In this document: piece after piece, positions 1 through 64,000 of the stretch
Layout of the letters: the number at the start of each line of letters is the position of its first letter
Numbering within the stretch: position 1 is the first letter of the stretch
Source: Hyphomicrobium sp.
Lineage (GTDB): Bacteria; Pseudomonadota; Alphaproteobacteria; Rhizobiales; Hyphomicrobiaceae
Reading direction: 5' to 3'
Assembly (NCBI RefSeq): GCF_003987855.1
Contig: NZ_RXIZ01000015.1
Span: 318,778 to 382,777, forward strand
DNA: 64,000 nt
Made by a program: the position numbers and the translations under genes
Notes under the pieces: model-generated
The model's database searches: none
What the model was told of the DNA's origin: nothing
Seen by the model: only the letters and a program-made list of their open reading frames with translations

Positions 1-420
1 TTCTATGAAGATATCGCCGACCTCCTGGTCGAAGGCGCGATCAACGAATGCGTCAAGCGCGGGGTGACGTTCGAGCGCGTCTCCGTTCCCGGCGCATTGG
101 AAATTCCGCAAGTGCTGGCCGCCGCAGCCGAAGCCCGCGCTGCAGGTCGTGCAACGTTCGACGGCGCCGTAGCGATGGGATGCGTCATTCGCGGCGAAAC
201 GGGTCACTACGACATCGTTTGCAATAACGCCAATCATTGGCTGATGGACGTCGCGATGCGCCAGAACATACCCGTCGGCAACGCGATCCTGACCGTCGAT
301 ACCCGCGCTCAGGCGCTCGCCCGTGCCGAAGGCGGTATCAACGGCAAAGGCGGCGACGCCGCGCGCGCCTGTCTTCGTCTCATCGAGACAAAGCGCGCCT
401 TCTGGGGTGTGCCGGCATGA
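1..420 (+). CDS. ribH: 6,7-dimethyl-8-ribityllumazine synthase, 3' part
   Basis: The reading frame is open from base 1, so the gene begins upstream of the window and only the C-terminal 139 codons are present. Lumazine synthase condenses 5-amino-6-ribitylaminouracil with 3,4-dihydroxy-2-butanone 4-phosphate in riboflavin synthesis. The visible family motifs are GALEIP and the active-site stretch VIRGETGHYD, which contains the catalytic histidine. Its stop overlaps the nusB start by 4 bases (ATGA), so the two are translationally coupled. The ribH-nusB-thiL order is common in Alphaproteobacteria. The assignment is secure; nothing odd is seen. Confidence 0.96.
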   Translation, partial: FYEDIADLLVEGAINECVKRGVTFERVSVPGALEIPQVLAAAAEARAAGRATFDGAVAMGCVIRGETGHYDIVCNNANHWLMDVAMRQNIPVGNAILTVDTRAQALARAEGGINGKGGDAARACLRLIETKRAFWGVPA

Positions 421-917
421 CCGCCAGCAAGAAACCACGGACGGGCGAAATCACCTCGCGCACGGCTGCGCGGATCGCCGCGGTTCAGGCGCTCTACCAG
501 ATGGACATGGCCGGTACCGACGTGAATGACGTCATTGCCGAGTTCATCGAGCAGCACTTCGAAGGCGACAACCGCGATGAAACGCTGGCAACGGCCGATC
601 GCGTCTTCTTCGCCGATATCCTGCGGGCTGTGGTGCGCCGCCAGCGAGAAATCGACCCGATGATCGATGAGCAGTTGGCAGAAGGCTGGCGACTCGTTCG
701 CGTCGATTCCATCCTGCGGGCAATTCTTCGCGCCGGCGTCGCCGAAATCCTCGACCGCAGCGATGTTCCTGCGCGTGTGGCGATCAGCGAATATGTGAAT
801 GTCGCCCATGTCTTCTTCGATGAAGAGGAGCCGCGCGTCGTCAACGGGGTCCTCGATAAGCTCGCCCGACGCATCCGTGGCCACGAATTTGTTTCCAAGC
901 GCGTGACGCCAACCTGA
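417..917 (+). CDS. nusB: Transcription antitermination factor NusB
   Basis: NusB (166 aa) binds boxA RNA with NusE (S10) and supports rRNA antitermination. The ORF track starts far upstream at 237 in the same frame, but ATG at 417 overlaps the ribH stop and gives the normal family length (MTASKKPRTGEITSR...). Family features seen are an N-terminal ARIAAVQALYQMD helix, the LRAGVAEIL segment in the second half, and VNGVLDKLAR near the C-terminus. It lies between ribH and thiL, as in many relatives. High confidence for identity and start. Confidence 0.95.
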   Translation: MTASKKPRTGEITSRTAARIAAVQALYQMDMAGTDVNDVIAEFIEQHFEGDNRDETLATADRVFFADILRAVVRRQREIDPMIDEQLAEGWRLVRVDSILRAILRAGVAEILDRSDVPARVAISEYVNVAHVFFDEEEPRVVNGVLDKLARRIRGHEFVSKRVTPT

Positions 918-949
918 CCAAGCGTCTCGAATGGAGCGTTGGACCAAGC

Positions 950-1966
950 ATGCCGACGACTCCAGACCCGTCCGAGACTGACCGGATCGGCACCGAAACC
1001 GAACTCATCCAGGATTATCTCGCGCCACTGACGAACGGCGATCCAGGCGCATTTGACCTGCGCGACGACGCTGCGCTTTTGGCCCCCGCCCCCGGACAAG
1101 ATCTCGTCTTCACCAGCGATCCGATCATCGCTGGCGTCCATTTCTTGCCGACCGAGAGCCCCGCGGACATCGCTTGGAAGGCGCTCGCCGTTAATGTCTC
1201 GGATCTCGCTGCGAAAGGCGCGCGGCCGATCTCCTACGTGCTTAATTTGGCGTTTCCGGAATCGCCACGTCGAGCGTGGATGGCGGCCTTCTCTGCCGGG
1301 TTGAAAGCAGCGCAAGAGAGCTTCGGGTGTCACCTCATTGGCGGCGATACGGATGTGACGCCTGGACCACTCTCGATCGGAGTGACGATCATCGGTAGCC
1401 TTCCGTCGGGAAGCTACGTCCCTCGCCAGGGTGCGCGCAAAGGTGATCATGTCTTCGTCACGGGCACCATTGGTGATGCCGCGCTTGGACTCAAAATCCG
1501 CCTGGCTCAATCTGGATTCGATGGGTTGGATGCGGAGCAACGGGACTATCTCGTCGGCCGCTATCTTCGTCCCAGTCCTCGGCTAGCGTTAGGGGATACG
1601 CTGCGGGCCCATGCGTCTGCCGCCCTCGATGTTTCGGACGGTTTGCTCAAAGATCTGAAGCGTCTCGCAGGTCCACTCGGCGTGTTGCTGAGTTTTGATC
1701 GGGTCCCTCTCTCGGACGCCGCTGCCGCGGCCATCGCCAGCGATCCAAGCCTTTTTGAGCGCATCCTGTGCGGGGGCGACGATTACGAGTTACTGATCGC
1801 CGTGCCACCTGCTTTGATCGGCCATTTTCGGCGCGGGGCTGCATCTGCGGGGGTGGCGGTCACCGATCTCGGAATCCTGGAGGAAAACATCCCAGTGCAT
1901 GTGCTCGCGTCGGATGGAACCCCAATGGACGTTAGCCTGTTCGGCTATGACCATTTCTCGCGATAG
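950..1966 (+). CDS. thiL: Thiamine-monophosphate kinase
   Basis: ThiL (338 aa) phosphorylates thiamine monophosphate to the cofactor thiamine diphosphate using ATP. It belongs to the PurM/AIR synthase-like fold. Motifs in order are a DDAA acidic motif near residue 40, NVSDLAAKGARP (metal and nucleotide binding), GGDT near residue 130, DVSDGLLKDL, and GGDDYEL in the C-terminal domain. It follows nusB after 32 bases and is probably in the same operon. Length is typical. The start at 950 is the first ATG after nusB; the Shine-Dalgarno is weak. Confidence 0.95.
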   Translation: MPTTPDPSETDRIGTETELIQDYLAPLTNGDPGAFDLRDDAALLAPAPGQDLVFTSDPIIAGVHFLPTESPADIAWKALAVNVSDLAAKGARPISYVLNLAFPESPRRAWMAAFSAGLKAAQESFGCHLIGGDTDVTPGPLSIGVTIIGSLPSGSYVPRQGARKGDHVFVTGTIGDAALGLKIRLAQSGFDGLDAEQRDYLVGRYLRPSPRLALGDTLRAHASAALDVSDGLLKDLKRLAGPLGVLLSFDRVPLSDAAAAAIASDPSLFERILCGGDDYELLIAVPPALIGHFRRGAASAGVAVTDLGILEENIPVHVLASDGTPMDVSLFGYDHFSR

Positions 1967-2185
1967 CTCGGCGCCCGGTTTGCAACATTGGGGCTGGTGT
2001 TTGCAGGGGATCGCAACGGAAAAGGATCAGTCCATCGTCACTGTTTGGCCATATGCGTGATGACAGTAAGTGGCTGAAAAGGCACGCCGCTGCCCACATG
2101 CGGTGCGATGCGGTAACGTTTGAAGCCCTGTTCCTATATATGGCAGGCGAGTGCGCGTAATTTCCGAGAGGGCCAAGCAGGCGGG

Positions 2186-3544
2186 ATGAGGGATCAGATT
2201 TCGACAACGCGGTCTGGAACATCGCTATCCAGGATTGCCGCGCTCGCACTGTTCGTTGCGATTTTCCAGATGCTCCCGCAGTTCGCGCCACAGAGCCGGG
2301 CCCAAAGTCTTTGGGATGCGTTGCAGAACTCCTATGGCTCGGGTACCGCCACCAACTCTGCGCCCATCGAGCGCAAACCGGACCAGCTCGACGATCTTCG
2401 CCCCGATTCCACGCCATGGCGCAGCGATGTGATGCTGAACGCCTTATCGGCAGCGATCGAGCGGTACCAGAAGATCGTTGATGCCGGCGGATGGCCGCTC
2501 GTTCCGCAAGGCCGCATGATGCGCGAAGGCGACGAAGACGAACGCGTGCCGATCCTCAGGAAGCGCCTGAGGATCACTGGCGACTTGTCGGCGAAGAGCT
2601 CCTATTACGACTCCCAAACGTTCGATTCCGAGTTGACGGAAGCTGTGAAGCACTTCCAGCGGCGCAATGGCCTACGTGAAACGGGGCGGATCGAACGTTC
2701 GGTCTATCCAGTGCTGAACTTCACCGCTGCGCAGCGACTTGCGCAGCTGAAGCTCAACTATGATCGCCTCAAAGGCATGATGCAGAACGTCGAGGAACGG
2801 TATGTGCTCGTCAACGTCCCGGCATTTCAGGTCGAGGCGGTCGACAAGTTCGAGGTGCAGCTGCGTTTTCGCGTGATCGTCGGCCGTCCCGAGCGGCAAA
2901 CGCCGGAAGTCGTGGCCATGATCCGCAACATCAACTTCTATCCATATTGGCGCGTGCCGGAGAGTGTCGCGACGTTGGACCTCATTCCGCGTCTGAGGAA
3001 AGAACCGGGGTACCTCGCCGACGAAGGAATCCGTGTTTACACCGCGAGCGGGCAGGAACTAGATCCCAAGGTCGTCGATTGGTCGTCGCCTCAAGCCACC
3101 ACCTACCGCTTCAAGCAGGACCCGGGCGGCAAGAACGCGCTCGGTCTGGTGCGCTTGGATATGTCGAACCAGTACGGCGTCTACATGCACGACACGCCGA
3201 TGAAGAACCTGTTTGACCAGCGCAGTCGTCCGTTCAGCGCGGGCTGTGTGCGCGTCCAGAATGTCTTCGATCTCGCCGACTGGATTGCGCATTACGAACC
3301 CGGCTGGGAGCAGCCCGGCCGCGTGCGCCAGCAGCTCGCGACCGGCCAGCCGATGGAATTGAAGCTGACGCGCCCGGTGCCGGTTCACTTCGTCTACATC
3401 ACCGCTTGGGCTGAGCCCTCGACGGGCGAGGTTCAGTTCCGCCAGGACATCTACGGCCGCGACGGATCGGCGTTGCAGGGTGGCTACGAGCGGGATCAGG
3501 ATGATGCGCCGCCTGCCGCGTCCGCTGCAGCACTGGCTCCCTGA
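2186..3544 (+). CDS. YcbB-type L,D-transpeptidase, periplasmic
   Basis: This 452-aa protein is a murein L,D-transpeptidase, the family that makes 3-3 peptidoglycan cross-links. An ATG at 2186 is chosen over the TTG at 2120 because it puts a clear signal sequence (ALALFVAIFQMLPQFAP) near the N-terminus. A peptidoglycan-binding helix bundle follows (ILRKRLRITGDL to FQRRNGL). The catalytic YkuD domain carries YMHDTP and the Cys motif SAGCVRV. The C-terminus is Ala/Pro-rich. It stands alone between thiL and a convergent regulator gene. The family is confident; which cell-wall step it performs is inferred. Confidence 0.88.
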   Translation: MRDQISTTRSGTSLSRIAALALFVAIFQMLPQFAPQSRAQSLWDALQNSYGSGTATNSAPIERKPDQLDDLRPDSTPWRSDVMLNALSAAIERYQKIVDAGGWPLVPQGRMMREGDEDERVPILRKRLRITGDLSAKSSYYDSQTFDSELTEAVKHFQRRNGLRETGRIERSVYPVLNFTAAQRLAQLKLNYDRLKGMMQNVEERYVLVNVPAFQVEAVDKFEVQLRFRVIVGRPERQTPEVVAMIRNINFYPYWRVPESVATLDLIPRLRKEPGYLADEGIRVYTASGQELDPKVVDWSSPQATTYRFKQDPGGKNALGLVRLDMSNQYGVYMHDTPMKNLFDQRSRPFSAGCVRVQNVFDLADWIAHYEPGWEQPGRVRQQLATGQPMELKLTRPVPVHFVYITAWAEPSTGEVQFRQDIYGRDGSALQGGYERDQDDAPPAASAAALAP

Positions 3545-3573
3545 CGGCGCATCTGCGCTTCGAAGGGGACGCG

Positions 3574-4053
3574 CTATTTGAGCAGGCTCGAAGCTGGCAA
3601 CGACCGGCTCGCAACCTCACGTAGGACGAAACTCGAATGCAGGCGTGAGACGCCGGGCAGGCGTGATAGCTGCTCCTTGTGAATACGTTCGAAGTCAGCG
3701 AGATCGCGGGCGAGCACCGTGATGAGGTAGTCGTCCTGGCCCGACATCATGTAGCAAGAGAGGATAGACGGTGCTGCCGCGGCCGCCTTTTCGAACGCGG
3801 CCAGCAACTCCTCGTTCTGGCTCTCCAGGCTGATCTGGACGATGGCCATCATCGTCAGCCCTAGGGCCTTGCGGTTGATCCGCGCTTGATAGCCGTCGAT
3901 CACGCCCGCCTGCTCGAGCGCTCGAATCCGCCGCGCAATTGCCGTGGGCGACAGCGGGACCCGCTCCGCGAGATCGACCTGGCTTTGACGGCCATCAATA
4001 AGCAACGCGGCGAGGATGGCCTTATCCAGCGCGTCGAGAGATACTTCCGCCAT
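3574..4053 (-). CDS. Lrp/AsnC family transcriptional regulator
   Basis: This 159-aa protein has an N-terminal winged helix-turn-helix (LDKAILAALLIDGRQSQVDLAERV, then SPTAIARRIRALEQAGVI) and a C-terminal RAM ligand-binding domain (GQDDYLITVLARDLADFERI). Length is normal for the family. It is divergent from alanine dehydrogenase, with a 138-base shared upstream region. That arrangement is typical of regulators that activate ald in response to alanine or another amino acid. Regulation of ald is therefore inferred from position, not shown by the sequence. Confidence 0.92.
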   Translation of the reverse strand: MAEVSLDALDKAILAALLIDGRQSQVDLAERVPLSPTAIARRIRALEQAGVIDGYQARINRKALGLTMMAIVQISLESQNEELLAAFEKAAAAAPSILSCYMMSGQDDYLITVLARDLADFERIHKEQLSRLPGVSRLHSSFVLREVASRSLPASSLLK

Positions 4054-4150
4054 TTTTCTGCGCCAAATTGAAATATAGCAAAGATAATCTGCGAAAAGGC
4101 GGTGATTTGCAACCTAATTTGCCGAGTAACTCAGCCGCCCCTGTGACAAC

Positions 4151-4164
4151 CTACACCGTAGAAG
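4151..4164. promoter_or_regulatory. CTACACCGTAG element upstream of ald
   Basis: The 14-mer ctacaccgtagaag lies 28-41 bases before the ald start. Its core is a short inverted repeat, CTAC-acc-GTAG. The identical 14-mer occurs once more in the window, just upstream of the TetR gene at 17218-17231. It may be an operator or a promoter element; its function is not known. Confidence 0.4.
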
Positions 4165-4191
4165 ATCGGAGCTGCTTTACAGGAGCGGATC

Positions 4192-5316
4192 ATGCGCATC
4201 GGTGTTCCCACGGAAATTAAGAGTGACGAATTCCGCGTCGGCCTGGTCCCAGGCTCGGTGCGCGAGTTGGCTGCGCGCGGCCATGAGGTGATCGTTCAGT
4301 CCGGGGCGGGCGCAGGCATCTTCGCTGATGACGCCGCGTACGAGAAAGCTGGCGCTCGCATCGTCAAGACCGCCGAAGACGTCTTCGGCGAAGCCCAGAT
4401 GATCGTGAAGGTGAAGGAACCGCAGCAGGTCGAATGGAAGCGGCTGAAATCGGATCAGATCCTTTTCACCTATCTTCATCTCGCTCCGGATGCACCGCAG
4501 GCCATCGGCTTGATGGAGTCTGGCGTCGCGGCAATTGCCTACGAAACCGTGACCGATGCGAATGGCGGCTTGCCGCTCCTTGCGCCAATGAGCGAAGTCG
4601 CCGGGCGTCTTTCGATTGAAGCCGCTGCCGTAGCGCTGCGCCGCCCAACCGGCGGCCGCGGCGTCCTAATGGGCGGCGTTCCGGGCGTGAGGCCCGCAAA
4701 GGTTGTTGTACTCGGCGGCGGGGTCGTCGGTACGCATGCAGCACGGATGGCGGCCGGTCTCGGCGCCGAGGTCTCGATCATCGATCGGTCGCTTCCGCGT
4801 CTGCGCCAGCTCGACGAGCTGTTCGAAGGCCGAGTTCGCACGCTCGCCTCCACGATGGATACGATCGAGAACGAGGTTCTTGCGGCAGACGTCGTCGTTG
4901 GTGCGGTGCTGGTTGCCGGGGCGAGCGCACCCAAGCTCGTCACGCGCGCAATGTTGAAGGACATGAAGAAGGGAGCTGTGCTCGTCGACGTGTCGATCGA
5001 TCAGGGCGGCTGCTTCGAAACGTCGAAGCCCACGACGCACGCGCATCCGACCTTCGAAGTCGATGGCGTCATTCACTACTGCGTAGCGAACATGCCCGGC
5101 GCTGTCCCTGTCACGTCGGCGCAAGCACTCAATAACGCAACGCTGCCATTCGTCCTGAAGCTTGCGGATAAGGGTCTTGCAGCCTTCGATCGCGATCCCC
5201 ATCTCGCAGCAGGCTTGAACGTAAAGGGCGGTCGCATCACTCACGCCGCCGTCGCAGCGTCGCTCGGATTTGATAGCCTCGAAGGCAGCAAAAACGCGCG
5301 CATCGCCGCCGAGTGA
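4192..5316 (+). CDS. ald: Alanine dehydrogenase
   Basis: Ald (374 aa) catalyses NAD-dependent oxidative deamination of L-alanine to pyruvate and ammonium, and the reverse reaction. It starts MRIGVPTEIKSDEFRVG, the classic family N-terminus. The catalytic lysine lies in MIVKVKEPQ and the catalytic histidine in YLHLAPD. A Rossmann NAD motif VVLGGGVVGTHAARMA sits near residue 170. A good Shine-Dalgarno (aggag) precedes the ATG. It is divergent from an Lrp-type regulator and is followed by a strong terminator, so it is monocistronic. In this amine-rich region it may recycle alanine made by pyruvate-dependent transaminases. Confidence 0.96.
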   Translation: MRIGVPTEIKSDEFRVGLVPGSVRELAARGHEVIVQSGAGAGIFADDAAYEKAGARIVKTAEDVFGEAQMIVKVKEPQQVEWKRLKSDQILFTYLHLAPDAPQAIGLMESGVAAIAYETVTDANGGLPLLAPMSEVAGRLSIEAAAVALRRPTGGRGVLMGGVPGVRPAKVVVLGGGVVGTHAARMAAGLGAEVSIIDRSLPRLRQLDELFEGRVRTLASTMDTIENEVLAADVVVGAVLVAGASAPKLVTRAMLKDMKKGAVLVDVSIDQGGCFETSKPTTHAHPTFEVDGVIHYCVANMPGAVPVTSAQALNNATLPFVLKLADKGLAAFDRDPHLAAGLNVKGGRITHAAVAASLGFDSLEGSKNARIAAE

Positions 5317-5362
5317 AGTCTACGAACCCCCGTGCCGCTGGATCCCTCACCGGCGGCCATCC

Positions 5363-5406
5363 AGCCGGTCGCTCTAAGTCCCCCCGGAGCGACCGGCTTT
5401 CTTATT
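5363..5406 (+). terminator. Rho-independent terminator after ald
   Basis: A perfect 12-bp stem, agccggtcgctc paired with gagcgaccggct, surrounds a 12-base loop and runs into tttcttatttt. It is 47 bases after the ald stop. Confidence 0.88.
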
Positions 5407-5532
5407 TTAAATGCGTGATAAGCGTTCGTGTTCTAGCGCCGGCGATGGCGGCGGATCGCCTTCGAAATGACGCGAAGCCGATGCAACCTCGCTTCAACGA
5501 ATCATCAGCAATCATGATCGTTTTCGGGTAAG

Positions 5533-5551
5533 CGACGGATTGAATCCGTCG
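5533..5551. promoter_or_regulatory. 19-bp palindrome upstream of the BA14K-like gene
   Basis: cgacggatt-g-aatccgtcg is a perfect palindrome with 9-bp arms and a single central base. It is 44 bases before the next gene start. It could be an operator for a dimeric regulator or a 5'-UTR hairpin. No regulator is identifiable from the sequence. Confidence 0.4.
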
Positions 5552-5595
5552 ACCGCGTTTCGCGGATAGGCACACCGTTTCTGTGGGAACGTACG

Positions 5596-5952
5596 ATGAC
5601 GAAATCGAAAAAATTCATTGCTTCGACACTTGTCGCAGCGACGCTCACCGCAACCTTTGCGGCAACCGAGCAAGCGGCAGCGACACCATTCAGCGCCAGC
5701 GTTCCGGTCGTCTCTCATAATGCCGGACCCGCAACCCAGGTTGGCTGGCGGCATGGTGGATGGGGTTGGGGTCCGGGCGCGCTCGTCGGCGGCATTATCG
5801 GAGGCGCTATCATCGCGGCGGCCATTTCCGAGCACCGCGCCGCCCCGCGCGATATGGATCGCTGCGCGCGCGACTTCCCGGACTTCAGCTATCGCACCGG
5901 CACGTATATCGACGGCCGCGGTGTCGAGCGGGTCTGCCCCTATCTTCGCTAG
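5596..5952 (+). CDS. Small secreted BA14K-like protein
   Basis: This 118-aa protein has an N-terminal signal peptide (KKFIASTLVAATLTATFAATEQAAA), a Gly/Trp-rich linker (GWRHGGWGWGPG), a hydrophobic glycine-rich segment (ALVGGIIGGAIIAAAIS) and a C-terminal motif, CARDFPDFSYRTGTYIDGRG followed by VCPYLR. The Cys-Tyr-GTY-DG-CP pattern matches BA14K-type lectin-like proteins of Rhizobiales. Two C-terminal cysteines could form a disulfide. It stands alone between two terminators. Its function is unknown beyond probable envelope association. Confidence 0.72.
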   Translation: MTKSKKFIASTLVAATLTATFAATEQAAATPFSASVPVVSHNAGPATQVGWRHGGWGWGPGALVGGIIGGAIIAAAISEHRAAPRDMDRCARDFPDFSYRTGTYIDGRGVERVCPYLR

Positions 5953-5974
5953 ACGTCGAGTAACTAGATAATCG

Positions 5975-6010
5975 AACGGCGCCGGATCGTGAGATCCAGG
6001 CGCCGTTTTT
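5975..6010 (+). terminator. Terminator after the BA14K-like gene
   Basis: A stem aacggcgcc/ggcgccgtt, extended by ggatc/gatcc around one unpaired base, ends in a run of five T. It lies between the convergent BA14K-like gene and mmsA and best fits plus-strand transcripts. Confidence 0.8.
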
Positions 6011-6065
6011 GCGATCATCCCAAGCATAGCCGATCTAAGGGCGGCCAATCCCTCTGCCTGCGCTG

Positions 6066-7562
6066 CTACTTCAGGCTGGGGAAGTTGAATTCCGCGCCCT
6101 TGCGAATGCCGGCGGGCCACCTTGCCGTTACCGTCTTCAAACGCGTGTAGAAGTGCACGCCCTCCGGCCCGTAGATGGCATGGTCGCCGAATATCGATCG
6201 CTTCCATCCGCCGAACGAATGGTAGGCGACGGGAACAGGAAGCGGCACGTTGATGCCAACCATGCCGACCTCGATCCTATCGGCAAAGGCGCGCGCGGTA
6301 TCGCCGTCGCGCGTGAAGATTGCGGTACCGTTGCCGTACTCGTGCGTGTTGATGAGATCGGCGGCCTCGTCGTAGTTTTTCGCGCGAACGACCGAGAGCA
6401 CCGGCCCAAAGATTTCTTCGCGATAGATCGTCATGTCCCGCGTGACGTGATCGAACAGCGTGCCGCCGAGGAAATACCCATTCTCGTAGCCCTGGAGCGT
6501 TAGCCCGCGACCATCGACGACAATCTTCGCGCCTTCCGCGACACCCTTGTCGATCAATGCTGTGATCTTTCGCTTCGCATCGGCGGTTACGACCGGACCC
6601 ATCTCGGACTCTGGGTCCGTCGCCGGGCCAACCTTAAGCGAGCGAACGCGCGGCGCGAGTGCCTCGACAAGCTTGTCGGCAGTCTTATCGCCTACCGGCA
6701 CCGCGACGGAGATCGCCATGCAGCGTTCACCGGCGGAGCCATAGCCGGCTCCCATCAATGCATCGACCGCCTGATCCATGTCGGCATCCGGCATGACGAT
6801 CATGTGATTCTTCGCGCCGCCGAGCGCCTGCACGCGCTTTCCGTTCGCCGAACCGCGAGCGTAGATATATTGCGCGACGGGCGTCGATCCCACGAAGGAC
6901 ACGGCAGAGATATCGGGATGGTCGAGAATGGCGTCGACGATCGTTTTGTCGCCGTGGACGATGTTGAAAACGCCGGCTGGAAGACCCGCCTGCTGAAACA
7001 GTTCCCAGATCAGCATCGGCGCCGACGGATCGCGCTCGGAAGGCTTCAGAATGAAGGTATTTCCGCATGCGATGGCGACGGGAAACATCCACATCGGCAC
7101 CATGGCCGGGAAGTTGAACGGTGTGATGCCTGCCACGACACCGAGCGGCTGTCTGTCCGACCAGCTGTCGATATCCGGACCGACATTGCGGCTGAACTCG
7201 CCCTTGAGAAGGTGCGGAATTCCGCAGGCGAAATCGACGACATCGATGCCGCGCGCCAGTTCCCCAAGCGCGTCGGCGTGTGTCTTGCCATGTTCGCGCG
7301 AGATTGCACGCGCGATTTCGTCGGCGTTCTTCTCCAGCAGTTCTTTGAACTTGAAGAGTGGCCGCACCCGCTTCATCGGGGGCGTCGTGCCCCATGAAAG
7401 GGCAGCCTTCTTTGCAGCCGCGACCGCGGCATTGAGGTCCTCGACGCTGGAGAGCGGCAGCCGAGCTACCTCCTCGCCCGTCGCCGGATTGAAGACAGCC
7501 TGCGTGCGCGCGGCATGAACCGCAGCGCGGCGGCCGTCAATGGCGTTTTCGATCATGTGCAT
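6066..7562 (-). CDS. mmsA: CoA-acylating (methyl)malonate-semialdehyde dehydrogenase
   Basis: This 498-aa aldehyde dehydrogenase is of the MmsA/IolA type. These enzymes convert malonate semialdehyde or methylmalonate semialdehyde to acetyl-CoA or propionyl-CoA with NAD and CoA. Family marks are the N-terminal [31 protein letters not shown], the catalytic Cys in [11 protein letters not shown] and the C-terminal [11 protein letters not shown]. It is the last gene of the minus-strand amine operon, just after a beta-alanine-type transaminase. The likely role is therefore malonate semialdehyde from beta-alanine to acetyl-CoA, though a valine or inositol route is possible. The start lacks a strong Shine-Dalgarno. 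Confidence 0.93.
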
Positions 7563-7591
7563 TGGAAGGTGTCTCTCATTTCGATCGCGTT

Positions 7592-7697
7592 TCCCTCTCT
7601 GCTCTGAAGAGGGTCTGGGTGAGGGATGCGTTCATTCGGCCAAACAGCTCCCTCGCCGGGTCAGGCGCACCTATTTCTCCCCAGGGGGAGGAGGGCG
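7592..7697. repeat. REP/BIME-like intergenic repeat
   Basis: The 139-base gap between mmsA and the upstream transaminase holds G/C-rich purine-pyrimidine blocks: ccctctctgctctgaagagg, tctgggtgaggg, then gctccctcgccgggtcagg and ctccccagggggaggaggg. On the minus strand these read like the ccctcaccc...ccctct repeats scattered in many proteobacterial genomes. Whether it is multicopy cannot be judged from one window. Confidence 0.4.
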
Positions 7698-7701
7698 GAT
7701 T

Positions 7702-9024
7702 TCAACTCGCCGTCTTCAGCACTTTGGTGAAGGTGTCGAACAGCTCGTCAATCTGCGCCTTAGAGATGATGAGCGGCGGCGAGAGCGCAATGATGTCGCC
7801 CGTCTGGCGAACGAGGATGCCATCCTCGAACGCCTTGACGAAGCGCTCATAGGCACGCTTTCCTGGTTGCGCCGGATCCGGGTTGAACTCGATGGCTCCG
7901 ATAAGCCCGATGTTGCGCACATCGATGACGTGGGGCAGGTCCTTCAAGGCATGAACGCGCTCTTCCCAATAGGGAGCAAGCTCGGTAGCCCGCGTCAGCA
8001 GACCTTCTTCCGCGTAGGTGTCGAGTGTTCCGATAGCCGCCGCGGCCGCAACGGGATGTCCCGAGTACGTGTAGCCGTGGAAGAAATCGATCATCCACTC
8101 CGGTCCGTTCATGAACGCGTCGTGGATGTGGGATTTCACGAACACGGCGCCCATCGGAATGGTGCCGTTGGTGACCCCCTTGGCTGTGGTGATGATGTCG
8201 GGTGAAATCCCAAAGTAGTCGGAACCGAACGGCATGCCGAGACGGCCGAAGGCCGTGATGACTTCGTCTGCGATCAGCAGGATGTCGTGCTTCTTGGCGA
8301 TCGCTTGCAGGCGCTTCAAATAGCCCTTCGGCGGGATGAGCACGCCCGTGGAGCAAGCGACGGGCTCGACGATAACCGCGGCGATCGTCGAAGCGTCATG
8401 CAGCGCGACGAGGCGTTCTAGGTCGTCGGCCAGCTCAGCGCCATGCTCAGGCTCGCCGCGCGTGAAGGCGTTCTTGGAAAGATCGTGCGTATGGCGGATA
8501 TGGTCAACGCCGGCGACTAGAGCCCCGAACATCTTTCGGTTCGGAGCGATGCCGCCAACCGACATGCCGCCGAAGTTGACGCCGTGGTACCCCCGCTCGC
8601 GTCCGATCAAACGGACCTTCGTAGCGTTCCCCTTCGCGCGGTGATACGCCAGCGCCATTTTGAGCGCCGTCTCAACCGACTCAGAACCTGAGTTGGTGAA
8701 AAACACGTGGTTGAACCCTTCAGGCGCAATCGCCGTCAAGCGGCTTGCGGCTTCGAAGGCGCGCGTATGACCCATCTGGAACGTGCCGGCGAAATCGAGC
8801 GTCTCGACCTGCTGCTTGATTGCCTCTGCGATTTTGGGACGGCAGTGACCAGCGTTGACGCACCAAAGTCCCGACGTGCCATCGAGCACCTTGCGACCAT
8901 CATTCGTGACGTAATGCATGTCCTTGGCGCCGACGAAGAGCCGAGGGTTGGCCTTGAACTGCTTGTTTGCGGTAAACGGCATCCAAAAGGATGCAAGGTC
9001 ATTGGGTTTGATCTGTACGTTCAT
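7702..9024 (-). CDS. Omega-amino acid (beta-alanine)--pyruvate aminotransferase
   Basis: This is a 440-aa class III PLP aminotransferase of the omega-amino acid:pyruvate group. ATG at 9024 (MNVQIKPNDLASFWMPF) is preferred over the longer ORF because the block aagggac precedes it and the family begins here. Visible features are FTNSGSESVETALKMA, GYHGVNFGGMSVGG, LLIADEVITAFGRLG, and the PLP lysine in TTAKGVTNGTIPMGA. It lies between gabT and mmsA. The pair would turn beta-alanine into malonate semialdehyde and then acetyl-CoA. It is also similar to transaminases of taurine and of putrescine, so the substrate is an inference. Confidence 0.85.
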   Translation of the reverse strand: MNVQIKPNDLASFWMPFTANKQFKANPRLFVGAKDMHYVTNDGRKVLDGTSGLWCVNAGHCRPKIAEAIKQQVETLDFAGTFQMGHTRAFEAASRLTAIAPEGFNHVFFTNSGSESVETALKMALAYHRAKGNATKVRLIGRERGYHGVNFGGMSVGGIAPNRKMFGALVAGVDHIRHTHDLSKNAFTRGEPEHGAELADDLERLVALHDASTIAAVIVEPVACSTGVLIPPKGYLKRLQAIAKKHDILLIADEVITAFGRLGMPFGSDYFGISPDIITTAKGVTNGTIPMGAVFVKSHIHDAFMNGPEWMIDFFHGYTYSGHPVAAAAAIGTLDTYAEEGLLTRATELAPYWEERVHALKDLPHVIDVRNIGLIGAIEFNPDPAQPGKRAYERFVKAFEDGILVRQTGDIIALSPPLIISKAQIDELFDTFTKVLKTAS

Positions 9025-9044
9025 TGGGCTGGTCCCTTCGAGCC

Positions 9045-9063
9045 GTCCCGGACTGGCCGGGAC
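9045..9063 (-). other. Intercistronic hairpin between gabT and the omega-aminotransferase
   Basis: A perfect 7-bp stem, gtcccgg/ccgggac, with a 5-base loop lies in the 45-base gap between the two genes. No T-tract follows, so it is probably not a terminator. Confidence 0.5.
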
Positions 9064-9069
9064 CAATGA

Positions 9070-10365
9070 TTAAGCTGCCTTCGCGACGGCGTCCGTCAGT
9101 GCTGCTTCGAAAACATCCATGCCTTCACGAACGAGGTCATCGCTCGCTGTCAGGGGCACCAGGAAACGGATGACGTTGCCATAGGTGCCGCAAGACAGCA
9201 GAATGAGGCCGCGGTCGCTTGCAGATTTGAGAAGCGCGGCGGTCAGTTCCGGAGCGGGTTCGCCGCTGGCCTTGTCTTTCACCAGCTCGACCGCGCACAT
9301 GGCGCCCAGACCGCGCACATCCCCGATACAATTGAGGTTCGAATTGTTCTGAAGCGCCGAGCAGCGATCCATGATGATTTTGCCGATGGCGTTGGCGCGA
9401 TCGCACAGTTTCTCTTCCGCGATCACGTCGAGAACGGCGTGCGCGGACGCACAGGCGAGGGGATTGCCCGCGTACGTGCCACCTAGCCCGCCCGGGTTCG
9501 AGGCATCCATTACATCGGCTCGTCCGACGATCGCCGACAAAGGCAGACCGCCAGCCAAGCCTTTCGCCATCGTGACCACGTCGGCCTTCACGCCGTAGTG
9601 CTCCATCGCGAACATTTTGCCTGTGCGTGCGAATCCGGTCTGGATCTCGTCGGCGATGAGCAGAATTCCATGATCGTCGCAAAGGCTGCGCAGCGCGACC
9701 ATGAAGTCCTTCGGCACGATGTTGAAGCCGCCTTCGCCCTGCACCGGCTCAATGATGATCCCGGCAATACTTGAAGGATCTGCCGTATGCTTGAAGAGCG
9801 ACTTCAGGCTCTTGATGCTCTGCTCGCTGCTTCCTCCGTGATAGAGGTTCGGGAATTCGACATTGTAGACGTCGGCAGGGAAGGGGCCGTAGCCCTTCTT
9901 GTAGGGCACGACCTTACCCGTCAGGGCCATGCCCATGAGGGTGCGTCCGTGAAAGCCGCCCGCGAACGAAATGATGCCGGATCGTCCTGTGAACGCGCGG
10001 GCCACCTTGACCGCGTTCTCGACGGCTTCAGCACCCGTGGACGCCAGCATCGTCTTGGCCGGTCCGGGCACGGGGGCGACAGCGTTAAGTCTCTCGGCGA
10101 GGCTTACGTAGTTCTCATAAGGGGTCACCTGGAAGCAGACGTGGCTGAATGATTTCAGCTGATCTTCCACCGCCTTTACCAGCCGCGGATGCTGGTGCCC
10201 GGTATTGACGACGGCGATGCCAGCGCCGAAGTCGATGTAGCGCTTTCCGTCCTCACTCCAGATTTCGGCGTTCTTCGCGGTTTTGGCGAAGATTTGAGTC
10301 ACGTTGCCAACGCCCCTCGGAACGGCGGCGACGCGGCGGGCCTGGAGCTCGGCTGAGGTAGCCAT
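9070..10365 (-). CDS. gabT: 4-aminobutyrate aminotransferase
   Basis: GabT (431 aa) transfers the amino group of GABA to 2-oxoglutarate, giving succinate semialdehyde. ATG at 10365 (MATSAELQARRVAAVPRG) is chosen because gaagga lies at good spacing; the ORF track's longer start lacks this. Motifs are NTGHQHP, STGAEAVENAVKVARA, FHGRTLMGMALTG, IIEPVQGEGGF, LIADEIQTGFARTG, and the PLP lysine in TMAKGLAGGLPLSA. It is downstream of gabD in the operon, with a hairpin in the gap. This is a typical final step of the putrescine-to-succinate route. Confidence 0.93.
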   Translation of the reverse strand: MATSAELQARRVAAVPRGVGNVTQIFAKTAKNAEIWSEDGKRYIDFGAGIAVVNTGHQHPRLVKAVEDQLKSFSHVCFQVTPYENYVSLAERLNAVAPVPGPAKTMLASTGAEAVENAVKVARAFTGRSGIISFAGGFHGRTLMGMALTGKVVPYKKGYGPFPADVYNVEFPNLYHGGSSEQSIKSLKSLFKHTADPSSIAGIIIEPVQGEGGFNIVPKDFMVALRSLCDDHGILLIADEIQTGFARTGKMFAMEHYGVKADVVTMAKGLAGGLPLSAIVGRADVMDASNPGGLGGTYAGNPLACASAHAVLDVIAEEKLCDRANAIGKIIMDRCSALQNNSNLNCIGDVRGLGAMCAVELVKDKASGEPAPELTAALLKSASDRGLILLSCGTYGNVIRFLVPLTASDDLVREGMDVFEAALTDAVAKAA

Positions 10366-10404
10366 GGGAATCCTTCGTGGTTCGAATGCGAGGATCGAAG
10401 CGCG

Positions 10405-10436
10405 TCGGCGGAGCAATAATTCAAATGCTCCGCCGA
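10405..10436 (-). other. Strong intercistronic hairpin between gabD and gabT
   Basis: An 11-bp perfect stem, tcggcggagca/tgctccgccga, has a 10-base AT-rich loop. It lies in the 81-base gap between gabD and gabT. No T-run follows on the minus strand, suggesting an attenuator or mRNA-stabilising element rather than a full terminator. Confidence 0.6.
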
Positions 10437-10446
10437 AACTTGACTG

Positions 10447-11901
10447 CTAGGCGTTGATGCCGCCAAGGCAGATCATTTTTGTTTCGAGATATTCGTTAAG
10501 GCCTTCGTCGGCGCCCTCGCGGCCGAGGCCGGACTGCTTGATGCCTCCGAAGGGCGCAACCTCATTCGAGAACACGCCCTCGTTTACGCCGACCATGCCA
10601 GCTTCCAGCGCTTCCGCCACGCGCCAGGCGCGCGAGACATTCTGACTGAATAGGTAGGCGGCGAGACCGAACGGTGTGCTGTTGGCGATGCGGATCGCAT
10701 CGGCCTCCGTTTCAAATCGAATGAGGGACGCGACCGGACCGAAGATCTCCTCATTGGCGATCGTCATTTCGGTCGTGACACCGGTGACGACTGTCGGCTG
10801 GAAGAAAAGCGGCCCATGGCTGTCGGGCTGGCCACCCATTTCGACCTTTGCTCCTCCCGAAACGGCCCCCGCCAGCAGCGTCTTCACCTTGTCGATGGCT
10901 TCGGCGTTGATCAGCGGTCCGATCGTGGACTTCGCATCGCGACCGGGCGCAACCACGAGCTTGCCTGCTTCTTCTTTCAGGGCCGCAACGAACTTGTCGA
11001 AAATCCCCGCCTGAACGAGAATTCGATTGGCGCAAACGCATGTCTGCCCTGCATTGCGAAATTTCGACGCCATCGTTCCGGCGACCGCCTGCTTCAGGTC
11101 GGCGTCGTCGAAAATGATGAGCGGCGCATTACCGCCGAGTTCGAGCGTCAGCTTCTTGATCGTGTCGGCGCACTGCCGATAGAGAATCCGGCCGACTTCC
11201 GTCGAGCCGGTGAACGTCAGCTTCCGCACGCGGTCATCGGCCGTCAGCACCTTGCCGATGCCAGGACCATCGAGCGTCGTAATCACGTTGAAAACGCCGG
11301 GCGGCACGCCAGCATCCTGTGCCAGCTTCGCGAGCGCGAGCGCGCAGAGAGGCGTCTCTTCCGATGGCTTCACGACGATCGTACAGCCGGCAGCAAGCGC
11401 ACAACCAACCTTGCGGGTGATCATCGCGATTGGGAAGTTCCACGGCGTGATTGCCGCGCAGACGCCGATCGGTTGCTTGATCGTTAGATAACGACGCGAA
11501 GCGATCGTCGTCGGAATCGTATGGCCGTAAGCGCGCTTTCCTTCTTCCGCGAACCACTCGATGAACGAGGCGCCGTAACCAACCTCGCCGCGAGATTCCG
11601 TCAGCGGCTTGCCCTGTTCGGCCGTCATGAGCTGGGCGAGAGGTTCGGTCTCAGCAACGATGAGTTCGAACCACTTCCGCAGGATCTGCGCGCGTTCTTT
11701 GGCCGGCTTAGCCGCCCATGCGGGAAAGGCCTTATGCGCCGCATCGATGGCGCGCTTGGCGTCCTCAGGCGTCAGATCCGGAACATCGACAAGCTTTTCG
11801 CCCGTCGCCGGATCGAGAACAGGAAAGGTCTTTTTCGAAGTCACCCATTCGCCGTCGATGAAGGCGGCTGAGGGAAAGGGAGTTGATGGCTTGACGTTCA
11901 T
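10447..11901 (-). CDS. gabD: NAD(P)-dependent succinate-semialdehyde dehydrogenase
   Basis: GabD (484 aa) oxidises succinate semialdehyde to succinate. Family features are TPWNFPIAMITRKVGCALAAG, the general-base glutamate in LTLELGGNAP, and the catalytic cysteine in FRNAGQTCVCANRI. The C-terminus has FGGIKQSGLGREG. The length is normal and a ggag block precedes the ATG. It lies 20 bases after the puuC-type dehydrogenase and before gabT, so it is in the amine operon. The specific substrate follows from both the subfamily motifs and the gabT neighbour. Confidence 0.92.
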   Translation of the reverse strand: MNVKPSTPFPSAAFIDGEWVTSKKTFPVLDPATGEKLVDVPDLTPEDAKRAIDAAHKAFPAWAAKPAKERAQILRKWFELIVAETEPLAQLMTAEQGKPLTESRGEVGYGASFIEWFAEEGKRAYGHTIPTTIASRRYLTIKQPIGVCAAITPWNFPIAMITRKVGCALAAGCTIVVKPSEETPLCALALAKLAQDAGVPPGVFNVITTLDGPGIGKVLTADDRVRKLTFTGSTEVGRILYRQCADTIKKLTLELGGNAPLIIFDDADLKQAVAGTMASKFRNAGQTCVCANRILVQAGIFDKFVAALKEEAGKLVVAPGRDAKSTIGPLINAEAIDKVKTLLAGAVSGGAKVEMGGQPDSHGPLFFQPTVVTGVTTEMTIANEEIFGPVASLIRFETEADAIRIANSTPFGLAAYLFSQNVSRAWRVAEALEAGMVGVNEGVFSNEVAPFGGIKQSGLGREGADEGLNEYLETKMICLGGINA

Positions 11902-11921
11902 TTCACTGTCTCCGGGGGGCG

Positions 11922-13409
11922 TCAGAGTGTGATTGAGACCGACTTTAAGTCGGCATACTTATGTAGTGCGTGCAGCGAGCGATCGCGACCGAAGCCGGAC
12001 TGCTTGAAGCCGCCGAACGGCATCGTGATGTCGCAGCTGTCCCAGCCGTTGATCCAGACGAGCCCGGCACGGATCTCGCGGGCGGCGCGGTGGGCGAGGG
12101 TAATGTCTTTCGTCCAAAGTCCCGCCGCTAGACCGTAGTTGCTGTCATTGGCGATACGGATGGCGTCATCCGCTTCCTTGAAGCGCGTAATCGCCAGCAC
12201 CGGCCCAAAGACTTCCTCTCGCGCCAGCGTGTTCTCGGGCGTCACGCTATCGAAGACGGTGGGCTCAACGTAAAAGCCGCCACTCTCCGCGCGCGTGCGG
12301 TTGCCGCCGAGTGCCAATGAACCGCCCTCGCGTTTCGCTGTCTCGATATAGCGTAGCGCAGTCTTCATCTGTTCTTCGCTGACCATAGCGCCCGATGTCG
12401 TCGTCGGCTCGAGTGGATCGCCGGCAACGATTTTTCGGGCAACCGTTATGAGCCGATTGGTGAAATCATCGGCTATCGCGTCTTGTACGAGGAGACGAGA
12501 TCCGGCAGTGCATACCTGCCCTGAATTATAAAATATCCCCCACGCCGCTTCCGTCGCGGCGCGATCGAGATCCGGGCAGTCCGCGAATACGATGTGTGGG
12601 GACTTTCCGCCGAGCTCAAGGCTGACGCGCTTCAAGTTGCTCTGTCCCGAATACTGCATGAGCAGCTTTCCGACGGCCCCCGAGCCGGTGAAAGCGATCA
12701 TGTCGACATCATTGTGCAGCGCGAGCGCCTTGCCGGCCTCTGCGCCGAACCCCGGGACGACGTTCAGAACCCCGGCCGGCAGACCGGCTTCGAGAGCCAA
12801 TTCACCAAGTTTGAGGGCCGTGAGCGGTGATTGTTCCGCCGGCTTCAGCACGACGGAATTACCCATCGCCAAGGCCGGAGCAACCTTCCACATCGCCATG
12901 TGCAGCGGGAAATTCCACGGTACGATTGCGCCGATGACACCTAGCGGATCGTGAAGCACGAATGAGAAGCGATCCGGAGCCTCCGGCGCAACCTCGCCGT
13001 AAATCTTGTCGAGCGCTTCGGCGTAATACCGAAGCGTCCGAATTGCGTTCGGAACATCGCCACCGAGCGCATTGGAAATAGGTTTGCCGACATCAAGGCT
13101 TTCCAGAACCGCTAACGTTTCGATGTCGCGTTCCATCAGCTCGGCGAGCTTGAAAAGGATGCGCTTTTTCTCGCGATAGTGCAGCTTGCGCCACGCCCCG
13201 TCCTCGAACGCGCGACGCGCGCTTTTCACGGCGAGGTCGACGTCCTCCGGTCCGCACTGCGCGACATGATTGAGCACGCGCCCGTTGCGCGGGGTGACAT
13301 TGGCAAAAGTTTTTCCCGAGACGCTGCCGACCAATTTGCCGTCGATCACCGCCTCGCCCGGAAGCTTGATTGATCCGGCGACGGCTTCAAAGTGGGCGAG
13401 CGATGTCAT
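11922..13409 (-). CDS. puuC: Gamma-glutamyl-gamma-aminobutyraldehyde dehydrogenase-like ALDH
   Basis: This 495-aa aldehyde dehydrogenase has VPWNFPLHMAMWKVAPALA, the glutamate in VSLELGGKSP, the catalytic Cys in NSGQVCTAGSRLL and the C-terminal FGGFKQSGFGRDRS. These resemble PuuC/KauB-type enzymes acting on aminoaldehydes. It sits directly after puuA (12 bases) and before gabD. The expected role is oxidation of gamma-glutamyl-gamma-aminobutyraldehyde or 4-aminobutanal to the acid. The exact aldehyde cannot be set from sequence alone, and a broader aminoaldehyde dehydrogenase role is possible. Confidence 0.83.
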   Translation of the reverse strand: MTSLAHFEAVAGSIKLPGEAVIDGKLVGSVSGKTFANVTPRNGRVLNHVAQCGPEDVDLAVKSARRAFEDGAWRKLHYREKKRILFKLAELMERDIETLAVLESLDVGKPISNALGGDVPNAIRTLRYYAEALDKIYGEVAPEAPDRFSFVLHDPLGVIGAIVPWNFPLHMAMWKVAPALAMGNSVVLKPAEQSPLTALKLGELALEAGLPAGVLNVVPGFGAEAGKALALHNDVDMIAFTGSGAVGKLLMQYSGQSNLKRVSLELGGKSPHIVFADCPDLDRAATEAAWGIFYNSGQVCTAGSRLLVQDAIADDFTNRLITVARKIVAGDPLEPTTTSGAMVSEEQMKTALRYIETAKREGGSLALGGNRTRAESGGFYVEPTVFDSVTPENTLAREEVFGPVLAITRFKEADDAIRIANDSNYGLAAGLWTKDITLAHRAAREIRAGLVWINGWDSCDITMPFGGFKQSGFGRDRSLHALHKYADLKSVSITL

Positions 13410-13421
13410 GATGGTGAAATC

Positions 13422-14768
13422 CTATGCAACCTGAGCGTACCACTCGTAATCGAGCGAGGTAACGATGCGTTCGAAGCTGATCCGCTCCGTTTCCTTCAAG
13501 CGATAGTAGATGTCCTGGAAGGTTGCGCCGAAAGCGTCGCGCACAATGTCCGAGGAACGGAATCGGCTGAGCGCGTTGACCCACGACGTCGGCAATGTGG
13601 GCCCGTCGAGCTCTTCGGCGTTGCCTTCCGCATGTTGGCCCGGATCGATACGGTTGATGAGCCCGTGCCGCACTCCACCCAAGATCGCTGCGATAACGAG
13701 GAACGGGTTGGCATCGGCACCCGAGACGCGATGCTCGATACGTGTGGCTGGTCCTGAGCAGCACGGCACGCGCAGCGCTACGGTCCGATTGTTGAATCCC
13801 CAATGCGCCGCCATCGGCACATAGGATTCCGGTACATAGCGGCGATACGCGTTCGCCGATTGCGCCCAAACGGCCATGAAATCCGGCATGGATGCCTGCA
13901 GGCCGCCAATGGCGTGCCGGAACATGGGCGCCATCGGATCGCCCGCAAAGAGATTGTTTCCTTGCGGATCGATGAGGCTCACGTGAATGTGCATGCCCGA
14001 ACCGGTCCAATCATGGTGCGGCTTTGCCATGAATGTCGCTTCGAGATCGTGGGCGCGGGCTGCGGCCTTCACAGCGCGCTTCAGCAGGACGCCATCGAGC
14101 GCTGCCGTCATAGCTTCGCTGTGCTTTAGGTTGATCTCGAACTGACCGGGCCCCGATTCCTGCATCACGGCGTCGACAGGGAGGCCCTGCGCATCGGCAA
14201 TGCGATAGACATCGTCGATGAAGGGGCCGAGCGAATCCATCTCCTCGAAACCGAACGTCATTGGACGTTCCGGATCAGCAGACAGCCCAGGCGGCGTCAC
14301 CAGACTGAAATTTCCGTCCGGCATCCGTCGTGTGACATAAAATTCAAGTTCGACGGCGACGATCGGCTTCTGGCCCGCTTGTGCGAGACGATCGACCTGT
14401 GTCGCGAGCACCGCCCGCGGATCCATATCGCAGGCATCGACCGGAACCATCACGCCTTGCGCGTGCGTTCGGTTGCCGACGGGCACGGGCCTTAATGTGC
14501 CGGAGAGCACTCGGAACGGAATATCGTGGTCGCCAGTCTCCCAGAGACGTCCTGTCTCTGCGATAGAGTTTCCGCGCGGATCGAGAACGTAGACAGATGC
14601 TGGGAGCAAAAGTCCATTCTTCGCCGCGCCAAGAAGGTCACCCCTGCGCATCCGCTTTCCACGCGGCATGCCGTTCATATCGAACAGCAGGATGTCGATC
14701 CATGAAACGGTTGGATTGGCGTCGAGGAATTCAGAGGCTTCTTCAACTGTCAGAAAATTATCGGTCAT
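13422..14768 (-). CDS. puuA: Glutamine synthetase-like gamma-glutamylpolyamine synthetase
   Basis: This 448-aa member of the glutamine synthetase superfamily has the N-terminal beta-grasp and C-terminal catalytic domain: VELEFYV, ESGPGQFEINL, GSGMHIHVSL, NNRTVALRVP and RIEHRVSGADANP. PuuA-type enzymes ligate glutamate to putrescine or other amines with ATP. Its start overlaps the puuD stop by 4 bases, and it precedes puuC. This context argues for gamma-glutamylputrescine synthetase. The related enzyme GMA synthetase (gmaS, methylamine) is an alternative worth noting in a methylotroph, but the puuD/puuC/gab neighbours favour the polyamine role. Confidence 0.83.
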   Translation of the reverse strand: MTDNFLTVEEASEFLDANPTVSWIDILLFDMNGMPRGKRMRRGDLLGAAKNGLLLPASVYVLDPRGNSIAETGRLWETGDHDIPFRVLSGTLRPVPVGNRTHAQGVMVPVDACDMDPRAVLATQVDRLAQAGQKPIVAVELEFYVTRRMPDGNFSLVTPPGLSADPERPMTFGFEEMDSLGPFIDDVYRIADAQGLPVDAVMQESGPGQFEINLKHSEAMTAALDGVLLKRAVKAAARAHDLEATFMAKPHHDWTGSGMHIHVSLIDPQGNNLFAGDPMAPMFRHAIGGLQASMPDFMAVWAQSANAYRRYVPESYVPMAAHWGFNNRTVALRVPCCSGPATRIEHRVSGADANPFLVIAAILGGVRHGLINRIDPGQHAEGNAEELDGPTLPTSWVNALSRFRSSDIVRDAFGATFQDIYYRLKETERISFERIVTSLDYEWYAQVA

Positions 14769-15517
14769 GCGGCCTGGCCTTTTGCGATCATACCTCTTGC
14801 GGCGTCACCGAAGCGGCGGAACAGCGCCAGGGATGCTGGGTTGGAACGGAGCTGCCACTCGGGATGCCACTGCACGCCAAGTGAGAACGGATTGCCGGCG
14901 GCGACGCGGGCGGCTTCGACCAAGCCGTCCTCCGCGAACGCCTCGGCGACGAGAGGTTTGGCGAGATCTCGTATCCCCTGCCCATGAAGGGAATTGACGA
15001 TGATCCGATCCTGGCCGAGCCATGTCTTGAGTTCTCCGGTCAGCGTGACCGGATGGCGCGGCGCAAACATCACGTCGAAATCGGTGACCTTCGGCTCGCG
15101 ATGGTCGGCGAAGCCCTCGACGGTATGAACGGCCTGATGGAGCGAGCCGCCAAGCGCGACGTTGAGTTCCTGAAAGCCCCGGCAGATAGCCATGATCGGA
15201 ACCTTGCGCTCCACCGCCGCGCGGATGAGCGGCAGTGTCACGGCATCGCGATCGCGGTCGATCGCCTCAGGCAAAACCGGCTCCTCCAGCCCATAGTTTT
15301 CAGGATGGACGTTGGAGATAGCGCCTGTCAGCAAGATGCCCGACGCGATGGCGAGCACCGACCCGATATCGGAAAGTCCCTTCCCGACAGGAAGAAGGAG
15401 CGGCTGACATTCGCTGCCCTCGGCTACGGCGGCGCAGTACTTCCGCCCCACCGTATCCGAGATCAAGCCGCTGACGGTTTCCGTGCTGCAAGGAATTACG
15501 ACGACTGGCCGGCTCAT
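14765..15517 (-). CDS. puuD: Gamma-glutamyl-GABA hydrolase (class I GATase-like, C26)
   Basis: This 250-aa protein would release GABA and glutamate from gamma-glutamyl-GABA. The ATG at 15517 (MSRPVVVIPCSTE) is preferred over the longer track ORF because it overlaps the upstream transaminase stop as ATGA. The nucleophile cysteine lies in MAICRGFQELNVALGG and the catalytic histidine in GVQWHPEWQ. Other conserved stretches are NVHPENYG and VNSLHGQGI. The gene is coupled on both sides by 4-base overlaps (to the transaminase and to puuA), a tight translational unit. High confidence in family and context. Confidence 0.9.
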   Translation of the reverse strand: MSRPVVVIPCSTETVSGLISDTVGRKYCAAVAEGSECQPLLLPVGKGLSDIGSVLAIASGILLTGAISNVHPENYGLEEPVLPEAIDRDRDAVTLPLIRAAVERKVPIMAICRGFQELNVALGGSLHQAVHTVEGFADHREPKVTDFDVMFAPRHPVTLTGELKTWLGQDRIIVNSLHGQGIRDLAKPLVAEAFAEDGLVEAARVAAGNPFSLGVQWHPEWQLRSNPASLALFRRFGDAARGMIAKGQAA

Positions 15518-16899
15518 GCAGCCATCTCTCCTTGAACGGCCGAAAGCGTCATATCGAGCGCCTTTTGAATCACGCGTCCTGCCTCTTCGAACTGTTCTTC
15601 CGTCCAGATCAACGGCGGTGCGCACACCATCGTGTCGTAGACGGCACGCATGATGAAGCCTTCGCGGAAGAAGTGATCGCGGCAGATGAGGCCCACTCGG
15701 CCGGGGTTGTCGAAGCGGCGGCGTGTTCTCCTATCGGCGACGAGTTCGATGGCGCCCAGCATGCCAATCGTGCGGACTTCGCCGACGAGCGGATGATCCT
15801 TGAAGCGCGCAAAGAGCTTCGCAAGCGCCGGTCCGGTGGTCTCTTTGACCTTCGGCACGAGCCGCTCGCGCTCCATGATCTCCAAGTTTTTCAGAGCCAC
15901 TGCGCACGCCACCGGATGGCCCGAGAACGTGTATCCGTGGTTGAAGTCATCGTCCTTCGCCATCAGCGCTTCAACGATCTTGTCGTCGACGAGCACGCCG
16001 GATAGCGGGATATATCCTGACGTCGCTGCCTTGGCGAATGTGATTAGATTTGGCCGGATTCCGTAGAATTCCGAAGCAAACCACGTGCCCACGCGGCCGA
16101 AACCGGTGATGACTTCATCAGCGAGCAGCAGGATGCCGTACTTGTCGACGATGCGCTGAACTTCGGGCCAGTAAGTGGAGGGCGCGATCTTGACGCCACC
16201 TGCGCCCTGTACGGGTTCACCAGCGAATGCCGCGACGTTTTCGGGGCCGCAACGTAGAATTTCTTCTTCGATCGCGCGCGCGGCGCGAAGGCCGAATGCC
16301 TCGGGCGTCTCGCCGGGGAATGAGTCCCCGTACCAGTAGGGGTCCATCACATGACGGAAACCTTCGTACACGGGATAGCTATGCTGATGGACATGGCTCA
16401 TGCCGCCCATTGATCCCGCAGCGATCGTCGAGCCATGATACGCGTTCTTGCGGCTGATGATGATGCGCCGCTTGGGCTCGCCTTTTAGCGTCCAGTAATG
16501 CCGAATGAGGCGGATTGCCGTGTCGTTGGATTCCGAGCCGGATGAGCCGAAAAATACCTGATTGAGATTTGCTGGAGCTATCTCGGCGAGCTTGCGTGCC
16601 AGCGCTACCACCGGCGGATGCGTCGTCTTGAAGAACGTATTGTAAAACGGCAGTTCGACCATCTGATCGTAGGCGGCTTGCGCCAGCTCTTTGTTGCCGT
16701 AGCCGATATTTGTCGTCCAAAGGCCCGCCATCCCGTCAAGGATTCGATGACCCTCGCTATCGATGACGTACGGACCTTCGCCTTTGACGATCACGCGAAC
16801 GCTTCCGCTGCCGCGGAGCGATTGATGATCCGAAAACGGATGAAGATGGTGCTGTGCGTCGAGCTGCTGAATCTGCTTGGTAGGGATACGGTTGGACAC
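15514..16899 (-). CDS. Putrescine/polyamine aminotransferase (SpuC-like, class III)
   Basis: This 461-aa PLP transaminase starts at GTG 16899 with a strong ggagg block. Features are HPFSDHQSL near the N-terminus, FFGSSGSESNDTAIRLIRHY, NAYHGSTIAAGSMGG, LLLADEVITGFGRVG and the PLP lysine in TFAKAATSGYIPLSG. These match pyruvate-dependent putrescine aminotransferases such as SpuC. It is the first gene of the operon, overlapping puuD. In the absence of a PuuB oxidase gene it could act on putrescine itself or on gamma-glutamylputrescine. Family confident, substrate inferred. Confidence 0.83.
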   Translation of the reverse strand: MSNRIPTKQIQQLDAQHHLHPFSDHQSLRGSGSVRVIVKGEGPYVIDSEGHRILDGMAGLWTTNIGYGNKELAQAAYDQMVELPFYNTFFKTTHPPVVALARKLAEIAPANLNQVFFGSSGSESNDTAIRLIRHYWTLKGEPKRRIIISRKNAYHGSTIAAGSMGGMSHVHQHSYPVYEGFRHVMDPYWYGDSFPGETPEAFGLRAARAIEEEILRCGPENVAAFAGEPVQGAGGVKIAPSTYWPEVQRIVDKYGILLLADEVITGFGRVGTWFASEFYGIRPNLITFAKAATSGYIPLSGVLVDDKIVEALMAKDDDFNHGYTFSGHPVACAVALKNLEIMERERLVPKVKETTGPALAKLFARFKDHPLVGEVRTIGMLGAIELVADRRTRRRFDNPGRVGLICRDHFFREGFIMRAVYDTMVCAPPLIWTEEQFEEAGRVIQKALDMTLSAVQGEMAA

Positions 16900-17056
16900 G
16901 GGAAAGCCTCCAGCGAAAAAGGTAAAATTGGACGGGCCATCAGCCCGGACTTGAAAGGCTAGGAGGGTTAGTGCGGCGTGTAGCCGATGCGTGCACAGAG
17001 CTTCATAAGCTCGCGTTTTGGATGCGGGATGCTGTGCATGGCACGCGACGCCCTAT

Positions 17057-17078
17057 GGCAGTGAGGAAAATCACTGCC
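17057..17078. promoter_or_regulatory. Inverted repeat in the divergent amine/TetR region
   Basis: ggcagtga-ggaaaa-tcactgcc is a perfect inverted repeat with 8-bp arms and 6-base spacer. It is midway between the two divergent genes. Its size and spacing suit an operator for a dimeric repressor such as the adjacent TetR protein. This is an inference. Confidence 0.45.
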
Positions 17079-17217
17079 TCGGTAATAGGCCGGATCCTCG
17101 ATATCTACCAGCGCCATAACGGCATAATCCTCGCGGCGTTGTTCTCACCGGTAGTCCGGACCAAACACAAATATGATCGGGCATGGCTTGCATCTTGAAG
17201 CTTTAGCAGTCTAAACT

Positions 17218-17231
17218 CTACACCGTAGAAG
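17218..17231. promoter_or_regulatory. CTACACCGTAG element upstream of the TetR gene
   Basis: The same 14-mer as upstream of ald, ctacaccgtagaag, lies 19-32 bases before the TetR start. Here the arms extend to 5 bp (TCTAC-acc-GTAGA). Its position would suit autoregulation or a promoter element. Confidence 0.4.
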
Positions 17232-17249
17232 TCAAGAGGCGGCGGGCTA

Positions 17250-17942
17250 ATGTCGGCAGAACCTAAATCTCGAGCACGACGCGGCGTCGATCGGCTGGAC
17301 ATACTGGATGCTGCTTTCAATTTGTTCGACGAAGTCGGAGAGATCTCCTTCTCGATCCGCAAATTGGCTGCAACCATCGGAGTAGATCCGATGACGATCC
17401 TGCACCACTTCGGTTCGAAGGATGAACTGCTGCGCGCTGTTGCCGATTACGCATTGCGGAGTGTCGAAATGCCCTCCGCCACCAAGAATTGGCGCGCCGA
17501 CTTGAAAGCAGTCGCCAACGCATACCGACTGCTCGCGCACCGGCACCCGCGCGTCTTTCCTCTGCATTTTCGCTATAACGCGACCGGTCCTGCCGATCAT
17601 ATCTCCAGTGAGATCGTCTACTGCGCCTTGCGGCGTGCTGGCCTGCCGGACGCATCTGCTGCGGGTCTCGGCCTTGCCTTCTATGCGTTCGTATTGGGCT
17701 TTGCGCTTGCAGAAGCCGAAGGACTTCTAAAGGCGATCGGTCCGGCCGAAGAGGCCGAACTCAATAATCTCGATCCGAAGATGTATCACGCCACCCAGGA
17801 TCTCATCCCGGCTCTGAAGAACCTCGATCCGAACGCGGTCTTCAACGACTCGATCGAAGTCTTCATTTCGGGCGTCGCCGATCTCGCCAAGCTCAAGCCG
17901 CGTCTCGTCCCCATCCCGGAGTGCGCCGCGAAGTGCGCTTAA
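17250..17942 (+). CDS. TetR/AcrR family transcriptional regulator
   Basis: This 230-aa protein has an N-terminal TetR helix-turn-helix: DRLDILDAAFNLFDEVGEISFSI, then KLAATIGVDPMTILHHFGSKDELLRAVADY. The remaining helical region is a ligand-binding domain without a recognisable specific ligand signature. It is divergent from the polyamine operon and 100 bases upstream of eutBC on the same strand. It could therefore control polyamine catabolism, ethanolamine use, or both. The C-terminus carries two cysteines (PECAAKCA). Confidence 0.88.
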   Translation: MSAEPKSRARRGVDRLDILDAAFNLFDEVGEISFSIRKLAATIGVDPMTILHHFGSKDELLRAVADYALRSVEMPSATKNWRADLKAVANAYRLLAHRHPRVFPLHFRYNATGPADHISSEIVYCALRRAGLPDASAAGLGLAFYAFVLGFALAEAEGLLKAIGPAEEAELNNLDPKMYHATQDLIPALKNLDPNAVFNDSIEVFISGVADLAKLKPRLVPIPECAAKCA

Positions 17943-18042
17943 AAGGGTGACTTCTTAAGAAGCGAGACTCGGCAGCACGAATTGACGCTTATGCGCCGCT
18001 GACCTTATGGTGCAAGCGAGCGGTAACCTCTGGAGGCGAGCC

Positions 18043-19428
18043 ATGTATCGGGTGCACGCGGGCGGTACGACGTACACGTTCTCTTCCTTGAAGGAGCTTC
18101 TGGCAAAGGCGACACCACCACGTTCCGGCGATGTGCTCGCTGGAGTGGCCGCTAAATCCGCCGCCGAGAACGTCGCCGCCAAGATGGCGCTTGCCGATGT
18201 GCCACTGAAGCAATTCCTGAATGAGGCGATCATTCCTTACGAACAGGACGACGTCACGCGCCTCATTATCGATAGCCACGATGCGACGGCCTTCGCGCCG
18301 GTTTCGCATATGACTGTCGGCGAGTTCCGCGACTGGCTGCTCTCTGAAAAGGCAACGCCGCAAAAGGTGTCGGCTCTCGCGCCGGGACTGACGCCGGAGA
18401 TGATTGCTGCTGTCTCCAAGATCATGCGGAACCAGGATCTCGTGCTGGGAGCGAAAAAGGCGCACGTAATCACCAAATTCCGAGACACTATTGGCTTGCC
18501 GGGGCACATGTCCGCGCGTCTCCAGCCCAATCATCCGACCGACGACAAGAAGGGCATCGCAGCCTCCATGGTTGACGGCCTGATGTACGGATGTGGCGAT
18601 GCCGTCATCGGCATCAATCCGGCCAGCGACAACATCGGGGCTATCACAGACCTGCTGGTGATGATGGACGACGTGATCCGCCGTTTCGAGATTCCGACGC
18701 AAAGCTGCGTGCTCACCCACGTCACCACAACCATCGATGCGATCGCAAAAGGCGCACCTGTCGACCTTGTTTTCCAGTCGATCGGCGGAACTGAAGGGGT
18801 CAATTCCTCCTTCGGCGTCACGCTTGCCCATCTCAAGGAGGGCCGCGATGCGGCCCTAAGTCTGAAGCGCGGCACCGTCGGCGATAACTGCATGTACTTC
18901 GAAACCGGACAGGGCTCCGCCCTATCCGCTGACGCGCATCATGGGTGCGATCAGCAGACGCTCGAGACTCGCGCCTATGCCGTCGCGCGACAGTTCAAGC
19001 CACTGCTGGTAAATACCGTCGTCGGTTTCATCGGCCCGGAGTATCTCTACAACGGCAAGGAAATCATTCGCGCGGGCCTTGAAGACCATTTCTGCGGCAA
19101 GCTCCTCGGGCTGCCGATGGGTTGCGATATCTGCTACACCAACCATGCCGAGGCCGACCAGGACGACATGGACATTTTGCTGATGATGCTGGGCGCCGCC
19201 GGCGTCAATTTCATCATGGGCATTCCCGGCGCAGACGACATCATGCTGAATTATCAGTCGACGTCATTCCACGACGCGCTCTATGTGCGTGAAGCGCTGG
19301 GCCTCAAACGCGCCCCGGAATTTGATGCGTGGCTGACGAAAATTGGGGTGACCGATGCCAGTGGGCACCTTGCGCCTCATCGCCCGGGCAATCCGCTCCT
19401 CTCTCACGCGCAAGCATTGGCCGCATAA
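18043..19428 (+). CDS. eutB: Ethanolamine ammonia-lyase, large subunit
   Basis: EutB (461 aa) forms the (beta/alpha)8 barrel of the adenosylcobalamin-dependent enzyme that splits ethanolamine into acetaldehyde and ammonia. The ATG at 18043 (MYRVHAGGTTYTFSSLKEL) follows ctggaggcgagcc, a strong Shine-Dalgarno; the track's upstream start is rejected. Characteristic stretches are RLQPNHPTDDKKGI, MYGCGDAVIGINPASDN, FQSIGGTEGVNSSFG, GDNCMYFETGQGSALSADAHHG and NYQSTSFHDA. eutC follows after one base. No eutA reactivase, microcompartment shell or transporter gene is in the window. Confidence 0.97.
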   Translation: MYRVHAGGTTYTFSSLKELLAKATPPRSGDVLAGVAAKSAAENVAAKMALADVPLKQFLNEAIIPYEQDDVTRLIIDSHDATAFAPVSHMTVGEFRDWLLSEKATPQKVSALAPGLTPEMIAAVSKIMRNQDLVLGAKKAHVITKFRDTIGLPGHMSARLQPNHPTDDKKGIAASMVDGLMYGCGDAVIGINPASDNIGAITDLLVMMDDVIRRFEIPTQSCVLTHVTTTIDAIAKGAPVDLVFQSIGGTEGVNSSFGVTLAHLKEGRDAALSLKRGTVGDNCMYFETGQGSALSADAHHGCDQQTLETRAYAVARQFKPLLVNTVVGFIGPEYLYNGKEIIRAGLEDHFCGKLLGLPMGCDICYTNHAEADQDDMDILLMMLGAAGVNFIMGIPGADDIMLNYQSTSFHDALYVREALGLKRAPEFDAWLTKIGVTDASGHLAPHRPGNPLLSHAQALAA

Positions 19429-19429
19429 G

Positions 19430-20206
19430 ATGACAGCTGACCCCTGGGCCAACCTGAAGCAATTCACGGACGCGCGCATCGGCCTCGGCCGGTCCGGTTC
19501 GGCGATGCCTACGCACGAAGTGCTGAACTTCGCGCTCTCTCACGCGATGGCGCGCGATGCGGTGACCACGCCGATCGATTGGAATCCAATCGAGAAGGGG
19601 CTTGCCGATCTCGGCCTTGCGACGCTCCGAATCTCAAGCGCGACCAGCGATCGTTCGGAGTATCTTCGCCGTCCCGATCTTGGGCGCAAGCTGTCAGATC
19701 ATTCTCGCGAAGCGCTGATGCGCGCAGCCGAGATGGAAAGCGGCCGCCCCGATCTGGTCGTTCTCGTTGGAGACGGCCTGTCGTCGATGGCGGTGGCGGC
19801 AAATACGATCCCTTATCTCGCCGCTCTACTCCCCCATGTCACGAAGTCGGGCTGGAAGCTCTCGCCCATCCTTCTTGCCGACGACGCGCGCGTTGCGCTG
19901 GGAGATGAGTCAGGAGAAATCCTTGGCAGCAAGGCGGTACTCGTCTTGATCGGCGAGCGGCCGGGATTGTCGTCACCCGACAGTCTCGGCGTCTACATCA
20001 CTTTCTCGCCGCGTGTGGGCTTGAAGGATGCTGACCGGAACTGCATTTCCAACGTCCGTCAGCGTGGCCTCTCCTATGAAGAAGCCGCATTCAAGACGTC
20101 CTGGCTATTGCGCGAGGCCTTCCGTCGTGGATTGTCTGGGGTCAATCTGAAGGACGAGTCCCAGTTCTTGATAGAAGGCCATAAGGGCTCCGAGCTGATC
20201 GGATAG
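19430..20206 (+). CDS. eutC: Ethanolamine ammonia-lyase, small subunit
   Basis: EutC (258 aa) binds the lower part of the cobalamin cofactor together with EutB. The ATG at 19430 lies one base after the eutB stop; the ORF track's earlier start overlaps eutB and is rejected. Family features are LGRSGSAMPTHEVLNFALSHAMARDAV near the N-terminus, LVVLVGDGLSSMAV, LIGERPGLSSPDSLGVYITF, and NCISNVRQRGLSYEEAA. The length is near that of other proteobacterial small subunits. It is translationally coupled to eutB. The product acetaldehyde could be handled by one of the many aldehyde dehydrogenases nearby. Confidence 0.95.
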   Translation: MTADPWANLKQFTDARIGLGRSGSAMPTHEVLNFALSHAMARDAVTTPIDWNPIEKGLADLGLATLRISSATSDRSEYLRRPDLGRKLSDHSREALMRAAEMESGRPDLVVLVGDGLSSMAVAANTIPYLAALLPHVTKSGWKLSPILLADDARVALGDESGEILGSKAVLVLIGERPGLSSPDSLGVYITFSPRVGLKDADRNCISNVRQRGLSYEEAAFKTSWLLREAFRRGLSGVNLKDESQFLIEGHKGSELIG

Positions 20207-20245
20207 CTAAGCCACGAGCTATAAGCGGTCGTCTTACCGCGGATC

Positions 20246-20277
20246 CTCGAACGCGCGCGCAGCGCAACGCGTTCGAG
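20246..20277. terminator. Hairpin between convergent eutC and SDR genes
   Basis: Perfect 10-bp stem, ctcgaacgcg/cgcgttcgag, with a 12-base loop, in the 82-base gap between convergent genes. There is no T-run on either strand, so it may work as a Rho-assisted or bidirectional stop. Confidence 0.45.
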
Positions 20278-20288
20278 AAGGCGGGAAA

Positions 20289-21056
20289 TCAAACCGCCGT
20301 AAAGCAGTTATCGACGAAGATCGACGCCCCGTTGACGAAGCTCGCTTCGTCGCTCGCGAGGAAGAGGGCGGCGTTCGCTACTTCTTCAGGTTTGCAAAGA
20401 CGGCCCTGCTGCACAGCGAGCGCTGCCTCTGACGCATCGACGCCCAGCTTCTGCAACTCGGCCACTTCGCGCAGTCCGTGCGGCGTTGCGACGAAACCCG
20501 GCGCGACGGCATTGCAGCGAATACCCTTGTCGCGATATTCGACCGCGATCGACCGGGCAAACATGTGGCACGCAGCTTTGGACGTATTGTAAGCGGTTTC
20601 AAGCGGGGTTGCCGCGATTGCCGAGATTGACGATGTGCACACGATCGATCCGCCGCCCATCTCGATCATGCCCGGCAGCACCGCTTTCGTCATGAGGAAC
20701 ATGCTCGTGACATTGATTCCCATCAGCCATTCCCATTCCTTCAGTGTCATCTCGAGGAAAGGTTTGATGATGATCGTGCCAGCGTGATTGAACAGCACGT
20801 TGGCCTGTCCGAGAGCCGAAGTCACCTTCTTGACTGCGTCGTTGACCTGTCCCTCATCGGCGACGTCTGCCGCAACGAACACGGCCTTACCGCCTTTCGC
20901 GTTGATCTCATCAACGACGGCCTGCCCTTCTTTCTCGCGACGGTCGATCACGCCGACCGCGGCGCCCTCGGCAGCAAACAGAAGCGAGGAAGCGCCTCCC
21001 ATGCCCGTGGACCCACCTGAGATGATCGCAATTTTTCCCTTGAGCCGGTTAGCCAT
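20289..21056 (-). CDS. Short-chain dehydrogenase/reductase (classical SDR)
   Basis: This 255-aa SDR has the cofactor motif GGSTGMGGASS near residue 14, the NHAG motif, the catalytic Ser and Tyr-x3-Lys (STSSISAI region and YNTSK), and a C-terminal FVNGASIFVDNCFTAV. The D38 of IDRREKEG suggests NAD preference. It is convergent with eutC. The substrate is unknown; alcohol or hydroxy-acid oxidation is likely for the family. No neighbour fixes the pathway. Confidence 0.88.
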   Translation of the reverse strand: MANRLKGKIAIISGGSTGMGGASSLLFAAEGAAVGVIDRREKEGQAVVDEINAKGGKAVFVAADVADEGQVNDAVKKVTSALGQANVLFNHAGTIIIKPFLEMTLKEWEWLMGINVTSMFLMTKAVLPGMIEMGGGSIVCTSSISAIAATPLETAYNTSKAACHMFARSIAVEYRDKGIRCNAVAPGFVATPHGLREVAELQKLGVDASEAALAVQQGRLCKPEEVANAALFLASDEASFVNGASIFVDNCFTAV

Positions 21057-21103
21057 CTTGAACTTCTCCCTGTGTCGGCCGTCAGGGTGGACATGTAACA
21101 GAA

Positions 21104-21131
21104 ACGGGCCGGATCATTTGATCCGGCCCGT
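21104..21131 (-). terminator. Likely terminator after the PQQ-type dehydrogenase
   Basis: A nearly uninterrupted 13-bp palindrome, acgggccggatca-tt-tgatccggcccgt. Read on the minus strand it follows the dehydrogenase stop and leads into ttctgtt. It separates that gene from the SDR. Confidence 0.6.
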
Positions 21132-21164
21132 ACGATTTCTTGACATCTGCCGTCGCGGCGAGGG

Positions 21165-22430
21165 CTACTGGAGCGGTTTGGCGCGGGCAACGAGGTCATT
21201 GAGCGGCTCGAGCCGATAGAGCGCGGCCTCACTGTTGTCCTGCAGCAAGTAGATGTATCCGTCGGCGCCAACGGCGACATCTCGAATGCGCCCGATCTTA
21301 TGATGGAGGTATCGCTCCTCCTTAACCACGCGCCCCGAATCCATGCGGAGGCGAATGAGGCACTCACCCGCAAGACCGCCGACGAGAAAATCGCCCCGCC
21401 AATCGTCGGGCATGATGTTTCCGTAGTAAGAAACAAGGTTCGCCGTCGCCAAGGACGGAACCCAGTAGTAGATGGGATCAACGAGACCTGGCGCCGACGT
21501 GCGATCGGAGATGATCGTACCGTCGTAGTTGGTGCCATAGGTTACGAGAGGCCAGCCGTAGTTGGCGCCGGCCTTGACGAGATTGAGTTCGTCGCCGCCC
21601 TTGGGTCCTTGTTCGATCGACCAAAGCTGTCCATCGCCGACGTTGCCGATCAAACCCTGCGGATTGCGATGACCGTAGCTGTAGATCTCGGGCAGCGCAT
21701 CACTGCGGCCGACAAAAGGATTGTCGTCGGGTATTGAACCGTCGGTATTGATGCGAATGATTTTGCCGCCGTCATCCAGAAGGTTCTGGGCGCGCTCCAT
21801 CTGAAACCGATCGCCAATCGTCAAATAGAGCATCCGATCAGGACCAAAGGCGATCCGCCCCCCGATTTGATCAAGGCCAGGCGCCGCCGGCCGGCTTTCG
21901 AAGATTACTCGCTTGTCGATAAGTTCGTTGCCCTGGAGGACGGCGCTCGAAATACGAATCGTGCCGGCCTCCGGCGTACCGTGCATGTAACTGAGGAAGA
22001 TTCGATGATTGCGTGAGAAGTCGGGGTCGACCAGGACATCGAGCAATCCGGAATGACTGCAGCAAAGCACCGTCGGCACACCCCGAATGGCCGCCGGCAC
22101 CAATTGATCGCCTTCGACGATTCGCAGGCGGCCCGGCCGCTCGGTCACCAGGATCCGCCCGTCTGGCAGGAAAGCCATCGACCATGGGCTTTCAAGCTTG
22201 TCGGCGATTTTGCGCGGTTCGTATGGGAAATCGCTGTCTGGTATGTCACGAGGATCTTCGGGCGAGCCAAGAGAGTCGATGTGGGGCTCTTCTGATCCGA
22301 CCTCGGCTCGGGCCGCTTCGGGCGTTCCAATGAGCATGGCGGCGAACAACGCAGTTATAAAACCCGATTGAATTCCAAGACGCCTGCTCAGGGCCGATAT
22401 CTGAATTTCCAATTCGCCCCATTCCCTCAA
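21165..22430 (-). CDS. PQQ-dependent sugar dehydrogenase-like protein, periplasmic
   Basis: This protein of up to 421 aa belongs to the soluble glucose/sorbosone dehydrogenase (Yli I-like) beta-propeller family. After a hydrophobic signal region (FITALFAAMLIGTPEAARAE) come LESPWSMAFLPDGRILVTERPG, GGRIAFGPDRMLYLTIGDR, and SYGHRNPQGL with the family histidine, then EQGPKGGDELN. The track start at 22430 is a TTG; a second TTG at 22412 is equally possible, so the N-terminus is uncertain. An aldose is the expected substrate and the enzyme would be quinoprotein. Actual substrate and whether it binds PQQ are not shown. Confidence 0.83.
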   Translation of the reverse strand: MREWGELEIQISALSRRLGIQSGFITALFAAMLIGTPEAARAEVGSEEPHIDSLGSPEDPRDIPDSDFPYEPRKIADKLESPWSMAFLPDGRILVTERPGRLRIVEGDQLVPAAIRGVPTVLCCSHSGLLDVLVDPDFSRNHRIFLSYMHGTPEAGTIRISSAVLQGNELIDKRVIFESRPAAPGLDQIGGRIAFGPDRMLYLTIGDRFQMERAQNLLDDGGKIIRINTDGSIPDDNPFVGRSDALPEIYSYGHRNPQGLIGNVGDGQLWSIEQGPKGGDELNLVKAGANYGWPLVTYGTNYDGTIISDRTSAPGLVDPIYYWVPSLATANLVSYYGNIMPDDWRGDFLVGGLAGECLIRLRMDSGRVVKEERYLHHKIGRIRDVAVGADGYIYLLQDNSEAALYRLEPLNDLVARAKPLQ

Positions 22431-22714
22431 CTGACGGCAATTGCCTGATTTGTGATAGTTTTAAGACTATGCAGAAACTTGGCGCGAGCAAGCCTAAAAA
22501 GTGAACGTTCAGTCACCCGCTTGGCTTAGGCGAGCTCACGTATCCTCTGCAAACGGCGACGGGCGAAAAAACCGGCGGCAGACCGAAAAGTTTCTGCGCG
22601 TGGAATGGATTATGTGGAGTACTATGCCGCACGATTTGCAGCCCGCGAGCCCAAGAAGCCACTGCCTATAAGATCGGCACTATCGGTTAACGCGGATGGC
22701 GGAGCCTCCTTTGG

Positions 22715-24892
22715 ATGAGCCTCGGAAGGACACGGCAACCGATCGCCCTCGTGCTGGCAGCCTCGGTTCTCGCCGCTTGTGTGGCTCTTCGGATTGTCGA
22801 TCCAGAGCCGGTGGCTCGCCTTCGTTTGTCTGTTTTTGACTCCTTCAACCGAATGGCGCCGCGTGCCGCCGATCCTTCGTTTCCGGTACGAATTATCGCG
22901 ATCGACGAAGCTGGCCTCGCCTCAGTGGGCCAGTGGCCATGGCCTCGAACACGCCTCGCGGAGATCGTAAGCAAACTCGCTGCGGCCGGCGTCGCCTCCA
23001 TAACGTTCGATATGGTCTTGGCCGAGGCCGACCGGCTTTCCCCCGATGAACTCGCACGCTCGCTGGCGACAGACCTGCAACGCGGTCCGCTGCTTGAGGA
23101 ACTGAAGCAGCTACCCGCAAACGATGCTGTGCTCGCAAAGGCGATCGCTCGGGCACCGGTGGTGCTCGGTATTGCAGGCAACTCGAGTTCCGGCCGTGCT
23201 ATTTCTGCTTATCCAGGATCCATTGCCTTTGCCGGCGACAATCCCTCGGTGTTCGTTCATGCATTCCCCGGCGGCGTGGAAACGCTACCGCTTTTGACCC
23301 AAGCGGCACATGGCATTGGAGCCGTGAATTGGTTGCCTTCGAGCGATCAAATCGTCCGCCGAATTCCGCTTCTCGTCTCGATCCGCGGCATACTCTACCC
23401 CTCGCTTGCGCTCGAAGCATTTCGAGTGGGGACCCGACAGTCGACGATATTTGTAAAATCCTCGGGCGCGAGTGGCCTCACCGCCTTCGGCCAAAAAACA
23501 GGAATAGAAACTCTCCGTGTCGGTGACACCATCTTTCCGACCGATGGACGCGGCGAGCTCTGGCTCAAGTTCGCGCCGGAGGATGCGCGACGCACCATTT
23601 CGGCGTTGAGCGTGCTCAACGGCACTTTCAACACCGCCGACTTGAAGGGCCGGCACGTCATCATTGGCGCGACCGCCACCGGGCTTCTCGACCTGAGAGC
23701 AACGCCGCTTGAGGCTGCGGTTCCCGGCGTCGAAATCCACGCGCAGGCGCTGGAGCAAATTCTCTCTGGCGATCATCTTGTTCGCCCTGCGTACGCCACC
23801 GGCGCCGAGATTGCATTCCTGGTTCTCGCCGGTGGCTTGGTCGCGTGGCTCGCCGGCCGGTCCGGCGCGCTCGTTGCGGCGGCAGTAGGCATTGGGGCTA
23901 TCGCGACGATCGTCACCCTGTCTTGGCTTGCCTACCGTCAATACGGTTTATTGCTGGATCCTATCTATCCTTCCTTGGCGATCGCGGCGCTGTACCTGAC
24001 GGTGTCGCTGACCAGCTATTTGAAGTCGGAATTTCAGCGCGCGCAGATCCGCTCGGCTTTCGGGCACTACCTCGCCGCGCCTCTGGTGGAGGAGCTTGCG
24101 CGCAGCGGAGATAAACTGAAGCTGGGCGGCGAAACGCGCGAAGTTACTCTGCTGTTCGCCGACGTTCGCGGATTTTCGAAAATATCGGAGGGCATGCGTG
24201 CGGATGAACTGATCCGCTTCGTCAATCGCCTCTTCACACCGCTGACCGAAGAGATCCTCAAGCACAGAGGAACGATCGACAAGTTCATGGGGGACGCCGT
24301 CATGGCGTTCTGGAACGCGCCCGTTGCTGATCCTGCGCATGCTCTTAACGCCTGCAACGCCGCACTCGGTATGCTGGACGCACTCGGCCGGCTAAACGCG
24401 GAGCTTGAAAAAGACGCATCTGCGGGGGGCAAGCCGTTTTCGCCAATTCGCATCGGCATCGGCTTGAATACTGGCGAATGCGTCGTGGGCAATGTCGGCT
24501 CCCCGCAGCGGTTTGATTATTCGGTGCTCGGCGACGTCGTCAACGTTGCGGCACGCTTCGAGGAAGCGACGAAAGCTTACGCGGTAAGCATTATCGTCGG
24601 AGAGCGTACGGCGGCGGAGGCTCCGCAACTTGCTATGCTCGAGCTTGGCGCAGTGACGCCGCGCGGCAAAGATCGTCCCGAGATGGTGTTTGCATTACTC
24701 GGTGACGAAGCCTTCGCCAACACCGAAAGCTTCCGGCGCTGGGAAGCCGCGCACGCCGGCTTCCTAATCGCCATCTCCGAAGGCAATGCCGATGCGATCG
24801 AGCGAATGCTCAGCGATTGTCTGCAGTTCTGTTCACCCGGCATGGCCGACTATTATCGCGAGACAGCCGCAAAAGTGTCAGCAACCGCTTGA
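22715..24892 (+). CDS. CHASE2-domain membrane adenylate cyclase (class III)
   Basis: This 725-aa protein starts with a short transmembrane segment, then a periplasmic CHASE2 sensor (about residues 35-340), then three membrane helices (about 350-425) and a C-terminal class III cyclase domain (from about 470). The cyclase has both metal aspartates (LLFADVRGF and FMGDAVMAFW), the substrate lysine in DKFMGD, and the distal FDYSVLGDVVNVAARFEE with Asp and the NxxxR residues. It should therefore make cAMP. It is convergent with a FecR-domain protein with a 4-base gap. That pairing recurs in Alphaproteobacteria, but the signal sensed is unknown. Confidence 0.92.
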   Translation: MSLGRTRQPIALVLAASVLAACVALRIVDPEPVARLRLSVFDSFNRMAPRAADPSFPVRIIAIDEAGLASVGQWPWPRTRLAEIVSKLAAAGVASITFDMVLAEADRLSPDELARSLATDLQRGPLLEELKQLPANDAVLAKAIARAPVVLGIAGNSSSGRAISAYPGSIAFAGDNPSVFVHAFPGGVETLPLLTQAAHGIGAVNWLPSSDQIVRRIPLLVSIRGILYPSLALEAFRVGTRQSTIFVKSSGASGLTAFGQKTGIETLRVGDTIFPTDGRGELWLKFAPEDARRTISALSVLNGTFNTADLKGRHVIIGATATGLLDLRATPLEAAVPGVEIHAQALEQILSGDHLVRPAYATGAEIAFLVLAGGLVAWLAGRSGALVAAAVGIGAIATIVTLSWLAYRQYGLLLDPIYPSLAIAALYLTVSLTSYLKSEFQRAQIRSAFGHYLAAPLVEELARSGDKLKLGGETREVTLLFADVRGFSKISEGMRADELIRFVNRLFTPLTEEILKHRGTIDKFMGDAVMAFWNAPVADPAHALNACNAALGMLDALGRLNAELEKDASAGGKPFSPIRIGIGLNTGECVVGNVGSPQRFDYSVLGDVVNVAARFEEATKAYAVSIIVGERTAAEAPQLAMLELGAVTPRGKDRPEMVFALLGDEAFANTESFRRWEAAHAGFLIAISEGNADAIERMLSDCLQFCSPGMADYYRETAAKVSATA

Positions 24893-24896
24893 ATGG

Positions 24897-25868
24897 TCAA
24901 CGACCTCGATTGCCCCCATCGCCATATCCGCCTCGGTGACCGCCGAACCCGCCCATACCGGCGCCGATGGCAATGCCGATGCCGGTCATGCAACCCGGGC
25001 AATCATCGCCATAACCGCCATCCCCCTTCGGCCTGCGCGTCGCGATCTTCTTTTTCGGTGGCGTCTTTTGCGGCGCCTGAGCCTTCCTCGTTTTCACGGG
25101 CGGGCCGGGAATGATCTGCGGGTGCGGATTGATGCATTTCTGCGCGGGCTCGTCAGCAAGATTGGCTTCGATGATCTGCGAGCGCGTCAACTGCGGATTG
25201 GGATCGATCGTCGGCGAGTTTATTACGAACGGAAATGCCGTATCGAAACCAACCGCATTGTTGTCGGGAAGCTTCGCCCAGTTGAACGGGCCCGTGACCG
25301 TGCCATCGGCAGCAATGTGCATCATCTGACCGGGGCGGTCGAGAACGCGGCACACATTCCTCTTTCCTGTGGCCTCGATCGCGCCTTCGTGCAGTAACAC
25401 CCAGACGGACTTATCCGGCAGCACGTAAGTATCGAAGATTGTGCCGCGCACGGTGATCGAGGCGTTCGGCGTGTTGATGACGTAGGTGGGCTTGCTTGCG
25501 ACGCCGGTAATGAACCGGAACGCGCCTTTCGCCATCTCCATGACGATTGAGCCTGTCTTCTTGTCGCTGTCGTAGACGAATTTGTCGAGTACGAGGCGAG
25601 AGCCCGGTCCGAGCGCGAGCTTGGTGTCATCATCGAGCTTGAACTCGCCTTGCGCGTCGGTGTTGACTTCGATGATCTCATCTTGACGGACGTTGTCTCC
25701 GCGCGAGAGCCGGCGCTCTTCCTTTGCGAAGTCCGCCATGACGATGTTGGTGATAACCACTGCATCGCCGATCCGGTCACCGGATGCCGCGAACGCAGGT
25801 CCGTACAAATTGGCCGCCATGGTGGCGGACAACGCAAACGCTAAAGGTGTCAATGAAGATCGCAGCAT
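24897..25868 (-). CDS. FecR-domain periplasmic protein
   Basis: This 323-aa secreted protein has an N-terminal signal peptide (LTPLAFALSATMAANLYGPAFA), then a FecR domain: LSRGDNVRQDEIIEVNTDAQ, LGPGSRLVLDKF, FRFITGVASKPTYVINTP and VRGTIFDTYV. The C-terminal third is Pro/Lys-rich (PPVKTRKAQAPQKTPPKKK) and ends in a glycine tail with CPGCM. FecR proteins elsewhere relay signals or shape envelope responses. It is convergent with the CHASE2 cyclase, which suggests a shared periplasmic signal. No sigma factor gene is adjacent. Confidence 0.85.
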   Translation of the reverse strand: MLRSSLTPLAFALSATMAANLYGPAFAASGDRIGDAVVITNIVMADFAKEERRLSRGDNVRQDEIIEVNTDAQGEFKLDDDTKLALGPGSRLVLDKFVYDSDKKTGSIVMEMAKGAFRFITGVASKPTYVINTPNASITVRGTIFDTYVLPDKSVWVLLHEGAIEATGKRNVCRVLDRPGQMMHIAADGTVTGPFNWAKLPDNNAVGFDTAFPFVINSPTIDPNPQLTRSQIIEANLADEPAQKCINPHPQIIPGPPVKTRKAQAPQKTPPKKKIATRRPKGDGGYGDDCPGCMTGIGIAIGAGMGGFGGHRGGYGDGGNRGR

Positions 25869-25963
25869 CTCACGGCTCCCGGCCTCGGAGTCTCAGACAC
25901 GTCATGGCACCATATCACAGGCGCGCCTCTCCTTGCTCATTTAGAGAGAAAAACGCGCCCCGA

Positions 25964-25985
25964 GGCTGTCACCTCGGTGACAGCC
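25964..25985. promoter_or_regulatory. 22-bp palindrome upstream of the FecR gene
   Basis: ggctgtcacc-tc-ggtgacagcc is a perfect inverted repeat with 10-bp arms. It lies 96-117 bases upstream of the FecR start and downstream of csaA. It may be an operator of the fecR promoter, or part of a terminator of the csaA unit, since a gttttt run follows on the minus strand after 12 bases. Confidence 0.45.
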
Positions 25986-26050
25986 GCATGTTAAATGTGT
26001 TTGAAAAGTTTTGAACGTCGCTCAGCTGACCTGGAACGGCATGCGGAATT

Positions 26051-26422
26051 TCAGAACAGGCGTGCGCCGTTAGGCACTTTTAGGTCTGGCGTAAACAGTA
26101 CGACCTCGCCGGCGGCGTCAGGGAAGCCAAGCGTAAGTACTTCCGACATGAACTTGCCGATCTGACGCGGCGGAAAATTCACCACAGCCGCGACCTGTCG
26201 ACCAACGAGTTCTTCGCACGTGTAATGTCGTGTGATCTGCGCGCTTGACTGTTTGACGCCGACGCCGTCGCCGAAATCAATCGTGAGTTTGAACGCCGGT
26301 TTACGCGCTTCAGGGTAAGGTTCCGCGGCCAGGATGGTGCCGATGCGGATATCGACCATCAGGAACTGGTCAAAAGTGATGGCTGGAGCGGCCGAAGCAT
26401 TCGGATCGTGTGTAAGATGCAC
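26051..26422 (-). CDS. csaA: CsaA-type tRNA-binding protein
   Basis: This 123-aa protein is a stand-alone tRNA-binding OB-fold domain. Motifs are FDQFLMVDIRIGTI, FKLTIDFG, SSAQITRHY, VAAVVNFPPRQIGKFMSEVLTLGF and the C-terminal PNGARLF. CsaA proteins bind tRNA and have been described with chaperone-like or export-related activity in Bacillus. It follows a tautomerase and an AcuI-type reductase on the same strand with 9- and 18-base gaps, suggesting a small operon. Its role in the cell is not certain. Confidence 0.92.
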   Translation of the reverse strand: MHLTHDPNASAAPAITFDQFLMVDIRIGTILAAEPYPEARKPAFKLTIDFGDGVGVKQSSAQITRHYTCEELVGRQVAAVVNFPPRQIGKFMSEVLTLGFPDAAGEVVLFTPDLKVPNGARLF

Positions 26423-26431
26423 TTTAGTTCC

Positions 26432-26836
26432 TCAATCCGATTTGCCGCCGAGCTTGCCAGTCAAGAACTGCGCCTCGCCATTGCCGAAAGACCAATCCGC
26501 GTCCGTATTCGTGACGAAGTTCACCATCACGTCGCTCGGAGAGATCCCGCACTTTTCGAACAGGGCTTTTGTAAGAAGCTTGTAGAACACCGTCTTCTCT
26601 TCCGTTGTTCGCGGGCGTGTCGTCACTTGCACGAGGACCACGTTGTTGGTGCGCGGAATTCCAAGACCGGTGTCTTCGATACGAACACGGCTCGGCTCAT
26701 GCTCGTGCACGATTTGATAGCGGTCACGAACCGGCACCTTGAACGCTTCGAGCATGGCGTCGTGCGCGGCATCGAGTAGAGCCGCGAGTTCATCGTCGGT
26801 GCGCCCTTTGATGAGGTCAAATCTTAGAAACGGCAT
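26432..26836 (-). CDS. Tautomerase family protein (4-oxalocrotonate tautomerase-like)
   Basis: This 134-aa protein has Pro directly after the initiator Met (MPFLRFDLIKGRTDDEL), the catalytic amino-terminal proline of the tautomerase superfamily. Its length corresponds to the longer tautomerase_2-like members rather than the 62-aa 4-OT monomers. An inner VLVQVTTRPRTTEEKTVFYKLL repeat-like half fits the beta-alpha-beta duplication. It lies between csaA and an AcuI-type reductase. The natural substrate is unknown. Confidence 0.8.
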   Translation of the reverse strand: MPFLRFDLIKGRTDDELAALLDAAHDAMLEAFKVPVRDRYQIVHEHEPSRVRIEDTGLGIPRTNNVVLVQVTTRPRTTEEKTVFYKLLTKALFEKCGISPSDVMVNFVTNTDADWSFGNGEAQFLTGKLGGKSD

Positions 26837-26854
26837 CGTCGATCCTTGCTTGAA

Positions 26855-27838
26855 TTACTTTGAGACGTCGACGATCACGCGACCGCGAATCTTTCCATCG
26901 ATCAGATCGCGCGCGGCATCGATGGCATCCGAAAGCGGGATGGTGCGGGTCATGCCATCGACCTTGTTGAAATCGATTTCGCTTGCCAGTCGCTTCCACG
27001 CTTCGGTCCGATCGGCCAGTGAGCGGTAGACGGAATTGATGCCGACGAGAATAACGCCGCGCAGAATAAAGGGGGCGACGCTCGCCGGAAAGTCCAATCC
27101 CTGTGCCAAACCGCATGCGGTGACGACGCCGTCGTCCTTCATCTGGGCGCAGACATTAGCGAGCGTATGACTACCAACGCTATCCACCGCGCCAGCCCAT
27201 CGTGCCTTCTGCAAGGGCCGCCCCGCTTCTGAGAGTTCTTTGCGCTCGATGATCGTCTTGGCGCCGAGGCCCTTTAGGTAATCTGCTTCTTCCGGCCTGC
27301 CGGTGGATGCGGCGACGTCGTAGCCCAAACGCGATAGAAGAAGCACGGCAATGCCGCCGACACCGCCTCCCGCGCCGGTGACGATCACTTCGCCCTTATC
27401 GGGAGTGACGCCCTGCTTTTCCAGCGCCATCACGCAAAGCATGGCCGTATAGCCTGCTGTGCCGAGCGCCATAGCGTGTGCAGCGCTCATCCCCTTCGGA
27501 AGCGGTATCAGCCAGTCGCCTTTGACGCGTGCATACTCGGCCAAGCCACCCCAATGATCTTCTCCGACGCCGAAGCCATTGAGGATGACGTGGTCGCCAA
27601 CCTTGAAACGTGGGTTTGAGCTCTCTTCGACAACGCCCGCAAAGTCGATCCCCGGAACCATGGGATAGGATCGCACGACCGGCACTTTGCCCGTAAAGGC
27701 AAGACCATCTTTGTAATTGAGCGTGGAATGGCTCACGCGAACAGTGACATCGCCTTCGGGTAGATCCGACTTTTCTAGCTTTGCTAGTCGCGGTCCTGAC
27801 CGCTCGCTGCTTCTTTCAAGGAGAATGGCTCTGAACAT
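26855..27838 (-). CDS. AcuI/YhdH-type MDR oxidoreductase (acrylyl-CoA reductase-like)
   Basis: This 327-aa medium-chain reductase has a GroES-like N-terminal half with LNYKDGLAFTGK and PGIDFAGVV, then a Rossmann half with TGAGGGVGGIAVLLLSRLGYDVAASTGR, and ends VDVSK. No catalytic-zinc cysteines are apparent, consistent with quinone oxidoreductase-like members. YhdH/AcuI enzymes reduce acrylyl-CoA with NADPH. The STGRPEEADYLKGLGA stretch matches that subgroup. It is first in a three-gene unit with the tautomerase and csaA, downstream of the tdm terminator. The physiological substrate is inferred. Confidence 0.85.
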   Translation of the reverse strand: MFRAILLERSSERSGPRLAKLEKSDLPEGDVTVRVSHSTLNYKDGLAFTGKVPVVRSYPMVPGIDFAGVVEESSNPRFKVGDHVILNGFGVGEDHWGGLAEYARVKGDWLIPLPKGMSAAHAMALGTAGYTAMLCVMALEKQGVTPDKGEVIVTGAGGGVGGIAVLLLSRLGYDVAASTGRPEEADYLKGLGAKTIIERKELSEAGRPLQKARWAGAVDSVGSHTLANVCAQMKDDGVVTACGLAQGLDFPASVAPFILRGVILVGINSVYRSLADRTEAWKRLASEIDFNKVDGMTRTIPLSDAIDAARDLIDGKIRGRVIVDVSK

Positions 27839-27910
27839 CTTGCGTCTCCTAGGCGGCTGCGCTTGTCGGCGCGTTTACCCTCAGGAGGTACGCGATGCAA
27901 CACACAGCCG

Positions 27911-27949
27911 AAATAAAAACGCGGCCGGATTGGCTCCCCGGCCGCGTTT
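27911..27949 (-). terminator. Rho-independent terminator of the methylamine operon
   Basis: On the minus strand, 12-bp stem aaacgcggccgg/ccggccgcgttt with a 9-base loop runs into tttttattt. It is 21 bases downstream of the tdm stop. Confidence 0.9.
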
Positions 27950-27970
27950 GCATGCGTGCTATGTGCGAAC

Positions 27971-30322
27971 TTACATGCGGACGCGCTCTTTCTTCGGGTC
28001 GTAGAACGGGAATGGCACGACCGTCGCCTTGAAACGCTTTTGCATGCCGTCGAGACGGCCGATTTCAAGGGCGGTCCCATTCTCCGCGTGGACTGCTTCC
28101 ACCCGTGCAAATGCAAGAGTCTTCTTGAGCAGCGGCGAACGCATGGCGCTCGTGACGATGCCGACCTGCGCGCGCCCGATGTAAACGGGATCGCCATGCG
28201 ACGGCTTTTCGTTGCCTTCGATTTCGAGACCAACGAGCTTCCTCAGCGGGTGCGCGCGCCGGTTCTCGATAGCAGCCTTGCCGATATAGTCCTCTTCCTT
28301 CTTGGAAGGCACCGTGAAGCTGATTCCGGCCTCAAGGGGGTCGGTCGTTGAATCGAAGTCATGACCGCCGAATACGAGCCCCGCTTCGATGCGAACCATA
28401 TCCAGCGCATCGAAGCCGAAAGGTTGGATCTTGAAAGGTGCTCCCGCCGTCATGATCGCATCCCAAACGGCAGGCGCATCCTTGGGATGGCAGAAGACCT
28501 CATAGCCAAGCTCGCCCGTGTAACCCGTCCGCGAAACCATCACCGGTATCCCCGAAACCCCGCCGATGCGTCCGACCGTGAAGCGGAAGACGCCCAGTTC
28601 CTGCATTGTCGGACGACCCGGAGGTGTCTCGACGATGGAGGCGAGGATCTCGCGGGACTTCGGCCCCTGAACAGCAACGTTGTTGATCTCCGACGTCGCT
28701 GTCTTGAGATGAACGTTGAAGTTTGTCTTGGCGAGTTGCTCCTTCAGCCAGATCAGGCTCGCGTCATCGCCCCCGATCCAACGGAAGTTGTTTTCTCCCA
28801 ATCGGAAGAGCGTCCCGTCATCGACCATGCCGCCGTGCTCATAGCACATCGGCGTATAGTAGATCTGCCCGACCGACAGCTTGCGCACGTCGCGCGTGAT
28901 GATGCCGTTGAGGAACTGTTCGGCATCTGGCCCGAGCACTTCCATCTTGCGCAGAGGCGAAAGGTCCATGATGACTGCGCGTTCGCGGCAGGCCCAGTAT
29001 TCCTCGATGGCGCCCGCGTTGGCGTAGCAATGAGGAACCCAGAAACCGCGATAGTCGCCGAAGTTGCGGGTGAGGGCTGACGTGCGCGGGTGAAATCCCG
29101 ATTCTCTTGTCAGCTGCATTGGTGCATCCGGTGCCATTCTGTATCCGATCGAGCGCTTAAACGGGGTGTCTTTGGGGTAAACCCGAACGTGTATCTCCGT
29201 GAGGTTCCAGCCGTTCGACGCATCGATGTCGGCCGGGCAGGAAGAGGTGCCGCAAACGAGATCCGTCAAGGCACGCATCATCACGTAGTCGCCTGGACGC
29301 GACCACGGTTCGTCGGACCAGATGTTGTTGTGGCAGTCGACGTTCGTGTTGAAGAAGAAGTTGATCGCGGGCCAGCCTTTGTAGCTGCCTATCGGATAGT
29401 CCTTCAGCGCATTGTTGAAGTTGTCCGAGCAGTTCGGATGACCGAAGTAGCCCATATCCTCGTAATAGCGGGTCGTGCATGCGAGATTGAACGTGTCGTG
29501 CCGGCCAACCGTATCCTGCACCACTTCCACCAACGCATTGCGGTCGCGGTCGAAGAACTTGGAGAACAGACCGGGCTTCGGATAAGCCATGCCCGTCATC
29601 GTTCGCGTGGTCGTGGCGTCAAGTCCAAGGACGTTGCCCTTGTCGAGTTCCTTGCGATTGAATGCCAGGAAATCCGAGCATTGCCGGCCCTGAATGTCGA
29701 TGATCTGAATGTATTCTCCCTCATGCACCTCGAAGCTCTCCGCGCTCGCGATATTGATGCGAATGTCGAGACGGGGCTCCGCGATCGGATCGGGGAGTTT
29801 CGCTTCGTTGAGAAGCTTGGGATTTGCGCGCTGAATGAAGACCAGAACATCCGTAGCGGGGGTTTGGTCCCATACAACCATCGGCTCCGCGGGCGCGCCG
29901 AGCACGAGCAGGACTGACTTTTCCGCCTGCAGCGACACGAGGTCTCCAGGAACCGAATCTGCACCCAGAACTGTCGCAGCCTTGACGCGGCCGAGGTCGA
30001 GGCCGCGACGAAAGAGACCGAAGCGAACGCGCTGCGCGTCCTCACTGTCGGCATCGAGCGCCTTCTGTATCCCTGTCGGCTTGCCCTTGCCTTTGAGACC
30101 GATCGCGCCGAGGTCACTTTTGCCGCCAGGCGCAAAAGCAACGATCTCGACGGTCTGTCCACCTTCCAGCGGACTGATCTCCATCCAATCGCCTTTGTCG
30201 AGTTCGTACACGGCCGTGCCGCCGCCCTTCAGGACGTAACGCTCGACGCCAGGCAGAAGGGAAGATTGACCCGGAACGAAGAGTTTCGGCCGTGCGGGGG
30301 ACGTCAGAACATTGTCGCTCAT
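27971..30322 (-). CDS. tdm: Trimethylamine N-oxide demethylase (aldolase), DUF1989-GcvT fusion
   Basis: Tdm (783 aa) converts TMAO to dimethylamine and formaldehyde, the latter passed to tetrahydrofolate. Two parts are clear. About residues 160-390 form the DUF1989-type zinc domain, with QCSDF (Cys215) and the Cys pair in CGTSSCPADIDASNGWN (357, 362) as likely metal ligands. From about residue 405 to the end is a GcvT-like THF domain (SGFHPRTSAL, IMDLSPLRKMEVLGPDAEQF, VSRTGYTGELGYEVF, IEAGLVFGGHDFDSTTDPLEAG). A short N-terminal domain precedes both. It is downstream of tmm, as in known TMA degraders. Shine-Dalgarno gaggacacc precedes the ATG. Confidence 0.94.
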   Translation of the reverse strand: MSDNVLTSPARPKLFVPGQSSLLPGVERYVLKGGGTAVYELDKGDWMEISPLEGGQTVEIVAFAPGGKSDLGAIGLKGKGKPTGIQKALDADSEDAQRVRFGLFRRGLDLGRVKAATVLGADSVPGDLVSLQAEKSVLLVLGAPAEPMVVWDQTPATDVLVFIQRANPKLLNEAKLPDPIAEPRLDIRINIASAESFEVHEGEYIQIIDIQGRQCSDFLAFNRKELDKGNVLGLDATTTRTMTGMAYPKPGLFSKFFDRDRNALVEVVQDTVGRHDTFNLACTTRYYEDMGYFGHPNCSDNFNNALKDYPIGSYKGWPAINFFFNTNVDCHNNIWSDEPWSRPGDYVMMRALTDLVCGTSSCPADIDASNGWNLTEIHVRVYPKDTPFKRSIGYRMAPDAPMQLTRESGFHPRTSALTRNFGDYRGFWVPHCYANAGAIEEYWACRERAVIMDLSPLRKMEVLGPDAEQFLNGIITRDVRKLSVGQIYYTPMCYEHGGMVDDGTLFRLGENNFRWIGGDDASLIWLKEQLAKTNFNVHLKTATSEINNVAVQGPKSREILASIVETPPGRPTMQELGVFRFTVGRIGGVSGIPVMVSRTGYTGELGYEVFCHPKDAPAVWDAIMTAGAPFKIQPFGFDALDMVRIEAGLVFGGHDFDSTTDPLEAGISFTVPSKKEEDYIGKAAIENRRAHPLRKLVGLEIEGNEKPSHGDPVYIGRAQVGIVTSAMRSPLLKKTLAFARVEAVHAENGTALEIGRLDGMQKRFKATVVPFPFYDPKKERVRM

Positions 30323-30352
30323 GGTGTCCTCGTCTCGCTGAAAGCAATCGAG

Positions 30353-30380
30353 GGGCTGACCGCACCTGTGCGGTCAGCCC
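30353..30380 (-). other. Perfect 12-bp hairpin between tmm and tdm
   Basis: gggctgaccgca-cctg-tgcggtcagccc is a 12-bp stem with a tetraloop in the 86-base gap between tmm and tdm. No T-tract follows on the minus strand. It may protect or attenuate the mRNA and set the tmm:tdm ratio. Confidence 0.65.
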
Positions 30381-30408
30381 ACGATCGATCGTTGCTTCTC
30401 GTTTTCGC

Positions 30409-31773
30409 CTACTCGGCGGCGACCTTCGCGCCCGGCTGATTGAGGAACGCTTCCATCGAGTCATCGAGCGCCCGCATCCACGGCGTATGGTGGACAGGCG
30501 CCAGCGTGCCCGTCAGCACCGATTTGTGCGAGCGGTCGCGGTAGGTGAGGATGTCCTCCATCTTGTGGTGCTCCCACTCCTTGAACATCTTCGCGACGGC
30601 GTCGACATCAAGGCGCGGATAGTCGGTCGGAGCGAGCAGATCGCGCATATATTCGGTCTGGAAGTCGATTGCGCCTTCCGCATCCGGAATGGCTTCTTCC
30701 ATGACGGTCCACTTGTGAATGTCTTCCATCATGGCGGCCTTCGACGGCAGCTTGATGCGCCCGAGCACGACGTCGCGGGCATACCATGCTTGCGCATCGA
30801 ACATGTTGAAGGTGTAGAACTGATCCTGCATGCCGATGTACATCAGCTTCGGATTATCGATCCAGAAGATGCCTTTGTAGAGGTTCGGCGGATAGAGGCG
30901 GTTGCGCGACTTGAGGCGCAACGAGTCCTCCATGAACGGGTGATGATGCAGATAGCCCGTGCACAGGATGATGGCATCGACGTCCTTCGATGTGCCGTCC
31001 TGGAAGAACGCGGTCTTGCCTTCAACGCGTTCGAGCAGCGGGCGCTCATCCATCCGCGCCGGCCATTTGAAGCCCATCGGCCGCGTGCGGTAAGAGAACG
31101 TGACCGACTTGGCGCCGTACTTGTAGCACTGGATGCCGATGTCTTCCGACGAGTAGCTGGCGCCGACGCAGAGAACGTCCTTTCCGGCGAACTCGTCAGC
31201 CGACCGGAAGTCGTGCGAGTGCAGTGTGCGGCCGAGGAACTTGGTGAGGCCGGGGAACTCCGGGATATTCGGCGTTGAGAAGTGGCCGCTGCCAGCGAAG
31301 ACATAATCGAATTCTGACGAGGAAATCGTATCCGTCACAAGATCTTTGACGGAGACCGTAAATTTCTCCGTCGTTTCATCGTAGCTCACCCACCGAACCG
31401 TGTGGTTGAGCTTGATGTAGTGCAGGATGCCACTGCGCTCGATGCGGCCCTTGATGTAGTCGTGCAGCACGGCGCGCGGAGGGAACGATGGGATGGGCCG
31501 TCCAAAGTGCTCTTCGAAAGAATAGTCGGCGAATTCGAGCGCTTCCTTCGGTCCGTTAGACCAGAGGTATCGGTACATGGACGCGTGAACGGGCTCGCCG
31601 TACTCGTCCGTTCCGGTGCGCCACGTATAATTCCAGATGCCGCCGCAATCCTTCTGGCGCTCATAACAGACCATTTCAGGAATCTCGGCGCCTTTTTTGC
31701 GCGCGCTTTCGAACGCGCGCAAAACCGCCATGCCGCTCGGGCCTGCACCAATGATCGCTATCCGTTGTGCCAT
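30409..31773 (-). CDS. tmm: Trimethylamine monooxygenase (flavin-containing)
   Basis: Tmm (454 aa) oxidises TMA to TMAO with NADPH, O2 and FAD. ATG at 31773 is preferred over the track's TTG at 31791, because gaaggac lies at correct spacing. Motifs in order are the FAD-binding GAGPSGMAVLRAF near residue 8, ERQKDCGGIW, WSNGPKEALEFADYSFEEHFG, the FMO stretch FAGSGHFSTPNIPEFPG, the NADPH-binding VLCVGASYSSEDIG, and CTGYLHHHPFMEDSLRL. The length and motifs match bacterial Tmm rather than eukaryotic FMO. It sits between dmmD and tdm. Confidence 0.95.
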   Translation of the reverse strand: MAQRIAIIGAGPSGMAVLRAFESARKKGAEIPEMVCYERQKDCGGIWNYTWRTGTDEYGEPVHASMYRYLWSNGPKEALEFADYSFEEHFGRPIPSFPPRAVLHDYIKGRIERSGILHYIKLNHTVRWVSYDETTEKFTVSVKDLVTDTISSSEFDYVFAGSGHFSTPNIPEFPGLTKFLGRTLHSHDFRSADEFAGKDVLCVGASYSSEDIGIQCYKYGAKSVTFSYRTRPMGFKWPARMDERPLLERVEGKTAFFQDGTSKDVDAIILCTGYLHHHPFMEDSLRLKSRNRLYPPNLYKGIFWIDNPKLMYIGMQDQFYTFNMFDAQAWYARDVVLGRIKLPSKAAMMEDIHKWTVMEEAIPDAEGAIDFQTEYMRDLLAPTDYPRLDVDAVAKMFKEWEHHKMEDILTYRDRSHKSVLTGTLAPVHHTPWMRALDDSMEAFLNQPGAKVAAE

Positions 31774-31827
31774 CTCTTGTCCTTCCGACAATGATTTATG
31801 TTCTGATCTTGAGAGTGAAGTATGGGA

Positions 31828-32955
31828 TCAAGCCGCCTCGCGGGGATGCGTGCGCAGACGAAGCGGATCGTAGAAGGGCATCCTCACGACCGTGGCAGGG
31901 AAATCGCCCTTGTCGTGCACAACGAGTTCGGTGCCGAGCTTCGTGAAAGCCGGATCGACCTGCGCCATCGCCAACGATTTCATCAGGTATTTGCTGTAGG
32001 TCGTGCTGGTCACGACGCCGACTTCCTTGCCATTCGCGGTGATTTTTGCTCCCGGCTCAATCGCGCGGTCAGTATCGACCTCCAGGCCGGTGACGAAGGA
32101 ACGCTCCTTGCCCTTCTTCTCCGCCAGCGCCTTCTTGCCGATGAAATCAGGCTTCGACAAATCGACGGTCCAGTCGGCGCGAACCTCCCACGGCGTCGTG
32201 TCTTTGTGCGGCATCTCGTAGGGGAAGAACAGAAGGCCGCCTTCGACACGAACGATGTCGAGACAGGCCCATGAAACGGGAATGAGCCCCTTGTCCTTGC
32301 CAGCCTCAAGAATGGAATCCCACATCTTGTGCGCGTCGGCGGCCTTGCAGAAGACTTCATAGCCGCGCTCGGCAGAATAGCCGCCGCGCGCGAGGCGAAT
32401 CGGCGTTCCGAAAAGCGTCGTCGGCTCATGTTTGAAATAGCCGAGGCCGGCGAGGTTCATCGGCGTATGCGGCGCCAGAATGTCGAGTGATGCAGGTCCC
32501 TGCAGCGCCAAGATGTGGACGTCGTCGTCCTTCTCGACCTTCACATCGTATTTCGGCGCGAGGCTGAAGATAACCTCTTCGAGCGTGCCGGCGCCGTGCG
32601 AAAGCCGGAACTCTGTCGGGCTGTCGATGTAGACGAGTACGTCGTCGATCAGACCACCGTTTTCGTTGACGATGTTCGAGATGTGGGAGTCGCCCGGCTT
32701 CGCTTTCGAGATGTCCGAGGTCAACATGTAGTTCAAAAGCTTCTGCGCATCGGGACCCGAAACGTTGATGATCTGAAGAGACGAGACATCGAACAGTCCG
32801 GCGCGATTGCGCACGGCTTCGGTCTCGAAATAGGGATCCGTTTTATAGGTCTGCGGCAGTGGCATGTTGTTCCACGAGACCGAGTCGAGATCGGCGCCGT
32901 TGGCCCGGTGGCGATCATTCAGAATTGATTGCCGGGGCAGGTGGGCTAGCGACAT
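31828..32955 (-). CDS. GcvT-like THF-dependent aminomethyltransferase of DMA monooxygenase cluster (DmmD-like)
   Basis: This 375-aa protein is a T-protein-like (GcvT) enzyme: NRAGLFDVSSLQIINVSGPDAQ, LTSDISKAKPGD, LALQGPASLDIL, GGYSAERGYEVFCKAAD and DIVRVEGGLLFFPYEMPH. Such proteins bind tetrahydrofolate and accept a one-carbon unit. Here it sits between dmmC and tmm, where it would capture formaldehyde from DMA oxidation. A GcvT-like delta subunit is known for haem-dependent oxidative N-demethylase systems, and the name DmmD fits that role. It is not the glycine-cleavage T-protein by context, as no gcvH/gcvP are near. Confidence 0.82.
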   Translation of the reverse strand: MSLAHLPRQSILNDRHRANGADLDSVSWNNMPLPQTYKTDPYFETEAVRNRAGLFDVSSLQIINVSGPDAQKLLNYMLTSDISKAKPGDSHISNIVNENGGLIDDVLVYIDSPTEFRLSHGAGTLEEVIFSLAPKYDVKVEKDDDVHILALQGPASLDILAPHTPMNLAGLGYFKHEPTTLFGTPIRLARGGYSAERGYEVFCKAADAHKMWDSILEAGKDKGLIPVSWACLDIVRVEGGLLFFPYEMPHKDTTPWEVRADWTVDLSKPDFIGKKALAEKKGKERSFVTGLEVDTDRAIEPGAKITANGKEVGVVTSTTYSKYLMKSLAMAQVDPAFTKLGTELVVHDKGDFPATVVRMPFYDPLRLRTHPREAA

Positions 32956-33019
32956 TGGGCATTACCTCTTGCTGTTTTTCTGAACTGGTTGTGGGGTGGA
33001 TGCTCTGAGTTGACCGCGA

Positions 33020-34060
33020 TCAATCCGGTCCATTGCCTGGCGTAGTCGGTGCGCCGTCGTCATATTTCTCGAGCCAATCGATCGCGGTTTGGCGATAGCG
33101 GCTGAGACCCTTGTAATCGACGAGCTCCTGCGGCAACGACTTGAGCACACGCGGCAGTCGGCGACCCCATTTGGGCACGGTGACGATTTGCTCGAGGCTC
33201 ATGAGATATCCGCGGATCGAGAACAGGATCGCGTTGGAGCGCGGCAGGCGGAAAAGGCCCTGCATTTCGACGCGCAGATGCACCTTTTTGCCAACATTCT
33301 CGGGTGTGACCGTGGTGCGGTCCGTACCCCACTTCGGATAGTTTTCAGGTGAGGTGTCGAGACGAGGATTTATAGTCATCGTCCAGTTGAGCCGACGAAC
33401 CGGTTTACCGATCTGCAGGTTGAGAAGAAACTTCAAAGCTCTCTCGAAAACGCCAGCTTCATGGGCAAGCGGAACCGGAGCGTGCCATTCGAAGAAGTTC
33501 ATCCCCACGTCGAAGTCGAGCGACCAGTCTGCTTGCGAGGTGATGATGCCTGCGTCCATCCACAATTGATTGTCGCGTTGGTCTTGGATCGAAAAGTCGC
33601 CCTGAACCTGGCGGCCGATGTACTCCATCGGCTCATACGGCAGAGAGTTCACCTCGCCGAAGACGAACTTCTGGTCGATCTTGAGAGGCTTGTTGATCCA
33701 GTGCCAGTGCGCACCGTCGCGATGGAGCGTGAAATGATCGGGATAATCACGCGCCAGCGCAACCATCACGAGCTCGAGCATGTCCCACTGCGCCGTCATC
33801 ATATGCGGCAGAGCCTGGCAGCGACCGGGATCGTCCTGCAATACCATAGCGCGGTCGCGCATTTCCGAGACGTAGTGTTCGTCGATGTCAAACGGGAACT
33901 CTAAAACCGAACCCTTCGGACCCGGCGTATGCGGCTCGATGTTGACCGAGTATCGGTACTGATCTTCGATGAAGGGGAAGGGGAATCTACGGATCGTCGC
34001 CGGGCTATTCGTGTAGGTGAAATCGTCCCGGAACGTCTCGTCCTTGAAAATCAGCGCCAC
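33020..34060 (-). CDS. dmmC: Haem-dependent oxidative N-demethylase subunit, DUF3445 (DmmC-like)
   Basis: This 346-aa protein starts at GTG 34060, with gaggag at good spacing. It belongs to the DUF3445 family, whose characterised members are the haem-binding (PAS-fold) catalytic subunit of DMA oxidative demethylase. Recognisable parts are LPHMMTAQWDMLELV, YIGRQVQGDFSIQDQRDNQLWMDAGIITSQADWSLDFDVGMNF, and RLPRSNAILFSIRGYLMSLEQIVTVPKW. It would oxidise DMA to monomethylamine, with electrons from dmmB. The subunit letters follow the transcription order A-B-C-D here and may differ between papers. Confidence 0.88.
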   Translation of the reverse strand: MALIFKDETFRDDFTYTNSPATIRRFPFPFIEDQYRYSVNIEPHTPGPKGSVLEFPFDIDEHYVSEMRDRAMVLQDDPGRCQALPHMMTAQWDMLELVMVALARDYPDHFTLHRDGAHWHWINKPLKIDQKFVFGEVNSLPYEPMEYIGRQVQGDFSIQDQRDNQLWMDAGIITSQADWSLDFDVGMNFFEWHAPVPLAHEAGVFERALKFLLNLQIGKPVRRLNWTMTINPRLDTSPENYPKWGTDRTTVTPENVGKKVHLRVEMQGLFRLPRSNAILFSIRGYLMSLEQIVTVPKWGRRLPRVLKSLPQELVDYKGLSRYRQTAIDWLEKYDDGAPTTPGNGPD

Positions 34061-34097
34061 GGCTGGGTCTCCTCAAGATGCGAATTATAAGATGTTG

Positions 34098-35063
34098 TCA
34101 GAGGTCGAGGGTTATCGACCCGGTTTGAATGCGCGACATGCAGATCATGATCTTCTTTCCGCTGACGCGTTCGGCTTCGGATAGAAAATGGTCATTGTGC
34201 TCGATGTAGCCGTCACACGCGATCACACCGGTCTCGCATTGACCGCAAGCGCCGCCGCGGCATAGGAAAGGCGCGTCAACGCCATTCTCCTCAAGAGCTT
34301 CGAGAATGCTCTGATGACCTTTGACCATGATTTCACGCCCGGTCTTGGCGAGCTTGACGATAAACGGAGTTCCCGACGGCGGCGCGGAGAACTGCTCGTA
34401 ATGGACGTTTTCATCAGGCCAGCCGAGAAGCTCTGCAGTCTGTAGTGCCCAATCGATCATTGGCTTGGGACCACAAACGTACATGTGCGAGCCAAGCCGC
34501 TGTTCGCCGAGGATCGTCTGGAGCGGGATCATCTGACCCTGATCCTGACGATAGATATTCACGCGAGAGCCATAGCGCGACTGGAGATATTTGCAGTAAG
34601 CGCCTTCCTCGAGCGAACGAACTCCGTAATGCAGCTCGAAATCCGAACGAAGCGAGTCAAGATCATTCATCATCGACATGAACGGCGTGATGCCGATGCC
34701 GCCCGCGAGCAGCACATGCTTCTTTGCAAGCTTCGCCGGCGGAAAGAGATTGAGGGGCTCACTGATCTCGAGCTCCGTGCCGACAGCCACGTTTTCGTGC
34801 ATGAACTGCGAACCGCCGCGGGAATCCTTGCCGCAATGCAGGACGCTGATCTGATAGCTCGATGTATCCGTCGGCGATCCCATGAGCGAATAGGGGTTGC
34901 GCATCATCCGATCGCCGGAATGCATGACGACTGAAATGTGCGAGCCGCCGGAAAATTCCGAAAGCGGCGCGTTATCGATATCGACGAAGCGAAAGCGCTT
35001 AATCCGGGCAGCGACCTGCTCAACCTCGGCAACGCGAACGCGGCGAAGAAGTGAACCGCTCAT
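34098..35063 (-). CDS. dmmB: DMA monooxygenase reductase subunit with [2Fe-2S] ferredoxin domain
   Basis: This 321-aa phthalate-dioxygenase-reductase-like protein starts at ATG 35063, overlapping the dmmA stop by 4 bases. The N-terminal part is an FMN/NAD reductase module: RNPYSLMGSP, HVLLAGGIGITPFMSMMNDL, YVCGPKPMIDWALQTAELLG. The C-terminal ferredoxin domain carries C-x4-C-x2-C in FLCRGGACGQCETGV with the fourth Cys in KKIMICMSRI. It passes electrons to the haem subunit dmmC. The longer track ORF overlaps dmmA and is rejected. Confidence 0.93.
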   Translation of the reverse strand: MSGSLLRRVRVAEVEQVAARIKRFRFVDIDNAPLSEFSGGSHISVVMHSGDRMMRNPYSLMGSPTDTSSYQISVLHCGKDSRGGSQFMHENVAVGTELEISEPLNLFPPAKLAKKHVLLAGGIGITPFMSMMNDLDSLRSDFELHYGVRSLEEGAYCKYLQSRYGSRVNIYRQDQGQMIPLQTILGEQRLGSHMYVCGPKPMIDWALQTAELLGWPDENVHYEQFSAPPSGTPFIVKLAKTGREIMVKGHQSILEALEENGVDAPFLCRGGACGQCETGVIACDGYIEHNDHFLSEAERVSGKKIMICMSRIQTGSITLDL

Positions 35064-35662
35064 TGATAGATAGCCTCCGTCGGTGGCACGTCGCCAGGGA
35101 TTTCGGCGTCGATGCAGACGCCCTGGAATGCCGCCAAGCGGCGCGAGTAGTGATCGCGGACGAAGAGGGTCAGCCCGCAATGCGTGCAGGTCACCGGGTT
35201 GGTCGTGACATTTTCGATGAAGCCCTTGCAGTGCACGCATTGGACGCGGCGCATCAGCGAGCCGCGATGCTCAGTGCGGATCGACAAGTGATCGATGCCA
35301 TAATCGGCGGCGGCCTGAACGACAGAGCCGATGAGCGGCTCGGTTCCGGCTGCGTAAAGGCGGAGGCCCATAGGGGCGTCGTTGAGCACTTCACGCAAGC
35401 GGCCGATACCGGAGGAAAGGGTCGGCAGGAACTCACAAGCGGCCGGCGCGAGCTCTTTCTTTAATGTTTCCATCTCGGAAGTGCTCAGCGTATCGGCGAC
35501 GAAAACCGTCGAGCGCTTTGCAAATGGCGGCTCGGCGCGAGCGAAGAGTTCGGAGACAGCAGCGGCTCCGCCCTTGTCGCACACGATGAGATTGATCCGG
35601 GCGTTTAGGTCGGGACTAAGGCCAGGATAGACCGGCCGGCTTTTGATCGTGATAGGCGTCAT
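35060..35662 (-). CDS. dmmA: DMA monooxygenase small subunit (DmmA-like, zinc ribbon)
   Basis: This 200-aa protein starts at ATG 35662 after aggagcact, in preference to the longer track start. It has an N-terminal alpha/beta part with GLRLYAAGTEPLIGSVVQAAADYGI and a C-terminal CVHC...CTHC zinc-ribbon-like motif (RVQCVHCKGF and TCTHCGLTLF). The product matches the small subunit family named DmmA in DMA monooxygenase clusters. Its stop overlaps dmmB as ATGA, so it is made in step with the reductase. The specific biochemical role of this subunit is not clear from sequence. Confidence 0.83.
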   Translation of the reverse strand: MTPITIKSRPVYPGLSPDLNARINLIVCDKGGAAAVSELFARAEPPFAKRSTVFVADTLSTSEMETLKKELAPAACEFLPTLSSGIGRLREVLNDAPMGLRLYAAGTEPLIGSVVQAAADYGIDHLSIRTEHRGSLMRRVQCVHCKGFIENVTTNPVTCTHCGLTLFVRDHYSRRLAAFQGVCIDAEIPGDVPPTEAIYQ

Positions 35663-35719
35663 CAAGTGCTCCTCGATCCGAACGGCTCCCAACGGGGAAG
35701 CCCGCGGAAAACTCTGGAA

Positions 35720-35749
35720 GACCGGAGCGGCACGAGGGTCGCTCCGGTC
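35720..35749 (-). other. 10-bp hairpin between permease and dmmA
   Basis: gaccggagcg/cgctccggtc with a 10-base loop lies in the 97-base gap. On the minus strand it comes after the permease stop and is followed by ttccag, not a T-run. It could be a partial terminator that lowers or separates downstream expression. Confidence 0.6.
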
Positions 35750-35759
35750 CTTAGTTCGT

Positions 35760-37553
35760 TTAAGCAGGCAACTGGAAGAACCAGTTGGATGCGAGAACGA
35801 CGAGCAGGCCAGCGACGAGCACGATGTAGGGCAGCGCGCCAGCTTTCTTTTTCTTGAAATCCGCTTCGTGCAACCCGAGGTCTTCCAGCATGTGAGCAGG
35901 AAACACGCCCTTATCCTGCACGTAATGGCGGAAGCAGAAAACCGGGATGATCAACGCGGCGGTAAACAAACCGGCCCAGAGAGCCGACGGGTTCCACACC
36001 TTGGCGCCCGCGCCCATGAACACGGCGTTCACGAAAGCGAAGATCGCACCGAGCCCGAGCACCCAAGACGGAGCACGCCACGGACGCGGCACATCGGCAT
36101 TGTCGATGCGATGCAACCAACCGGAGTTGAGGTTCAAGAAGTTGAAAATGATGTAGCCGCAGTTCGAGACGGCGAGGATGAAGAAGAAGCTCGTGGCGTC
36201 GGCGCAGGCAATCGCCAGCACCGCCAGATTGATCACGAGGTCTGTCCACATCGCATGAGTGGGCGCGCCGTGTTCGTTCACGTGGCTGAGGTAGCGCGGC
36301 AGCCAGCCGTCACGAGACCCCTGGTAGAGCGTGCGTGACGATCCCGCCATTGCCGTCATGAGGCAGAGCATAAGAGCGAGGATCATCAGCATGACGAGGA
36401 GGTTCGTGACTAAAGCACTTCCGTGCCCGACCATGTTGGCCATCGCCGCAGCGACGCCCGAGCCATCGACAATCGACGGTTCCAACATGCCCTGCAAGCC
36501 CAGCACGCCTTGGAACGTGAACGGCACGAGGGTGAAGAGCACGAGGCAGAGGAGACCGGAGTAGAAAATCGCCTTGAACGTATCGGTGCCCGGATCACGG
36601 AACTCGCTCGTGTAGCAAACGGCCGTCTCGAAGCCGTAGGTCGACCAAGCCGCGATGAACATAGCACCGAGGATCAGCGTCCAGCCGGCGATATTCCAAG
36701 ATCCCATGTCGGGCGCATAAGCGGCTTTCAAAGGTTCAAGCGGCGTGAAGTTCGACCAGTTGATCTGTCCGGTCAGGATTGGAACGACGCCGACGATCAA
36801 CATCGGCACGATCACCGCCAGACCGATATACTTCTGCACGTTGGCCGTACCGAGAATACCGCGGTGCTGAATGGCAAAGGTGATCAGCATGAGGACCGCG
36901 CCAATGAAGAATGCGGCATTGAAGGAAAACGACACGGGGCCGAGCGTGCCGTGAAGCGCGGTCCAATTGCGGATTGCTGGCGTGAGCGCCGAGACTGCAT
37001 CTGTCGACAGGAGAGCCGACATCGCGTCGGCGGCCGTCTTACCTTGGTTTGCAGCCAACCATTCGGCGATACGCGGAGAGTCGGCCGGGATCGAGGAGGC
37101 ATGGGCGCTGATCCAGGCCGCGACTTGCGGGGCATCGGCAGGCGGGATCGGAGCGAGAGCGTTCAGGATGTAAGCGGCGGCGATAGAGCAGCCGAGCGAG
37201 AGCACTGGCGACCAAGCAAACCAGTTACACCACACCGAAAGTGGCGCGATCAGTTTTGAGTAGCGAACCCAAGCCGCCGCCCCATAGACCGAAGCGCCGC
37301 CCGACTTGTTCGGAAAGAGACCCGCGATCTCGGCGTAGGTGAAGGACTGAATGAAGCCCATGATCATCGAGATGAACCAGACAAGGAAGGCAACTTTGCC
37401 CGCCACGCCTGCGATGCCGCCGATCGAAAAGAGGACGAGAGCAGGGACGCCACTTGCGACCCAGAAAGCACCCTTCCAATCGATCGCCCGGACCAGTTGA
37501 CCGGACGAGGCACCAGGCCCGTCCGCAGTTATCGTTCCAATATCTGTGGCCAT
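35760..37553 (-). CDS. APC-superfamily permease, probable methylamine or related amine importer
   Basis: This 597-aa protein is an amino acid/polyamine/organocation permease with about 12-13 predicted membrane helices. ATG at 37553 follows gggagagaac. The core includes GVPALVLFSIGGIAGVAGK, FTYAEIAGLFPNKSGGASVYG and GFETAVCYTSEFRDPGTDTF. Two features are unusual: a hydrophilic insertion of about 75 residues (about 132-209) after helix 4, rich in Ala, Pro, Ser and Thr, and a C-terminal extra helix after a lysine-rich loop (FKKKKAGALPY). It is the first gene of the dmm-tmm-tdm operon. Substrate (TMA, DMA or TMAO) is inferred from context only. Confidence 0.82.
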   Translation of the reverse strand: MATDIGTITADGPGASSGQLVRAIDWKGAFWVASGVPALVLFSIGGIAGVAGKVAFLVWFISMIMGFIQSFTYAEIAGLFPNKSGGASVYGAAAWVRYSKLIAPLSVWCNWFAWSPVLSLGCSIAAAYILNALAPIPPADAPQVAAWISAHASSIPADSPRIAEWLAANQGKTAADAMSALLSTDAVSALTPAIRNWTALHGTLGPVSFSFNAAFFIGAVLMLITFAIQHRGILGTANVQKYIGLAVIVPMLIVGVVPILTGQINWSNFTPLEPLKAAYAPDMGSWNIAGWTLILGAMFIAAWSTYGFETAVCYTSEFRDPGTDTFKAIFYSGLLCLVLFTLVPFTFQGVLGLQGMLEPSIVDGSGVAAAMANMVGHGSALVTNLLVMLMILALMLCLMTAMAGSSRTLYQGSRDGWLPRYLSHVNEHGAPTHAMWTDLVINLAVLAIACADATSFFFILAVSNCGYIIFNFLNLNSGWLHRIDNADVPRPWRAPSWVLGLGAIFAFVNAVFMGAGAKVWNPSALWAGLFTAALIIPVFCFRHYVQDKGVFPAHMLEDLGLHEADFKKKKAGALPYIVLVAGLLVVLASNWFFQLPA

Positions 37554-37710
37554 GTTCTCTCCCGAAGAGCCTGTTCGGTGACAAAGATTCGAGCAACTTC
37601 CGAGCTTCAACCGCCTCTAAATTGCGAAGCGATCAAAGTCGAAAGAGCCGGCGAAGTACCGTCGGGCTCCGCCCCGGGCTTTGTGCAACCGAATGAAATT
37701 GCGCCAAAAA

Positions 37711-37725
37711 CCAATTCGGACCAGA
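37711..37725 (-). promoter_or_regulatory. Phased TCTGG/ATTGG site, minus orientation
   Basis: On the minus strand the sequence reads TCTGG-tccga-ATTGG, two related pentamers exactly 10 bp apart. The ccgaattgg part recurs in opposite orientation at 37897-37905. Confidence 0.4.
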
Positions 37726-37890
37726 TATTACCGCAGTCGCCCAACGCGGCCCATGTTAGGGAACGGTCAATTACCTTCAAGTCAAAAAAATCACCAGAAA
37801 GAAACCTGATTTGATTATTTCGCAGGCACAAAATCGCTATTTTATTGGGATCACTGAGCTTTAGCACACATCACGCATGTGCGAGACTAC

Positions 37891-37915
37891 ATTGGCCCGA
37901 ATTGGTCTAATCTGG
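37891..37915 (+). promoter_or_regulatory. Three phased ATTGG/ATTGG/TCTGG repeats
   Basis: ATTGG-cccga-ATTGG-tctaa-TCTGG gives three related pentamers starting at 37891, 37901 and 37911, a 10-bp helical period. This is 53-77 bases before the start of the plus-strand unit. It is a candidate binding site for the FadR-type regulator or another factor. Confidence 0.4.
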
Positions 37916-37967
37916 TTGCTTCTTGGTTCGAAACGCGCAATTTTGATTTCGGGAATGGAGTCGGCGA

Positions 37968-38774
37968 ATGAATTCGGAAAATTGCGCGCTATTCGAATTC
38001 GCTGACAAAACAGCGGATTGGACCAAATCAACTCTTTGCGGCTTCGAACATTTAGCCGGCCTTAGATTCTCTGATGCGGCACGTCGTTGGCTGGCCGCAG
38101 AAAACATTCTGATCCGCACGACGGCGTTCGATCCTGTTGGCGCCGCCAGCAAGTCGAACGCTGCCGCAGCATGCTTGCTGCTGGGACACTATCAAGCGGC
38201 TATGCGATTTTTCGATGCGGCCGAGGACGAGTGGCGGCGCACGACTGATGCGCTCGCGACACTCGATGTGCCTATGGCTGGCGCAAGTTCCTCGTTTCAT
38301 TTTCATCTGGCAGCGACAGTTCCCGGTCCGTTGATCGCCGCTCGACGAGAGCGATACGTCCAGCTCGCCGAAACGGCCCTCGCCATCGTTAGGTTCAACC
38401 GGCTTTTTATAACGGGCCATCTGGAAACATCACGCTCTCTTCCGGATAGCGCGCGCGGTCTGACGCTGTTGCTCTCCGATGCCTTCGGGCCGGCTTCACC
38501 CGAAGTGCGCCTGCTCTCCGCGTCGGCGGCGGTGAATGATCTATCGGTGATCGGTGAGATCTATGCCGCCAAAATTGCCGATATCGCAGGTCGTCCCGCC
38601 ACTCTGCTTACGGCCTTATCGCCGGAGTGTGAGCAGTTGGAGCGCGCCACCTTGATGACAGCGCTCCTCGCCGTACCCATCTTCGCACGGCCGCACCAAT
38701 CGGCGGATGCCGCCTCCAACCGCATTTCACATCACGAGACGAGCCAGAACGATGTCCGACACGTACGACTTTGA
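37968..38774 (+). CDS. Uncharacterised helical protein beside the methylamine regulator
   Basis: This 268-aa protein is not a family I recognise. It has no signal peptide or membrane helix. Helix-rich segments such as DAARRWLAAENILIRTTAF, SNAAAACLLLGHYQAAMRFFDAAEDEW and RERYVQLAETALAIVRFNRLF suggest a TPR-like or all-alpha fold. ggag lies 9 bases before the ATG. Its last 23 bases overlap the start of the FadR-type regulator, so both are co-expressed. It is divergent from the TMA operon, so a role in sensing or regulation of methylamine use is possible but unproven. Confidence 0.7.
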   Translation: MNSENCALFEFADKTADWTKSTLCGFEHLAGLRFSDAARRWLAAENILIRTTAFDPVGAASKSNAAAACLLLGHYQAAMRFFDAAEDEWRRTTDALATLDVPMAGASSSFHFHLAATVPGPLIAARRERYVQLAETALAIVRFNRLFITGHLETSRSLPDSARGLTLLLSDAFGPASPEVRLLSASAAVNDLSVIGEIYAAKIADIAGRPATLLTALSPECEQLERATLMTALLAVPIFARPHQSADAASNRISHHETSQNDVRHVRL

Positions 38775-39522
38775 AGCCCCGCCTTGGATTGACGACGTTT
38801 CCCGCCATCCCATGGTGACGTCACGGGTGAAGGAAATTGCGACGAGTCTTTTCTCGCGTGTGGCATCAGGAGAGTTTCCGTTTGGCACGCGCATTCCCGC
38901 TGAGCGGGAGCTGGCGGAGACATTCGGAGACAGCCGCGCCTCCATCCGACAGGCGCTCGAGTTCCTTTCAGTCTACGGAATCGTCTCTCGCCGGCCTGGC
39001 AGCGGCACTTTCGTATCCTACCGGAAGAAGGCGCGATCATCGGCGCCCGGGGCGCAGCAGTCGGCGGCCTTTTTAAGTGGAGATCAACTTGCTGAAACCG
39101 CGTCGCCGTTTGCGATGAACATAGCCGGTTCGATCCTGGCGCCCGAGATGACGCGACTAGCTACGATCTACATGTCGACGCGCGATATCAGCGATCTTCA
39201 CGCGCAGCTCGTTCGCATCGAAGCGATCGTGACCGAGTCGGATGTATTCGCCGAGCTTGAAGAAGAGTTCATGATGACGATCGCGCGTGGTACACACAAT
39301 TCGCTCATTGCCGCGATGTATGGAATTCTGCACGGGGTTCGAACTCATCCCCAGTGGGCAGCAGCGCGGCGTCAGGCACTGACACCGGCGAAGATCAAGA
39401 GCATTCAGCTGCTGTTTCGCTCGCTTTACGATACCATCGAGAGGCGAAACGTGGAGACCGCCGTCGAGATTATAAAACTCTACATGGCGAATGCCCATGA
39501 AGAGATGATCTACGAATCCTGA
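38752..39522 (+). CDS. GntR/FadR-family transcriptional regulator
   Basis: This 256-aa regulator starts at ATG 38752 (MSDTYDFEAPPWIDDVS), inside the end of the previous gene; the earlier track start has less support. The winged helix-turn-helix is GEFPFGTRIPAERELAETFGDSRASIRQALEFLSVYGIVSRRPGSGTFV. The C-terminal domain is FCD-like, but the usual metal motif D-x3-H appears as ELEEEFMMTIARGTHN, so the first metal His is replaced by Met. It likely binds an organic ligand without metal. It is the best candidate regulator of the divergent dmm-tmm-tdm operon. Confidence 0.9.
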   Translation: MSDTYDFEAPPWIDDVSRHPMVTSRVKEIATSLFSRVASGEFPFGTRIPAERELAETFGDSRASIRQALEFLSVYGIVSRRPGSGTFVSYRKKARSSAPGAQQSAAFLSGDQLAETASPFAMNIAGSILAPEMTRLATIYMSTRDISDLHAQLVRIEAIVTESDVFAELEEEFMMTIARGTHNSLIAAMYGILHGVRTHPQWAAARRQALTPAKIKSIQLLFRSLYDTIERRNVETAVEIIKLYMANAHEEMIYES

Positions 39523-40820
39523 GCCGTCAGCCGCTCGACAGGCTCTGCGGAGGCAGCAAGATGTTCGCGCTGGTCCCACATCAAATTCAGAGAGCGTAGG
39601 TGCTTGATGAGAATGGCCCGGTGTTTGCTCCACCAATCGGCGATCGAACCGAACTCTTGGATACGCGCGCGCCCGTTCACGATGGCGACGACGGGCCAAT
39701 CGCCGACAAGGGCGTTATCAATGCCGAAGAGTTCCTTCCCCCACCACCGCGCTTCCCCGAACGCATGCGGCCCGACACCGCCGACCTTCATGGCCGCAAG
39801 AACGGAGAAGGGCTCGAACGTACGCGCGCGCTGAACGGCTGATTTCCAAAGCTCGAGCGTCGACGCGTATTCCCATGACACCGCGCTCCACGTCCCTGGA
39901 AAGCGCCGGCAGAACTCGTCGTAGAAGGCATGAGGATCTTCGAAGTTGATATGCCCCTCGTTGAGGCGCGGGTCGTCGAAATCGGGAAATTGGAAGACGA
40001 AGCCTTCCATGAATTCCGGGCTCGTGCGCCGGATCAGTTCTGGATAGTTGTCGCAAGTGCACGACAGAAGCCGGCCCTTATAGCCTCGCTTGAACGCTTC
40101 GATAGTCAACGCGTGCACGAACGGTTCATACGCCGTGTCCCAGCAGAGCACATCTGGATTTCCAGCCATCATTTCATCGACGATAGGGCCGAAATCGGTT
40201 GTCTCCGGTTCGAATAGTCGCTCAGCTAAAAGTTCGATGCCTGCTGCCTCGAAGGCCGCTCTGTAGGTCGCAATCGACGGCAAGCCGAGGAGGTCGCGTT
40301 GCGCGCAAAGAGCGGCCGTCTTGATGCTGGGATCGGAGCGCTTAAGCCACTCGACGCCCGTTACGTTATAGATCGGGTGCACTTCACTGGGCGCGACAAG
40401 CGTTGGCGAGTCCGGTGAGAGATCGCTCGGAAGCAGTGTCGCGGCGAGCATGCGGTGCTGTTTGAAAATTCTTCGCACATCACTCGTGATATCGTTGCCG
40501 CCGATCATGAGGACGAGCTTCACGCCCGCATCGACGATCAGAGACTTCGCACCTTGCAACGCCCGCTCCGGCTCATACATGGTGTCATACTGGACGAGTT
40601 CGAGCATGTACCGTCGCCCGCCGACCTTCAGGCCGCCGCTCGCGTTGATGCGCTCTATCCAGATAAGGCTGCCATTCAGCCCAGGCACGGCCCAAGCTTT
40701 GAGAGGACCGGTGAGAGGTGCGAGAAAACCAATTTTCAGTACGGTCGAAGAGCCGAGCCCGAAATCTCGCATCGCCACTGAAAGAGCCGACTGAACCGCA
40801 CTTTTTGGTCTAACGGCCAT
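39510..40820 (-). CDS. Substrate-binding-like protein (AmiC/UrtA type) without signal peptide
   Basis: This 436-aa protein has the type I periplasmic-binding fold of amide/urea/branched-chain amino acid binding proteins: VLKIGFLAPLTGPLKAWAVPGLNGSLIWIERINASGGLKVGG, then VKLVLMIGGNDITSDVRRIF and PDVLCWDTAYEPFVHALTIEAF. No signal sequence is present from any start (40820 or the inner 40772), and no permease or ATPase gene is near. It may thus be a cytosolic ligand sensor like AmiC. Its stop overlaps that of the FadR-type gene by 13 bases, convergent. The ligand is unknown; an amide or methylated amine is a reasonable guess. Confidence 0.78.
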   Translation of the reverse strand: MAVRPKSAVQSALSVAMRDFGLGSSTVLKIGFLAPLTGPLKAWAVPGLNGSLIWIERINASGGLKVGGRRYMLELVQYDTMYEPERALQGAKSLIVDAGVKLVLMIGGNDITSDVRRIFKQHRMLAATLLPSDLSPDSPTLVAPSEVHPIYNVTGVEWLKRSDPSIKTAALCAQRDLLGLPSIATYRAAFEAAGIELLAERLFEPETTDFGPIVDEMMAGNPDVLCWDTAYEPFVHALTIEAFKRGYKGRLLSCTCDNYPELIRRTSPEFMEGFVFQFPDFDDPRLNEGHINFEDPHAFYDEFCRRFPGTWSAVSWEYASTLELWKSAVQRARTFEPFSVLAAMKVGGVGPHAFGEARWWGKELFGIDNALVGDWPVVAIVNGRARIQEFGSIADWWSKHRAILIKHLRSLNLMWDQREHLAASAEPVERLTAQDS

Positions 40821-40998
40821 GGCCTCGTCTAACCGGACTTTAAAATTGCGTCCGCGCCTGACTGAACATCGGAGCACCTACGCGCGGTTGGAAGTCGCGA
40901 CGGTTTACTGGCACGAAACAGCGATACGCTAGATCGCGGGGAGCGTCTTGTCGATAGGTGCAAGAGCGACCAAGAGCGTCAAGCGCCTAAAAACGCTC

Positions 40999-42039
40999 TT
41001 AGCGCGTTGCTCCGGTCGTGGCGATCGATGAGGTCTCCAGAGGCGCAGATAACGGCGCAGAATGCCCCGCTGCAACCTCCACTTCAGAACCGCGAACGCG
41101 CGTCAGGAACCGGTCGAGACTAGGGCCCCAAATATCCCAACCCTGCCGATCATCGGCAACCGTGTGGCCATCGTTTCCGTATGCCGGGAGAATGTGCTCC
41201 TCAACATTGGCGCCACCAGCACTCCAGGCGACGGCGAGTTTCTGCGCGAGCGTGGGTCCGAAATAACTGTCGTTTTGAGCGTAGAACCAAATCGTTGGCT
41301 CACGAGCCTTGTCGCCGTAACGACGCGCCGCCTTCAAAAGATCGGCCTCACCGCAAATTGCATTCGCCTGGCCATAAGCGTGGCCACCGCGGCCGCCGGC
41401 GAAATTCACAATGGCCTGCACCTGCGGAAGATTGCGTGCTGCGACGGCAAGGGATGCCCACCCCCCGGTCGAGATTCCCGCCACGATCGCCCCCTTGGAG
41501 GCGATGAACGGCTGAGCGGTCATGTAGTTGACGGTTGCAGTGATGTCGTCGGCGGCGATATTGCCGGAATCGTAGTGATCCGGATTGGCGCATGTGCCGA
41601 TCGCTTCCGAGAGTGTTCCGCCTGTCGCGCCATGCCCACGCCGTTGTGGCAGCACCACGGCGTAGCCGCGTTCTACGAACCACCGAGACAGCCAGTAGTA
41701 GACGGGCATCGACACCGCCAGTCGCGTCGATTCATCCGTCCCATGGTTGATCACGACCAGCGGAAATTTCTTGTTTGGCTCGCGAGGATCGGCATCGGGC
41801 CTGAAAACTGTCGCGCGTAAAAACCGTCCAGGTTCCCCACTCGGGAGGATCCAGAGTTGTTCGCGCATACGCGGACCTTCTGGCCCGAAACCGCCATACG
41901 GCGCGTCGGCAGCCCGCACATTCGACGAGAGTGAGATAAACGCTGCGAAGGCAGCAACCAGAGCGAAGCCAAACTTGCCCGAGTGTCGTGTGCCCGCCAT
42001 GCCGATGCGAGACACGAACATTCCCCTTAAGAAAACCAT
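40999..42039 (-). CDS. Secreted alpha/beta-hydrolase (dienelactone hydrolase-like)
   Basis: This 346-aa protein is best started at ATG 42039 (gggga block 8 bases upstream); a later ATG at 42000 is also possible. A signal peptide ends near SLSSNVRAADA. The hydrolase core has VVINHGTDES, an oxyanion region, nucleophile motif GISTGGWAS, an acid-containing WFYAQNDSYFGP, and a histidine in AYGNDGHTVADD. The substrate is unknown. It stands alone. Confidence 0.82.
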   Translation of the reverse strand: MVFLRGMFVSRIGMAGTRHSGKFGFALVAAFAAFISLSSNVRAADAPYGGFGPEGPRMREQLWILPSGEPGRFLRATVFRPDADPREPNKKFPLVVINHGTDESTRLAVSMPVYYWLSRWFVERGYAVVLPQRRGHGATGGTLSEAIGTCANPDHYDSGNIAADDITATVNYMTAQPFIASKGAIVAGISTGGWASLAVAARNLPQVQAIVNFAGGRGGHAYGQANAICGEADLLKAARRYGDKAREPTIWFYAQNDSYFGPTLAQKLAVAWSAGGANVEEHILPAYGNDGHTVADDRQGWDIWGPSLDRFLTRVRGSEVEVAAGHSAPLSAPLETSSIATTGATR

Positions 42040-42242
42040 CCAAAGTTCCCCGTGCCGCGTAATTTCGCGTCGCAGCATTGGAAGGCCCTACAAGGCGCAC
42101 GTCAAGTGCCTGACGATCGATCTCCCCGATTACGCTGATGCATTGAGAATGCACGGAAATCCGACCGAGGACGTGGGAGGCACGCTGATGAAATGTCTTG
42201 GAATTTCCGTATTTGGTAACACCGCGTGCAAGACGCCCGGTA

Positions 42243-42275
42243 GAAAAAATTGCGCCGGAGCGTGACGCTCCGGCG
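42243..42275 (-). terminator. Terminator after the Trp/Arg/Tyr repeat gene
   Basis: On the minus strand a 10-bp perfect stem cgccggagcg/cgctccggcg with a 3-base loop is followed by caattttttc. It is 28 bases past the stop. Confidence 0.88.
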
Positions 42276-42302
42276 ACACTTACGTGACGGGCTCAGCCGT
42301 GA

Positions 42303-42725
42303 TCACCACCAGCACAAACCGATGCAGTATCCGTACGCACGGCGATACGCGGAGTACGGCCGGGCATAGGAATTGTAATAGTAGTGGCGGCGATAGGGAT
42401 GGTACCCGGAGTCGTCGTAATAGCCCTCGCGCGAGTAGTGCTCACGCCAGTACTGCTGACGCCAGTGGCGCTGACGCCAGTAGCGGTGCCGCCAATAGCG
42501 ATGACGCCAGTAATGGCGATGCCGCCAGCCTCGCGTATAGCCGCAGCGGCGATAGCCGTCCTGCCACCAGCAGCGATACCGGGTTTTTTCGACGAGGTTC
42601 GACTGGTCACCCTTGAGCGCCAGAATGCTGCTGGTCAGCGCAGCGGCGCGCGCCCCTGGCGAGTAGATCCCAAATCCTATGCTCATCGCGCAGCAGAGCG
42701 CGATGAGCGAAAGCCATTTTCTCAT
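42303..42725 (-). CDS. Small secreted Trp/Arg/His/Tyr-rich repeat protein
   Basis: This 140-aa protein begins at ATG 42725 after aaggggac; the track's longer start is rejected. A signal peptide (MRKWLSLIALCCAMSIGFG to ARAAA) is followed by CWWQDGYRRCGYTRG and then repeats of about five residues in the pattern YWRHR/YWRQR, ending in a Tyr-rich tail with two Cys (GYCIGLCWW). It is strongly basic and aromatic. It resembles short cationic secreted proteins of Rhizobiales that bear no known function. A terminator follows, so it is monocistronic. Confidence 0.75.
   Translation of the reverse strand: MRKWLSLIALCCAMSIGFGIYSPGARAAALTSSILALKGDQSNLVEKTRYRCWWQDGYRRCGYTRGWRHRHYWRHRYWRHRYWRQRHWRQQYWREHYSREGYYDDSGYHPYRRHYYYNSYARPYSAYRRAYGYCIGLCWW
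42443..42517. repeat. Five tandem 15-bp units in the repeat-protein gene
   Basis: Units such as gacgccagtggcgct, gacgccagtagcggt and gccgccaatagcgat recur every 15 bases, encoding five-residue YWRxR units on the minus strand. The period is kept in frame. Confidence 0.75.
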
Positions 42726-42944
42726 GCGTTGTCCCCTTTTCGGTGGTCCCCGTCCCGGCAGAGCACGTTCTCCCTTCTCCGACCGGGCACCGCGATACTG
42801 CATTGGGGGCATGTCAGTACAACCCCAATGTGCGCGATTGCACGGTATCGGTCGCGCTTGCGGTGCGAGGTGTTGCAAGTTCGTGTCACCTTGCCCATCC
42901 GGGCGCGCGCGATCACGGATGCTCGGACAGCGTAAGGACGCGGC

Positions 42945-44744
42945 CTAGTTGCCGAAAATCTCTCGCTGACGCGCTTCGAGCTCTTGCCGGTAACGCCGCA
43001 GCGCGAACGCTTCCGTGATGTAACCGAGCGCGTGCTTCGAAACTTCGCCGTCGACGATAATCAACCGCTCGGTTTCGCGCTGTTCGAACAGATGCACGAG
43101 CTTGTCGAAGCGCGTCGATGCCACCACCCAATCGTTTCGATGCTCGAGGGATGCCTTCCAATATTCCAGAGTGGCGTCGGGCGGGACATCCAGTAGTTCC
43201 GAATGCAAGCCAGCGACGTCGAGCAAGCCCTCGTAAGCGCCTCTTTCATCGGTGACCGCAACAAACTTTGTAGAGCCGACTGGAAAGCGTGTGCGAAAGT
43301 CGGCGAGCTTCGTGGAGAAGGTAACCGCGTTGAGGTCGCGCCGCATCAGATCGCTCGCGGTCGTTTGGCGAACCCAGCCGACGTCCTCGCCTCCCAGAAT
43401 GGCTTCGCCACGGAGGTGAAATCGCCACGTCGCGAAGGAATAGCCGAATACTTGCCTCACCGTCAGCGTGGCCGCGAGAACACCAAGCAGGACGGGCTCG
43501 ACAACCATCAGATCCCCGCTGACCTCGATTGCGAGCAGAGCCATCGCCATCGGCGCGCCTACGACGGCGGCGCCGAAGCTCGCCATGCCCACGAGGCTTA
43601 TCATCGCGACGTCGGGAGACGCGACGTATCCAGCTGAGACGCCGATAGTGCCAGCGATCGCACCCGTTGTGGCGCCGAGAAAAAGCGATGTCGAGAACAG
43701 GCCGCCGCGAAAGCCTGCGCCTAGCGACAGCGCAGATGCCACAATTTTTCCAACGAGCACGATCGCGAGCATCGGCAACGGCCAGCCGTTGCGCAGGAGA
43801 AGCGCCATTGCGTCGTGGCCGGAACCGAGCAGGTGAGGGACGAAGGAGGCAATCACCCCTACGAGCAATCCGCCGATGATCGGACGAAAGACGTCGCCAA
43901 CTCCGCTTTGCCGGAAGAGCCTTTCGATCCAGGTTACACCCCGCATCAAACCAACAGAGAGGAGACCGCACGCCACTCCGAGCACCAACGCGAGGATGGC
44001 GTACCCGTCGCTGCCATACCCGTTCGATGCGAGGGTTATGTGGTAGGAGTGCCCAACCAACAGCCGCGCCGCAAGCTGCCCAGCTACAGCGGCCGCGACG
44101 ACGGGCGATAGAGTGGCAACGGTGTAGCTGCCGACGATCAACTCGAAACCGTAAGCTGCACCGGCGAACGGGGCCGCAAAAGCCCCGGCGATCCCGCCAG
44201 CAGCGCCGGCTCCAACAAGCATTCGAACGTCATGGCGTCGGCGATTTAGAAGCTGCCCAACCTTAGACCCGACAGCGCCTGCCGCTTGAGTAAAGCCGCC
44301 TTCGATTCCGAGCGACAACCCGAACCCACTGGACAGTAGCGATTGGAGAGCAACGAACGCGCTGTCACGCATGGACATGCGGCCGCCGTAGAGCGCGTTG
44401 GCCTCAATGGGATCGACAATGACGTGCCTGAGCCGCGATTGATGGATGTATGTGAGCCCGACGAGAACGCCGCCTAGGGCGACGGTGAAAACCGCCAGGG
44501 GAAATGGAACGGCGATAACGGAGCTGAGCCGCTCTCCCGGAGCAAGTCGGAAGAGGACCGAATGCGCCGTCTCCGCCACCAAGATCATTAGCGAAGCAAT
44601 CGTGCCGCTCGCCGCGCCGACACAGGCGGCCGCCAGGACCAAAACGAAGGGATTGTCGCGAAGAACCTTGCGCATCGAGCTTCGGTAAAGTCGAACTGCC
44701 GCGATGTTCCATCGCCGCGGCTTGAGCTTCCGACCGAAAATCAT
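42945..44744 (-). CDS. ClC-type chloride channel/transporter with C-terminal CBS domains
   Basis: This 599-aa protein has a ClC membrane core (about residues 30-440) and a C-terminal pair of CBS domains (TASDLMRRDLNAVTF to LIIVDGEVSKHALGYI). The ClC signature motifs are altered: GIEGGFTQ replaces the usual GREGPxVQ (the gating Glu remains but the Pro does not), and GGLFSTS replaces GGxFxP. The GAFAAPFAGAAYGFEL region is near canonical. It may be a Cl-/H+ antiporter or a channel; the altered motif region bears on anion selectivity. It has no adjacent partner gene. Confidence 0.88.
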   Translation of the reverse strand: MIFGRKLKPRRWNIAAVRLYRSSMRKVLRDNPFVLVLAAACVGAASGTIASLMILVAETAHSVLFRLAPGERLSSVIAVPFPLAVFTVALGGVLVGLTYIHQSRLRHVIVDPIEANALYGGRMSMRDSAFVALQSLLSSGFGLSLGIEGGFTQAAGAVGSKVGQLLNRRRHDVRMLVGAGAAGGIAGAFAAPFAGAAYGFELIVGSYTVATLSPVVAAAVAGQLAARLLVGHSYHITLASNGYGSDGYAILALVLGVACGLLSVGLMRGVTWIERLFRQSGVGDVFRPIIGGLLVGVIASFVPHLLGSGHDAMALLLRNGWPLPMLAIVLVGKIVASALSLGAGFRGGLFSTSLFLGATTGAIAGTIGVSAGYVASPDVAMISLVGMASFGAAVVGAPMAMALLAIEVSGDLMVVEPVLLGVLAATLTVRQVFGYSFATWRFHLRGEAILGGEDVGWVRQTTASDLMRRDLNAVTFSTKLADFRTRFPVGSTKFVAVTDERGAYEGLLDVAGLHSELLDVPPDATLEYWKASLEHRNDWVVASTRFDKLVHLFEQRETERLIIVDGEVSKHALGYITEAFALRRYRQELEARQREIFGN

Positions 44745-45091
44745 GATTGCTGATGCACTTGCATGAAGGCGGCTGAGGGATTGTTGGCTCCGATTACCAC
44801 GGAGCGCCGGCCTCTGCCATGAAAGAGGATGCGTTAGCCGCTATAGGCAACTCGGCCCGAACGAAGCGAATGGGGCTGACGATTCGTCTATGCGGACCGT
44901 GGTCTAAAGACTTGATAAAATTTCCGATTTTAAGATCTCGTCCGCGCGAGCACGACGTTGTCAAAGTTGCGCTGCGTCAGGAATGTGGCCGAGCAGCGGT
45001 TTATTAATCGAAATGCGCTGTTATGCCGTCAGCGCATGACGCGCATCCGACAGCCAGATCTAATGGCACAGCCTTCGGCCAGGTTGCATTC

Positions 45092-47074
45092 ATGCGTCTT
45101 CGCTCATGTTGTTCCCGCATTCGCGATTTGCTCTCCGTTCAGCGCAACGATCAGAACCTCCTCCTGGCACAATATTCGGCGGTCTCCAAACAGGTGCCGC
45201 TTCTTTATCTGGTCCTGCTCGCGAACACTTGGGTACTGGCCCACACCTTCTCGAATCTGGCCCCCGTCGAACTGGCCTTCTACGTCCCGGCGGGGTTGAC
45301 GGCCATTTGTCTTTATCGGCTCGTTAAGTGGAAAGGCTCGCTGAAACGAGTCCCCACAGCCGCTGTCGCATTCAAACAGCTCAGCCGGACGAACAGGCTT
45401 TCCCTCCTGCTGGCGCTGGGATTTTCCAGTTGGGCCGTCGCTCTCTATCCCTATGGTGACGTCGCCGCGCAAGCGCATGTCGCGTTCTACATGGCGATCA
45501 CATCCGTCGCCTGCATTTTCTGCTTGATGTATCTGCGCTCCGCCGCGCTAACAGTCGCAATCGTCGTCAACGCCGTCTTCATCGTCTTTTTCGGCCTGTC
45601 CGCTCAGCCGACCTTCGTTGCAATCGCGCTCAACATGTTCATCGTGACCCTTGCGATGATCATCGTTCTCACTGTCAATCATAGACAGCTGGTTCAACTC
45701 GTGACAGCGCGCGACAACGCACAGGCGCTGATAGGCGAAAACTTTAAGCTCGCCAATCTTGATCCGCTGACGGGTCTCCCTAACCGACGGCAGTTTTTCG
45801 CGCATCTCGATCGCGAATTCGAGCACGCGAAAAGGGAAGGTCATAGGCTCGCGGTAGGGGTCATGGACCTCGACGGCTTCAAGCCCGTGAACGATCTCTA
45901 CGGCCACGCAGTGGGCGACGCTCTCCTGATTGAGGTTGGACGGCGGCTGCGCGAAGCATGTGGTCTCAAGCTTCATCTGGCGCGGATCGGCGGCGACGAA
46001 TTTGCGGTCGTCGGCGTCAATTTCGGCAGCGAGCAGGAGCTGCTCGCTGCGGGTAATAGTATGTGCGAGGCTCTGCGCGTGCCGTTCTTTCTGCACGACG
46101 CCACCGTTCACATTTCCGGCTCGATAGGTTTTGCGATTTGGCCGGACCATGCTTCCACCGCGATGGCGCTATTCGAGAGAGCCGATTACGCGCTCTTTCG
46201 AAGCAAGCGCGATGAGCGCGGCGAAGCGACATTGTTTTCCGCTAAGGACAGCGCGCGCATTCATCGCGATGTCGAAATCGAGCAGGCGTTGCATTCCGCT
46301 GATCTTGAGCGCGAACTGTCGGTCGCCTTCCAGCCGATCATCGAGATCAGCACAGGCAAGACGATCGCTTTTGAGGCGCTTGCACGATGGGAAAGCCCCG
46401 TCCTCGGCGAGCTTGCGCCAGGGCTCTTCATTCCAGTCGCCGAACGCGCGGGAATTATCAGCAAGCTCACATGCGTCCTGATGGATAAGGCGGTACATGC
46501 CGCCGTCCAATGGCCTGAGCATGTCCGGCTTTCATTCAATCTCTCTGCCTATGACATCGGCGCGACCGCCAGCGTCGTGCGCCTCGTATCGACGGTGCTG
46601 AAGAGCGGCTTCAACCCGTCGCGCATCGACTTCGAGATCACCGAGACAGCGATCATGAAGGACGTCAAAGAGGCGCGCGAGACGATCGAGATCCTACAAT
46701 CGCTTGGATGCGGAATATCGCTTGATGACTTCGGCACCGGATACTCGAGCCTTACGCAACTTCATTCGTTGCCGCTGACGAAGATCAAGATTGATCGCAG
46801 CTTCGTCGCCGACCTTCATCAGAAGCCGGCCGGCCATAAGATCGTCAAATCGCTGCTGGCGCTTAGCCGCGATATGGGACTGGGCTGCATCGTCGAGGGC
46901 GTTGAAACAGACGCGGAACTCGATGAACTCAGGGCGCTGGGATGCACGAACGTGCAAGGCTATCGAATTTCACCGCCGCTTTCGGAGGAGGAGGCCTTGG
47001 CGTTTGTCATCAAGGACCGTCCCACGACGGCCGCTCGTCGAAAAGCAGAACGGCCGCAGGCTATGATTGCCTGA
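45092..47074 (+). CDS. Membrane GGDEF-EAL bifunctional c-di-GMP protein
   Basis: This 660-aa protein (ATG 45092 preferred, with agg upstream; ATG 45023 would give 683 aa) has an N-terminal membrane region (YLVLLANTWVLAHTF to IIVLTVNHRQL), a GGDEF domain with intact IGGDEFAVV and an EAL domain with FEALARW, FNLSAYD, EITETAIMKD, LDDFGTGYSSL, KIDRSFV and VEGVET. All catalytic motifs of both domains look intact, so it may both make and degrade c-di-GMP, with the balance set by an unknown membrane signal. It has no adjacent partner; the tRNA genes lie just downstream on the other strand. Confidence 0.92.
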   Translation: MRLRSCCSRIRDLLSVQRNDQNLLLAQYSAVSKQVPLLYLVLLANTWVLAHTFSNLAPVELAFYVPAGLTAICLYRLVKWKGSLKRVPTAAVAFKQLSRTNRLSLLLALGFSSWAVALYPYGDVAAQAHVAFYMAITSVACIFCLMYLRSAALTVAIVVNAVFIVFFGLSAQPTFVAIALNMFIVTLAMIIVLTVNHRQLVQLVTARDNAQALIGENFKLANLDPLTGLPNRRQFFAHLDREFEHAKREGHRLAVGVMDLDGFKPVNDLYGHAVGDALLIEVGRRLREACGLKLHLARIGGDEFAVVGVNFGSEQELLAAGNSMCEALRVPFFLHDATVHISGSIGFAIWPDHASTAMALFERADYALFRSKRDERGEATLFSAKDSARIHRDVEIEQALHSADLERELSVAFQPIIEISTGKTIAFEALARWESPVLGELAPGLFIPVAERAGIISKLTCVLMDKAVHAAVQWPEHVRLSFNLSAYDIGATASVVRLVSTVLKSGFNPSRIDFEITETAIMKDVKEARETIEILQSLGCGISLDDFGTGYSSLTQLHSLPLTKIKIDRSFVADLHQKPAGHKIVKSLLALSRDMGLGCIVEGVETDAELDELRALGCTNVQGYRISPPLSEEEALAFVIKDRPTTAARRKAERPQAMIA

Positions 47075-47108
47075 CGTGTTCTCAATACAATGTAGAAGCT
47101 CGTCTCAT

Positions 47109-47183
47109 TGGCTCCGCGGGTAGGGCTCGAACCTACGACCATCCGATTAACAGTCGGACGCTCTACCACTGAGCTACCGCGGA
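47109..47183 (-). tRNA. tRNA-Asn (anticodon GTT)
   Basis: The reverse complement TCCGCGGTAGCTCAGTGGTA... folds into a cloverleaf with a 7-bp acceptor stem TCCGCGG/CCGCGGA, anticodon loop CTGTTAA, T-arm GGTTCGAGCC, discriminator G and genomically encoded CCA. 75 bases including CCA. The GTT anticodon reads AAC/AAU. Confidence 0.96.
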
Positions 47184-47301
47184 CCACCGGCTAAACCGGG
47201 AAAGCGCCCCGCATAGCAGAAGGTTTCTGCGCTGGCGAGGCCAAAAACTGAAATTCTTTAGCGTGTCCAAGGCGCCCGATGGCGACATGTGGAAGCACGC
47301 T

Positions 47302-47375
47302 TGGAGGCCACGCCCGGAATTGAACCGGGGTACGCGGATTTGCAGTCCGCTGCGTCACCACTCCGCCACGTGGCC
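47302..47375 (-). tRNA. tRNA-Cys (anticodon GCA)
   Basis: The reverse complement GGCCACGTGGCGGAGTGGTG... folds into a cloverleaf with acceptor GGCCACG/CGTGGCC, anticodon loop CTGCAAA, T-arm GGTTCAATTCC and encoded CCA. 74 bases. It lies 118 bases upstream of tRNA-Asn in the direction of transcription, so the pair may be co-transcribed. Confidence 0.96.
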
Positions 47376-47630
47376 TCTCGTTTCGTGTTCGCTCGAACGT
47401 TCTCGCGCACTGCGGCGTGCACGGACCCGGAGCACCCAAATGGGCTCCGCAATTGCCGAAAGGCCGGTCGACCGAACCGGCCGTCTAACATAGACCCATA
47501 ACGTCTTACAAGCCCAAGCAGCCGGAGTAGGAAAGCCGTGGCGGGACTGCGGCGGCTTTCCTGTCGCGCGCCGACATCGCACCGCGTATAGAGAGTCGCC
47601 CTGGGGAATTTTCGCTGCGGGAGGCGAGCG

Positions 47631-48284
47631 ATGGCGGACACCGTTTTGCAACGCAAGAACATGGTCGAAAGCCAAATTCGGCCAAGCGACGTCACGGACC
47701 GGCGGATCACCGCTGCGATGACTTCCATTCCCCGTGAAGCCTTCTTGCCGAAGCAACTTGCCAGCATCGCGTACAGCGACGAAAGCCTGACCTTGGGGCC
47801 CGGTCGAGAGGTGCTGTCACCACGCGTTCTGGCCAAACTCATCCAACTGGCGGCGTTCGAGGCCACGGATTCGGTGCTCGTCGTCAGTGCTGCCGGCTAC
47901 GCCGCGGCCGTGGTCGCAGAGATGGTTGGCAAGGTGACCGCGCTCCTTCCGGACCAGGAAAGCGCGACGATTGCCGGCTCTGGTTTCGCCGCCTCGGCGC
48001 TATCCAACGCCGTGGCCGTAACGGGGCCGTCGGAGGCCGGCTGGGCAGCGCAAGCGCCATACGATGTCATATTGATCGAAGGCGGCGTCGAACAGATCCC
48101 GGACACCCTCAAATCGCAGGTCCGCGAGAACGGCCGCATCGTTGCGATCGCGACGAACGACAAAATCGGGCGGGCGGTCGAACTGCATAAACGGGGCGAC
48201 GTCTTCGCGAGGCGTGAAGGTTTCCAGGCGGCTGCGAAAACAGTCTCAGGGTTTACTGAAACCAAACCGGCGTTTGTATTCTAA
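47631..48284 (+). CDS. Protein-L-isoaspartate O-methyltransferase family protein, degenerate SAM motif
   Basis: This 217-aa protein has the Pcm N-terminus (RKNMVESQIRPSDVTDRRITAAM, FLPKQLASIAYSDE) and the PCMT layout, but the SAM motif I reads VLVVSAAGYAAAVVAEM instead of the usual VLEIGTGSGYQAA. The acid and the glycine loop are altered. The family often sits next to tolC in Alphaproteobacteria, as here. It may no longer repair isoaspartyl residues and could act as a structural or regulatory homologue. Catalytic loss is inferred from motif only. Confidence 0.8.
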   Translation: MADTVLQRKNMVESQIRPSDVTDRRITAAMTSIPREAFLPKQLASIAYSDESLTLGPGREVLSPRVLAKLIQLAAFEATDSVLVVSAAGYAAAVVAEMVGKVTALLPDQESATIAGSGFAASALSNAVAVTGPSEAGWAAQAPYDVILIEGGVEQIPDTLKSQVRENGRIVAIATNDKIGRAVELHKRGDVFARREGFQAAAKTVSGFTETKPAFVF

Positions 48285-48307
48285 ACTCGCCGTTTATGTG
48301 GTGCACG

Positions 48308-48334
48308 GTGAGCACAGCGCTCACTCTTTCTTCT
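48308..48334 (+). terminator. Possible weak terminator after the Pcm-like gene
   Basis: A 6-bp stem, gtgagc/gctcac, with a 5-base loop is followed by tctttcttct. It is 23 bases past the stop. Confidence 0.45.
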
Positions 48335-48583
48335 AGCTCTGTGAGTACTTGCGCTGGAATTTCGTGCGCGCAGGGCTTTGAAAGGAAGCGGAAAAGTGCA
48401 CTTTGCTTCTAGCCCTCGAAGAAAGGGCGACGCCCACTGGCGTGACGCAAATACCGCCCTAAGTTACGCGATGGCTTAACGCAGTTGAAACCCGTTAGTT
48501 GGCGTGCATCGAATCGGCTAGAGGGTAAGAAGGGGGTCTGCTCGCTCTTTTTGGGGGTGCGAGTAGAATACAGGTGAATTCCA

Positions 48584-50041
48584 TTGGCTCAGACGACAAT
48601 CAAAATTTCGTCCTGCCTCGCTGCGACTATCGTTGGGCGTCGCGCGCTGGCCGCAGTCGTCGCAATCGCGGTCGGATCGGCTGTGTCGGTTGGTGCCGAA
48701 GCTGAAACGCTGCTCGATACGCTTGCTGCAACCTATCAATATAGCCCGACGCTTGATGCGGCCCGTGCCCAGCAGAGAGCCGTCGATGAAAACGTAGCCC
48801 GAGCGAACTCTGGATACCGGCCGAACGCGCAATTCGGAGCTAATGTGGGGCGGCAGCGCGTCGGTACATTTACGAACAACGCCTCCGGGCACACGGTGAA
48901 CTCGCCGCGTGGATACTCATTTGACATCACGCAGCCTTTGTTCACGGGCTTTCAGGTGACAAACGCGGTAAACTCAGCCGAAGCGAGCGATCGCGCGGGG
49001 CGCGAAACGCTTCGCAGCACGGAACAGCAGGTTCTGCTTGATGCAGTGACCGCGTATGGCGACGTCACGCGCGATCAAGCAATCGTCAAATTGAACGAAA
49101 ACAACCTGAAATTTCTTGATGCCGAACTTAAGGCGCAGCGAGATCGTTTCGCAGTTGGCGAGGTCACGAAGACTGACGTCGCGCAGTCGGAAGCACGCCG
49201 CGCACTTGGACAGTCGGACCTTGATCAGGCGCGCGCCAATCTCAAGTCGAGCCGTGCCATTTTCGAGCAGGTTGTCGGCCATCCGCCTTCCAACTTGGTC
49301 GAGGCCAATCCGAATACGCGCCTCGTGCCGCGCTCACTCGAAGACGCGGTCGCGATTGGAACGAAAGAGAATCCAATAGTGGTGAACGCGCTCTACTCAG
49401 AGCAGGCGGCGCGCTACAACGTCGATCAAATCCGTGGCCAGTTGCTGCCGCAGGCGCAACTTCAGGGAAATTACTCGGATCAGTACGACCCATCCGAAGG
49501 CATTGATCGCGGCACAACGGCATCCATCGTTGCCAGCGTTACGGTGCCCCTTTACGCAAACGGCGGCGAGGTATTTGCGCAGGTGCGGCAGGCGAAGCAC
49601 CAGCACGTTGCTGCTCTCCAGCAAATCGAGGTTCAGCGCGCCGCTGCTCAGTCCCAGGTCGTCCAGGCTTGGTCACAGCTCGTCGGCTTCAAGGCTCAGG
49701 CTGAGTCCGACAAGGCGTCGATCGTCGCGAACACCACCGCTTTGAACGGTGTGCGTGAAGAAGAGCGCGTCGGACAGCGTACCGTTCTCGACGTGTTAAA
49801 CGCCCAGCAGGAACTCCTGCAGTCGCAGGTCAATCTTGAGACGACGAAGCGCAATATACTTGTCGCGTCTTACACGTTGGTCTCGGCCATCGGCCGCCTG
49901 AGCGTCTCTGAGGTAGGTGCTGCAACTGCCGTCTATGACCCGCAGGTCCATTACCAGCAGGTTCGTAACAAGTGGTGGGGCATCGACATCACGCATGGCG
50001 ACGGCCGCCAGGAGCACATGGATGTGACTCCGGTTAAGTGA
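48584..50041 (+). CDS. tolC: TolC-family outer membrane efflux channel
   Basis: This 485-aa protein begins at TTG 48584 with aggtga at good spacing; no in-frame ATG fits. The signal region ALAAVVAIAVGSAVSVGAEAE is followed by LLDTLAATYQYSPTLDAARAQQRAVDENV, YSFDITQPLFTGFQ and RFAVGEVTKTDVAQSEARR. The second half-repeat begins near VNALYSEQAARYNVDQ and includes VGQRTVLDVLNAQQELLQ. These are TolC hallmarks: an outer membrane beta-barrel with a periplasmic alpha-barrel trimer. It would serve type I secretion or RND pumps encoded elsewhere. Confidence 0.92.
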   Translation: MAQTTIKISSCLAATIVGRRALAAVVAIAVGSAVSVGAEAETLLDTLAATYQYSPTLDAARAQQRAVDENVARANSGYRPNAQFGANVGRQRVGTFTNNASGHTVNSPRGYSFDITQPLFTGFQVTNAVNSAEASDRAGRETLRSTEQQVLLDAVTAYGDVTRDQAIVKLNENNLKFLDAELKAQRDRFAVGEVTKTDVAQSEARRALGQSDLDQARANLKSSRAIFEQVVGHPPSNLVEANPNTRLVPRSLEDAVAIGTKENPIVVNALYSEQAARYNVDQIRGQLLPQAQLQGNYSDQYDPSEGIDRGTTASIVASVTVPLYANGGEVFAQVRQAKHQHVAALQQIEVQRAAAQSQVVQAWSQLVGFKAQAESDKASIVANTTALNGVREEERVGQRTVLDVLNAQQELLQSQVNLETTKRNILVASYTLVSAIGRLSVSEVGAATAVYDPQVHYQQVRNKWWGIDITHGDGRQEHMDVTPVK

Positions 50042-50045
50042 CCGG

Positions 50046-50077
50046 GGGAGGGCGATGGCGCTCCCAAACTGTTTTTT
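50046..50077 (+). terminator. Terminator after tolC
   Basis: Stem gggag...ctccc with inner gc/gc pairing around gatg, then aaactgttttttg. It begins 4 bases after the tolC stop. Confidence 0.75.
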
Positions 50078-50151
50078 GCCTTCTTTTCAATTGAAGCGTC
50101 CTCCCGCCGCCTTGAGAGCGCCGCTCTCCGGGGATAACTATGGCGGTGAAT

Positions 50152-50210
50152 GTTGCGGATTTTCCGCAACCTGCCACCATGCAGGTGTCCAAAAAAACAC
50201 GTTTTGAGTC
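50152..50210 (+). promoter_or_regulatory. Hairpin and GANTC site upstream of the first PopZ-like gene
   Basis: gttgcgg-atttt-ccgcaac is a 7-bp hairpin at 50152-50170. A GAGTC (GANTC) site, the target of CcrM-type methyltransferases in Alphaproteobacteria, lies at 50206-50210. Both are 80-140 bases upstream of the gene. They could bear on cell-cycle timing, but no promoter is proved. Confidence 0.35.
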
Positions 50211-50292
50211 GCTTTGGTTTGGCGTAGCAAGTTTGGTGCAGCAGATCGCGTACGCCCCGTGTTGTGGCGGCTCAGTTGCGAAAAGGTAGGGT

Positions 50293-51948
50293 ATGTCGAG
50301 ACTTGAATCCAACGCTGAGCCAAGCATGGAGGAGATCCTCGCTTCGATCCGTAAGATCATCGCTGAGGATTCTTCCGGCTTGAGATCGCCCTCGCCTGTT
50401 GCACGACCCGGCACGCCCTACACGCCCGCTGCCAGACCAACCCCGTCGACCGTTCCTTCCGCGGCTCCCACGCCGCAGCGCGGGTTCATGTCCCGCGAGG
50501 CTTTTCTGAAGTCCTCGCAGCCTGTCGATCCCGAACCGACGCAGGACACCTATGACCCATTGAATTCCGCCCGCCCCGCTCGATCCGAGTTAGCGTCCCC
50601 GGCTGGGGCCTCGCCGGCGAGGACCCGCCACGACGCGGGCTCGTTTGAACGCGAGCAGCGCGACACGCTCCGCCCTCGCGACGAATTCAAATCCAAGGAT
50701 GCGCCGCCTTCGAAGGAGCCTCATCATCCGGCTGTTTCGAAGGATCACGCGCATCCGCTTCGGCAGGAAACGTCTGGGCTGAGGAATGCCGAGGGCAGCC
50801 CAGCGACGAACACCCAAACAGAAGATGCGTCCATTGAAACGGTCGAAGTGGTCGCCGTCGAGGACGTGTTGCCGGCCATCAAGAATGCTACTCCTGCAGT
50901 TCTGAAGCCGGCGCCCGTGGCGGCTGCGACGTCGCCTGCGGCTTCCGATGCGGCACGCATCGAAGCTCAATTGTCGGAATTGCTCAGCGAGGATTTGAGC
51001 GCGCTTCGCCAGAGCCGAACGCAGCCTTCCGAAACGGTCATCGTACCGAGCCAGTCAAAAGATGAAGCCCAAAAGGCCGGTGCCGAACTGCAAAAGACGG
51101 ACGCCCCATCTTCGGAGAGCAGCGATCCCTTTGCATTCGATTTAGGTCCTTCGCCCTTCGCGCCGAAGCCCGAGACGGTGGCGCCGGCCCCGATAGCCTC
51201 GGCCGCTCCGGCGCCGCAGCCCGCTTCCGCGTTTCAATCCTCCGAACCAAAGATCGAGACGCCTGCGCCGCTTGCTCCTAGCGCGCCATCATCTTCCTCG
51301 ATCCCGTCCGTGTCGACGTTTGAGCAATCGCGCTCGGCGGCACGCCCGAGCTTTGGTGACTCCATCTACGCGGCCGAAGCTCGCTTCGGCGAGAAGAGCG
51401 GTGCGTCCCGCGAGAGCAATCCGCTCTCGAATGGCTTCCCATTTGCCGATCTCAGCGGGCCTTTTTCATCGCCCACCGATCAGCCCGCCAAGCCCTCGCC
51501 GTCGGTCGCGGCTGAGCCTGAGACGCCCACACATCGATCGCGCACCCCATTCGTCGTGCCAAGCGTATCCGCCACTCTTGGACCATCTCGCAAGCTCGAA
51601 CCTCTCTCGAACGCGTTCCAGCCTGCTCCGCCCCCGCCACCGCGCGCGCTCGAGACTTTCGCGCCGTTGCCAGAGAACGCGCCGGAGCCAAAGCCCATCG
51701 CTCCGCCAATCTCCTCGATGTTCAACCCGGATCCAGCCTCCCGGGCCGAGCCGGCTTCGCACACCACGCTGCCGGCCACGAGAAGCGAAAATCCACTCGA
51801 TCGCCCGATGGAAGACGCAATGGCGGATCTTCTTCGTCCGCTGTTGAAAACGTGGCTTGCCGAAAATATGCCCAAAATCGTTGAGCGCGCGCTTCGCCGC
51901 GAAATGACCGAGCGGCTGCTGCCAGGGCAGAAGAACTCGCAGGAATAG
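50293..51948 (+). CDS. PopZ-like polar organising protein (DUF2497), long form
   Basis: This 551-aa protein has the PopZ signature at both ends: N-terminal EPSMEEILASIRKIIAED and C-terminal MEDAMADLLRPLLKTWLAEN with MPKIVERALRREMTERLL. Between them is a very long Pro/Ala/Ser-rich, likely disordered linker, much longer than the Caulobacter PopZ linker (177-aa protein). PopZ forms polar condensates that anchor chromosome origins and cell-cycle proteins. A second, shorter homologue follows downstream. It is read with that gene and valS on the plus strand. Confidence 0.88.
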   Translation: MSRLESNAEPSMEEILASIRKIIAEDSSGLRSPSPVARPGTPYTPAARPTPSTVPSAAPTPQRGFMSREAFLKSSQPVDPEPTQDTYDPLNSARPARSELASPAGASPARTRHDAGSFEREQRDTLRPRDEFKSKDAPPSKEPHHPAVSKDHAHPLRQETSGLRNAEGSPATNTQTEDASIETVEVVAVEDVLPAIKNATPAVLKPAPVAAATSPAASDAARIEAQLSELLSEDLSALRQSRTQPSETVIVPSQSKDEAQKAGAELQKTDAPSSESSDPFAFDLGPSPFAPKPETVAPAPIASAAPAPQPASAFQSSEPKIETPAPLAPSAPSSSSIPSVSTFEQSRSAARPSFGDSIYAAEARFGEKSGASRESNPLSNGFPFADLSGPFSSPTDQPAKPSPSVAAEPETPTHRSRTPFVVPSVSATLGPSRKLEPLSNAFQPAPPPPPRALETFAPLPENAPEPKPIAPPISSMFNPDPASRAEPASHTTLPATRSENPLDRPMEDAMADLLRPLLKTWLAENMPKIVERALRREMTERLLPGQKNSQE

Positions 51949-52279
51949 TCCCTTGATCGCACGCCAGAACTCTAACTTCGAAATGTCTGCCATTTCGAAG
52001 CGAGGACGCCTGCGTCCACATGCTTCTGCATCAACAACAATTTTTTGTTGCGCGTTGCTTTCGCCACACGGTTGCCGCGACTGAGACCTAGCGTTGCCTT
52101 CAGCGGGGGGCCGCATCTATCGACAGCGTGAAAGATACGCCGCCCGTCACGTCACTGGGTTTGGCTGCACGCGCCGAGGCGAGTGCCTCCTGATCCAGCA
52201 ACGACGAACCGGAGGGGCACAACGGGGGCTGCCGACGCGGTTCTGCGATTTGAAGTTTGTACGCAGAAGAGGATGCGTC
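51949..52279. other. Spacer between the two PopZ-like genes
   Basis: This 331-base stretch holds no convincing gene; the upstream extension of the second PopZ-like ORF (from 52094) has no conserved sequence. It contains a 10-bp hairpin (listed separately) and an AT-rich caacaacaattttttgttg segment that may be a weak secondary hairpin. The promoter of the second gene may be here. Confidence 0.65.
51976..52000 (+). other. 10-bp hairpin after the first PopZ-like gene
   Basis: cttcgaaatg-tctgc-catttcgaag is a perfect 10-bp stem 27 bases after the stop. No T-run follows, so it is not a classic terminator. Confidence 0.5.
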
Positions 52280-53014
52280 ATGACAACGATGAACGGAGCA
52301 AAACACGACGTTGAGGACATTCTCGCATCGATCCGCACCAGTATTGCAGATCGTGCGCCAATGTTTGAAAGCGAGAGGCGTGACGTTCGTATCGCCACGC
52401 TGCGCGGCCGGAGCTCGATTGCGGAAGAAGCGGCTGATTTCGACCTGCCAGCCATTTTCAAAGCCTCGGCGCAACCGGCACCCGGAAGGCCAAATTTACT
52501 CGGGAGGCTAAGTGAAGCTTTGGCATCAGGTTCACCACAAGAGCGCGAGCGGTCGCGCACTGTCATTCCATTCGAGCCTGCGCATGGTCGTATGCTTGAA
52601 CCACCGCCCGTCGCACGCGACGTGAAGTCCGCGACCGAGAAAGCGGAAAACGAACACGACACCGCCCTCGCCGAGAGGATCGCTGCTCAAAATGACGCGT
52701 TGAAGCGCAACATGCCGACTTTCTTCGATACGCGCATGAGCCGAATGAGCGGCATGTCGCAACCGCCAGCCCCCGAACCTGTAGCTCCAGCAGCGCCGCC
52801 GCCGGCACCTTCGGCCGCCGCTGGGCCTCAGCCGCCGCGCCTGCCAGGACTTCAGCCGCTCCATGGCGATGGGGGCGATGTCGAGGATGCCGCAGCTCAG
52901 CTCTTGCGGCCGATCCTGCGGCAATGGCTCTCCGAGAATATGCCTAAAATCGTCGAGAAGGCGCTTCTGACGGAAACAGGCGGAAGCGGTTTGGGCGGCC
53001 CCATTCGCCGCTGA
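52280..53014 (+). CDS. PopZ-like polar organising protein (DUF2497), short form
   Basis: This 244-aa paralogue starts at ATG 52280 after gaggatgcg. It keeps the two termini of the family: HDVEDILASIRTSIADRAP at the N-terminus and EDAAAQLLRPILRQWLSENM with PKIVEKALLTETG at the C-terminus. The central part is variable and includes a Pro-rich tract (PPAPEPVAPAAPPPAP). It lies between the long PopZ homologue and valS. Whether both make condensates, or one restrains the other, is unknown. Confidence 0.85.
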   Translation: MTTMNGAKHDVEDILASIRTSIADRAPMFESERRDVRIATLRGRSSIAEEAADFDLPAIFKASAQPAPGRPNLLGRLSEALASGSPQERERSRTVIPFEPAHGRMLEPPPVARDVKSATEKAENEHDTALAERIAAQNDALKRNMPTFFDTRMSRMSGMSQPPAPEPVAPAAPPPAPSAAAGPQPPRLPGLQPLHGDGGDVEDAAAQLLRPILRQWLSENMPKIVEKALLTETGGSGLGGPIRR

Positions 53015-53135
53015 AGACCGCATCGTGAAGCATTGCCAGAATTGAGGGGAGCGAAGGTTGACAGCTGCCGAAGGTCGGCCTTACGACCGAGGTCCGAAAA
53101 CACGGCCTTGCAGCTGAAAAGCGACGCTCCCTCCA

Positions 53136-55904
53136 ATGCTTGAAAAGACATTTCGACCGGCCGACATCGAGCCGCGTATCAATTCCGAATGGGAGAAGGC
53201 GAACGCCTTCAAGGCCGGGCGGTCGGCATCGGGCGGAAAGAACGCCGCATATTCGATCGTCATACCGCCGCCCAACGTTACGGGCTCGCTCCATATGGGG
53301 CACGCTCTCAACAACACCCTTCAAGACATCCTCGTTCGCTTCGAGCGCATGCGCGGCCGGGATACGCTTTGGCAGCCAGGCACCGATCACGCTGGCATCG
53401 CCACGCAAATGGTGGTCGAGCGCCAACTTGCCGCGAACAAAGAACCGTCGCGCCGCGAATTGGGCCGCGATGAATTTCTGAAGCGCGTGTGGACGTGGAA
53501 GGAAGAATCCGGCGGCACCATCATCACGCAATTGAAACGCCTCGGCGCATCCTGTGACTGGAGCCGCGAGCGGTTCACCATGGACGAAGGCCTGTCGAAG
53601 GCCGTCGTGAAGGTCTTTGTGCAGCTCTACAACGAGGGCCTCATCTACAAGGATAAGCGCCTCGTCAACTGGGACCCCAAATTCCAGACCGCGATTTCCG
53701 ATCTTGAAGTCGTGCAGGTCGAAGCGCGTGGAAAATTCTCGTGGTCGAAAGACAGCGGCGAGCCGTTTGACGCGGCAGCGCTGGCGAAGGTGCTCGCAAA
53801 AGATCCGAGCGGGCACATGTACCACTTCCGGTATCCGCTCACGCAGAAGGTGCCCGGCTACGACAAGGATTACATCGTCGTCGCAACTACGCGCCCGGAG
53901 ACGATGCTCGGCGATAGCGGCGTTGCGGTTCACCCTGAAGACGAGCGCTATGCTGCGCTGATCAAAGCGGGCGCCAAGGTAAAGCTGCCGCTCGTCGGTC
54001 GCGAGATCCCGATCGTTGCCGACGAATACTCGGACCCCGAGAAGGGGACCGGCGCGGTGAAGATTACGCCCGCGCACGACTTCAACGACTTTGAAGTCGG
54101 CAAGCGCCACAACCTCGCGCAGATCAACATTCTCGATGCCTTCGGCAAGATCAACGACGAGGCACCCGAGGCCTATCGCGGGCAAGATCGCTTCGATGCC
54201 CGTAAGAAAATCGTGTCTGACTTCGATGCGCTGGGTCTGCTTGAAAAGGTCGAACCGACCGGTCACACCGTCCCGCACGGCGACCGCTCCGGCGTCGTCA
54301 TCGAGCCCTGGCTGACCGACCAATGGTACGTCAACGCGGGTGAGCTTGCGAAGAACGCCGTCGCTGCTGTCGAGAACGGCAAGACTGTTTTTGTGCCGAA
54401 GAATTGGGAAAAGACCTACTTCGAATGGATGCGCAACATTCAGCCGTGGTGCATCTCGCGCCAGCTCTGGTGGGGCCATCAGATCCCGGCGTGGTATGGG
54501 CCCGACGGCAATTTCTTCGTTGCTGCAACAGAGGACGAAGCGCGAACGCTCGCGCAAAAGCACTACGGCAACGATGTCGTGCTTACGCGCGACCCGGACG
54601 TGCTCGACACCTGGTTCTCGTCCGCGCTCTGGCCGTTCTCGACGCTTGGCTGGCCAGAGGAAACTCCGGAACTCGACCGCTATTATCCGACGAGCGTTCT
54701 GGTCACCGGCTTCGACATCATCTTCTTCTGGGTCGCCCGCATGATGATGATGGGCCTTCACTTCATGAAGGAAGTGCCCTTCAAGGACGTCTACATCCAC
54801 GCCCTCGTCCGTGACGAGAAGGGGCAGAAGATGTCGAAGTCGAAGGGCAACGTCATGGACCCGCTCGTTCTCATCGACGAGTTCGGCGCGGATGCGCTGC
54901 GCTTCACCTTGGCTGCCATGGCGGCCCAAGGCCGCGACATCAAGCTCGCGAAGTCCCGCGTTGAAGGCTATCGCAACTTCGCAACCAAGCTTTGGAATGC
55001 ATCACGCTTTGCTGAAATGAACGAATGCGTGCGCCAGCGCGACTTCGACCCAAAGACTGCGTCGCAGACCGTCAACAAATGGATCATCGGCGAAACCGAG
55101 TTGACCGCAAAGGCGGTCACGGCCTCGCTCGAAGCCTACAAGTTCAACGAAGCGGCGGGCGCGATCTACGACTTCGTCTGGGGTCAATTCTGCGACTGGT
55201 ATCTCGAGCTGATCAAGCCGGTGCTGGCCGGCGATGAAGACGACGCCAAGTCGGAAACCCGCGCCGTCACTGCCTGGACGCTCGATCAGATCCTGAAGAT
55301 GCTGCATCCGTTCATGCCCTTCATCACCGAAGAGCTATGGACGCACATGGTCGAGCACGGCGTGAAGCGTGACACGCTCCTGTGCTTGAGCCGATGGCCG
55401 ACACTCGATGGGCTCGTCGAGGTGGATGCCGTCAACGAAGTGAACTGGCTCGTCAACCTAGTTTCTGAGATCCGTTCGGTGCGCACCGAGATGAGCGTTC
55501 CGGCAGGCGCCAAAATTCCGCTCGTCATTGTCGCCGCCGACGAGGTCACGCGCGAGCGCGTCCGCCGCAACGACGAAACTTTGAAGCGCTTAGCTCGCGT
55601 TGACGAAATCGATTTCGAAGACGCGGCCCCGAAAGGCGCAGCTTTGATTGTCGCGGGGGAAACGACTGCCGCGCTGCCCCTGGCGGGCATCATCGACATG
55701 GATGCCGAACGCCGGCGGCTGGCGAAGGCCATCGAAGGCGCGGAAGGCGACCTCGCCAAGATGGACGCCAAGCTCTCCAACCCGCAGTTCATGGAACGCG
55801 CGAAGGAGGAAGCCATTGAGGAGGCGCAGGAGCGCAAGGCCGAACTCGAAGCTGACATCAAGCGCTTCTCGGCCGCGCTGAAACGCTTGAGCGACGCGGC
55901 CTAG
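53136..55904 (+). CDS. valS: Valyl-tRNA synthetase
   Basis: ValS (922 aa) attaches valine to tRNA-Val. The HIGH-type motif is in [18 protein letters not shown] (near residue 45), the editing domain follows ([15 protein letters not shown]), and the KMSKS signature is in [14 protein letters not shown]. The anticodon-binding domain and a C-terminal coiled coil ([21 protein letters not shown] to AALKRLS) complete the enzyme. Length is normal. The gene ends 8 bases from a convergent DUF2939 gene. Confidence 0.97.
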
Positions 55905-55912
55905 TCCGTCAG

Positions 55913-56515
55913 CTACATGCTCGTCAGTTTCTGTACGGCGGATTTTGCGGTCGTCAGGAACTTGACGCGCAGCGCGGTAAGCTTCCATCCGCTGGGACGA
56001 AGTTCGAGCTTGCCGAGGTACAAGCGCGACGCGTCATACTTGTCCTCCATGTCGATCTCGAAGCTGGTGAGGCTGGTGAACTCCGCGCGTTGCACGCGCG
56101 ACCATGCTTTCGAAATCCGTTGGTTCAACGGCAGCTTGCTCGCATCGTCGTCCTCGCTCGAGACGTATGTGCGGTAGGTTTTGCGTAACGTGAAAAGCTG
56201 CGGCAGGCCCGTAGGCGTCACATATTTGTCGACCAAGCTCTCGACCATGCCCTGGCCCCAGTACGTCTTAAAACGAACCCACAGGCCTTGGCTGGCCTTC
56301 GGATCAGCCTCCGCATCGGGCAGGTTCAAAGCGATTTGGGCGATCGAGGGCTTCAGCGTTTCTCGCACGCTGTTCCATTCAATCGCTGTGGCCAGATAAT
56401 CTGCATTGCCGTTGCGCACCGCTTCGCGAATGCTCCACGCCGTTACGAACGGCGAGCCGATGTAGGCCGCGGCGGACAGAAGCAAAACCACAGCAATGGA
56501 AGCAAACAGTTTCAT
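55913..56515 (-). CDS. DUF2939 protein with N-terminal membrane anchor
   Basis: This 200-aa protein starts at ATG 56515 (MKLFASIAVVLLLSAAAYIG); the longer track ORF reads through the M48 gene region and is rejected. An N-terminal hydrophobic segment (signal or anchor) is followed by PFVTAWSIREAVRNGNADYLATAIEWNSVRETLK, typical of DUF2939, and a beta-rich C-terminal part (LGKLELRPSGWKLTALRV). Its function is unknown. It is 88 bases downstream of the M48 peptidase gene on the same strand, so a small operon is possible. Confidence 0.8.
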   Translation of the reverse strand: MKLFASIAVVLLLSAAAYIGSPFVTAWSIREAVRNGNADYLATAIEWNSVRETLKPSIAQIALNLPDAEADPKASQGLWVRFKTYWGQGMVESLVDKYVTPTGLPQLFTLRKTYRTYVSSEDDDASKLPLNQRISKAWSRVQRAEFTSLTSFEIDMEDKYDASRLYLGKLELRPSGWKLTALRVKFLTTAKSAVQKLTSM

Positions 56516-56603
56516 CGGACAACCGGCTCGATAGGCATACCATTGCCTTCTCGCATGCGATTCCGGCCAACATCGGGCCAGCCACCAAGTCAGCCCACAG
56601 CTC

Positions 56604-57740
56604 TTACGACTTATCTTTGTCCAGGGCACGTGTGGTCTTGCAAATCGTTTTAAAGGCTTCCCAAGCCTTCGCATCGAGGGCAGGGGTGGCCGTGTAGGGC
56701 GACTGCACACGAACGAGCTTAGCGCGTTCGGCGGGCAGCGGATGCGTTCTGAGCCAGGAGAAAGCAGCCGGCGATACGCCCCCGTCTTCCGCTTCGGTCT
56801 TCGCGACACGGGTGAAGAAATCTCCGAGCCCCTTAGGCGAGATCGCTGCGGCTTTAAGGATCTCCAACGCATGGAGATCCGCTTCGTGCTCGGCGCTACG
56901 GGAATAGCCGAGTTGGGCGAGCATCAGGCCGACATTAGCGAGGCTTCCTCCAGCGGTGCCTCCGAGCATGATTTCGAGCGCTGCGCCGAGACCGACGCCT
57001 CGGATGATCGCGGCTTCGGGATGCATCTCGATGCCGTGTCCCATCTCATGCGCGAGGACACCAGCAACCTCGTCCGGCCCCTCCGATTTATCTATGAGCC
57101 CTTTCGTTAGTACGATCTGTCCGCCCGGTACCGCGAACGCATTCATGAGCGACCAATCATACACATGAATTTCGAAGGTGGTCCCAGTGGCGCCCTTCGA
57201 AAGCCGTCCGCCCAATGTCGTCAGCACCGCGAGTCCGGCTGGATCGACGCATTCCTTGTAGCCCTCAGTCATCGATTCGCGCGCGGCATTGCCCAGCCGT
57301 TCGCGCCAACTCATGGGAAGGGATTTCGCAACCCACTTTGCAGGACTCCAGCTTAGGATCGCGCTTGCGGCAATCACGCCAGCGAACACTGCAAACAGTA
57401 AAATCCACAGAGTTCGACGTCGTTGTTGACGAGCGCGCTGGGATAGATGCGGAGCACGCACACTGAGGTCCGCTGCGAAGGGAGCTCCCTGCACGAACAG
57501 CGACGCTCCTGGCTCATCCCGCGATGACAAGAGAACGTCGATCGCATTAGCGCGAATCGGCTCGTCCGCCCGAAGACCTGCATAGTGCCACAGGCGGCGT
57601 GGCTTGCCGTGGGCGAGGTCGAACTCAACCCCGGTCAGGGCCAAGGTCGCGGTGCCGTCGATCGCGGCCTGTCCACGCCCGGGCGTGAAGCGGCAGTAGG
57701 CTTTTTCAGCGGGGAGATTGGAATGGCTGACGGAGGACAT
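56604..57740 (-). CDS. M48-family membrane metallopeptidase
   Basis: This 378-aa protein has an N-terminal beta-rich region (CRFTPGRGQAAIDGTATLALTGVEFDL) before a membrane helix (TLWILLFAVFAGVIAASAILSW), then an M48 catalytic domain: NAFAVPGGQIVLTKGLID, the zinc motif AHEMGHGIEMH, and the third-ligand region SRSAEHEADLHALEILK. It resembles BepA/YcaL-like peptidases of the envelope. The N-terminal part is unusual in resembling a separate sensor or adaptor domain. Start at 57740 is plausible but not decided by a strong Shine-Dalgarno. Confidence 0.86.
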   Translation of the reverse strand: MSSVSHSNLPAEKAYCRFTPGRGQAAIDGTATLALTGVEFDLAHGKPRRLWHYAGLRADEPIRANAIDVLLSSRDEPGASLFVQGAPFAADLSVRAPHLSQRARQQRRRTLWILLFAVFAGVIAASAILSWSPAKWVAKSLPMSWRERLGNAARESMTEGYKECVDPAGLAVLTTLGGRLSKGATGTTFEIHVYDWSLMNAFAVPGGQIVLTKGLIDKSEGPDEVAGVLAHEMGHGIEMHPEAAIIRGVGLGAALEIMLGGTAGGSLANVGLMLAQLGYSRSAEHEADLHALEILKAAAISPKGLGDFFTRVAKTEAEDGGVSPAAFSWLRTHPLPAERAKLVRVQSPYTATPALDAKAWEAFKTICKTTRALDKDKS

Positions 57741-58136
57741 CGGTGTCTTTGAAGCTGGCTGCGGCGATCAGCCATGTAAGCACGGCAAATGCTGAAAGAA
57801 ATGTCTCCGCCATGACAAACTGGAGCCCTTGTCTCGTCGCAGTGCTGGCTCCATATCCCCGCTCCGCTCGAGCGAAATGGAAAGCCGTTTTGGGGCCCGG
57901 CATTAAGCTTACGCCGCCGCCCACATCGAAAATGTTGCCGTTAAGCAACTTCCCGAAAACGGCGCGCCACTTTCGAGCCACATTGACCGCGCACCTGCTG
58001 AAACTTGGACCCGGCTATGCAGCGTCACTTTTTTCAGCGCTGAGCACTTCCGCCGAGGGCCTGTGACTGGCATCCCTGCATCATCCGCTCTCTCGGGTGA
58101 AAACAAACAAGGGCAGGATGCCCAACGAGGAAATGA
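57741..58136. other. Divergent spacer between M48 peptidase and ilvD
   Basis: This 396-base stretch contains two overlapping short ORFs on opposite strands (57706-57981 minus, 57743-58066 plus), neither with a good ribosome-binding site or known motif. A gaggaa block just before the ilvD start is clear. Nothing resembling a T-box or leader peptide was seen. It presumably carries the ilvD promoter. Confidence 0.6.
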
Positions 58137-59861
58137 ATGGACGCCAAGACGTTCGATAAATCGAAACTGCCGAGCCGCCATGTGACGGAGGGTCCGTCAC
58201 GCGCGCCGCACCGATCCTACTACTATGCGATGGGCCTGAAGGAAGAGGACATTCATCGTCCCTTCGTAGGCGTCGCATCCTGCTGGAACGAAGCTGCTCC
58301 TTGCAACATCTCGCTGATGCGCCAGGCGCAGGCCGTCAAAACCGGCGTGAGCGAGGCCGGCGGCACTCCCCGCGAATTCTGCACCATCACCGTCACCGAC
58401 GGGATCGCGATGGGCCATCAGGGCATGAAGTCGAGCCTGGCGTCGCGCGAAGTCATCGCCGACTCCATCGAACTTACCATGCGCGGCCACAGCTACGACG
58501 CGCTCGTCGGCGTCGCCGGTTGCGACAAGAGCTTGCCGGGCATGATGATGGCCATGCTCCGCCTCAACGTGCCGAGCGTTTTCATCTACGGCGGATCGAT
58601 CCTTCCCGGTCATTACAAGGGCCGCGATGTGACGGTCGTCGACGTGTTCGAGGGCGTCGGTATGCACTCGGCAGGCAAAATGTCCGATGCCGATTTGCAC
58701 GAACTAGAGTGCGTCGCGTGTCCGTCGGCGGGCTCATGCGGTGGCCAATTCACCGCCAATACGATGGCGTGCGTGTCGGAAGCGATCGGCCTTGCGCTTC
58801 CCGGTTCTGCTGGTGCGCCGGCTCCCTACGAAAGCCGCGACCATCTTGCCATCGAAAGCGGCAAGGCCGTCATGCGTCTCATCGCCGACGGAATTCGTCC
58901 GCGCGACATCTGCACGCGCAAAGCATTCGAAAACGCTGCGATCATCGTGGCGGCGACTGGCGGCTCGACGAATGGCGCGCTGCATCTGCCTGCGATGGCG
59001 AACGAGGTCGGTATCGATTTTGACCTCTTCGATGTGGCCGAGATCTTCAAGAGAACGCCGTACATCGCGGACCTCAAGCCAGGCGGTAAGTATGTCGCCA
59101 AGGACGTCTACGATATCGGCGGCGTGCCTCAGATCTTGAAAGCGCTTCTCGAAGGCGGTGTTTTGCACGGCGACTGTCTAACCGTGACCGGCAAGACACT
59201 CGCGCAAAATCTCGAGAGCGTGAAGTTCAACACCGACCAGAAAGTCGTATTTCCGGTTTCCAATCCGATTTCGAAGACGGGCGGAGTCGTGGGCCTCAAA
59301 GGCTCGCTTGCACCCGATGGCGCGATTGTGAAGGTTGCCGGCCTGAAAACGTTGAAATTCCGCGGTACGGCCTTGTGCTTCGACCGCGAGGAAGATGCGT
59401 TCCAGGCGGTCGAGGACCGGAAGTACAAGGACGGTGACGTGATCATCATCCGCTATGAAGGGCCGAAGGGTGGCCCCGGCATGCGCGAGATGCTGTCGAC
59501 GACCGCCGCGCTTTACGGCCAGGGTTCGGGCGACAAAGTCGCGCTCATCACCGACGGTCGGTTCTCTGGCGGCACGCGCGGGCTTTGCATCGGTCACGTC
59601 GGCCCGGAAGCTGCCGTAGGCGGACCGATCGCTCTCATCAAAGATGGCGACATCATCACCATCGACGCAGAGGCTGGGACGATCGACCTCGAAGTAAGCG
59701 AGGAAGAACTGGAAAAGCGGCGCAAGGTCTGGAAGGCGCCGAGCAATATGTATCAGTCAGGGGCGCTGAGGAAATTTGCGGACCAAGTGGGACCGGCGAG
59801 GTACGGGGCCGTAACCCATGCGGGAGGAAAGGCGGAAGTTCACTGCTATGCGGACATTTAG
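58137..59861 (+). CDS. ilvD: Dihydroxy-acid dehydratase
   Basis: IlvD (574 aa) dehydrates 2,3-dihydroxy acids to 2-oxoacids in valine, leucine and isoleucine synthesis. Iron-sulfur and catalytic motifs are [10 protein letters not shown] (near residue 50), [15 protein letters not shown] and [17 protein letters not shown]. The C-terminal domain has [24 protein letters not shown]. Length is standard. Shine-Dalgarno gaggaa precedes the ATG. Its stop overlaps the next gene by 14 bases, implying co-expression. Confidence 0.97.
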
Positions 59862-60921
59862 GCTTGCTCTTGTAGGCAGCGTGGCGTCCATCTTGATGCT
59901 CGGATCAGCGGCGGCGGGAGACGTAGTCTTCCGCTCGCCCGACGATGCGATGAGGCAAGGCATCTCGGCGTTCAACGGCGGGTACTACGAACTGGCGCTG
60001 CCCGCGTTCGAATCGCTTGAGGCGTCAAAGCCCCAGGTCGCGCGCTACTACATGGCTCGCATCTATGCCGATAACGAAGGCGCCTACACGGACCACGGCA
60101 AGGCCTACAAGCTCTACAAGGCATTGGCGGACGAACTCCAGGACATCGATCCGGACGATGATGCGCTAGCACCAATCGCTGCGAAGTCTCTGACTGCGGT
60201 TTCCATGTACCTTCGCAATGGCATTCCCGATGCTGGTGTGCGTCCAGATGTCGAAGTCGCTAACCGTGATCTGCAGCGCGCTGCGCTCACATTCAATGAT
60301 GAGGACGCGCAGTTCGAACTCGCGAAGGTTTATCTTCGCGGCGAAGGCCCCGATATTTCGGTTGCCGGTTTCGACGATCCCGCCAGCAAGATTGAGAATG
60401 GCCGCCACTGGCTATCCCGGCTCTCGCAGGCCGGCCATCCTGGGGCTCAGGCTTTCCTCGCCGATTTGATGTGGCGTGGGAAGTTCGTGCAGAAGAACCA
60501 GACAGCCGCCCTCAATCTTATCGACGTCGCGGTCGCAAATGCGCCGCCCAGCGAACGTGTGTGGATCGAGGACATTTATCAGAACATCTTCTGCAACGCG
60601 GGCGAGGGCGTGCGTCAGCAGGCGACCGGCCGGGTCGCGGAATGGCATAATCGCTATGGCCGCAGTCCTTCCTCGCGCAACGATAAAGACGGTCTGGACA
60701 ATCTGACGGTCGAACCGGTGCGGACGTGCGCGAACGGCGAACTCGTTCGCCCGATGAGCGCCGAAGCCAAGACGATCCCGCCAGTTCAGATCATCAGTTC
60801 GCCGCCTCCGCAGCCGGGTCAACGCAGTGCGCTCATCCCTGCCGGCGCAGCGGCAATGCCGCCCGTCGGACCGCCGTCGCCGGTGGTCGGACTGACGCCG
60901 AACGGCGCAACGGCGCGATAG
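59848..60921 (+). CDS. Secreted Sel1/TPR-like repeat protein
   Basis: This 357-aa protein starts at ATG 59848 inside the end of ilvD; its signal peptide is [24 protein letters not shown]. Helical repeats of Sel1/TPR type follow: [90 protein letters not shown]. The C-terminal tail is Pro-rich. Such proteins often act in envelope or exopolysaccharide complexes. The function is not known. The 14-base overlap with ilvD suggests coupled translation. Confidence 0.75.
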
Positions 60922-60961
60922 CAGCCGCTCTTGATTGGCCGATCGTTGGCCTATGTCCCCG

Positions 60962-61744
60962 TCAAGCCGCTAGCTTGATCCAGACGGGCACATGATCGGA
61001 GGGCTTTTCTTGCGCTCGCGTGTCCCGATCGATGCCCGAGGACCGTAGTAGATCGGTCGCCTGGCTCGACAGCAGGAGATGATCTATTCGGATGCCGTCA
61101 TCCTTTTGGAACGCACCCGCCTGATAATCCCAGAACGTGTAGACGCCTGGCCCCGGATGGCACGCGCGCGTCGCATCGGTAAAACCGAGATTGACGAGAG
61201 CGCGCCACGCCGCGCGGCTTTCCGGCTGATACAGCGCGTCATTCACCCAAGCCTGAGGCCGCTTCGCATCTTCCGGATCGGGAATGACGTTGAAATCTCC
61301 CGCGAGAACGAGGGGCATTTCGTTTGCGAGCAGGGATTTCGCGCGCATCTGCATGCGAGCCATCCACGCGAGCTTGTAAGTGAATTTTTCGGTTCCGATC
61401 GGGTTGCCGTTCGGTAGATACAGTGAGACGACGCGGATCATATTCGATCCGAGCGCGACCGACGCTTCGATCCATCGGGCGTGCTGGTCGGCGTCATCGC
61501 CTGGCAGACCACGGCTCACGTCTTCCAGCGGCGTCTTCGAAAGAATTGCGACGCCGTTGAACCCCTTTTGCCCGTTGGTGACGACGTTATAGCCGATGTC
61601 TTGGAACGCCTGCGTCGGGAACCCATCGTCCACCGACTTGATCTCCTGCAAGCAGACGACGTCCGGCGCGCGGTTGCGCAGATACGTCAGGGCAGCTTCA
61701 AGCCGCGCTTTGACGCCATTGATGTTCCAGGTGGCGATGATCAT
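60962..61744 (-). CDS. xth: Exodeoxyribonuclease III
   Basis: This 260-aa AP endonuclease/exonuclease III starts at ATG 61744 (MIIATWNINGVKARL); the track's start adds seven unsupported residues. Catalytic motifs are CLQEIKSVDDGFP (metal Glu), YLPNGNPIGTEKF, LAGDFNVIPDPEDAKRP, and the C-terminal DGIRIDHLLLS and KPSDHVPVWIKL (Asp-His). Length is normal. It serves base-excision repair. It is 52 bases downstream of an A-type Fe-S carrier gene on the same strand, but no functional link is expected. Confidence 0.95.
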   Translation of the reverse strand: MIIATWNINGVKARLEAALTYLRNRAPDVVCLQEIKSVDDGFPTQAFQDIGYNVVTNGQKGFNGVAILSKTPLEDVSRGLPGDDADQHARWIEASVALGSNMIRVVSLYLPNGNPIGTEKFTYKLAWMARMQMRAKSLLANEMPLVLAGDFNVIPDPEDAKRPQAWVNDALYQPESRAAWRALVNLGFTDATRACHPGPGVYTFWDYQAGAFQKDDGIRIDHLLLSSQATDLLRSSGIDRDTRAQEKPSDHVPVWIKLAA

Positions 61745-61796
61745 GGCACAACCCTGTGCCACCACTTCCCGCGCAAATCAAATCCGGAAAGCGAGA

Positions 61797-62120
61797 TCAG
61801 ATGGAGAAGCTGGTTCCGCACCCGCAAGACGCTGTGGCGACGGGATTATTGATCTTGAATGTGGCTCCGATCAGGTCGTCGACAAAATCGATCTCGGCGC
61901 CTTCCATGTACTGTTGGGAAACGGGATCAATCACGACCGTGGCCCCATTGCGCGTGATCACCAAATCGTCGGCCGCCTGCGCTCCAACCAGATCGAACTT
62001 ATACTGAAAGCCGGAGCACCCGCCGCCCTCGACCGACACGCGAAGTACGGGCGCATTCGCCTCCTCGGCGGTGATCTCCGCGATGCGCGTCGCGGCGCGT
62101 TCGGTGACGGTGATGGTCAT
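61797..62120 (-). CDS. erpA: A-type iron-sulfur carrier protein (ErpA/IscA-like)
   Basis: This 107-aa HesB-like protein starts at ATG 62120 (MTITVTERAATRIAEI). The three conserved cysteines are in EGGGCSGFQYKF and the C-terminal ATASCGCGTSF. It carries or assembles [Fe-S] clusters for delivery to apoproteins. Its neighbour xth and the divergent dgt are not Fe-S genes, and no isc or suf operon is near, which favours the free-standing ErpA type. The symbol is therefore inferred. Confidence 0.88.
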   Translation of the reverse strand: MTITVTERAATRIAEITAEEANAPVLRVSVEGGGCSGFQYKFDLVGAQAADDLVITRNGATVVIDPVSQQYMEGAEIDFVDDLIGATFKINNPVATASCGCGTSFSI

Positions 62121-62235
62121 TGGGGTGCTATGTTTCAACGGTTGAAAGCACGACATTATCCAAGAAAGCTGGCATCTGCCGCAACCAAAAGATAGGAAAG
62201 CGGCACACGAAGTCAAATGCTTAAGATCGCGGCGG

Positions 62236-63465
62236 ATGGCGGTTGAGGTGAAAACGGCTCCCGAGCCCTTGAACTATGGGCAGTCCCTGCAACCGGGAGA
62301 GCGTGCGCCAGCTTGCTATGCCGCCAGCGCCATTGCATCCCGAGGACGGTTTTTTCGCGAATCGGAGTGCCCGACCCGCAGTCCCTTTCAGCGCGATCGA
62401 GATCGTATCCTGCATGCGTCGGCTTTCAGACGGCTGACGTACAAAACCCAGGTTTTTCTCCCGCATGAAGGCGATCACTTTCGGACGCGTCTGACGCATT
62501 CGCTCGAGGTCGCACAGATTGCGCGCACGGTGGCCCGACAACTCCGACTGGATGAAGACCTTGGCGAGACGATCGCCTTGGCACACGACCTTGGTCACTC
62601 TCCGTTCGGTCACGCCGGAGAGCGGGCGCTCGATGAGGCGATGAAAGCTTTCGGCGGCTTCGACCACAACGCCCAATCGATCCGCGTGGTCACCAGGCTT
62701 GAGCGCAAATACCTAGCCTTCGATGGCTTGAATCTCACGTGGGAGACCCTCGAAGGTTTGGCAAAGCACAATGGGCCGGTGCTGAACAAGAATAGTGCTG
62801 TCGCCAAAGTTTTACGTCATATCGAGGCCTGGTCAGCTCTGGACCTGTCCCAGTGGCCGTCGGCCGAAGCGCAGGTGGCGAGCTTGGCCGATGACGTCGC
62901 CTATCTCTCTCACGACGTCGATGATGGTTTGAGGGCCGGCTTGATCTCATTCGACATGTTGTTCGACGTGCCGCTTGCCGGTCCAATTGCCAAAGAGGTA
63001 TCGGCCATTGCGAGTGGAGCCGAACCAGGCCGCGCGATTTACGAAGTCACTCGTCGAATGATCACGGCAATGGTCAGCGACATCGTCCAGGAAAGCCGCC
63101 GCCGACTATCGGCCCTCGCACCTAGCGACGCGGACGATATCCGCCATGCCGGCCGCGCCACGGTTTCGTTTTCCGATGGATTGTCCGCCGACCTGCTGCA
63201 GTTGAAGCGGTTCCTCTTCAAGGCCGTTTACCACAACCGCCGCGTTCTCGACGTCATGGAAAAGGCAGAACAGGTGGTTCGCGACCTGTTCGCGAAATAT
63301 CAGGCGGATCCCGCCACGCTCCCGGCTGGCTGGCGCGATGCGCTTCAGGGTCTGGACGAACGACACCGGGCGCGGCTCGCCTGCGATTTTCTTGCCGGTC
63401 AAACGGACCGCTATGCGCTCTCGGAGCACCGACGCCTGTTTGACGTAACGCCGGAACTGGGCTAG
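62236..63465 (+). CDS. dgt: Deoxyguanosinetriphosphate triphosphohydrolase-like protein
   Basis: This 409-aa HD-domain protein has the N-terminal SPFQRDRDRILHASAFRRLTYKTQVF, the metal motif RTRLTHSLEVAQIARTVA, ALAHDLGHSPFGHAGERALDE, and LADDVAYLSHDVDDGLRAGL. These match the dGTPase-like family (type 2). Members hydrolyse dNTPs to deoxynucleosides and triphosphate, which trims dNTP pools. The start at 62236 is the first in-frame ATG; its Shine-Dalgarno is weak. It lies 116 bases before argS. Confidence 0.92.
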   Translation: MAVEVKTAPEPLNYGQSLQPGERAPACYAASAIASRGRFFRESECPTRSPFQRDRDRILHASAFRRLTYKTQVFLPHEGDHFRTRLTHSLEVAQIARTVARQLRLDEDLGETIALAHDLGHSPFGHAGERALDEAMKAFGGFDHNAQSIRVVTRLERKYLAFDGLNLTWETLEGLAKHNGPVLNKNSAVAKVLRHIEAWSALDLSQWPSAEAQVASLADDVAYLSHDVDDGLRAGLISFDMLFDVPLAGPIAKEVSAIASGAEPGRAIYEVTRRMITAMVSDIVQESRRRLSALAPSDADDIRHAGRATVSFSDGLSADLLQLKRFLFKAVYHNRRVLDVMEKAEQVVRDLFAKYQADPATLPAGWRDALQGLDERHRARLACDFLAGQTDRYALSEHRRLFDVTPELG

Positions 63466-63581
63466 CGCGAAGCCCCGTTTCCGCCCTAGTGGCTCCCGGA
63501 GCATGGTCAGGCGCGAATGCTATCTCTGGGTCGCAACCTGTTCACCTGCGTAAGTCGCCAGCGCAAATCCTAAGGACGTCC

Positions 63582-64000
63582 ATGAATCTCTTTGCCGAAG
63601 TTGCAGCTCGCGTTACGGCCGCGCTCGAAGCTCTGAAGACCGAAGGCCGCTTGCCTGCCGATCTGGTCCTACCGTCTTTCGACGCCGAGCCGCCGCGAGA
63701 TGTCGGTCATGGCGACGTTGCGATCAATGCTGCATTGGTGCTTGCGAAACCCGCGAAGATGAAGCCGCGCGACATCGCCGAGGCGCTGAAAGCGAAGCTC
63801 GAAACGGCGGCTGACGTCGAACGAGTCGACGTGGCCGGTCCAGGCTTCCTCAACATCACGTTCAAGCCGCAAGTCTGGCAAACGCTCGTCCGGACGATTC
63901 TGCAGGAGGGGCCGCGATTTGGCGCGGGTTCGATTGGCAAAGGCGAGAAGCTGAACGTCGAATACGTGTCGGCTAATCCGACCGGCCCGATGCATGTGGG
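63582..64000 (+). CDS. argS: Arginyl-tRNA synthetase, 5' part
   Basis: The gene runs out of the window after 139 codons. The start MNLFAEVAARVTAALEALK follows aaggacgtcc. The Arg-tRNA N-terminal domain with PRDVGHGDVAINAALVLAK and VDVAGPGFLNI is followed by the active-site approach NVEYVSANPTGPMHVG, where the HIGH-type motif begins. It charges tRNA-Arg. The context dgt-argS is common in Alphaproteobacteria. Confidence 0.95.
   Translation, partial: MNLFAEVAARVTAALEALKTEGRLPADLVLPSFDAEPPRDVGHGDVAINAALVLAKPAKMKPRDIAEALKAKLETAADVERVDVAGPGFLNITFKPQVWQTLVRTILQEGPRFGAGSIGKGEKLNVEYVSANPTGPMHV

Follow-up and report, generated by a model that had tools for sequence, protein, structure and literature searches.

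The window analyzed here is a 64,000-nucleotide stretch of Hyphomicrobium sp. DNA. It carries two PopZ-like genes in tandem, popZ1 and popZ2, within the order pcm-tolC-popZ1-popZ2-valS, all on the + strand (Table 1), so that the tolC-popZ-valS neighborhood of PopZ is present. Both proteins score above the Pfam PF10691 gathering score of 27 (popZ1, 38.4 bits; popZ2, 29.9 bits) and are the sole PF10691 matches in the source genome, which confirms that the tandem pair of the original prediction is real. With the NCBIfam PopZ_fam model NF052660, they scored 65.3 and 29.5 bits, both below the curated 125 bits. A TTG start at 52094 for popZ2 was rejected as merely an upstream open frame. AlphaFold2 placed confident helices at both termini of each protein and mostly low confidence between them. 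A search by sequence for a solved homologue of popZ2 found none. We refer to popZ1 and its counterparts as L and to popZ2 and its counterparts as S.

Table 1. Features of the popZ1-popZ2 locus, with positions in the window
Feature	Position	Strand	Evidence or remark
tolC	48584-50041	+	upstream neighbor of popZ1
popZ1 (L paralog)	50293..51948	+	551 aa; canonical PopZ orthologue
popZ1 H1, EPSMEEILASIRKIIAED	50326..50367	+	canonical client-binding helix; AlphaFold2 helix 12-25, block pLDDT 88
popZ1 mid-linker helix, AARIEAQLSELLSEDLSALRQ	50944..51018	+	conserved in genus (alignment); AlphaFold2 helix 218-242, block pLDDT 79-83
popZ1 linker motif, DPFAFDLGPSPFA	51124..51162	+	alignment: L284, G285, S287, P288, F289 invariant
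popZ1 linker motif, FVVPSVSATLGPSRKLEPLS	51550..51615	+	alignment
popZ1 C-terminal H3-H4 assembly helix	51808..51915	+	PF10691 positions 33-70; block pLDDT 91-93
5' leader of popZ2, genus specific, ~80 nt, noncoding	52204..52285	+	nearly invariant; alignment, covariance model
popZ2 (S paralog)	52280..53014	+	244 aa
popZ2 H1, KHDVEDILASIRTSIADR	52310..52351	+	flanks diverged; sequence comparison
popZ2 linker motif FDLPAIFK (F[DE]LP[AS][IM]F[RK])	52439..52462	+	conserved across genera
popZ2 linker motif LLGRLSEAL (GRL[ST][DE]A[IL])	52496..52522	+	conserved across genera
popZ2 linker motif, RTVIPFEPAHGRMLEPP	52556..52606	+	own genus only
popZ2 linker motif, KRNMPTFFDTRMSRM ([KR]xMxxFxDxRxxRM; RxMxxFxDTRxxRM)	52703..52747	+	conserved across genera
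popZ2 C-terminal H3-H4 assembly helix	52877..52981	+	block pLDDT up to 94
valS	53136..55904	+	usual downstream neighbor; species marker in tree

Both proteins had been predicted to keep the N- and C-terminal PopZ signatures. This held for H3-H4 in both and for H1 in popZ1; popZ2 has a PopZ-type N-terminal helix with an altered H1 signature. The H1 of popZ1 is near-invariant in an alignment of 18 genus members. In popZ2, the ILASIR core is retained and the flanks differ from those of popZ1; KHDVEDILASIRTSIADR is the H1 of own-genus S, and most S proteins of sister genera retain PSMEEILASIRRIIAEE. As the ParA and ParB recognition sites of Caulobacter PopZ lie within its first 26 residues (PMC5182065), the divergence of H1 in S hints at an altered range of clients. 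The H3-H4 helices of the two proteins are identical at 22 of 33 residues (67%). H2, which would stand beside H3, was undetected in both, the PF10691 matches beginning at profile positions 33 (popZ1) and 37 (popZ2) of 75. A profile of H2 from other families of the order found nothing above shuffled controls in Hyphomicrobiaceae PopZ. H2 is thus undetectable family-wide, though most alphaproteobacterial PF10691 matches include it.

When measured identically, the linkers were 470 (popZ1) and 166 (popZ2) residues long. The predicted values of 430 and 170 were therefore close, with the first understated. The description of the linkers as Pro/Ser/Ala rich was also correct (Pro+Ser+Ala, 46% in popZ1 and 39% in popZ2), with Pro at 15 to 17% in the pair. 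Acidic and basic fractions were 0.12 and 0.09 in popZ1 and 0.13 and 0.13 in popZ2, compared to 0.26 and 0.04 elsewhere in the order. Linkers of Hyphomicrobiaceae PopZ are nearly charge neutral, and neither linker of the pair is of the acidic PopZ type. In the Caulobacterales, the linker is 93 +/- 1 residues long with an acidic fraction of 0.29, and longer PopZ linkers accompany lower charge (PMC9512792). The low charge seen here fits that trend.

Neither linker is featureless. AlphaFold2 predicted one extra confident helix midway along the popZ1 linker, at residues 218 to 242, and low-confidence helices over the popZ2 motifs. Three of the four popZ2 motifs are conserved across genera (Table 1), and a DNA-level pattern search for LPAIFK elsewhere in the source genome found none. 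Separately, tandem EPK-type repeats (KFEPKIEPKLEPK...) lengthen the popZ1 linker in the Hyphomicrobium facile subclade (L033, L035, L043, L047, and L049); the copy in the window has none.

Each of the 18 genus genomes, H. facile DSM 1565 among them, had exactly two PF10691 matches, so within the genus the refuting condition of the original prediction, a pair missing from close relatives, did not arise. Among 79 genomes of the family, the pair occurred in 7 of 23 genera (18/18, 7/7, 4/4, and 4/4 genomes, plus three single-genome genera), and two genomes had extra copies. The remaining genera carried a single copy, with some genomes lacking PopZ matches altogether. In a class-wide draw, 2 of 172 other genomes had two PF10691 matches, each on separate contigs. 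A ValS tree put all pair-bearing genera in one clade (49 rows) along with the single-copy genera g7, g44, g14, and g17. One gain followed by several losses is the simplest reading of this history, and the ValS tree cannot separate gain from loss. We looked for hidden S copies or relics in the single-copy genera, and neither the motifs nor the profile revealed any. At the single-copy loci, tblastn returned many low-complexity matches, with no convincing separate S copy among the matches listed.

Gene order differs within the pair-bearing genera. The order is tolC-L-S-valS in our genus and tolC-S-L-valS in g4, g12, g19, and g46, and every named locus that shows both genes follows this pattern. 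H. zavarzinii ATCC 27496, for example, has the pair in the opposite order to our genus. Most simply, these orders suggest that the genes were swapped on the lineage leading to our genus.

Two further arrangements were observed. Genome G031 (genus g15) carries four PF10691 matches, and the PopZ-like protein encoded at L055:6538-7818 (-) carries three H3-H4-type repeats on a single polypeptide, a naturally multivalent arrangement that resembles the engineered pentavalent PopZ of PMC9512792. One g19 genome has a third, divergent S-like PopZ away from tolC-valS (L079, G086:C12:48142-48714).

These Hyphomicrobium species bud, and the original prediction held that the pair fits budding and polar growth. 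Conservation across budding relatives is complete for the genus, but the close relative H. sulfonivorans S1 (L159/G081) has only one PopZ, whose linker is 621 residues long, and a requirement of the pair for budding was therefore not supported. One PopZ is likewise described in Hyphomonas neptunium (PMC6650430). With the pair limited to a single family, and there to 7 of 23 genera, a fit to budding or polar growth as such was not supported.

The three popZ2 linker motifs shared across genera were first seen in translations of the short gene of our genus and of the first gene of sister genera. In a tree of H1 and H3-H4 (68 columns), own-genus S and own-genus L each grouped well, but the S copies were not all united: genus S joined only the divergent S of g45 and g15, with weak support. 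This tree was rejected as proof of S monophyly because it is too short. Since it leaves genus S and sister S apart, S orthology rests on the linker, and we built linker-only profiles to test S identity independently of H1 and H3-H4. With a profile of the 18 own-genus S linkers, every one of the 18 S linkers from sister genera was recognized (E, 1e-14 to 8e-5), with no L linker above shuffled controls. Reciprocally, a profile of 13 sister S linkers recognized all 18 own-genus S linkers (E <= 1e-12) and no L linker. Linker profiles of L gave no mutual recognition across genera. Because S labels were first assigned by motif, the separation of S from L is partly by construction, but the reciprocal recognition across genera is not. 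S linker profile A3, which includes popZ2 among its sequences, gave popZ2 158.9 bits, and a profile from sister genera only recognized it at E 9.8e-16. Searched against whole genomes, A3 matched 34 of the 79 family genomes, only in the seven pair genera, with two pair-bearing g45 genomes below its threshold. Among 298 genomes of the order, it had no match in other families.

Purifying selection acts on both genes, usually more strongly on S: comparisons of near pairs gave dN/dS values of 0.05 to 0.19 for S and 0.17 to 0.24 for L. Together with the two matches in every genus genome, these values imply that the pair is not a product of chance. L carries the consensus H1 and occupies the tolC-valS slot that houses the sole PopZ of single-copy relatives. 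Judged by sequence, popZ1 is the canonical PopZ, and popZ2 is an old, specialized paralog in which the conserved feature is S identity and not unequal linker length.

The popZ2 gene also has a conserved 5' leader. A covariance model located it directly upstream of popZ2 in every genus genome (18/18) but in none of the other family genomes (0/61). Among distant genus members, its mean pairwise identity is 79 to 83%, compared to mostly 34 to 55% farther upstream, where one 30-column block reaches 66%. An internal stretch differs in length by single bases between members, and the leader is thus not coding. In the consensus fold, the Shine-Dalgarno GAGG lies between the stems TTCTGCG/CGCAGAA and GACGC/GCGTC, the latter adjoining the ATG. 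Tests of this fold found one compensatory change, a covariation score attained by 134 of 500 shuffles, and a fold z of 0.34, so the case for an RNA structure is weak. The leader could equally be a promoter or an operator. It had no Rfam match. The gap between popZ1 and popZ2 is 294 to 332 nt; no consensus sigma-70 promoter was found on its + strand and no CtrA-type site (TTAAN7TTAA) near either gene. Upstream of popZ1, a conserved inverted repeat GAGAGCGCCGCTCTC is followed by CGGGGATAAC (window 50110-50139), and 10 of the 13 genus members aligned retain a GANTC site 83 to 87 nt 5' of popZ1.

Taken together, we somewhat favor a reading in which L would be the core polar scaffold and S a specialized adaptor that co-assembles with it through H3-H4 and recruits clients of its own. 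L would self-assemble through H3-H4 and bind the usual clients via H1. Since H3-H4 is retained in S, S should be able to enter the L assembly. Its linker motifs FDLPAIFK, GRLSEAL, and RxMxxFxDTRxxRM would be candidate binding sites for its own clients, which S may recruit or position at the pole. The dose of S relative to L could perhaps be set separately via the conserved leader. A narrower form of this idea makes S a client-specific adaptor of a mixed PopZ condensate with stoichiometry set post-transcriptionally, the leader acting as a translational switch with its Shine-Dalgarno between two stems and one arm against the start codon; we regard this form as doubtful.

Alternatively, S might build a separate assembly at another site or time, such as the stalk tip or bud pole, unmixed with L. 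A leader of its own, the intergenic gap, and the diverged H1 are what such an arrangement could be expected to show. We nevertheless think it rather unlikely, given the 67% identity of the S and L H3-H4 helices over 33 residues and the finding that Agrobacterium PopZ H3H4 joins assemblies of the full-length protein, reaching the growth pole alone only with full-length PopZ present (PMC5686542).

The original prediction proposed a two-component condensate for asymmetric growth by budding, with properties that follow from how much the two linkers differ in length. In Caulobacter, PopZ condensates do respond to linker length (PMC9512792), and the inequality runs throughout the genus, with median linkers of about 460 (L) and 163 (S) residues; across the compared loci, own-genus linkers were 381 to 544 (L) and 178 to 267 (S) residues. 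However, the inequality is not conserved. Sister-genus linkers span 308 to 519 (L) and 207 to 349 (S) residues, or about 320 to 497 and 261 to 337 on a narrower count. They are near equal in some sisters (S/L, 304/320 in G095 and 308/325 in L145), and in G020 they are 331/497. H. sulfonivorans S1 manages with one long-linker PopZ, conservation of the S linker extends from its length to its sequence, and the rule for acidic spacers is not directly transferable to linkers so close to neutral. A length-based asymmetric condensate is not favored, and we consider it quite improbable. Finally, a redundant S that has no role of its own and persists through drift or as a dosage copy would suit its absence from the related genera g7, g44, and g17 within the same ValS clade but is very unlikely given its retention in every genus genome, its dN/dS, and its S-specific motifs conserved across genera.

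Returning to the adaptor reading, the two genes appear to divide labor between them and not to supply one scaffold in two lengths. PopZ is a model bacterial condensate scaffold, and the experimental literature we considered deals with a single gene and gives linker sequence little weight. A lineage with two scaffolds, one bearing linker motifs shared across genera, is a natural test for addressed information in PopZ linkers and for the way in which budding cells tell their several poles apart. A further caution is that linker length from one sequence is a poor guide to function. We found no report of a PopZ pair in Hyphomicrobium in the open-access literature searched, which does not in itself prove novelty.

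The proteins described here resemble Caulobacter PopZ (PMC9512792, PMC5182065) in their H1-like N terminus, disordered Pro-rich linker, C-terminal H3-H4, and PF10691 match. They differ in being two paralogs with linkers of 470 and 166 residues (Caulobacterales mean, 93 +/- 1), in linkers near neutral and not 29% acidic, in an undetectable H2, in the diverged H1 of popZ2, and in conserved linker motifs. Agrobacterium PopZ, an alphaproteobacterial relative, also has a long linker but is a single gene with a Pro/Glu/Asp-rich linker and an H2 (PMC5686542). That linker (PED, 241 aa) is implicated in growth-pole targeting, and a PopZ with H2 deleted still partly rescues growth; growth overall does not depend on H2 there (PMC5686542). 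Hyphomonas neptunium is, like Hyphomicrobium, a budding alphaproteobacterium, and its PopZ anchors ori/ParB at the pole and is dispensable for segregation (PMC6650430). It differs from the Hyphomicrobium system in that the PopZ described there has no S-type paralog described beside it.
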